From a virus: 27,238 bases of DNA. Made by a program: the position numbers and the translations under genes. A model generated the notes under the pieces. That model was not told the origin of the DNA. It saw only the letters and a list, made by a program, of their open reading frames with translations, and searched no databases. This document shows positions 1 through 27,238 of the stretch, one piece after another; the stretch's first letter is position 1; every line of letters begins with the position of its first letter. The stretch spans positions 1-27,238 of IMG/VR virus record IMGVR_UViG_3300038701_001736. One strand, given 5' to 3'.

Positions 1-226
1 CGACCGCGGCATTCAGAGCCTCGCAGCGAAACCCGGAGGTGATCTGTAGCCAGACAGGGGTCTTGAGGGATGCGTTGAGGAAGTCGCGAAGGCCCTGCAG
101 CCGCTCAGCAACCGTGATGATGTTCGCCAGCTCGTCACGGGTCGGGACGTTCTTGATGCCCAGCTCGTCAGCCGTATCGGATGCCGTGAACTCGGCGAGC
201 GTGAAATTGGCGGTGAGCTTAGTCAT
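1..226 (-). CDS. M15-family peptidase endolysin, N-terminal part (cut by window edge)
   Basis: The 75 visible residues read MTKLTANFTLAEFTASDTAD at the N terminus and end in ITSGFRCEALNAAV. The N-terminal 'FTLxEFTxSDTAxxLGIxNxP' pattern and the 'ITSGFRCxxLNxAV' block are typical of phage peptidase M15_3 (D-Ala-D-Ala carboxypeptidase/L-Ala-D-Glu endopeptidase type) lysins, which cleave peptidoglycan cross-links. The zinc-binding SQH..G.A.D part lies beyond the left edge, so catalytic competence cannot be checked. The ATG overlaps the TAA of the upstream holin-like gene by 8 nt (ATGACTAA), so translation is probably coupled. As the last visible gene of the late operon, next to two membrane proteins, it fits the lysis cassette. 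Confidence 0.82.
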   Translation of the reverse strand, partial: MTKLTANFTLAEFTASDTADELGIKNVPTRDELANIITVAERLQGLRDFLNASLKTPVWLQITSGFRCEALNAAV

Positions 227-437
227 TGCCGGCGCCCTTCCAGATCCGCAGCCATTCCGTAAGCTGGCCCTTGTCGATTATGCCGCGCATGAAATAGAGC
301 GCGCCGCCAGCGACTAGCAGGGCCACCAGCGCGCCGACCGCGCCTTCCGGCGGCACCTTGCTTGTCACCCAGAGCAGACAGACGATGACCGCGGCGCTGA
401 AAAGCGGGCGCTGCCAGGTGCGGGCCTGATCAATCAT
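219..437 (-). CDS. Holin-like small membrane protein (72 aa, two TM segments)
   Basis: This short protein has two hydrophobic stretches, about residues 11-28 (PLFSAAVIVCLLWVTSKV) and 32-52 (GAVGALVALLVAGGALYFMRG), followed by a charged C-terminal tail. Two short TM helices, small size and position directly before a peptidoglycan peptidase fit a class II holin that permeabilises the inner membrane at lysis. I recognise the topology, not a named family. The frame is open further upstream, but the ATG at 437 is preferred because it gives an 8-nt overlap (ATGATTGA) with the preceding gene, the same arrangement as its neighbours. It could instead be an accessory membrane protein if another holin lies outside the window. 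Confidence 0.65.
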   Translation of the reverse strand: MIDQARTWQRPLFSAAVIVCLLWVTSKVPPEGAVGALVALLVAGGALYFMRGIIDKGQLTEWLRIWKGAGND

Positions 438-711
438 TGGGTCGCTCCTGTCTGCGTTCGATACGGTTGATCGCCTCCACCATGAAGACGGTTCGCTCAT
501 CCATCCGGCCGACCGTCTCCTGCATTGATGTGAAGCTGGCCGAATTGCGGATAGCGATGGCTTCGATCCGGGCAATATCGCGGTCTTGCTCTTCGTTTTT
601 CGCTTGCATCAGGAACCACTGCCCGACGAGGCCCGAACAAATCGCCACGGTCGTCAAGATATGGCCGACCGTGACTTCTCGCTTGACTGTCCAATGGTTG
701 GTTTCAGCCAT
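430..711 (-). CDS. Single-TM coiled-coil membrane protein of the lysis cassette (93 aa)
   Basis: The protein has a short charged N terminus, one TM helix at about residues 15-33 (VGHILTTVAICSGLVGQWFL), then a charged, heptad-like helical C-terminal region (NEEQDRDIARIEAIAIRN and onward). This topology resembles inner-membrane spanins or small accessory phage membrane proteins encoded beside holin and endolysin. No outer-membrane lipoprotein partner is seen in the window. An ATG further upstream exists in this frame, but the ATG at 711 has an AAGGA site 6 nt away and overlaps the preceding stop by 8 nt (ATGGCTGA). The spanin role is inferred; holin or antiholin are alternatives. Confidence 0.6.
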   Translation of the reverse strand: MAETNHWTVKREVTVGHILTTVAICSGLVGQWFLMQAKNEEQDRDIARIEAIAIRNSASFTSMQETVGRMDERTVFMVEAINRIERRQERPND

Positions 712-916
712 CAGGATTCCTTTCGGGCATGAAAAAGCCGCCCTCAGTGCGGATGCGCAGCGGATAGGTGCCGGGCGGTATGCACGACGCACGGCGCTCA
801 TTGTCGCGCCAAGCAGGCTCCAGCGTGTAGGCCATATGCTTTGGGCCGGGATGCCAATGCAGCTCGCTCAGCGTTGCCTTGCCGTCATCGTCGCGGCGGA
901 TCAGCTTGACGTCCAT
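704..916 (-). CDS. Short DUF5675-like protein (70 aa)
   Basis: The sequence MDVKLIRRDDDGKATLSELH, a TLE-P motif (YTLEPAWRDNERRASCIPPG) and a TYPLRI strand match the N-terminal half of the DUF5675 fold found in phage lysis regions, as I recall the family. Full DUF5675 proteins usually run past 100 residues and carry an IHxGN...GCI block. Here the protein stops at residue 70 in PERNPDG, so that half is missing. A strong AAAGGGGG ribosome site precedes the ATG at 916. It is the first gene after the tail fiber, 36 nt from its stop. It may be a natural short form or a degraded copy. Confidence 0.55.
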   Translation of the reverse strand: MDVKLIRRDDDGKATLSELHWHPGPKHMAYTLEPAWRDNERRASCIPPGTYPLRIRTEGGFFMPERNPDG

Positions 917-952
917 ATAGTCCCCCTTTCCAGCCTAGCGGTCAAAAATTGA

Positions 953-3900
953 TCAAGTTGCGATACTCGGCTTGAGGTCACGCATCGTGGCCAAAATCAC
1001 GTCGATTTTGTCGCTGATCGCCTGCACTTCAGCCTGAGTCGGGGGGTCGCTGATCGTCTGATTGAGGTCAGCGATGGCCGCGCCAAGACCGTCAATGACA
1101 GACGTTCCACTGATTTTCAGCGCGCCCGTGCGAATGTCCGCACCCGATGACGAGACGCGGACAATCTCAGCGCCGCCCGCTGCAATGTTGGCTTCGTTTG
1201 CTGTTCTTAAAAACAGACCCGTGTCCGAGTCCACAGTGCAAGTAAATGCGGGGGCGGCGGCGGTGCCGCGATTTCCCGACATAACTTGCGACGACGTAAC
1301 GCGAAGTCCTTCAGCGCCGCCAGTTGCAATGTTGGCTTCGTTTGTGGTGCGTGAATAAAATCCTGTATCATCATCGACTGAAAACGCCAGAGACGGCGAC
1401 GCGTTAGAGCCACGCGGAACAAGAAGTCGACCGCCAGTCGACACTTTGATGCCCGCCGCATCCATTACAAACACTTCGGCCCCGACAGCGACAAACGACA
1501 AGGAATCCCCTGAAAGAGAATTAAACCCGGTCGTCGGATTACCAGACAAGCGCAAGGCAAGGTCGCTAGAGGCGGAACGTTTTAATTCTATTGCGCCGGT
1601 TGTGGTGAGATTTCCGTCCTCATCGCTGTAAAGCACATTATTGCGCGTTGCATTAAACAAAGGCGTCCCTGAGTCGCGATTGGTGACGCCAAAGATTCGC
1701 ACTTGCCCGCCATGGTTATCAATGCGGAAGGTGGACGCCGGAGTTCCGCCTGCGCTTATACCGTCAATTAAAACATCGTCCGTCTCTACTCGATCAACCC
1801 CCGTTGCTACACCGTTTAAGTTCGCCGCTTCTGCGGCGCTTGCAATTTGGATGTTGTGTCCAGAATTACTCGGAGAAATGCCGCGAAATTGTGCAACGCG
1901 AATATTTTCACCCTGCACAAGTAGATTACTTCGAGACGATTCAGCGCCAGTGGCGCATCCTTCGTACACCGTCTGCTCCGCGCCGATCCATGAGTCATGA
2001 GCTGAATATCTTAGAGACGTTGTTCCAACGTTGCGGAAACTTTCATGCTCGATAATTCTGAACCTGTAAGGGATTTTGCTTGAATCTGCTGGGTGGCCCA
2101 AGGCAATACCATGGCCCCCATTGTCAGCCGTCAAAACCTTATACAAAACGCCCAGCCCCGGTCGCGCCCATGCGCCGCCGTATTGAGCCACCGCCCCGCT
2201 TACAGTGGTGGAAGCGGACTGTGTCAGCTCAACTTCTGTAGCGCTCGTTACGCTTGCAATTGTGGTTTCTAGGTCATACCCATTAGGCCCCGCGCCCTTC
2301 ACAAGAATACGAGCGCCTACATCGTCGGGGTCAGCAAATAACGCAGACGCAGATGTCAATGTAGCATCGCCTGACGTAATTGCCGCATCGGACACGGCCT
2401 GCCCGCCAAGCATGGTATGCACACGCCCCGTCGCCGTCCCTCGATCAATTAAGACGCCGTGATTGCCGTTATTGAGACAGCTCACCCGCTGGAAGTCGTG
2501 GCCGACACTATCGCCAATTACAGCAACCCCGTATCCGGGTTGCTGTATTACGCGAACATCGTGCAATAGCGGGTAAGAGATTTTTGAGGCGCTGTCAGCG
2601 TCGTCAGGCGCTTCAAAATGAATGCCGTTGTCTGACGTCGACCCGTTGTTAGTCCGATTTGCGGTCGCCGTCACTTGAAGTTTCGCGACACGGAAGGGGG
2701 CGACAGTGACATGCAGTACGTGTCCGGCGGTGTGGTCCGCAACAATCGTCGTCCCGCCAATGTTGACGTTACCGGACTTGGACCCCGGCAACCCCTGCCC
2801 CTCAAGGATCACGTATCCAAAGCCGGTCGTTTGAATTACCGAGGATGTGTAATATTCGCGACGGGCTAGTAAGACCGTTGCGCCGCGTTGGCCTTCAGCT
2901 GCCACCCCCTCATTGGCTGACGCATAATCAAGCGCAGCCTGAATACCGTCTGTGTCGTCACTGTCACCCGGCTCGATAAACCAGTCAGCGTGAATTGGGC
3001 CGAGAACGACACGCTGCCATGCCCCCGATGCGCCGGTGTTGTCGCTATCAGGGGCAACCCAAATGCCTTGCTTGGTGTCTGCGGTCACGTTTGCGGACTG
3101 GTTGCCTGTTGTCCATCTGAAAAAGCCCCAGCGGTAATCATCGGTGACGCTGGCAATGTCGCCGTCGCCAAGGCCAGAAACGCTGCGAGCCGCAAGAGTG
3201 GCGATGGTGTCGGCCTGCCCGCCCGCCCAGATGCCAGAAATATTCTCATCAGCCGCCGCAAGCACATCGCCCGCGCCTGCCGGTGTGGCGAAAGTCAAAT
3301 CGCCCGCGCCGTCCGTTTTGAGATATTGGCCCGCCGAGCCGTCCGTGGTCGGAGCTGTGAAGGCGTCCGCGAAAGCTTGCAGGTTGGCGTCATAAGCCAG
3401 AACATCAGAGCCGACAGCAACGCCAAGGGATGTGCGCGCCGTGGCTCCGCTTTCCGTCACAAACTCAGAGCCATTGCCAATAATGACAGCGCCGTCAGAC
3501 GGGGTGAGGCCCGAGATGTCTTCCAAGTCGCCATCAAGCGAAAGCGTGTTGTCCGTAATTGCAAGGCCAGTGCCGAGAGACAGCCACTCTACTTGCGTAT
3601 CGCTGTCATCCCAGAACATGAGCCTGTCAGCGCCAGGGTCAGTTACGACACCCGAGAACGGTACCGCGCCAAGGGTGATGCTGGCAAAAGTCGGGGAGTC
3701 GGTTGTGTTAAGCGATTGGTCGCCAAGCTGGGACGGGTTGATGAAAAGATACGGCGTGATTGCTGAAGCGTCGATATTGTCTTGGCTGAAATACGTGGCC
3801 GACTCTGCACTGTTCTTCAAGATCAGCTTGTAGTCACCCAAAGATGAGTCCATCCACACAACAGCCCGGCCACCGCTGTCGCAAACCACCGGATTTGCGG

Positions 3901-4036
3901 CAGGAGTCCCGAGCCCGCTATCAGTGTATGTCGCCTGGTTTGTTGTCGTGCCAGCGGCATAAGTGAAAAGCTTTGCTCCAGACTGAACGGCACCGTTCAG
4001 GTCAGTTGCATATACAATGATGGGGGTCGCGACCAT
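953..4036 (-). CDS. Tail fiber / tailspike protein (1027 aa)
   Basis: The N-terminal ~90 residues (LFTYAAGTTTNQATYTDSGL, then NPVVCDSGGRAVVW and DYKLIL) form the virion-attachment-type domain common in phage tail proteins. Residues ~95-300 hold fiber-type repeats (LGVAVGSDVLAYDANLQAFA; SAGQYLKTDGAGDLTFAT). From ~355 to ~720 there is a right-handed beta-helix-like region that begins DDTDGIQAALDYA, as in pectate-lyase-fold spikes that bind or degrade surface glycans. Residues ~850-980 hold three related ~48-residue repeats (DDDTGFYSRTTNEANIATGG). The last ~35 residues are a predicted coiled-coil trimeriser. A family assignment of depolymerase activity is not possible from sequence alone. The start has AAGG 7-8 nt upstream. 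Confidence 0.85.
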   Translation of the reverse strand: MVATPIIVYATDLNGAVQSGAKLFTYAAGTTTNQATYTDSGLGTPAANPVVCDSGGRAVVWMDSSLGDYKLILKNSAESATYFSQDNIDASAITPYLFINPSQLGDQSLNTTDSPTFASITLGAVPFSGVVTDPGADRLMFWDDSDTQVEWLSLGTGLAITDNTLSLDGDLEDISGLTPSDGAVIIGNGSEFVTESGATARTSLGVAVGSDVLAYDANLQAFADAFTAPTTDGSAGQYLKTDGAGDLTFATPAGAGDVLAAADENISGIWAGGQADTIATLAARSVSGLGDGDIASVTDDYRWGFFRWTTGNQSANVTADTKQGIWVAPDSDNTGASGAWQRVVLGPIHADWFIEPGDSDDTDGIQAALDYASANEGVAAEGQRGATVLLARREYYTSSVIQTTGFGYVILEGQGLPGSKSGNVNIGGTTIVADHTAGHVLHVTVAPFRVAKLQVTATANRTNNGSTSDNGIHFEAPDDADSASKISYPLLHDVRVIQQPGYGVAVIGDSVGHDFQRVSCLNNGNHGVLIDRGTATGRVHTMLGGQAVSDAAITSGDATLTSASALFADPDDVGARILVKGAGPNGYDLETTIASVTSATEVELTQSASTTVSGAVAQYGGAWARPGLGVLYKVLTADNGGHGIALGHPADSSKIPYRFRIIEHESFRNVGTTSLRYSAHDSWIGAEQTVYEGCATGAESSRSNLLVQGENIRVAQFRGISPSNSGHNIQIASAAEAANLNGVATGVDRVETDDVLIDGISAGGTPASTFRIDNHGGQVRIFGVTNRDSGTPLFNATRNNVLYSDEDGNLTTTGAIELKRSASSDLALRLSGNPTTGFNSLSGDSLSFVAVGAEVFVMDAAGIKVSTGGRLLVPRGSNASPSLAFSVDDDTGFYSRTTNEANIATGGAEGLRVTSSQVMSGNRGTAAAPAFTCTVDSDTGLFLRTANEANIAAGGAEIVRVSSSGADIRTGALKISGTSVIDGLGAAIADLNQTISDPPTQAEVQAISDKIDVILATMRDLKPSIAT
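1168..1344 (-). repeat. Direct repeat inside the tail-fiber gene (two 33-bp copies, 144 bp apart)
   Basis: Positions 1168-1200 and 1312-1344 are nearly identical, differing at two bases within the Gly-Gly-Ala codons. They encode the NEANIA(A/T)GGAE core of adjacent repeat units. The spacing of 144 bp equals exactly 48 codons, so the frame is preserved and the gene could gain or lose whole units by recombination. A more diverged third unit lies further upstream in the gene (around residue 850). Confidence 0.85.
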
Positions 4037-4040
4037 TTTG

Positions 4041-6566
4041 CTACCTTAGACCAAGAGCGGAAAGACGAAGGCCAGTTGCCTCCATGTCTTCCTGTTGACG
4101 GCGAGCGGCTTGTGCTTCTCGCTCCATTTCATTCGGGTCTATCTCGTCAGGGCCAAGACCAATCATAGTCGCGACCAAGTAACGAGCGCGGTAACTATTT
4201 GGATCAGAACGCGCTAGCTCTCGAATGTACTGAACATTGTCTGGATTTGCAAATGCTCTGCCAATCTGCTCATAAGAAGCCTGAGTCTGAAAGCGGTGTT
4301 GAGCGCGAGAAACGCTACCAAGGCCACCGGCCAGATTTTGAAGGCCACCAGCTACACTTCGGCTGCGGCCCAGTTCTTCCGGGTTTGCAGATGTGCGGCT
4401 TGACCCACGGGCGGTTGTAGAGCGCATAACCCGCATGGCATTGCGAAACGCATCGAAGCGAACCCCCTCAGCCATTCCGGTGCCCTCATCCAGAGCGTTC
4501 ATCATCGTTCGGATTGCCGGGCCATCATTCGCAATGAGCGCAGTGTAAGCAGCTTGGCCAATATTGTTGACCTGTGCAGGGTTCGACGCGCGACGAACAA
4601 CCCTGTCCACGCGGCTTTGAATAAAAGCGTTCATGGCGTCTTCGGCAAGCTGAGGGTTCTCAGCGGCGATAATACGGAACCCACGGCGGAACCTTGGAAG
4701 GTTTGCCGTTTCAGACTGCCGACCAATAGTGTCCAGTACGTTTTGAGCGTCGCGGCGCGCTTGCGGGTCACTGATGCGGTTGAGCGTTTCCTGCACCGGG
4801 TCAACAAGCCTCTCGCTCATGCGGCGCGTGGCTGCCCTGGCGCGGCCAAGCTGTTGGTAGTTATTAGCAATCTCACCAGCAACCTCTTGACGAAGGCTGC
4901 CGAAAAGCCCGCTCCACTCAGGGCGTTGAGCGCGGCCTGTAGAGTTCGGCGTTGTAGCAGCATTGATCGCCCGATTGGTTTCACGCTCCCAGTCGTAAAG
5001 CTGACCAGCCGTGCTGATTAGGGGGCGCGTCTCAACGGCTTGTTCTAGCGCTTTAATTTCTTCTGGCGTGATGCGCGACCAATCATCACCCGCCGCCTCT
5101 AGCGCACGGCGCAGATCGTCCGGCTCCCCAGCTTCCGGCATTCGCAATTGAGCGCGAAGACGCAGGGCCATATTTCTGTCAGCCTGCACGTTGGCGTTGC
5201 TCGCAATATCCTCAAGTCGCTGGTCAAGATCGCGAACAAATCGGTCCCCGCTTTCACCAAGCGGCTGCTGCGCGCCCGCTTCAAACTCTGGACGCAATCT
5301 CTCACGAATAGCCGCGCGCCTGCGGGCAACAATATTGCCACCGACACGCTGCAAATCCGCGCCCACGTCACTGGACCGTACGGGTCCGGCTAGTCGATTG
5401 AGCGCATCGCCCACGCTTCCCGTAATCGGATCACCGGCAAAATCAGGCTCAACAATTCGGCCCGCCTCCATCCCGCGCATGGGTCGCCCGCCGACGCCTT
5501 GGCGGCGAACAAGCTGAGCCAGCGCCCGGAACTCACCAACATCAACGCCAAGCTCGTCAGCCGCCTCAATAATAGCCTCATCCGCACCAATCGTTATGCC
5601 CATGCCCCGGCTGCGCTGTGCGATTTCGTCGGCCCGCTGATACACTTCGTCAGGGATAGTCTGCACGTTGCTACGAATGGCCTGACGCGCGTTTGTGTTC
5701 GACATCAGGGTTCGGCCAGCGGCAAGGCCGGAAATCAAACCGGCGATGGCGGGCGCTCCTGGAATCAAATTTATCTGATCCGACTCCATTACGGCTTGCG
5801 AGCCGGTAGCGGCGGCAGCGCCCGTGCCGACCTCCTCTGCAATTTCTCGGCCCAAGTTTGCGGTCGAACCGCGCTGAGTGGCGCGCGGCAACATTCGGTC
5901 GCCAGCCATTCCAGCAAGGCGGGACGCGCCTTTGCGACCAACGCCATAAACGGCGCCCTGAGATGCGACCTCGCCAATGACATTAGCAAAGCGGCCCGGC
6001 ATGGTGGACGGTCGGTATGGATCTTCTGCCAAAACGCCAGCGCCCCGCAGTCGAGAGATTGTCTCGTCTCGCGTCTCAAACGGGTCGTTATAGTCGCCGC
6101 TGTAAAGCCCGTCCTCGTAATAAAATGGATTGACGCGGCCAATGAGGTTGAGAGGTTGCGTGGCCAAATTCGGGATAGTGTTCAGGCCGACCCATGCGCC
6201 AGACGCGCCAGAACGCAAAGTGTCTTCGCCCGTCTCCATCGCGCGCCGCATTCCAGCTTGCGACTCCGGCACCATCTCATATGTTCCAGACTGCGGATCA
6301 TAAACCTGTTCATAGGGCTCGAACGCCGAATACTGAGGTATCTCGGAGTTTGGAATATAAGGGTCTTCCATTTGCTCTGGAGGCACGCCTTGGTCGCCAG
6401 CCGGTGTCGTCACGCGGCGAGCGCCTTGCGTCACCCAATCAGGGACAGATGGGCGCTCTTGCGCTTCTACAGCGTCACTCTCGACACGACGCGCACCCTG
6501 CGTCACCCAGTCAGGGGCTTCCTGAGAGGCTTTGCTGCGCGATGCTTTTCTCTTGGGAGCCCTCAT
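4041..6566 (-). CDS. Large internal virion / DNA-ejection protein (841 aa)
   Basis: This is a large, mostly helical, Ala/Arg/Glu-rich protein in the slot where P22-type phages carry their largest ejection protein, immediately before the tail fiber. The N terminus is basic (MRAPKRKASRSK), followed by two copies of PDWVTQGARRV (about residues 18-28 and 42-52). A Gly/Ala-rich hydrophobic segment sits near residues 245-295 (GTGAAAATGSQAVMESD; LIPGAPAIAGLISGLAAGRT) and could contact the membrane during ejection. The remainder looks like long amphipathic helices. No lytic transglycosylase motif is visible. The assignment rests on size, composition and gene order, not a recognised domain. Confidence 0.6.
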   Translation of the reverse strand: MRAPKRKASRSKASQEAPDWVTQGARRVESDAVEAQERPSVPDWVTQGARRVTTPAGDQGVPPEQMEDPYIPNSEIPQYSAFEPYEQVYDPQSGTYEMVPESQAGMRRAMETGEDTLRSGASGAWVGLNTIPNLATQPLNLIGRVNPFYYEDGLYSGDYNDPFETRDETISRLRGAGVLAEDPYRPSTMPGRFANVIGEVASQGAVYGVGRKGASRLAGMAGDRMLPRATQRGSTANLGREIAEEVGTGAAAATGSQAVMESDQINLIPGAPAIAGLISGLAAGRTLMSNTNARQAIRSNVQTIPDEVYQRADEIAQRSRGMGITIGADEAIIEAADELGVDVGEFRALAQLVRRQGVGGRPMRGMEAGRIVEPDFAGDPITGSVGDALNRLAGPVRSSDVGADLQRVGGNIVARRRAAIRERLRPEFEAGAQQPLGESGDRFVRDLDQRLEDIASNANVQADRNMALRLRAQLRMPEAGEPDDLRRALEAAGDDWSRITPEEIKALEQAVETRPLISTAGQLYDWERETNRAINAATTPNSTGRAQRPEWSGLFGSLRQEVAGEIANNYQQLGRARAATRRMSERLVDPVQETLNRISDPQARRDAQNVLDTIGRQSETANLPRFRRGFRIIAAENPQLAEDAMNAFIQSRVDRVVRRASNPAQVNNIGQAAYTALIANDGPAIRTMMNALDEGTGMAEGVRFDAFRNAMRVMRSTTARGSSRTSANPEELGRSRSVAGGLQNLAGGLGSVSRAQHRFQTQASYEQIGRAFANPDNVQYIRELARSDPNSYRARYLVATMIGLGPDEIDPNEMEREAQAARRQQEDMEATGLRLSALGLR

Positions 6567-6572
6567 GGGTGA

Positions 6573-8180
6573 CTACCCCTCAATTTGGTAGGTTTGGCCG
6601 TTGTAGCGGAACCAATCGCCTTGTGACAGGGCTTCGCGTTGATCAGGGCGATAAATGGGTATCGGGTTCGACCGGGAAGCAAACTCTTGGCCATACATTT
6701 GCCGGTACAAATCGGGATTGTTCACGCCGACAAACAATTGACGGGTCTCGTCCTCCCGGCGAAGGCCAGAGGCCACTCCGCGAAGGTTTTCCAGAAGAAG
6801 CTCGGGCGACTGATTTGAAGACAGAGAGCCATCAAGCGACGCCAGCAAATCCAATTCGCGCTGAGTGATTTGACCATAGCCCGTGCCCCTGTTGCCGGTG
6901 GCCACTGCTCTTTCGCGGGCTTGGTTGATTTGGTCAGAGGTAACAAAGCCCCGCAAAGCGATAAGCTCCTGAGCGACGTTCTCAGGAATAGAGCCTGTCG
7001 TCATGAGGTCAGCAATTGACGAGTCCGTTGCGCCGCCAAAAGACGCCAACACAGCCTGTATCGAGCCGACCGACTCAGGGTTCGCCTCAATTGTCTCAAT
7101 GAGGCGGTTTAGACGGTATGCTTGTCGCATCATCACATCGGATTGGGCCAAGTAGGCGTCTGGATTGGGGATAGCCCCAACCTCCGTGGCTCGGTCGCCA
7201 ACCTCTACAGGCCGACCATCAGAACCGCGCTGCCACACCTTGCCCTCGTCAAGCTGGGCCTCACGAATTTCATCAAGATCCATATACTCATACCCAGGAA
7301 TCTCGGCTTCCGTCGCAACACCTGTGAATGTAGCATTACCCGCATCGTCGATTATGACGCGCTCAATATTACCCGTTTCAGGATTGCGGCCAGACGTCAG
7401 GCGAGGGCGAGCGGAAGAACCACCAGACGTGCCGCCAGAAGAACCGGAGCGGGGCCGCGCGATAAGCTCGTATTCGTTGGTCAGGACGTTTCTTTGTGCG
7501 GGGCCAAGGTTTTCATTATAAGGGTAGGATGGATCGCCATAATTCACCGTTTCATAGCGAGTTTGAGTGCCGGTATTGATATTCACACCAGAACCCGGCT
7601 CCGGCGCGCGGACACCAGTGCTTTCTATCGTTCCGGCGGCTGGGTTAAAGCGACCGATATAGCGGTTGTTATCCTCGCCAAGCATAAGCTCGCTTTGATA
7701 GCTAATTTCGCGCGGCTGAGCGCCAAGGCCCACAGCATATTGTGCAAGCTGGTCATTTGACAGGCTGGCAAGCTCTGCGCCTCGTTGCTCAATATCTTGT
7801 GCAAATTGGGGAAAGCGCGAGGCCAGTCCCATAGTCGTTACCGCAATGAGCTGCGTCCGCTCTGCATCGTCCTCGACCTCAGAGGCACGCAAGAGGGCCG
7901 GGGCAGCCAAGTCCTGCATCTCACGGTACATTTCCTGCCTTTCGGCCTCTTGCGCTGACTGAGCCGCCGCCCGCGCATCGATCCGGTCGCGGATTTGCAT
8001 ACCCGCGTCAAGCTCACCCTCTTGGAGAGCGTATGCAGCGGCTTTGTCGTCATTCCCAGCGGACAGAAGCCCGCCAATGTCTTGAGCTGTGCGCCGAGCG
8101 CGACCAGCCTCAAAATCTTGGCGAATACGGTCTTGAGCGCCCATCGCTGCGTTCACGAGTCCTGTATAAACTTGAGGCAT
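6573..8180 (-). CDS. Internal virion / DNA-ejection protein (535 aa)
   Basis: The N-terminal ~130 residues are helical and highly charged (AMGAQDRIRQDFEAGRAR; AGMQIRDRIDARAAAQSAQE). A Ser/Gly-rich linker lies at about 240-255 (RSGSSGGTSGGSSARPR), followed by a second mixed helical domain (~300-500). The C terminus ends in WFRYNGQTYQIEG, which resembles the short basic/aromatic tail I associate with phage ejection proteins of this class. It sits between a gp7-like transfer protein and a very large ejection protein, matching the P22 trio order. The start follows the upstream TAG by 2 nt and the SD is weak, suggesting coupled translation. The exact P22 equivalent cannot be assigned. Confidence 0.6.
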   Translation of the reverse strand: MPQVYTGLVNAAMGAQDRIRQDFEAGRARRTAQDIGGLLSAGNDDKAAAYALQEGELDAGMQIRDRIDARAAAQSAQEAERQEMYREMQDLAAPALLRASEVEDDAERTQLIAVTTMGLASRFPQFAQDIEQRGAELASLSNDQLAQYAVGLGAQPREISYQSELMLGEDNNRYIGRFNPAAGTIESTGVRAPEPGSGVNINTGTQTRYETVNYGDPSYPYNENLGPAQRNVLTNEYELIARPRSGSSGGTSGGSSARPRLTSGRNPETGNIERVIIDDAGNATFTGVATEAEIPGYEYMDLDEIREAQLDEGKVWQRGSDGRPVEVGDRATEVGAIPNPDAYLAQSDVMMRQAYRLNRLIETIEANPESVGSIQAVLASFGGATDSSIADLMTTGSIPENVAQELIALRGFVTSDQINQARERAVATGNRGTGYGQITQRELDLLASLDGSLSSNQSPELLLENLRGVASGLRREDETRQLFVGVNNPDLYRQMYGQEFASRSNPIPIYRPDQREALSQGDWFRYNGQTYQIEG

Positions 8181-8182
8181 GA

Positions 8183-9196
8183 CTATTTCTTTCCGCCGTT
8201 CTTTCCGCCGCCAAAGATTCCATTCAGACCGCCGCCGCCAATCCAGTTAGCGATGCCGCCGCCGATTGATCCAATAGTATTCGCGCCGATAGCGCCCTGC
8301 GTGAGGTAGGAAGAAGCGCGAGCGTCGCCCGCCCCGGAAATCAGCCCCGAGATATTGTTGGCCGTGTTCGAGCCGAGGCTTGCAGCAGTGCCGGTCGCGG
8401 TCTGCCCCATCCCCGCCAGCGAAGCCAGCCGGTTGAAGTAGTTCCCGTAGGTCTGATCAGCCAGCCCCTGCCCGTACTCTTGCAGTCGAGCCAAGGTGGA
8501 GCCACGCAAAAGCCCGCCACGCGATGCCGCCGAATTGTCAATCGAGCGAAGTCCTTCCGTAAGCTGGAACTGATAGCCCGGCGTGTTTCGGAAGCGACCA
8601 TACGGGTCAGCCGGGTCTGCCGCATTCGGGTCCGTAACGCCCTGCGTGTCCTGGACTTGCACGTTGCCCTTGGCAGCGTTTTGGGCAAGAGAAGCACGCA
8701 CGCCGGGGGGAAGCCCCGCCGCATTACCGCCGCCGCCTTCAATCGTGTTCATCGGGCCACGGAGCTGGTACGCACCCATTGCCGCGTCGTTGCCATCGTT
8801 TGGCGCGCCGCCAGCCATTCCATATAGACCCTGCGCACCACTAAAAGCGGGCGAATACGCGCGAGCGCCCGGTTCCGCCCCAGTGCCGACGCCACCACCG
8901 GCCTGACCGCCAAAATTAAACCCGCCGCTTGAAGCAGGAAAGCTGACACCAGGTATGCCCGGCTGAGGCGAAAGACCAAGCTCAAACATCATTTGGCCAA
9001 TGGCCGTGTCGCCCGCCTGAATACGCGGACGCAGCATGTTCATGGTGTCGGTGAATTGTTCGCGCTGAACCTGCGCGGCCCTATCGGAAGCCTGCGCCTG
9101 AGTTTGAGCGGCGTTGCGTGCGGCACTGGAAGACGAGCGCCCCGCGACAACCGAACCTACCGCGCCAACACCCGCAGCTATGGCTGTAGCTACCAT
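8183..9196 (-). CDS. DNA transfer protein, P22 gp7-like class (337 aa)
   Basis: The protein begins with a Gly/Ala-rich hydrophobic segment (VATAIAAGVGAVGSVVAG, residues 2-19). A flexible Gly-rich middle follows, then the family hallmark near residues 200-260: TPGYQFQLTEGLRSIDNSAA, SRGGLLRGSTLARLQEYGQG and YGNYFNRLASLAGMGQTA. That hallmark is shared by small ejection proteins of many podoviruses. The C terminus is again Gly-rich and hydrophobic (GSIGGGIANWIGGGG) and ends in Gly-Lys. Such proteins leave the capsid with the DNA and help build the conduit across the envelope. AAGG lies 8 nt before the ATG, which overlaps the upstream stop by 1 nt (TGATG). Confidence 0.8.
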   Translation of the reverse strand: MVATAIAAGVGAVGSVVAGRSSSSAARNAAQTQAQASDRAAQVQREQFTDTMNMLRPRIQAGDTAIGQMMFELGLSPQPGIPGVSFPASSGGFNFGGQAGGGVGTGAEPGARAYSPAFSGAQGLYGMAGGAPNDGNDAAMGAYQLRGPMNTIEGGGGNAAGLPPGVRASLAQNAAKGNVQVQDTQGVTDPNAADPADPYGRFRNTPGYQFQLTEGLRSIDNSAASRGGLLRGSTLARLQEYGQGLADQTYGNYFNRLASLAGMGQTATGTAASLGSNTANNISGLISGAGDARASSYLTQGAIGANTIGSIGGGIANWIGGGGLNGIFGGGKNGGKK

Positions 9197-9726
9197 CAGA
9201 AATACCTTATGTAATGACGCTCTTGGGGCCTGTAGCCCTTGGCAGCGTAAATTTCATCCATGCGGTCGTTTTCTGATCGAGATTCGTACTGTTCCGCCGC
9301 CATGATAACCCCGGCAGCGCCAGCATCTTTTGCCCAAGCCTCAAAGGCCCGGAGCAGGTCGCCCCCTCCACCCTCAGACCACCAGAACATTTCTGATGCA
9401 AAGATAGATGATGGAGAAAAGAACAAACCCAACAAATTGCCGCCAATCATACCATTGTCGTGCAAGAAAAGACAAGCGCTGTCTTCTAGTATTAGCTCTT
9501 TCATCTTTGCCGCGACACTTGAGTAGTCATACGGTTGCTCTGACCACGGCGACTTTTCATGAAATCTCTTCCCCCAAATCAGCATTTGAGGAATGTCGTC
9601 GATTCCAGCCTCCCTTACGACTGCATGTCGTTGAGCCGAGCGCCCAGTATCGTCGCTATGTTCTTGTCCGCGAACCGAATCTCCCAAATCCTGTTGGGAG
9701 GCTTCATTCTGCCCATCTGTCGCCAT
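9196..9726 (-). CDS. GNAT-fold N-acetyltransferase-like protein (176 aa)
   Basis: The core reads VVREAGIDDIPQMLIWGKRF (N-terminal strand and helix), an acceptor-side segment with SEMFWWSEGGGGDLLRAFEA in the acetyl-CoA pyrophosphate-loop position, and a C-terminal YAAKGYRPQERHYIRYF strand typical of GNATs. The usual Q/RxxGxG/A loop is modified to EGGGG. The first 34 residues are polar and share 112 nt with the 3' end of the gp10-like gene in another frame. I kept the ATG at 9726 because AGAGGG sits 5 nt upstream; no ATG or GTG near the core start would keep the first strand. Such proteins occur beside ejection genes in other podoviruses, where they may be virion components. Confidence 0.72.
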   Translation of the reverse strand: MATDGQNEASQQDLGDSVRGQEHSDDTGRSAQRHAVVREAGIDDIPQMLIWGKRFHEKSPWSEQPYDYSSVAAKMKELILEDSACLFLHDNGMIGGNLLGLFFSPSSIFASEMFWWSEGGGGDLLRAFEAWAKDAGAAGVIMAAEQYESRSENDRMDEIYAAKGYRPQERHYIRYF

Positions 9727-11036
9727 ATCACCCTCTTTCCATATTCACCAATCTTGCCAACCGAGCGCGTGTATTCATTTGACCACGTATTGCCGTTGTC
9801 GTCAGAAAACCGCAAAATAATGAACGGGTCGCTACCTTGCCCAGTGGATATTCCTACGCCTTTTGCGCAATCAAGGGCTAGAGAGAACGCGGGGACATTA
9901 GAACGAACCGGCGTTATCGCGGTTGCAAGTCGAATAATCTCTTTGCCCATGTCCTGATAGATTGCGGTGTTAAAGTTTCGCAGATTACCCGCATAGGCAT
10001 CGGCCATAATGATCACGCCGCCACGCTCAACATAGTCAAGCGCCCGGTACGTTGTTTGCCCTTCGCTGTCGCGCTCGTGCCAAGCATTCGTGCTGATGTC
10101 CAAGACAAAAGTGCCTGAATTCGGCGTGCGCACCTGGACGAACTTGTGGCCGTCCTGCGTGTATGAGGACATCTTGCAGAGCGGCAAGTCAGCATCGCTC
10201 AAGCCCTGCATGACCTGCTCAATGTAATGCGTGCTAACGCGCGTTGGCAGGTAGCCGTTTGCTCGATAGATGACTCTGTCATTGCCGACCCAAAAAACGG
10301 TATTGTCTTCTGTAGCAGCAAGGTCTCTGGACAATAATCCGCGCTCAATGAAGCCGCCCGCGATGGGAACAAAAACATCAAAGCCGCCGCTATCAACCCA
10401 AACCTCGATTGTATCGGAGCCCATCAACCAAACTTCTTGCTGGCTGATCAGAATGGCCTTGAGGTCATCCGGCGAGCGCTCGGCGGTAGCAAATGAAAGC
10501 GCATCAACATTGGACGGGTCGAGCACCTCAGACCACACAAATTCATCATTGCCGGTTGCAAAAACAAGCCGCCCGTTAATGGACGCCACGTCGCGGACGC
10601 TAGAGCCCACGTCAACGTCAGAGATTGTTGTCAGCGTCGAGTTGTCGTATAGATAAACCGTGCCAGCCACCGAAGCCAGCGTGGCCACATAGCCTTGCGT
10701 TGCGGTAGAGGTCGGCCTGATAAAGGCAAACCTGGACAAGTCCCCATCCGTCCCAACAGAGCCAATGGAAGATGCGGTGGCGCTAGAGTTAACGCGATAA
10801 AGCGTGTTTGTAGAAACAGCGAAAATATCGCCATTGAACACGCCGTCCTGTCGAGCAAGGCCAGTGCAAGCTGAGCCGCCAAGCGTCGAATACGACTCAA
10901 TGCCAGGGCATGACAAAAGCGCCACAGGACGGTCAGGGACAGACGTTGCCTGCTCCGCAAACAGGTTTTGGCACTTCACCCGCGCCAGTTTGTATGCCGA
11001 GCGGTCCTCCGGCTGTATCCCGAATTGAATATCCAT
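9615..11036 (-). CDS. Packaged-DNA stabilisation protein, P22 gp10-like (473 aa)
   Basis: The protein is beta-rich and propeller-like. It contains the stretches ILISQQEVWLMGSDTIEVWV (around residues 195-215), IERGLLSRDLAATEDNTVFW and STHYIEQVMQ, which match the gp10 tail-hub family. The N-terminal FAEQATSVPDRPVALLSCPG also fits. In P22, gp10 sits under gp4 and closes the portal channel after packaging. Its position after the gp4-like gene with two small genes between keeps the P22 order. The ATG overlaps the preceding TAA by 1 nt (TAATG). Its last 112 nt also encode the start of the next gene. Confidence 0.82.
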   Translation of the reverse strand: MDIQFGIQPEDRSAYKLARVKCQNLFAEQATSVPDRPVALLSCPGIESYSTLGGSACTGLARQDGVFNGDIFAVSTNTLYRVNSSATASSIGSVGTDGDLSRFAFIRPTSTATQGYVATLASVAGTVYLYDNSTLTTISDVDVGSSVRDVASINGRLVFATGNDEFVWSEVLDPSNVDALSFATAERSPDDLKAILISQQEVWLMGSDTIEVWVDSGGFDVFVPIAGGFIERGLLSRDLAATEDNTVFWVGNDRVIYRANGYLPTRVSTHYIEQVMQGLSDADLPLCKMSSYTQDGHKFVQVRTPNSGTFVLDISTNAWHERDSEGQTTYRALDYVERGGVIIMADAYAGNLRNFNTAIYQDMGKEIIRLATAITPVRSNVPAFSLALDCAKGVGISTGQGSDPFIILRFSDDNGNTWSNEYTRSVGKIGEYGKRVIWRQMGRMKPPNRIWEIRFADKNIATILGARLNDMQS

Positions 11037-11392
11037 TAGCCAATCGTCGTCGCATTGCGGGTCTGCGCAGCCGTGAATCCTACCAGCCGCACTTCAAGCG
11101 TGGCGCTTGTGTCGGAGCCAGCAACATAAATCTTGCCACCAGCCGGAACGCCATCACCTGCAAACTCGGACCGATACCCACCGCCATCAGCAACTACGGT
11201 AATGTCAGGGCCGACTTGATTGGTCGCAGACGCCGCACCACCATCGTTTGCGATATAGACCTTGGCAGTCTGGTTAACGCCCTTTTTGTCGGTCAATGAT
11301 AGCTTGCTGATTGTGAATACCTCGGCAGTCGGGCATGTAAACACAAGTGTAGCTGTCGAGCTAACTCCGATATTTTCAAAAACACGGGCCAT
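11036..11392 (-). CDS. Small beta-rich virion-associated protein (118 aa)
   Basis: I do not recognise a named family. The sequence alternates beta strands and Gly-rich turns (TATLVFTCPTAEVFTISKL; ITVVADGGGYRSEF; GGKIYVAGSDTSATLEVRLV), like a small beta-sandwich of the kind used for head or neck decoration. There is no signal peptide or TM segment. A GAGGT ribosome site lies 5 nt before the ATG at 11392. It is located between the coiled-coil protein and the gp10-like hub protein, so a neck or tail-machine role is likely but inferred. Its composition resembles the 129-residue protein encoded at 13577-13966. Confidence 0.6.
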   Translation of the reverse strand: MARVFENIGVSSTATLVFTCPTAEVFTISKLSLTDKKGVNQTAKVYIANDGGAASATNQVGPDITVVADGGGYRSEFAGDGVPAGGKIYVAGSDTSATLEVRLVGFTAAQTRNATTIG

Positions 11393-11399
11393 CTTTACC

Positions 11400-12281
11400 T
11401 CACAGGATTACAGCATCGAGCCGCGTCGTAGCGCCAGATGCTATGTTTATACTCTCGCCGCCACCAGAAGTCACTTTCAAGCACAAGTAAACATAGCCCG
11501 TTCCCTCATAAAGCACGCCCGGCACGAATGGCGTTATTGGAAACTTGCCAAACCCCGCATCAAAAGCTGTTGCCAGATCATTGGCATCAACGCTTACCGT
11601 CCCAAACGTTGCAAAGGTCAGTCCAGCCGGATCGCCTTCCCAAACCTTGCGCGCGGTGACAGCGGTAGAAATAGCTGAGTTTGCAGCAATCTCTGTATCA
11701 GACAGATAGATTGCCCATTGGCCTTGGGCTGTATCAGCACTTGCGGCGGCGGTTTGAAATGCGGCGTTTGCCCGCAAAATCCACACAAGGTCTGTCTCAA
11801 GTATGTCGGTCAAGGTCGGCCCTGCGATGACTACATATGACGTACTGGACACCGAGATATTTCCGGACAAGGTATCGCCTGTGTCAATTAGATTCACCTG
11901 GTCGCGGCGCACAGAGTCAGAGAACGCCAGAGACGCCGCCCCAAGGTCACTCAGAGTCCGGCTCTCGGCGTCATTAAGGCGTTCCTTCAAGTCATCGACC
12001 TCCGAACGCAGGGCATCATTGAACTGAGATGCGGCGTCCAGACCGGCCTGCAATTCCTGCTGTGACGTTCTCAGGTCTTCAATCTGCTGGAGGGCGGAAG
12101 CAAGCTGCTCTTGCGCGACAACTGTCTCAAACAGCCCATCCGAGGCCCCGCCAAGGCGGTTGTAGACCATGTCGAGGAAGCGACGCCCCGTAATGGTCAG
12201 AATGCCGGTGGTGGGGTCCACCATAGGCTGCTGGCCATTGAACATTCCGCCGTCATAGGGCTTTGAGCCAAAGCTAGCCAT
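11400..12281 (-). CDS. Coiled-coil virion structural protein (293 aa)
   Basis: The N-terminal ~50 residues (GMFNGQQPMVDPTTGILTIT) form a peptide pattern seen at the start of several phage minor structural proteins. Residues ~55-115 form a long predicted coiled coil (EQLASALQQIEDLRTSQQEL; DDLKERLNDAESRTLSDLG). The C-terminal ~170 residues are beta-rich (GTGYVYLCLKVTSGGGESI) and end in TRLDAVIL. The shape suggests a trimeric fiber or needle-like tail component. P22's needle gp26 comes after gp10, so order does not prove equivalence. A longer frame exists, but the ATG at 12281 overlaps the upstream stop by 8 nt (ATGGCTAG), like other junctions here. Confidence 0.6.
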   Translation of the reverse strand: MASFGSKPYDGGMFNGQQPMVDPTTGILTITGRRFLDMVYNRLGGASDGLFETVVAQEQLASALQQIEDLRTSQQELQAGLDAASQFNDALRSEVDDLKERLNDAESRTLSDLGAASLAFSDSVRRDQVNLIDTGDTLSGNISVSSTSYVVIAGPTLTDILETDLVWILRANAAFQTAAASADTAQGQWAIYLSDTEIAANSAISTAVTARKVWEGDPAGLTFATFGTVSVDANDLATAFDAGFGKFPITPFVPGVLYEGTGYVYLCLKVTSGGGESINIASGATTRLDAVIL

Positions 12282-12987
12282 CGCTGCCACACGGAATGAA
12301 GGTAATGGACGCTGTTTCCCGATCAAACATGCTTGCCTCTTCAAGGGCCGTCATTGCCCTCACTTTCGTATCAGCTAGAAGAGCTTGGTTGCCAGGATAC
12401 AGTGGCGCACACATCTCAGCCGCCAAGCCAAGGACAATTGCGTCAAGCCATTCTTGTGGCAGGTCAGGCTCGTCAGCATTATTATCGAAGTCCTCGAAAG
12501 AACGCGAGTAAGTGATCTTCAACGTTTCAGTCGTCACAGTTGATGGGACCGGCCAAATGTAGAGCGTCCCCTGAGAAAGACCTGGATCATAATAAAAGCT
12601 TGTCGGCGTGCCGGACGCGCTCTTTTCGGGCAAATCAAAATAATCCTGCCGGGCCATGATAGGGACAATCGGCCTGTCCACGCCCGTCGCGCTACGATAC
12701 CGGATCGAGCTAATGCGAAGGGGGCGATAGGACACGTCAGGAGTTGACCCGCCGAATGTGTAGGATGCTTGATCCGCCACCAGCGCCACGCTGCCCTCAG
12801 TATCGCGCCACAGGTTGAAGCCCTTGGCTTGCCACGCCTTGATCATGCGGTTGAGCTTGCGCAATGCGTGAGCGTGCATTGGGGCGTCAACAACGTCATC
12901 GACAGAAACCGCCCCAATCTCAAGAAGCGCGTCCTTGATAATCGAAGTTGTCGTTTCCGAGTAATTAGTGCTTCCAGAGGTCGCCAT
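12274..12987 (-). CDS. Head-to-tail adaptor / tail accessory factor, P22 gp4-like (237 aa)
   Basis: The family pattern is clear: IIKDALLEIGAV near residue 17, then HALRKLNRMIKAWQAKGFNL (about 44-63) with the following Trp, VADQASYTFG, and a region PEKSASGTPTSFYYDPGLSQ leading to LYIWPVP. It ends with QEWLDAIVLGLAAEMC. gp4-like adaptors bind the portal ring after packaging and form the platform for gp10. Length is typical or slightly long. AGGAG lies 8 nt before the ATG, which overlaps the preceding TAA by 1 nt. Confidence 0.85.
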   Translation of the reverse strand: MATSGSTNYSETTTSIIKDALLEIGAVSVDDVVDAPMHAHALRKLNRMIKAWQAKGFNLWRDTEGSVALVADQASYTFGGSTPDVSYRPLRISSIRYRSATGVDRPIVPIMARQDYFDLPEKSASGTPTSFYYDPGLSQGTLYIWPVPSTVTTETLKITYSRSFEDFDNNADEPDLPQEWLDAIVLGLAAEMCAPLYPGNQALLADTKVRAMTALEEASMFDRETASITFIPCGSDG

Positions 12988-13577
12988 TACAAATCTCCTA
13001 CAGACACATTTGCCACGTCTGAGCCATAAATGTCCATTGTCGAAGAGTGAGTCACGCTTCCCGAATTGTTGCGGAGCTGGAGCCGCCAGTATCGCGTGTT
13101 CTCAGAAACCGCCAGGGAAAAGGCCGTGCTTTCAATAGACGACGAAAGCGCGTCTTTAGTCGGCACGTCAGTTAGATCGGTATACGTCGCGCCATCTCCA
13201 GAATACGACAAAAACAGGTTTGACCGATTGGCGTCATAGCTCGTCATCGAAATGGACAAGACCATGCGCGAGCAATTCTTTTCACTCCCGATGTCAGCCG
13301 TTGCCAGCGTGATTGTCACATCAGAGGTCGTTCCAGATCCCGATGCGCTTTTGAGCAGACTGATGTTTGAAGGGTCGGGGCGAGAAACCGGAACGCGCTG
13401 GTTGTCCGCACGGCCCCGCACAAAGTCTTGAGGGTGGCGAGGCTCCCAATAATCCTGGTGAACCCACATGCCCGTCCACTCTTTGCGCATTTCCGACGCA
13501 GGGAACACATGACCGCTGCGGTCACAGCGCATCTTGTAATCGCCCAGCTTCGGCTTTTTGGCTCGAATGACCCTCAT
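12987..13577 (-). CDS. Conserved head/neck protein with N-terminal RHPQDFVRG motif (196 aa)
   Basis: Residues ~15-60 contain KMRCDRSGHVFPASEMRKEW and WEPRHPQDFVRGRADNQ, a block I recognise from a widespread but functionally undefined phage protein family. Many relatives carry two CxxC-type pairs that look zinc-binding. Here only one Cys remains (CDRS, VHQDYW), so metal binding is probably lost. The C-terminal ~130 residues are beta-rich (TSDVTITLATADIGSEKNC; RYWRLQLRNNSGSV) and resemble a discoidin-like or jelly-roll virion domain. It sits just before the gp4-like adaptor. Its start overlaps with neighbours by 1 nt and has only a weak SD, so coupling is likely. Confidence 0.65.
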   Translation of the reverse strand: MRVIRAKKPKLGDYKMRCDRSGHVFPASEMRKEWTGMWVHQDYWEPRHPQDFVRGRADNQRVPVSRPDPSNISLLKSASGSGTTSDVTITLATADIGSEKNCSRMVLSISMTSYDANRSNLFLSYSGDGATYTDLTDVPTKDALSSSIESTAFSLAVSENTRYWRLQLRNNSGSVTHSSTMDIYGSDVANVSVGDL

Positions 13578-13966
13578 TAGTTCCGCTTCTTCAACTCAAT
13601 GATAAAACTGCCAACGTCGCCCGATCCGAGACCTACAGTCGTAATAATCAAATCGCCCGTGGCACCAGCTCCGGCGCTTGATGGAATGCCGCCAATTCGC
13701 TCAGCGCTCTCGGCAGGATAACAGAACTGGTAGTCAGGAAGGTGAAGCGCGGGGGTGTCCGCATCTGCGTCCCAAAACAAGGTCGCCGTAAAGCCGGTCA
13801 GCGCAGAGTGGATAGCATTTATCGAGAACCCACTTGCGCCGAACGCGCTTGCATCAGCGATGATAGTTCCGGACTCATTGCCAGACCCGTCCCCGGCGAT
13901 ATACACATTCAAAACCACATGACGTGGCCCGTTGTGAATTGTTTGGATGGTAACTGTATTTGCCAT
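13577..13966 (-). CDS. Small beta-rich head/neck-region protein (129 aa)
   Basis: No named family is recognised. The protein is strand-rich and lacks TM segments: NTVTIQTIHNGPRHVVLNVY, a Gly/Ser turn, ATLFWDADADTPALHLPDY, and a final GDLIITTVGLGSGDVGSFII strand pair. It is probably a virion component, given its position between the capsid block and the neck proteins. The ATG at 13966 is chosen over one six codons upstream because it has GAGG 7 nt away. It is the first gene after the terminator-like hairpin at 14032-14061. Confidence 0.6.
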   Translation of the reverse strand: MANTVTIQTIHNGPRHVVLNVYIAGDGSGNESGTIIADASAFGASGFSINAIHSALTGFTATLFWDADADTPALHLPDYQFCYPAESAERIGGIPSSAGAGATGDLIITTVGLGSGDVGSFIIELKKRN

Positions 13967-14031
13967 TATTGCCTCACAGCACAAAGATAACCGTTAAGCC
14001 GCGCAGAAACGTCCGTGCCCGCCGCGCTCCT

Positions 14032-14061
14032 AAAAAGAAGGCGGCACAATACAGCGCCGCC
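14032..14061 (-). terminator. Intrinsic terminator after the capsid block
   Basis: Read on the minus strand, GGCGGCGC and GTGCCGCC form an 8-bp stem (one G-U pair) around a TGTATT loop, followed directly by TTCTTTTT. This is a textbook Rho-independent terminator within the late operon, between the head-fiber-like gene and the neck genes. It probably reduces transcription of the downstream genes relative to capsid genes, with readthrough or antitermination supplying the rest. Confidence 0.78.
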
Positions 14062-14086
14062 CCCTCATATACATGACCCAAAGAAC

Positions 14087-14320
14087 TCAGGCCGTAACCT
14101 GAGCATCCTCAAGAGCCTGCTCAAGAAGGTTGATCTTCGCTGCAAGCGAAGCAACGGCGTTGGCGACCTCAGCTTGGGCATATGTCGCGCCAATGACCGC
14201 GAGGGTCGTTGATGCGGTGCCGCCAGAGCTGTCAGTAAGCTGGCCAATATTGCTCGGCTGAGCGCCCGACGAATTGAAAAGCGGTGCGCGCACGCCGTTA
14301 GGGAAATTGGTGACTGGCAT
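14087..14320 (-). CDS. Head-fiber-like small capsid protein (77 aa)
   Basis: The N terminus MPVTNFPNGVRAPLFNS and the C-terminal helical segment VANAVASLAAKINLLEQALE resemble small phage proteins encoded next to the major capsid gene. These are sometimes called head fiber proteins, with a short N-terminal anchor and a C-terminal trimeric coiled coil. A frame extension upstream exists, but the ATG at 14320 has GGGAG 8 nt away. It sits between two terminator-like hairpins immediately after the capsid gene, consistent with a protein made in capsid-like amounts. The function as a capsid surface fiber is inferred. Confidence 0.6.
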   Translation of the reverse strand: MPVTNFPNGVRAPLFNSSGAQPSNIGQLTDSSGGTASTTLAVIGATYAQAEVANAVASLAAKINLLEQALEDAQVTA

Positions 14321-14333
14321 TTCATTGCTCCCG

Positions 14334-14364
14334 AAAAAGGGCGAAGGGGGCAATCAAGCCCCCT
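14334..14364 (-). terminator. Possible weak terminator after the major capsid gene
   Basis: On the minus strand GGGGGC-TTGATT-GCCCCC forms a 6-bp GC stem extendable by A-T pairs, followed by TTCGCCCTTTTT. The U-run starts about 7 nt after the stem, so termination would be partial. It lies 12 nt after the capsid stop and could instead stabilise the 3' end of capsid mRNA. Confidence 0.5.
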
Positions 14365-14375
14365 CCACTGCATCA

Positions 14376-15287
14376 CTAGGCTGCGCCAGCGGTGCCGTAC
14401 AGGCCACGCCAATCAGCCCAACCAACGCCGTAGCGCTCGTATGCGCTGTAGCACATGTTCTTCGTGTCGAAGTCACCATCCATCTCCAGGTCCGCCTCAA
14501 CGCGCTGCTGGAAAATCATGCCCTCTTCGGACGGGAGGTCGGTGCGGATGAAGAATGCATCCGTGTCCGTCAGGAAGTGGTTGACGGAAACCTCAGGAAT
14601 AACACCGGCTGCGCGAAGCACGTTGATGTCATTGTTTGCCGAATTGGACTGCAACTCAGACTTCAAAATCCGCTGGGACTCAAAGAAAAGGTCGGTCGGC
14701 ACAATCAAGCGCTTCGGACGAAGCTGAATGCGAAGACCACGGTCGTCCTTGGCCTGCATGATCTGAATGCACAGGTCTTCAAGCGAGGTTTCCGACAGGT
14801 CGGCAGGAGTTGCAAGCTCATTGGACTGGCTGCCCGAAAGGGAAGGGTGATCCGTTGCCAACAGCTCTTTGCCGTCGCCGCCCGTATAGGACGAGTTGAA
14901 ACCGCGATTGTAGACGTTTGCAGACACGTTTTCTTTGGTCTGCATCATCGAGCGAGCCATCCACCGGGTCTGGGACTGGCCCAGCTCGATGTATTGGTTG
15001 TCGTCGATTGCTTCACGGGTGATCTTGGAGCCAAGCGCATAGGCGACGTTGGTGATCCGAGACGTATAGCCTTCTTGAGCCGTGTCATAAAGCAGGGACG
15101 CACCCTCAGCTTTTTGAGCTGCAAGACCGTACCCGGTGCGCTGCACGCGCTCCTCATACTTCTTGTCAGACGACACAACGTCGAAAAGCTGGCGATACTC
15201 AGCGTCAAAATCATTGTAATTGACGCCAAAGTGATTTTTCAGACCAGGAAAAAGGTCTTTGACGAAGCTGGATGAAGTAATCGTCAT
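14376..15287 (-). CDS. Major capsid protein, HK97-fold, Mu gpT-like type (303 aa)
   Basis: The pattern is that of Mu-like major head proteins. An early SSFVKDLFPGLKNHFGVNYN segment precedes YEERVQRTGYGLAAQKAEGA, then ITREAIDDNQY, ELLATDHPSLSG (the conserved 'ATDHP' loop), RPKRLIVPTDLFFESQRIL, and a C-terminal EADLEMDGDFDTKNMCYSAY ending in GWADWRGLYG. Length about 300 is normal for this type. The ATG at 15287 follows the preceding TAG by 2 nt and has GGAGGT 6-7 nt upstream, one of the strongest ribosome sites in the operon. Scaffold and decoration-like genes lie upstream, and two terminator-like hairpins lie downstream. Confidence 0.88.
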   Translation of the reverse strand: MTITSSSFVKDLFPGLKNHFGVNYNDFDAEYRQLFDVVSSDKKYEERVQRTGYGLAAQKAEGASLLYDTAQEGYTSRITNVAYALGSKITREAIDDNQYIELGQSQTRWMARSMMQTKENVSANVYNRGFNSSYTGGDGKELLATDHPSLSGSQSNELATPADLSETSLEDLCIQIMQAKDDRGLRIQLRPKRLIVPTDLFFESQRILKSELQSNSANNDINVLRAAGVIPEVSVNHFLTDTDAFFIRTDLPSEEGMIFQQRVEADLEMDGDFDTKNMCYSAYERYGVGWADWRGLYGTAGAA

Positions 15288-15289
15288 GG

Positions 15290-15868
15290 CTAGACCTCCG
15301 CGTTGTCGAAGTTGTTGACCTTGACCAGCCAACGGGCGTTGGTGCCAAGATCGTTGTCCACACCGCGATCAACCGCCACCAGAGAAAGGTTCATGCTGGC
15401 AGAGGTCGTGGCTGCGGTCGAGGAATCCAGCTCACTAGCCGAAATGATCGGATGCGAGGTGGATGCGGTGCCATAGGCAATGTCAACCGTCCGGCCAATG
15501 TCCGTGGTCGCCAGGGCTCCACCAGTGGAGTCCTCCTGAGCCGAAAAAACCATATCCTCAGCTGGGCAGACCATAACATAAGCGCCGACACCAGACGCCA
15601 CATAGCGAGCAGTGTCACGAGTGAGGTCGCCATTGGCGTCACTCTCGATGCCGACGATGACACCAAAAATGCCAGCGCCAGCGGTAGAGCGAACAACAGC
15701 GGGAGCGGTAGCATCAGTGCTACCAGTGCCAGTGCGCTTTACCGCGTCACCGACAAAAAGATTGTTGGACCCATCAGCGGTGAAGCACCGAATAGCGGCC
15801 CCATTGTAAGGAGCGCCATTTGCGTATTTAACCGGACGGAGACCATAGGCAACATCAGCGTTTGCCAT
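15290..15868 (-). CDS. Capsid decoration / stabilisation-type protein (192 aa)
   Basis: The N terminus MANADVAYGLRPVKYANGAP is characteristic of a family of phage proteins encoded directly before the capsid gene ('NADxxxGLRPV... NGAPYNG'). The remainder is beta-rich with Gly turns (LFVGDAVKRTGTGS; AGIFGVIVGIESDANGDL; LVAVDRGVDNDLGTNARWLV), as expected of a small capsid-binding domain. Role on the capsid surface is inferred from family recall and position. Its SD AAGGAG lies 9 nt before the ATG, inside a small hairpin that also overlaps the upstream stop codon. Confidence 0.72.
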   Translation of the reverse strand: MANADVAYGLRPVKYANGAPYNGAAIRCFTADGSNNLFVGDAVKRTGTGSTDATAPAVVRSTAGAGIFGVIVGIESDANGDLTRDTARYVASGVGAYVMVCPAEDMVFSAQEDSTGGALATTDIGRTVDIAYGTASTSHPIISASELDSSTAATTSASMNLSLVAVDRGVDNDLGTNARWLVKVNNFDNAEV

Positions 15869-15872
15869 AGGG

Positions 15873-15892
15873 AACTCTCCTTATTAAGAGTT
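15873..15892 (-). promoter_or_regulatory. Hairpin linking upstream stop codon and ribosome site
   Basis: On the minus strand AACTCT and AGAGTT form a 6-bp stem around TAATAAGG. The loop contains the TAA of the upstream gene and the start of the AAGGAG ribosome site of the decoration-like gene. Ribosomes arriving at the stop would open the stem, so the two genes are plausibly coupled in translation. Confidence 0.5.
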
Positions 15893-16417
15893 TGCTGTGA
15901 TTTCGGACTGCTTGAGGTGGCTATGCTCGTTGTTTTCACCAGCACCAGACCCAGGCAGGTTTCGTTGAATATCGCTCATAATCCGGTCATTCACTGACTG
16001 CTTCTTCCGCTGAGCCCACTCGAAAATCTCTGTCTCGATACCCATCAAGTAGGCGTGAAGTGGAGAGCCGTCCTTTTTTGAACCTACAACAATATACTTT
16101 GCCTTGTCAACAGACGCCTTTGTCTCTTCATTAAGGGGTTGAGCGCCATCTTTATCAATAAACACCCATCCTCGCTCAATAAAGCGCTCAATTCGATTGT
16201 CCCGGTCATTTACCCAACGAAGACTGAACCCATCAATCGGCTTGACCGGCAATTTCTGCTCACCAAAATCAGCGGAGGCAGAATTTTGCTTGATGCGCTC
16301 GAACTTTGCTTTGAGCATTTCCTCGCGCTTGCTTGGGCGACCGGATTTGCGGGCCATGAAGTCAGGCTCATCATCAGGCGTAGGCGCGACAGGCTTGGTA
16401 TTGTCAATCGTGGTCAT
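15884..16417 (-). CDS. Conserved capsid-region protein of unknown function (177 aa)
   Basis: I recall this family from the scaffold-capsid interval of other phages. It has a basic N-terminal part (ARKSGRPSKREEMLKAKFER), a core FSLRWVNDRDNRIERFIERG followed by WVFID, and a helix with LHAYLMGIETEIFEWAQRKK. No enzymatic motif is visible. The function is not known to me; it may regulate capsid assembly or be a minor internal protein. The start ATG lies 1 nt after the scaffold stop (TGA-A-ATG) with GGAG upstream. The stop codon is inside the hairpin that precedes the next gene. Confidence 0.6.
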   Translation of the reverse strand: MTTIDNTKPVAPTPDDEPDFMARKSGRPSKREEMLKAKFERIKQNSASADFGEQKLPVKPIDGFSLRWVNDRDNRIERFIERGWVFIDKDGAQPLNEETKASVDKAKYIVVGSKKDGSPLHAYLMGIETEIFEWAQRKKQSVNDRIMSDIQRNLPGSGAGENNEHSHLKQSEITANS

Positions 16418-16418
16418 T

Positions 16419-17243
16419 TCAGTTCTCCTGGTTCATCTTCGCCCAGTCTTGGGCATACTTGTCCTTGTCGCCGCCGTACATGCGGGCAACGATGCGCGCG
16501 ATATTCGGGTCATTTTGTTTTTCAGCGGGCATTTGCGACCACTCAGTCACCTTGCGCGGCGATCCAGAGCGCCCGGCCCGGCGAACGCCTTCAACCTTTG
16601 GCGCGGCCTTCTTGGGTGAGTCACCCAGCTCGGCATCAACGCGGGCCTTCACCTCGTCAAGAAACGCCTTACCACGAAGGTTCGGGTTTTCTTGCGACAA
16701 ACGCTGGCCAACAATCTCGGCGGCAGTAGCCTTTTTGAGGTCGGCGCTCGACGACGAAGCGTCGTATTCCGGGTTCTGTGAGAGCCAGTCGCCAATCTCG
16801 GCCTGGAGGCTGCTAGAAGTCTGCTTGCCGGACATTTCATCGCGGATTTCGTCACGGCGAGACAAAAGGTCTTCTGCTCGGTTGGCGTCGCCAGCCCTGT
16901 AGGCCCCTTGAAGCTCGGTGCGGATTTTGGCTAGCTCGTCTTCCATTTGGCGGGCATAGAGCTTTTCATGACGCTGTTTGAAGCCATTGAACTCGTCGAG
17001 TTGCCCGCGAAGCGTCTCAACTTCCCGCTTAAGCTTCGGCAGCGACTTCTCAAACATCTCATTGTATTCGTCCGGGTCGTCCACGAAGCTATCAGGCACC
17101 TCGCCCTTCCACTCGTCACGCGGCTTCCAACCCCGCTCACGGGCGACCTTCTCCGGTGATGGCTGGGCCTCCTCGACCGGGGGCGCTTCTGCCTCTACCT
17201 GCACGTCTGGCGTCTCTACGGTCTTTTGTTCTTGCTCGCTCAT
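16419..17243 (-). CDS. Capsid scaffolding protein (274 aa)
   Basis: The protein is acidic and highly helical. It has a disordered Pro/Glu-rich N terminus (QVEAEAPPVEEAQPSPEKV), then the frequent scaffold-type segment ARERGWKPRDEWKG, a central coiled coil (LKREVETLRGQLDEFNGFKQ and onward to ~130), and a basic, Lys/Arg-rich C terminus (PKVEGVRRAGRSGSPRKV; YGGDKDKYAQDWAKMNQ) that would bind the capsid interior. It directs procapsid assembly and exits or is degraded on packaging. The ATG at 17243 is used because it follows the GroES-like stop closely and has AAGGA 9 nt upstream. Confidence 0.8.
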   Translation of the reverse strand: MSEQEQKTVETPDVQVEAEAPPVEEAQPSPEKVARERGWKPRDEWKGEVPDSFVDDPDEYNEMFEKSLPKLKREVETLRGQLDEFNGFKQRHEKLYARQMEDELAKIRTELQGAYRAGDANRAEDLLSRRDEIRDEMSGKQTSSSLQAEIGDWLSQNPEYDASSSSADLKKATAAEIVGQRLSQENPNLRGKAFLDEVKARVDAELGDSPKKAAPKVEGVRRAGRSGSPRKVTEWSQMPAEKQNDPNIARIVARMYGGDKDKYAQDWAKMNQEN

Positions 17244-17247
17244 GATT

Positions 17248-17577
17248 TCATTCCTTGATGATGGCAATAATGTCGGTGTCACAGATCATGCGATACTTGC
17301 TCTCACTGTCGTCCGCAAAATTGTCGATAAAGTTGCTTCCGGCGTATTTCTTGAAGATAATCCTGTCACCGGCTTTGGGTGGGCTTTCAGCGTGATAAAG
17401 CTCTTTGAACGCCCCAGCGCCAACCTTGACGACTTCGCCAACGACCTCGGCAAATTTGTTCCGATCCTTGGCTTCGTCAGGCAAAAAAATGCCGCCAGTC
17501 GTCTTTTCCTCGACCTTTTCTTGCCGAATTAGAACCATGTCCCATTGCGGCTCAATATGTTCGGGATTCAGTGTCAT
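17248..17577 (-). CDS. GroES-like (Cpn10) co-chaperonin (109 aa)
   Basis: The GroES fold signature is present throughout. It includes MVLIRQEKVEEKTTGGIFLP (the first strand plus mobile loop; the GGIFLP tip that binds GroEL apical domains is near residues 28-33), then EVVGEVVKVGAGAF, a GDRIIFKKYAG strand (GroES: GDRVLFxKYAG), and a final strand YRMICDTDIIAIIKE matching the GroES 'ILRESDILAVI' end. Length is slightly above bacterial GroES (~97). Like T4 Gp31 it could redirect the host chaperonin to fold the capsid protein, which fits its place next to scaffold and capsid. The ATG at 17577 has GAGG 9 nt upstream and overlaps the preceding gene by 26 nt. Confidence 0.85.
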   Translation of the reverse strand: MTLNPEHIEPQWDMVLIRQEKVEEKTTGGIFLPDEAKDRNKFAEVVGEVVKVGAGAFKELYHAESPPKAGDRIIFKKYAGSNFIDNFADDSESKYRMICDTDIIAIIKE

Positions 17578-17827
17578 CTTCGTTTTCCTCAATTTCATCT
17601 ACTCGAATGTCGTCCCAAGTGGCTTCCTCAAGAAGCTCAAGCATCTGGATTGCGCTACGCTCCCAATGGAGGTCGTGGAGCGCCTCCGGGTTGGACAGGT
17701 TGCGGCCCATTGCCCATAGCTGCTCCTTGGCCATTTGCTCCCGGTACTCCCGGTACTTGCGGAGCTGGCTGAAAACCTCCTGCGTTAGCGGGCTGTCCCG
17801 CCATTCCTGATACATTTCCGAATTCAT
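17552..17827 (-). CDS. Small helical protein nested in the portal 3' end (91 aa)
   Basis: The first 173 nt lie in another frame of the portal gene. The protein is charged and helical: EWRDSPLTQEVFSQLRKYRE, then RNLSNPEALHDLHWERSAIQ, then an acidic tail (EIENEDDTESRTY-like). The 'W..SP.T.....L...RE' start resembles small unnamed phage proteins encoded near portals. A very strong AAGGAGAT ribosome site sits 5-6 nt before the ATG at 17827, which argues strongly that it is translated. Function unknown. Confidence 0.7.
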   Translation of the reverse strand: MNSEMYQEWRDSPLTQEVFSQLRKYREYREQMAKEQLWAMGRNLSNPEALHDLHWERSAIQMLELLEEATWDDIRVDEIEENEDDTESRTY

Positions 17828-19721
17828 TTATCATCTCCTTCAATGCGCTTAACTGGGCCATATACAATTCAAGCTGTCGGCCTTGCTCTTTCGATTCCGC
17901 ATTGGCCACGTTTTCAATAGCAGCGGTTTCCATTTCGAGGATTTCCGCTTGAGCTTTTTGGGCCGCGATAGCGATCCGGGCCTTGTCGTTTTCCAACTTG
18001 GCCATTTTGATAAGAGTTTCCGGGTTGGGCTGCGGCTCTTTTGGCATGAGCGATTCCGGGTCATCGATATTCGCTGCCGCCAAAACACGTTTGGTGGCTT
18101 CCATCGGATCAAGCTTGCCCTGGTCGGCCAGACTCATGATTAGCTCAGCCTTGGCCATAGCCGCGCCATTCGTGACCATTTCCGGGTCCGTAATAGGCAT
18201 TACGTCCATGTCGAGAGCAAAATCTTCCGGTGACAGAAAGTCTCTATCAAGTATTTGCTGGTATTTAGGGTATACAGACTCAATATTTTCGCCGTCTATT
18301 TTAAACAGAAGTCGCATTTCATGCTTGAGAGCGCGATGGATACGTTTATAAATAGCAACAAACTGCTTTGAACCCTGCTCCACCAGCGTCAAAATTGTGG
18401 TCGGGGCGAGATTTGTACTTGTTTCTCCCATCATTACGTCTTTGACTGACGAAATGTCCTGGGCAGCACTGATCATAAGGCTCAAGAGCTGAAATGTCGT
18501 TGGAGAAGGTCCGCCGAAGTCGAGGGGGACCAGCTCGTTCTTGATCGTCTCACCAAAGCTCTCCACAGGCTTCCACTCGCCTGGTTTGAAGCGGGCATCG
18601 CCTGCACGAAGTTTCAATCGCTTGCCAATGAAGCCTGATTTGGAGTTTTGCCAGTGGGCGGCGTCGTTAAGCTGGTTGATCGCCGTGTTGACCTCGGAAT
18701 TGAGCGGGCCGAGCAGCCAGCCAAAGCCAATGCCGTAAAATCCGCCGTCAGGATTGGGGATGAAATCGTATTTGATGTAGTATTGGCGCGGCTCAATCGG
18801 GCTACCAGCTTGATCGAATGCCACAGCGTCTTCCGGGAAGAAGTTGGCTACAACCCGCAAAGGGATGCCGCCATTTTTCGTCATTGTGATGATGTAGGGC
18901 TCTGGATAGCCGTCGCCGTCCATATCGTATCGGCAGTGGGCCTCAAGCAGCTCGACAGGCTCGGTTGACCCTTCTGGAACCAGCGCTTTGACGGCATCAG
19001 CGTCATAGAGGCCGGTCATGACACGCTCTGCCATTTGGAAGGGGTAAAGTTCGAACACCTCGGTTACTTGCGGCGCTTTTTTGAGGCTCTTGGCGTCCAT
19101 ATTGACGACCAGATCGCGGGCTGAGAGGTATTTTGAGTCCGGCCCGTTGTTCCACCAAAGTTTTCTGAACGCGCACCCCGAAATTGGCAGGTTATGCAAG
19201 AGCTGGTCAGTGTCCGTTTCCCAGCTTTCCATCTCTTCAAGAAGCTGCCAGCTCATAAACTCCGACACATTGCGGGCTCTATCGGCTTTTGCACCAGGGG
19301 GCACGGCATAAACCGGCTTACCGCCTTCGCCTTGCTGGTTTGGATCGACCAGTCCGCTATCATCACCAATAATTTTGGCCTTTACGATGTCGCGACCGGG
19401 GAAGATGCCGGGATAGGCGCGAGCCGCAAATTGAATTGAGGCCGTTGTGATCAGCGGGAAGATGACGTTCGAGCATCCATTGAACGGATAGCTTTTGTTC
19501 TTCTTCTTTTGGAGGGCCATTTCCATGCCCTTGTCGTAGGCATCGACCCAATCTTGTCGGCTGGCCTCGTCAATCTCATATTGTTCATGAGCGCGTCGGG
19601 TCGCCAGCATGATGGCGTTTTCGTCAACGACGCCTATCAGATTGCTTTCTTCAGCCAGCAGTTCAAGCGGCAAGATCTCCTCTTCCAGAGGCGCTTCATC
19701 GAAAACGGGGGCATCAACCAT
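17655..19721 (-). CDS. Portal protein, P22-like class (688 aa)
   Basis: Typical portal features are PFNGCSNVIFPLITTASIQF near residues 78-97, a wing-type domain, and the C-terminal half motif MMGETSTNLAPTTILTLVEQ followed by a long helix (FVAIYKRIHRALKHEMRLLF). A GFGWLLGPLNSEVNTAINQL helix (core/clip region) is also present. After about residue 560 there is an extended helical barrel (LIKMAKLENDKARIAIAAQK), and finally a Pro/Gly/Ala/Gln-rich tail of ~50 residues. The dodecameric portal forms the DNA entry channel and binds terminase. The start lies 2 nt after the TerL stop. The last 173 nt also encode the small nested gene, which may explain the low-complexity C terminus. Confidence 0.86.
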   Translation of the reverse strand: MVDAPVFDEAPLEEEILPLELLAEESNLIGVVDENAIMLATRRAHEQYEIDEASRQDWVDAYDKGMEMALQKKKNKSYPFNGCSNVIFPLITTASIQFAARAYPGIFPGRDIVKAKIIGDDSGLVDPNQQGEGGKPVYAVPPGAKADRARNVSEFMSWQLLEEMESWETDTDQLLHNLPISGCAFRKLWWNNGPDSKYLSARDLVVNMDAKSLKKAPQVTEVFELYPFQMAERVMTGLYDADAVKALVPEGSTEPVELLEAHCRYDMDGDGYPEPYIITMTKNGGIPLRVVANFFPEDAVAFDQAGSPIEPRQYYIKYDFIPNPDGGFYGIGFGWLLGPLNSEVNTAINQLNDAAHWQNSKSGFIGKRLKLRAGDARFKPGEWKPVESFGETIKNELVPLDFGGPSPTTFQLLSLMISAAQDISSVKDVMMGETSTNLAPTTILTLVEQGSKQFVAIYKRIHRALKHEMRLLFKIDGENIESVYPKYQQILDRDFLSPEDFALDMDVMPITDPEMVTNGAAMAKAELIMSLADQGKLDPMEATKRVLAAANIDDPESLMPKEPQPNPETLIKMAKLENDKARIAIAAQKAQAEILEMETAAIENVANAESKEQGRQLELYMAQLSALKEMINEFGNVSGMAGQPANAGGFQPAPQVPGVPGANGQGAAMGNGPQPVQPGGAPRPPLGA

Positions 19722-19723
19722 GT

Positions 19724-21181
19724 CTAATATCCTGTGTGTTCATCCCTGAAATCATTGCCGCCGCGTGAGCCACGCAAGGTCGCAAGGAAGTCATCTTCGT
19801 CAGCCATGTGCGGACTTTCATTGCCCGGCACAAGGAAAGTCAAGGCCAAAGCATCCGCCCAGTCAGGACTTTCAAGACCGCGCTTCTTCATATGGTCTTT
19901 CTTTTCCAAGAGCATTTTATTGCTATTTTGGTCAAAAGAATACTCCGGGCCGACAAGTTGAGCGCGAATCCTGTCGTCGTTTGGAATGTCGGCTGTTTCA
20001 AGCCAGGTCTTCATCTTGTCCCACAGCTCAATCCTGAGATTGTAATAGATGCGTGGGTTTGACGCTCTTCGGCCTGACGAGACGCTGATAGGTGAGTAAT
20101 CCAGCCGGGTTAGCATGTCGTATACGCCTGCACCGATACCAACGGAGTCGATGAAGCATTGACATCTTTCGCGCTCCAGGTGAGCCGCGATGATTTGTGT
20201 CAGGCTGACAAGGTCGCGTTCTTTATGGAACTCGTGCTTGATGATTTTTGGGCCTTTGCGCCAGACAAAGCAGCTCGCATCGTCACCGTATCGGGCCACA
20301 TCGACGCCCATGAGCAGCGGAAAGTCCTGATAATCGTCCTCATTGAGCTTTCGGTATTGCGCACCCTCGACAATGTCGGTCGGGATAAGCTGGGCAGTGG
20401 CTTGGCGTGGGAATTGCCCCAGCACGCGGACGCGAACATAATCGGAGTCCTCGCCGTAGTCTTCGACTAGTTCGTTGAGGTATTTGCGGTCAGCCATCTT
20501 GGCTGTTCGCGAGTCGATATTGCGATTGTCCCAGCGCTGCTTGAGCTTGTGGAAGGTGTCGTAGAAATAGCCCGACGTTCTTGTCGGGTTTCCAAAGGCC
20601 AGCCACATGGCTCCCGGCGTTGTCATGGCACCGGAGGCGACTTGCCAGATCACATCGGGGATGCCGCTAGCCTCGTCGAAGATCATGAAGGTGTATTTTT
20701 CGTGCTGCCCGGCGAAGGCTTCGGAGTTGTTTTCCGACCACGGGATTGCTGCCGTGTACCATGTCTCAGGGTCTTCGACGGCCCGAAAGCTTTCCTTTTC
20801 CCACTTGAACATGTCGCGATTGATGGACAGCTTGTGCCACTTGGCCAGCTCTCGCCAAGTCCGGTTTTTAAGCTGCCTCTCGGTGTTTGCCGTTACCGTG
20901 CCAAGGCAACCGGGTCTGGTGGACATGTAGAAAAGGGCAATCCAGGACACCAGCGCTGACTTACCGACACCGTGACCAGACGCCACAGACAATCGGACGG
21001 GTCCGCCATAACGCTCTTTGCGCTTGAGTTGCTTGCCGAGGTCCTTGAGAAATTCGCGCTGCCACTTGTCAGGCCCATCAAAGCCTTTCAAGTCGCCTTG
21101 CCCCCAATCAAATGCACCCAAGACATAGCGAAGTGGATCATACCGGCACGAGCCAAGGAACTCTGCAAGTTCAGCGCTCAT
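19724..21181 (-). CDS. terL: Terminase large subunit (485 aa)
   Basis: Both motor and nuclease domains are complete. The ATPase has Walker A SGHGVGKS at residues 68-75, Walker B FMIFDE at 165-170 and a coupling-type GNPTRTSG at 197-204. The RNase-H-like nuclease has its acidic triad region at GVDVARYGDD (D294), CFIDSVGIGAG (D345) and SPDWADALAL (D440/D443). The enzyme translocates DNA into procapsids and cuts concatemers. It overlaps the glycosyltransferase gene by 11 nt and is followed by portal after 2 nt. No small-subunit gene precedes it; the best candidate lies at 25851-26330. Confidence 0.93.
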   Translation of the reverse strand: MSAELAEFLGSCRYDPLRYVLGAFDWGQGDLKGFDGPDKWQREFLKDLGKQLKRKERYGGPVRLSVASGHGVGKSALVSWIALFYMSTRPGCLGTVTANTERQLKNRTWRELAKWHKLSINRDMFKWEKESFRAVEDPETWYTAAIPWSENNSEAFAGQHEKYTFMIFDEASGIPDVIWQVASGAMTTPGAMWLAFGNPTRTSGYFYDTFHKLKQRWDNRNIDSRTAKMADRKYLNELVEDYGEDSDYVRVRVLGQFPRQATAQLIPTDIVEGAQYRKLNEDDYQDFPLLMGVDVARYGDDASCFVWRKGPKIIKHEFHKERDLVSLTQIIAAHLERERCQCFIDSVGIGAGVYDMLTRLDYSPISVSSGRRASNPRIYYNLRIELWDKMKTWLETADIPNDDRIRAQLVGPEYSFDQNSNKMLLEKKDHMKKRGLESPDWADALALTFLVPGNESPHMADEDDFLATLRGSRGGNDFRDEHTGY

Positions 21182-21884
21182 TGCTTTGCTCTTCTTGCAG
21201 TTCGTTAAATATATGGTTTGCCATTATTTCGCGCATCGGCATCATGTTCCAATGATCGAGCGGAATGACTGTATCAATCCAGACGTCAATGTTATTGTTT
21301 TGACATAGCTGGCAGAAATAATAGTCTTCGCCATTGTATGACTTTTCTGCACCTGACGGACACGGTCCTATCTTGTAGTCAAAATAGGCTCTCACCTTGT
21401 CATTGCCAGTAGACTCATGGGTGTACCAGTCAACTTTGTCTTCAAGGCTTTCAAAGACGTGTCGTTTAATCCGCATGAATGCTGTTGCGCCATGCCCTGT
21501 GAGGAGCGGGTACTTACCGAGATGATTTTTTACGCTGTGTGTTTTGTGGTCGGGCTTGATGTGGGCGCAAAACTTGACCTTGCCGGTCGTGTCTCGGCGC
21601 TGGGGCGCTGCGGCAACCACATCGACATCATGGGACAGAAGTGCGTGGAAGGCTTCTGGTGTGAACCCGATATCATCGTCAATCCAGACGATCTCATCAG
21701 CACCCATCTTTAGCGCCTGGTGACAGAGTGCATTTCTGACGCGGGGTGTATTGGCGTGACCAACTGCATTGATCCAGTCAACGCGCAACTCATCGGAGTG
21801 CTGGCCGATCACACGAATGATGGAGTCCACAAAGGCAGGCGTTGGCGCTCTGGCCACAGGTGTCAATACGAACACATGCCGCAT
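21171..21884 (-). CDS. GT-A type glycosyltransferase (237 aa)
   Basis: The N-terminal part has ANTPRVRNALCHQALKMGAD followed by the nucleotide-sugar/metal motif VWIDDDIGFTP (D69-D71). Downstream are a GHGATAFMRIKRHVFESL segment and NGEDYYFCQLCQNNNIDVWI with a late His (PLDHWNMM), the order expected of GT2-like phage glycosyltransferases. The acceptor is unknown: virion protein, DNA base or host surface glycan are possible. The ATG at 21884 is preferred over one four codons upstream because it has GGAG 6 nt away. It is the first gene of the leftward late operon, ahead of terL, where a small terminase gene would often be found. Confidence 0.8.
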   Translation of the reverse strand: MRHVFVLTPVARAPTPAFVDSIIRVIGQHSDELRVDWINAVGHANTPRVRNALCHQALKMGADEIVWIDDDIGFTPEAFHALLSHDVDVVAAAPQRRDTTGKVKFCAHIKPDHKTHSVKNHLGKYPLLTGHGATAFMRIKRHVFESLEDKVDWYTHESTGNDKVRAYFDYKIGPCPSGAEKSYNGEDYYFCQLCQNNNIDVWIDTVIPLDHWNMMPMREIMANHIFNELQEEQSNER

Positions 21885-21916
21885 CGCTATCTCCATTCAC
21901 TCAATCAATAGAACGC

Positions 21917-21945
21917 AAGCTAATCATAGTTTTCGTCTATGTCAA
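21917..21945 (-). promoter_or_regulatory. Candidate leftward late-operon promoter
   Basis: On the minus strand a perfect TTGACA (21945-21940) is followed after 17 nt by TAGCTT (21922-21917), a weak -10 with three of six consensus bases. Transcription would start around 21910, giving a leader of about 25 nt before the glycosyltransferase ATG. A phage-specific late activator could compensate for the poor -10. Confidence 0.35.
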
Positions 21946-22053
21946 ATACGGTCTCCAAGCCGACTCCCATATAAATCATCCAATCCAATCAACCCTCTAG
22001 CCCTCACCACCCGACAATCCCTCTTGACAGAGATTATGACTACTCCCCCTATA

Positions 22054-22091
22054 ACCCCCTCGGGTTCCAGCGTAAGCGAACACGAGAGGGT
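22054..22091. repeat. Imperfect inverted repeat / large hairpin
   Basis: ACCCCCTCG (22054-22062) pairs with CGAGAGGGT (22083-22091) with one mismatch. Inside, GTTC pairs with GAAC and a GC pair closes a GTAA loop. On the plus strand a T-rich stretch (ending ATTTTTTTC at about 22111-22121) follows only after ~20 nt and a second AT hairpin (TTGAAA-TTAT-TTTCAA), so a terminator is possible but not classical. An operator is the alternative. Confidence 0.5.
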
Positions 22092-22196
22092 GCTTGAAAT
22101 TATTTTCAATATATTTTTTTCACCGACCCACAAAACATTTACCGACAACAGAAGCTGCCAGGAAAAAAGGGACCCGCCAGATTGAGCGGTTTCCAA

Positions 22197-22224
22197 ACAT
22201 CGATTGGCAGACATCGATTGGCAG
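22197..22224. repeat. Tandem 14-bp direct repeat (two copies)
   Basis: The unit ACATCGATTGGCAG occurs twice head to tail without a gap, and the next three bases (ACA) begin a third copy. The unit contains ATCGAT. It lies in non-coding DNA at the edge of the G-rich tract and could be an iteron-like protein-binding site or a replication slippage product. Confidence 0.85.
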
Positions 22225-22225
22225 A

Positions 22226-22440
22226 CAGAGAGGGGAGAGGTCTCCAACCACCCCTACCACTGAACACCAGACAGACACCGGGGCAGGCGGAAGGGGACCC
22301 AGAGCGGGGGGCGAGGCGAGAGCGGCTGATAGCTTGACCAGGGCGGGGACAGGAGAGGCGAGAGGCGACGGGATGGGGCGCGGACAGGGCGGGACGGGAA
22401 GGCGTTGTAAGGTGGGCGAGAGGCAAGGTATGGGCATCTT
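22226..22440 (+). other. G-rich, purine-skewed non-coding tract
   Basis: The plus strand carries many runs of three to six G in a short distance with few C runs, for example around 22281-22312. At 22370-22398, GGG, GGGG, GGG, GGG and GGG are separated by 2, 8, 1 and 2 nt. One loop of 8 nt is just outside the strict quadruplex rule. The strand bias differs sharply from all surrounding sequence. Confidence 0.7.
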
Positions 22441-22586
22441 CCCCAAACACCACACATTCTACTAACCCGTCACTGCACTCCAGACATCGCTAGATATACC
22501 TGGCGATTACGGTTTGCGCTCCTCTATCCTGTCTTTGCATTGCCTTGTGTTTCGTTGTCTCGATTCCGTTGCATCCGGCGATTCTT

Positions 22587-22626
22587 ATTAACTGACCGGT
22601 TAATTGAAGGGTGACAGGATTTGTCA
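22587..22626. promoter_or_regulatory. Two adjacent inverted repeats, putative operators
   Basis: ATTAAC-N6-GTTAAT (22587-22604) with a central ACCGGT, and TGACA-N5-TGTCA (22612-22626), lie 7 nt apart. Their palindromic form and position about 100 nt upstream of the rightward promoter candidate suggest repressor or activator sites. HTH proteins encoded at 25609-25854 and 26627-26863 are possible binders. Confidence 0.45.
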
Positions 22627-22653
22627 TCCAGGCTCATTCTATGTGTTTCCCTT

Positions 22654-22722
22654 TATCTATAGATATTTTCCATACCCTTTCTCGTCTGCCCGTTATTGCC
22701 TTGTTAGGGTTTGGTCTATAGA
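22654..22722. repeat. Paired TCTATAGA palindromes
   Basis: A perfect 12-bp palindrome TATCTATAGATA spans 22654-22665. The core TCTATAGA recurs at 22715-22722, where it overlaps the candidate -10 box of the rightward promoter. Both copies continue with AT, so TCTATAGAT is shared. Two copies about 60 bp apart suggest two promoters or paired operator sites. Confidence 0.5.
22696..22722 (+). promoter_or_regulatory. Candidate promoter for the rightward cassette block
   Basis: TTGCCT (22696-22701) is followed after 15 nt by TATAGA (22717-22722). The spacing is short. Transcription would begin near 22730, just before the first hairpin of element copy 1, which would explain why that copy lacks the large upstream hairpin found in copies 2, 4, 5 and 6. 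Confidence 0.35.
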
Positions 22723-22732
22723 TTGAACGCTA

Positions 22733-22766
22733 ATAGGGAACACCCTATCAACGGTAAAGGAAACCG
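22733..22766 (+). promoter_or_regulatory. Start-associated hairpin element, copy 1 (hairpins B and C)
   Basis: Hairpin B is ATAGGG-AACA-CCCTAT (22733-22748). Hairpin C is CGGT-AAAGGAA-ACCG (22752-22766), with the Shine-Dalgarno in its loop and AAC between stem and ATG. It heads the first cassette. No hairpin A is seen; the transcript probably starts here. Confidence 0.7.
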
Positions 22767-22769
22767 AAC

Positions 22770-22970
22770 ATGAAAATCCAATTGACCGATTACAAGCCGG
22801 GCGGCGTTTCAACCTTCATGATCCGCTCTGGGCCTATGACGATGTGGTTTGAGCTGGAAAGCGAGACTGGGAAGCCTGCCAGCGTCATGCCGCTTGTAGA
22901 ACCCTACGCCACAAAGGCCCAAACCGAGGGCCGCATCCTTCTGAGCCAGCGCAATCGTCACAAGGGGTGA
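22770..22970 (+). CDS. Small protein of unknown function (66 aa)
   Basis: No family is recognised. The sequence opens MKIQLTDYKPGGVSTFMIRS and continues with a short strand pair (GPMTMWFELESETGKPA) and a polar, basic C terminus (GRILLSQRNRHKG). There is no signal peptide or TM helix. The ATG is fixed by the AAAGGAA ribosome site presented in the loop of a mini-hairpin, 3 nt from the stem. It is the first gene of the plus-strand block and the only gene of its cassette. Confidence 0.7.
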   Translation: MKIQLTDYKPGGVSTFMIRSGPMTMWFELESETGKPASVMPLVEPYATKAQTEGRILLSQRNRHKG

Positions 22971-22980
22971 CGCCCGGTGT

Positions 22981-23050
22981 CCTGTCCGGCCAGTCTGGAC
23001 AGGCATCCCGGCACCATGCCGAAACGTTCTATCCACGGTAAAGGAAACCG
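22981..23050 (+). promoter_or_regulatory. Start-associated hairpin element, copy 2 (hairpins A, B, C)
   Basis: Hairpin A is CCTGTCC / GGACAGG (22981-22987 with 22997-23003) around loop GGCCAGTCT. The linker is CATCC. Hairpin B is CGGCA-CCA-TGCCG (23009-23021). After 14 nt comes hairpin C, CGGT-AAAGGAA-ACCG (23036-23050), then AAC-ATG. It fills nearly the whole gap after the preceding stop. The bases from the hairpin C stem through the ATG are identical to copy 1. Confidence 0.75.
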
Positions 23051-23053
23051 AAC

Positions 23054-23308
23054 ATGCTTAACCTCTTCAAAATCGCCCGCCATATCCGCGCACACTCTCT
23101 CGAGTGTGATGCTTATGCGCTTGACCATCGCGCCAAAGAATACACGCTCACGGCCAAGCGTCGCCGCTATGACGCTATGACGTATTCGACCGGCACCGCT
23201 TCCCCAACATGGGCTTATGCCGCGCAACTGGATGGCGTAGCTAACAAGCTCTCACGCGCTGCAAATGGCCGCCGCCGCATGGCCGCCGTTCTGCGCTCAG
23301 CACGCTAA
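23054..23308 (+). CDS. Small Arg-rich protein of unknown function (84 aa)
   Basis: No family is recognised. The protein is strongly basic and Ala/Arg-rich, opening MLNLFKIARHIRAHS and ending ANGRRRMAAVLRSAR, with a central polar stretch (KEYTLTAKRRRYDAMTYSTG). Basic, helical composition suggests nucleic-acid contact, but this is only inference. The start is defined by element copy 2. The stop is followed 10 nt later by the start of a 28-codon gene. Confidence 0.68.
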   Translation: MLNLFKIARHIRAHSLECDAYALDHRAKEYTLTAKRRRYDAMTYSTGTASPTWAYAAQLDGVANKLSRAANGRRRMAAVLRSAR

Positions 23309-23318
23309 GAGGCCCGTC

Positions 23319-23405
23319 ATGCTTACCCGCCTCGCTAAACTCTTTTATGACCTTTCATGCGCTCTCGGCATTGTCGCCCTAGTCGCATTTATTCTCTCAT
23401 TCTAA
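23319..23405 (+). CDS. 28-residue membrane peptide
   Basis: A very short gene, MLTRLAKLFYDLS followed by the hydrophobic helix CALGIVALVAFILSF and stop. The first part is amphipathic and positively charged, so the peptide should insert as one TM helix with its N terminus inside. A GAGG ribosome site lies 6-7 nt before the ATG, inside the short gap after the previous stop, and the TAA lies 4 nt before the next start hairpin. Length, spacing and composition make a real gene more likely than chance. The function is unknown; small membrane toxins, holin-like peptides and superinfection-exclusion peptides have this form. Confidence 0.62.
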   Translation: MLTRLAKLFYDLSCALGIVALVAFILSF

Positions 23406-23409
23406 CCCA

Positions 23410-23424
23410 CGGACAGGAGATCCG
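23410..23424 (+). promoter_or_regulatory. Start-associated hairpin element, copy 3 (hairpin C only)
   Basis: CGGA-CAGGAGA-TCCG, 4 bp and 7-nt loop containing AGGAG, then AACC and ATG at 23429. The fourth pair is A-T here against T-A in copies 1 and 2. Hairpins A and B are missing; that space is occupied by the 28-codon gene. Confidence 0.7.
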
Positions 23425-23428
23425 AACC

Positions 23429-23728
23429 ATGACCATTTACATTTGCATCGCCGCGAACGTTCCCGGCTATTCACCGGACTATCAAGATTATCACTCTTGC
23501 GAGTCATACGAAGAGCTGCGCGACTTTTGCGCTCGGGAAGTGGTCGAATTTATCGGCGACGAAGATCCAGCCGATTTTGACATTTGGCCGTTTGGGGAGA
23601 CAACCGAGGCGTCCATAGCATGTGACCCTGATTCATGTGAGCTTTGGCTTTCTCAAGATAAGCGCTCAGGTCGAATTTTGATTGCCAGCGCCATGACTGA
23701 AATCGACTATGTGGAGCAAACCCAATAA
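23429..23728 (+). CDS. Acidic protein of unknown function (99 aa)
   Basis: No family is recognised. The protein is markedly acidic (YQDYHSCESYEELRDFCARE; EFIGDEDPADFDIWPFGETT) with alternating strands and helices, so a compact alpha/beta fold. Strong acidity in small phage early proteins can mean DNA mimicry, but nothing here proves it. An in-frame ATG 24 codons upstream is rejected because the ATG at 23429 directly follows start hairpin copy 3. Confidence 0.68.
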   Translation: MTIYICIAANVPGYSPDYQDYHSCESYEELRDFCAREVVEFIGDEDPADFDIWPFGETTEASIACDPDSCELWLSQDKRSGRILIASAMTEIDYVEQTQ

Positions 23729-23737
23729 CACCGGTTA

Positions 23738-23796
23738 GCGGCTGGCCAGTCTAGCCGCCTTCCCGTGCAATTGGCACGATTACGGCAGAGGAGCCG
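23738..23796 (+). promoter_or_regulatory. Start-associated hairpin element, copy 4 (hairpins A, B, C)
   Basis: Hairpin A is GCGGCT / AGCCGC (23738-23743 with 23753-23758) around the same GGCCAGTCT loop as copy 2, although the stems differ. The linker is CTTCC. Hairpin B is CGTGC-AATTG-GCACG (23764-23778). After ATTA comes hairpin C, CGGC-AGAGGA-GCCG (23783-23796), then ATG at 23802. Confidence 0.75.
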
Positions 23797-23801
23797 AAAC
23801 A

Positions 23802-23999
23802 ATGACCGAGCGAATTCACATCGAGTTTACTACGGAAAAATCCGCTTTTAGCGCAGATCCCGCGACCGAGATCGCGCGCATCCTTCGAGCCATGGCCGAT
23901 TGCATCGCTGACGGTATGGCGACCGATGAGACGCCATTGCGCGACATTAACGGAAACCGCGTCGGATTTTGCCACATCACTTCAGAGCGGGAGGGCTAG
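23802..23999 (+). CDS. Small conserved phage-type protein (65 aa)
   Basis: The sequence reads MTERIHIEFTTEKSAFSADP, then a helix EIARILRAMADCIADG, and ends with LRDINGNRVGFCHITSE. The 'I.F.T...AF......EIARIL' start and 'LRDxNGNxVG' end recall a family of short phage proteins of unknown role that I have seen in proteobacterial phages. It is too small for an enzyme and probably binds a partner. Start hairpin copy 4 defines the ATG. The next gene follows its stop by 3 nt. Confidence 0.68.
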   Translation: MTERIHIEFTTEKSAFSADPATEIARILRAMADCIADGMATDETPLRDINGNRVGFCHITSEREG

Positions 24000-24002
24000 A
24001 CC

Positions 24003-24413
24003 ATGGGAAGCAATTTACCCAGCCTCAACATTAACGCGGGACCCTACATGACGCCCGCCGAATGCGCAGAACAACTTGCCCGCGTCTTCTATCGGCTGGA
24101 CGCATCGCCGCCTAACAATGTGGCCGGCATCGCGTCCAGTATCAGAGCGCGCGTTATGACGCTAGAGAAGTGCAATATGGCCGAGTGCAATGGCGTGGTG
24201 CAGCCGGATGGGTTCATAGGATGGACTGAAGAAAACCAGGACCAAACTAACATCTTGCGCATCCGCGCTCAAAAAGAAATCCGCGACATTATCCGCGAAG
24301 CCGTTCCCGCCGAACATGACGACCGCGTAGCAATCGAATTTCAAGGCGACCCGCGCGGCTGCCCTGTATTGATTCACATCGACGATCGCGAGCGCGTCGC
24401 GAGCTTTTGGTGA
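24003..24413 (+). CDS. Protein of unknown function (136 aa)
   Basis: No confident family. The N terminus (MTPAECAEQLARVFYRLDA) is helical. The C-terminal segment VAIEFQGDPRGCPVLIHIDD resembles a short motif present in several unnamed phage proteins. The protein is soluble, without TM or signal peptide. A GGAGGG ribosome site partly within the upstream coding sequence lies about 7 nt before the ATG, which follows the previous TAG by 3 nt, so it is coupled to that gene and has no start hairpin of its own. Confidence 0.66.
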   Translation: MGSNLPSLNINAGPYMTPAECAEQLARVFYRLDASPPNNVAGIASSIRARVMTLEKCNMAECNGVVQPDGFIGWTEENQDQTNILRIRAQKEIRDIIREAVPAEHDDRVAIEFQGDPRGCPVLIHIDDRERVASFW

Positions 24414-24417
24414 TATT

Positions 24418-24645
24418 ATGGCGCACAATTTCACACGTTGCGGCGTCCAGCATCATCACACGGAATCCCCTTATGGGTACGATGTGCACCACGCGGAAAG
24501 CGACCTTGACGACCCATATCACCGTTTTGAGTGGGCCGATGCGTGCGTTTTAGCTCGCAGATTTGCCGCAAAATATGGAGAAAGCTCGATATGCATCGCG
24601 GGCAGCCGCCATTGCGACAGCCCCCTAGCTGTTTTCAGAGACTAG
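24418..24645 (+). CDS. His-rich small protein of unknown function (75 aa)
   Basis: No family is recognised. The first half is unusually rich in His (FTRCGVQHHHTESPYGYDVH, then HAESDLDDPYHRF) and contains Cys residues, so metal binding is conceivable but unproved. The second half has a helix (ADACVLARRFAAKYG). The ATG at 24418 is 4 nt after the preceding TGA and has only a weak GGTGA upstream. Translation is probably coupled, as the third gene of cassette 4. Confidence 0.55.
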   Translation: MAHNFTRCGVQHHHTESPYGYDVHHAESDLDDPYHRFEWADACVLARRFAAKYGESSICIAGSRHCDSPLAVFRD

Positions 24646-24656
24646 CTCCCCGATTA

Positions 24657-24719
24657 GCCGCGCCAGACTATCGGCGCGGCCTTTCCGGCATCTAGCCGTC
24701 AACGGTAAAAGGAGATCCG
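24657..24719 (+). promoter_or_regulatory. Start-associated hairpin element, copy 5 (hairpins A, B, C)
   Basis: Hairpin A is GCCGCGCC / GGCGCGGC (24657-24664 with 24673-24680) around loop AGACTATC. The linker is CTTTC. Hairpin B is CGGC-ATCTA-GCCG (24686-24698). After TCAA comes hairpin C, CGG / CCG (24703-24705 with 24717-24719), with AAAAGGAG inside a longer loop, then AA-ATG at 24722. Confidence 0.72.
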
Positions 24720-24721
24720 AA

Positions 24722-25138
24722 ATGTTTACCCAAAAATTCGACATATTCGCTTGTGAGGGCGACTCAATTGAATGCGAGCGCGAAGGCTTCACCGTTATTG
24801 CTCGCATCGAGCGGGATTGCGATTATCACATTGACCATGATGACGGCCATAACCCAAACCAGAGCGTTACCGGATGCGACGACGCGCAACAGGCCAAGCT
24901 ATTGGAAGCGCGCCAGTTGTGGCTCGAAAACGAGTGGTTTTATTGCGGCATTGTGCTGGACGTCTATTTTAATGACATCCCGGTCAGCGAAAACGCTGCG
25001 AGCCTTTGGGGTATCGAGTGCAACTATCCCGGCGCCGACAATTCATATCTGCAAACTGAGGCCAATGAATTGTTGGAAGAGGCAATCGAAGACGCCAAGG
25101 GGCAGCGCGCTCGCATCATTGAGGCGTTGAGCGCATGA
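24722..25138 (+). CDS. Conserved phage-type acidic protein (138 aa)
   Basis: The middle and C-terminal parts (WLENEWFYCGIVLDVYFNDI; ENAASLWGIECNYPGADNSY; NELLEEAIEDAKGQ) match a pattern I recall from small phage proteins of unknown function: 'W.y.GivV.v......aSLWGIE.....YL.e.aneL..eA'. The N-terminal part (FACEGDSIECEREGFTVIAR) is a beta strand pair. The protein is strongly acidic. No catalytic motif is seen. Start hairpin copy 5 sets the ATG, and the TGA overlaps the next ATG by 4 nt. Confidence 0.7.
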   Translation: MFTQKFDIFACEGDSIECEREGFTVIARIERDCDYHIDHDDGHNPNQSVTGCDDAQQAKLLEARQLWLENEWFYCGIVLDVYFNDIPVSENAASLWGIECNYPGADNSYLQTEANELLEEAIEDAKGQRARIIEALSA

Positions 25139-25326
25139 CCCGGACCCCATCGCCACAAGACGCAAAAGCAGGCCAGCGCACGATATACGGCGGGATCTGG
25201 TCATCCGCTAGCGCTGAAGCCTATAACCGCTTGTCTGATAAAATCGCGGCATATGAAGCCCAAGGCCGAACACCGCCAGAGCACCTATTGAACGGCCGAC
25301 ACAATCTGTATTGCGCGCAGATCTAG
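25135..25326 (+). CDS. Small protein of unknown function (63 aa)
   Basis: No family is recognised. The sequence is polar: MTRTPSPQDAKAGQRTIYGG, then a helix AEAYNRLSDKIAAYEAQGRT and a C-terminal LNGRHNLYCAQI. The ATG overlaps the previous TGA (ATGA), the usual sign of coupled translation, and there is no start hairpin. It is the second gene of cassette 5. Confidence 0.62.
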   Translation: MTRTPSPQDAKAGQRTIYGGIWSSASAEAYNRLSDKIAAYEAQGRTPPEHLLNGRHNLYCAQI

Positions 25327-25338
25327 CCCCGCCGGTCA

Positions 25339-25402
25339 GGCGCCGCAGACAATCGCGGCGCCCTTCCCGCTGGACTGGCCAGCTTAACGGAAAAGGAATC
25401 CG
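25339..25402 (+). promoter_or_regulatory. Start-associated hairpin element, copy 6 (hairpins A, B, C)
   Basis: Hairpin A is GGCGCCGC / GCGGCGCC (25339-25346 with 25355-25362) around loop AGACAATC. The linker is CTTCCC. Hairpin B is GCTGG-ACTGG-CCAGC (25369-25383). After TTAA comes hairpin C, CGGA-AAAGGAA-TCCG (25388-25402), then AAC-ATG at 25406. Hairpin C keeps the copy-1 loop but swaps the fourth base pair. Confidence 0.76.
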
Positions 25403-25405
25403 AAC

Positions 25406-25612
25406 ATGACAAAATATGTTTCGCAAGAATATATCGACGGCATATTAGAAGGCCGGGCCGCGCTTGAGCGAGACGGCATGGAATACGCGCGTGATCACTT
25501 GGACGTATGCGAAAGAACATGCCGAAAATTCGATGCGCAATCGCCAGTTGGGCAAATGCTGCGCGGCGAGCGTGACTTTTGGCGTAACCAAATCAAGAAA
25601 GCTAACAAATGA
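25406..25612 (+). CDS. Small helical protein of unknown function (68 aa)
   Basis: No family is recognised. The sequence is one or two helices with many charges (SQEYIDGILEGRAALERDGM; LDVCERTCRKFDAQSPVGQM; GERDFWRNQIKKANK). Cys residues at CERTC are spaced like a possible disulfide or metal pair. The ATG is set by start hairpin copy 6. Its TGA overlaps the next ATG by 4 nt, so it forms a two-gene unit with a probable DNA-binding protein. Confidence 0.66.
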   Translation: MTKYVSQEYIDGILEGRAALERDGMEYARDHLDVCERTCRKFDAQSPVGQMLRGERDFWRNQIKKANK

Positions 25613-25854
25613 CGCGCAAGTCAATCACTCGGCGTGAGTTCGGACAATTTGCCGCTCCAATTCTTGACCCGCCCTGGCATCGCACGCTTGCAAGCCTGTC
25701 GGGATGGAATCCGCGCACACTCGAGCGACTAGGAACGCCTAAGATGCCGCTAGACGAAAGGCGCGCGATAAACCTTGCTGATTCACTAGACGCGGCGTGT
25801 GACTTTGACGCTGACAGAGTTGCGCAATGGTTGCGCGGGCAATTCGAGCCCTAA
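25609..25854 (+). CDS. Probable HTH DNA-binding protein (81 aa)
   Basis: The segment WHRTLASLSGWNPRTLERLG has the spacing of a short helix-turn-helix (recognition helix near NPRTLERL). It is followed by a downstream helix RRAINLADSLDAACDFDADR, as in small Cro/XRE-type regulators of alphaproteobacterial phages. It could regulate the cassette block or the neighbouring leftward operon. The 3' end overlaps the convergent terminase-like gene by 4 nt with no terminator between them. The assignment rests on pattern recognition only. Confidence 0.52.
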   Translation: MTRKSITRREFGQFAAPILDPPWHRTLASLSGWNPRTLERLGTPKMPLDERRAINLADSLDAACDFDADRVAQWLRGQFEP

Positions 25855-26330
25855 TCTTCCTCTGAAGACGCCTCGCCACGCTCAACCGCGCGCTCTATCG
25901 CATTCTTGAGGCTTCTAGACTGCCCAGCAATGGACGGGGCTTTTGCTTGGCTTGGCTTGGTCGCCATATTGGTCATTATCTCAATGTCGCGTTGCAAGCT
26001 ATGGATGATTACACGCGCCTCGCTTGGCGATAGTTCACCGCTTTGCACGCGGTCACGGATCTCGATTATTTCATCGGCGCATGACTCGGCGCGGAAACGA
26101 TAGGCCGCGTGAACTTTCGCGCTCCGGTCTTCGTCCAATCCGATATTGGTCATTATGGCTGTAATGCCCGGTGTATCCTGGCGTTTTGGATCAGCAAAGC
26201 TTTTGCGAGAGCCCCCGCTAACGATGTGGTCGATTAGGGCAGATGTCACACGGTCCCAATCCCAGCCGCTACCGTCTGGCAGCATCAGCGGTTCGCGATC
26301 TGCTACCGCTATCTTCTTTGGGCGTTTCAT
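25851..26330 (-). CDS. Probable small terminase subunit (159 aa)
   Basis: The layout resembles small terminases. There is an N-terminal HTH-like region (VTSALIDHIVSGGSRKSFAD, then PGITAIMTNIGLDED) and a helical core whose pattern, HAAYRFRAESCADEIIEIRD, matches the 'A.ARa..ad.yadEileIaD' helix of many phage TerS proteins. A second helix SEARVIIHSLQRDIEIMTNM and a charged flexible tail follow. TerS rings recognise the packaging site and load TerL. It lies 4.7 kb from terL, with plus-strand genes in between. The ATG at 26330 has only a weak SD and is preceded by a structured leader. An HTH regulator is the alternative. Confidence 0.58.
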   Translation of the reverse strand: MKRPKKIAVADREPLMLPDGSGWDWDRVTSALIDHIVSGGSRKSFADPKRQDTPGITAIMTNIGLDEDRSAKVHAAYRFRAESCADEIIEIRDRVQSGELSPSEARVIIHSLQRDIEIMTNMATKPSQAKAPSIAGQSRSLKNAIERAVERGEASSEED

Positions 26331-26358
26331 ATGTCACCACTTAGCAAGGTTAAGCTTT

Positions 26359-26415
26359 GGGCCGGTGGCGGAAAGGGAAACACCACCGGCCCGCGCGTCA
26401 GGGAGGCGAGTCCCT
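26359..26415 (-). promoter_or_regulatory. Structured leader before the terminase-like gene
   Basis: GGGCCGGTGG (26359-26368) and CCACCGGCCC (26383-26392) form a perfect 10-bp stem with a 14-nt loop. A smaller hairpin, AGGGA-GGCGAG-TCCCT (plus-strand reading, 26400-26415), lies beside it. No U-run follows on either strand, so it is not a classical terminator. It sits between the stop of the 55-residue gene and the terminase ATG and may be an attenuator, mRNA stabiliser or protein-binding site. Confidence 0.6.
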
Positions 26416-26419
26416 TGCG

Positions 26420-26587
26420 CTACCCGTTGCACGACAATGCGCGCAATTCTGATACCAGCTCAGCAAGCATGTCTTGATGCTCTTCAAGCTCCTGTCTGGG
26501 TGCGTGCGACAATTCGCGGGCGTCCTTCAAGGCAGACGCCAAAATATACTCCACACGCGACACGTTTTTAGCTTGTTCAATTTCCAT
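26420..26587 (-). CDS. Small helical protein of unknown function (55 aa)
   Basis: No family is recognised. The protein is a charged helix-rich peptide, EIEQAKNVSRVEYILASALK then HAPRQELEEHQDMLAELVSE, likely an antiparallel helical hairpin or coiled coil. A TTG further upstream is possible, but the ATG at 26587 has AAGGGA about 8 nt upstream. It precedes the terminase-like gene and follows the HTH gene; a candidate promoter (26610-26637) lies just before it. Confidence 0.6.
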   Translation of the reverse strand: MEIEQAKNVSRVEYILASALKDARELSHAPRQELEEHQDMLAELVSELRALSCNG

Positions 26588-26609
26588 TTCTAAGTTCCCT
26601 TCTGCTTTC

Positions 26610-26637
26610 AATTTACTCCACCAAAACTACCTGTCAA
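26610..26637 (-). promoter_or_regulatory. Candidate leftward promoter inside the HTH gene 3' end
   Basis: On the minus strand TTGACA (26637-26632) is followed after 16 nt by TAAATT (26615-26610), four of six consensus bases. A transcript starting near 26603 would cover the 55-residue and terminase-like genes. Confidence 0.42.
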
Positions 26638-26863
26638 TGGTTAAGCTTTGGGCATCAAGCCAGTCCTGGACGCGCTTGTAGGTGGCCATCGTGACATTCC
26701 TGCCTTTCACCAGGTCATGCACAAAACGCGGATCACTCATGACCACTTTACCGAATTGAGTTTTCGACATTTTCACGCCGCTAGCCTTTCGGGCCTTGAT
26801 GTAGTCGACAATGTCGCGCAACAGGCCCAGGCTTGTCGGGACGCGCTTTCTTTTCATTGCCAT
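26627..26863 (-). CDS. HTH-type phage regulator (78 aa)
   Basis: Residues ~25-70 (KMSKTQFGKVVMSDPRFVHD, then LVKGRNVTMATYKRVQDWLD) match a small XRE-like family of alphaproteobacterial phages and prophages: 'MSKTxFGxxxxxDPRxVxDLxxGRxxxxxTxxRVxxWL'. In it, the DPRFVHDL part is the recognition helix. The N terminus is basic. It probably binds operators in this region, such as those at 22587-22626. The ATG at 26863 overlaps the preceding TGA by 1 nt and has AGGTGG upstream; a GTG one codon earlier is also possible. Confidence 0.72.
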   Translation of the reverse strand: MAMKRKRVPTSLGLLRDIVDYIKARKASGVKMSKTQFGKVVMSDPRFVHDLVKGRNVTMATYKRVQDWLDAQSLTIDR

Positions 26864-26994
26864 CACACACCACCTCTCGCTTTCATCGCAGACCAGAGGG
26901 TCCGCTTGCAGTCCTGATTAAGCCGACCGTCCCGGCCCGGCTCGAAACTCTGGCGCAATTCATCGGAGGTGTAGCCCATGCGTGTTCTGGTCAT
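26863..26994 (-). CDS. Very small protein of unknown function (43 aa)
   Basis: A 43-residue polar peptide, MTRTRMGYTSDELRQSFEPG continuing to DGRLNQDCKRTLWSAMKARG. No family is recognised. The ATG at 26994 has GGAGA 8 nt upstream, overlaps the previous TGA by 4 nt (ATGA), and the stop overlaps the HTH start, so it is embedded in a tightly coupled operon. A longer upstream extension of the frame is rejected because it would run through the preceding gene. Confidence 0.6.
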   Translation of the reverse strand: MTRTRMGYTSDELRQSFEPGRDGRLNQDCKRTLWSAMKARGGV

Positions 26995-27238
26995 GCCGCG
27001 TTCTCCTGTCTGTATCCAAACTCTGCCAGCACATTGGCCGGCGCCAGGCATCCGGGCTGGTCGGGGCATGGGCCATCAGGGCGCCAGGATCCGAACCGCT
27101 TGAAAATCTCCACCTCGCCGCGCCAATCCGTGCCAAGCGGCTTGCCAGCTCCGGCGCATTCTTCAACCAACGGCCAGTCGGCCAGCCAGTTGGCCAGGCT
27201 TCGCGGTTTTGACTTTGCCTCATCGACCCGGCGCCCGT
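26991..27238 (-). CDS. Hypothetical protein, C-terminal part (cut by window edge)
   Basis: The last 81 residues are visible. They read ANWLADWPLVEECAGAGKPL, then GTDWRGEVEIFKRFGSWRPD and a Cys-rich GPCPDQPGCLAPANVLAEFG. Three Cys and several acidic residues could form a small metal site, but no family is recognised. The frame is open to the right edge without a credible start, so the N terminus lies outside. It ends in TGA overlapping the next ATG by 4 nt. I prefer this frame over a competing open frame at 26960-27223 because of its gene-like amino acid use and its coupled ending. Confidence 0.55.
   Translation of the reverse strand, partial: GRRVDEAKSKPRSLANWLADWPLVEECAGAGKPLGTDWRGEVEIFKRFGSWRPDGPCPDQPGCLAPANVLAEFGYRQENAA

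Follow-up and report, generated by a model that had tools for sequence, protein, structure and literature searches.

What is the function of the long noncoding gap that separates two divergent gene blocks in this virus, and in particular of the perfect tandem repeat and the G-rich tract which lie inside it? The window, i.e., the whole stretch of 27,238 bases that was analyzed, is the virus record IMGVR_UViG_3300038701_001736 and represents a fragment. Open reading frames and family searches on both sides delimit a divergent noncoding region of 873 nt (21897–22769). The leftward block runs from 21896 to the left end of the window and holds the large terminase (TerL, 19724–21181), the portal protein (17655–19721), both on the minus strand and found by family search, as well as head and ejection proteins. 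The block is headed by a gene for 241 amino acids (21171–21896, minus strand) of the family phrog_1574 with unknown function, whose product gives a weak match to Anp1 (glycosyltransferase-like) under the Pfam cut-off. This glycosyltransferase-like gene stands directly before TerL in a slot that is taken by the small terminase in the phage locus L121. The rightward block starts at 22770 and is made up of small genes with mostly unknown function. Its first gene (22770–22970, plus strand) codes for 66 amino acids of unknown function and is 92% identical to a protein of the locus L042. The preliminary description had placed the feature in a control region, and this agrees with its location, with structural genes running leftward on one side and small genes running rightward on the other.

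Two further elements were noted among the early genes. A leader of 28 nt recurs at 22745–22772, 23029–23056, and 25381–25408, and each copy closes with the start codon of an early gene; searching with a 22-nt pattern that precedes the early genes gave no match. A hairpin-like element of about 60 nt follows early genes at 22963–23022 in the window and at 5194–5253, 6335–6390, and 6740–6799 in L042, which along with these three copies has a large terminase from another family than the window, as does L132. No relatives of the second early gene were found.

The repeat consists of two perfect 14-bp direct units ACATCGATTGGCAG at 22197–22210 and 22211–22224 on the plus strand, exactly as described before, and the match extends 3 nt past the second unit to 22227. 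With a TRF score of 62 the pair is the top of 11 rows and it is also the longest perfect tandem pair in the window, the runner-up having a unit of 12 (8187–8210). When the window was resampled 60 times with a first-order model, no perfect tandem pair with a unit of 12–39 ever arose. Additional copies of the unit are not enriched, as four places with at most three mismatches were found (two of them being the pair itself) versus 3.26 expected. When the exact repeat pattern was searched in IMG/VR the sole match was the contig IMGVR_UViG_3300032277_000211 (L003).

Downstream of the repeat lies a G-rich and purine-rich tract (22280–22429, plus strand) which is the extreme of the window. Its 150-nt G-run score (G4Hunter-type) is 1.16 (z 7.2) and does not exceed 0.43 elsewhere in the window, so that the composition is indeed unlike the rest; in 1000 first-order resamplings of the 873-nt gap this score was reached in a fraction of 0.001. 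Between 22225 and 22440 the plus strand has 97 G, 53 A, 48 C, and 18 T. The bias is strong over about 150 nt rather than over the more than 200 nt claimed earlier, the part 22244–22279 being C/A-rich. Five runs of three or more G are found at 22370–22398, a part which no relative covers. These runs had been called quadruplex-like; their loops of 2, 8, 1, and 2 nt fit only a relaxed motif with loops of up to 12 nt, and the canonical G3N1-7 pattern is missed because one loop has 8 nt. No canonical motif was found in the whole G-rich tract.

The preliminary description was silent on three elements to the left of the repeat. A C-rich tract, detected by the G-run score as a G-rich minus strand, extends over 21912–22061 and contains the strongest C-over-G bubble of the plus strand in the window (21984–22061) as well as a canonical G3N1-7 quadruplex motif on the minus strand (21993–22021); at least one such motif occurs in a fraction of 0.068 of the resampled gaps. 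The 40 nt with the highest AT content in the window fall at 22094–22141, about 60 nt from the 14-bp repeats, and include the palindrome TTGAAATTATTTTCAA (22094–22109). The strongest C-over-G bubble of the minus strand (22345–22422) is within the G-rich tract. The longest perfect tandem repeat, the AT-richest 40 nt and the strongest bubble of each strand all come together within 440 nt (21984–22422). In the T/C-rich right part of the gap there are two palindromes (22587–22604 and 22654–22665) which are possible operators.

The contig of L003 is the single close relative of the gap. It aligns with the window from the gene at 21896 to position 22348, where it ends inside the G-rich tract, with about 91% identity over 449–452 nt (41 substitutions, i.e., 9.1%, and no gaps in 452 nt); in comparison the third codon positions of the two neighboring genes diverge by 13.6% and 11.5%. 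Although open reading frames on both strands cross the tract, a coding function was rejected: in 22094–22348 the changes are distributed 11/5/11 over the codon positions in the frame of the plus-strand reading frame, without the third-position excess of the neighboring genes (8/4/33 in 21171–21896 and 5/4/56 in the other). The earlier statement that coding does not explain the composition is in line with this. Absence or randomization of the tract in close relatives, which had been named as an argument against it, is not seen in L003, where the tract is present and gapless with three of the five runs of three or more G in 22280–22348 kept and two lost. In the minus-strand motif all four G-runs are kept, the two changes being both in loops.

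In L003 the two 14-bp units differ from those of the window by an identical pair of changes, T to G and C to T. By our own arithmetic independent change would produce this with a chance of about 3e-4. We therefore infer that the units are being homogenized or re-duplicated and evolve in concert. This concerted change speaks for turnover and weakly for a function. It is also what can be put forward for a recombination hot spot as suggested before, nothing else being behind that proposal.

Does the region work as RNA or as DNA? A structured RNA or riboswitch was considered and rejected: Rfam gave no match at gathering scores but a single chance match (E 4.8), and the folds were no more stable than those of shuffled sequences on either strand (z +1.90 and +1.33; +0.81 for a longer stretch). 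The best promoter candidates are weak and are located toward either end of the gap, facing away from it, namely a predicted TTGACA-N17-TAGCTT on the minus strand for the leftward block (21917–21945) and two weak predicted sites on the plus strand with 8/12 matches each (22696 and 22723); a stricter promoter scan returned none in the gap. If these outward promoters are right, the tract would be in neither main transcript and would therefore work as DNA. Because of the outward candidates and the lack of excess folding a transcription block in the form of an RNA leader, as had been proposed, is disfavored and is weaker than the reading as a control region; an unlikely but conceivable form would be a Rho-type block of read-through.

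To the following explanation we give an even chance. The feature would form the center of a phage control region which acts as DNA and in which tandem protein-binding repeats are located beside a melting block, controlling divergent transcription and probably serving as replication origin. The core of the gap would lie between the two outward-pointing promoters. Most likely the 14-bp pair is a tandem site for a DNA-binding protein, and the AT-rich block next to it should melt easily. In the flanking C-rich and G-rich tracts each strand is so heavily biased that it presumably cannot fold back on itself. A regulator or replication initiator seated there could then open the helix. Altogether the region resembles an ordinary one for control or for the start of replication in a phage, with an unusually skewed base composition.

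For an origin, which was among the earlier proposals, the anatomy fits in that the AT-richest block of the window is near the direct repeats, as expected for the melting region of an iteron origin. However, DnaA boxes with up to one mismatch are absent from the gap, the repeat has only two perfect units and the GC skew over the window shows no lasting turn at the gap. We therefore did not file the region as an iteron origin. Scans with PHROGs and Pfam, which covered some of the rightward genes of this 27-kb fragment, named no initiator gene. If the gap is an origin, it would be a compact place for studying the start of replication in this phage group, whose gap matched none of the annotated records in the phage and plasmid collections searched.

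The gene at 24722–25138 has relatives in about 40 viral and 56 bacterial loci, which allowed comparing the equivalent gaps. Those of the L121 group match the gap of the window in place, with leftward terminase and head genes opposite a rightward operon containing the same gene family, and several members have a C-run tract followed by a G-run tract along with arrays of ACCCANTGGGT. The divergent gaps of this group (L116–L134) and of L130 contain palindromic ACCCANTGGGT boxes, and 91 of the 103 CCCANTGGG cores in 11 loci are inside the called gap; such an arrangement resembles an array of operators or of initiator sites. These box arrays, the two palindromes in the right part of the window's gap, and the divergent arrangement with its candidate outward promoters are what would be expected if the region controlled transcription only, the repeats and palindromes being operators for a repressor or activator, the base bias a by-product, and replication starting elsewhere. 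We regard this as possible but rather doubtful: the repeat is direct and lies about 250 nt away from the promoter candidate closer to it, and this reading offers no explanation for the tracts rich in G and in C. Concerted changes in the two repeat units, together with the differing box arrays that other phages have in this position, point to rapid turnover of protein-binding sites in the gap.

The tracts, repeats, and AT-rich blocks in the equivalent gaps of the other phages are unrelated to those of the window in sequence, and aligning the AT-rich blocks of the window and the L121-type gaps gave no firm homology. L050, L051, L052, L053, L132, and L058 have G-run tracts of their own in the gap before the operon. 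The gap of L042 has tandem repeats and no base bias. In L046, which carries the early gene's closest relative (80%), the called gap is free of strong tracts. A gap was called in 30 of 43 viral loci and in 35 of 56 genomic ones. Across the 22 clusters formed by these loci, run bias was not special in the divergent gaps that precede the gene family (mean placement fraction 0.44; at most 0.1 in 3 of the 22). Canonical motifs over called gaps numbered 5 in 21453 nt inside and 16 in 311066 nt outside. Of 60 loci, 29 had both a TerL match and a called gap; among these the mean placement fraction was 0.24, and 10 had a value of at most 0.1. We make no claim from this comparison, since these 10 are for the most part near relatives, a simple script did the gap calling, and the background was all DNA including coding sequence. 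The AT-richest 40 nt are inside the gap in 10 of 16 loci with one tie, the gaps having been set partly by hand with some tracts already known by then. A general rule of strand-biased tracts is unsupported, as some phages lack tracts and the strand order varies. The likeness between the gaps is one of kind; it is limited to some of the loci sampled and came to light in part because it was being looked for.

This comparison also bears on the Rho-type block, in which the region would be an insulator whose C-rich strands are loading sites that halt read-through from either side before the core. It fits the window well, with the strongest C-over-G bubble of each strand located here and facing inward and with RNA of the C-rich strands folding no better than chance. 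It does not fit the other phages: the order plus-left and minus-right is seen in only 10 of 21 loci with likewise partly hand-set gaps, which is no better than a coin toss. We consider an insulator unlikely.

Packaging initiation had been proposed, too. A pac or cos site with repeats bound by the terminase would be well placed next to the TerL block, the small terminase gene of L121 is the first leftward gene next to the gap with the large terminase and portal genes also leftward of it, and the contig of L003 ends inside the tract (window 22348). Such a contig end in a G-rich stretch may as well be an assembly break, and the window's own contig continues through the site. The only candidate for a small terminase (25851–26330, minus strand) is Sf6-type with 23.2 bits against a Pfam cut-off of 27 and is located in the early region, off from TerL and 3.4 kb from the feature. 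Packaging is thereby weakly disfavored and, being weaker than the reading as a control region, appears quite improbable to us.

We give still less credence, namely very little, to a transcription-linked quadruplex or R-loop switch resembling the mitochondrial CSB 2 G-tract. The G4Hunter-type score of 1.76 over 22370–22394 and the retention of the canonical minus-strand motif in L003 argue for it. The tract, however, is without a canonical motif, two of the five G-runs in its shared part are lost in L003, and no promoter was found that is placed to transcribe it. It is similarly improbable in our view that phages with this early gene family, those of marine alphaproteobacteria and others, repeatedly evolve a strand-biased tract of G- or C-runs and changing short repeats between the head block and the early block for opening the helix to start replication. 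The tract sequences would then lack common descent, and the helix would be opened by a quadruplex, an R-loop, or an initiator on unfolded single strands.

In the bacterial loci a different element came to light. Genomes of the Hyphomonadaceae and Parvularcula type have a candidate for a long and conserved hairpin RNA upstream of the operon with the 24722 gene family, which is absent from the window. In L060 (7200–7420) the fold has a z of −6.92. Nine loci were aligned (L060 7218–7400; L101 7200–7385; L102 7210–7390; L099 7210–7390; L083 7000–7185; L085 7005–7180; L064 7030–7210; L104 7190–7395; L110 2290–2470), and in these rows, picked by eye from 12 stretches of which two began mid-hairpin and one near-duplicate was dropped, 17 of 45 pairs have two-sided changes and 94.3% of the cells are paired. 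None of 500 shuffles reached these values on any measure, and sliding the alignment gave no more than five two-sided pairs. One side of the loop has an invariant TCxTACCT-like sequence. A search of five loci in Rfam gave no match at gathering score.

How does the window compare with known systems? The lambda ori, an iteron-type phage origin, has four iterons beside an AT-rich block with strand bias and is located inside the initiator gene. The window shares the neighborhood of direct repeats and an AT-rich block as well as the strand bias. It differs in having two 14-bp units in place of four longer iterons, in the position of the repeats outside any initiator gene, and in a gap without DnaA box.

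For a G-run tract in a control region hybrid quadruplexes have been reported to end transcription and to influence replication. The window also has a G-run tract in a control region, but its motif is noncanonical and a transcript across the tract is only hypothetical. In PMC4227801 the word "phage" is found once, in the reference list, and literature searches on quadruplexes or repeats in phage control regions brought up nothing on phage among the titles listed. In the L121 group and L130 the ACCCANTGGGT box is palindromic and dispersed and has no homology to the direct repeat of the window; the window is nevertheless like them in place, in gene family, in its AT-rich block and, as far as several members are concerned, in a C-run tract followed by a G-run tract.
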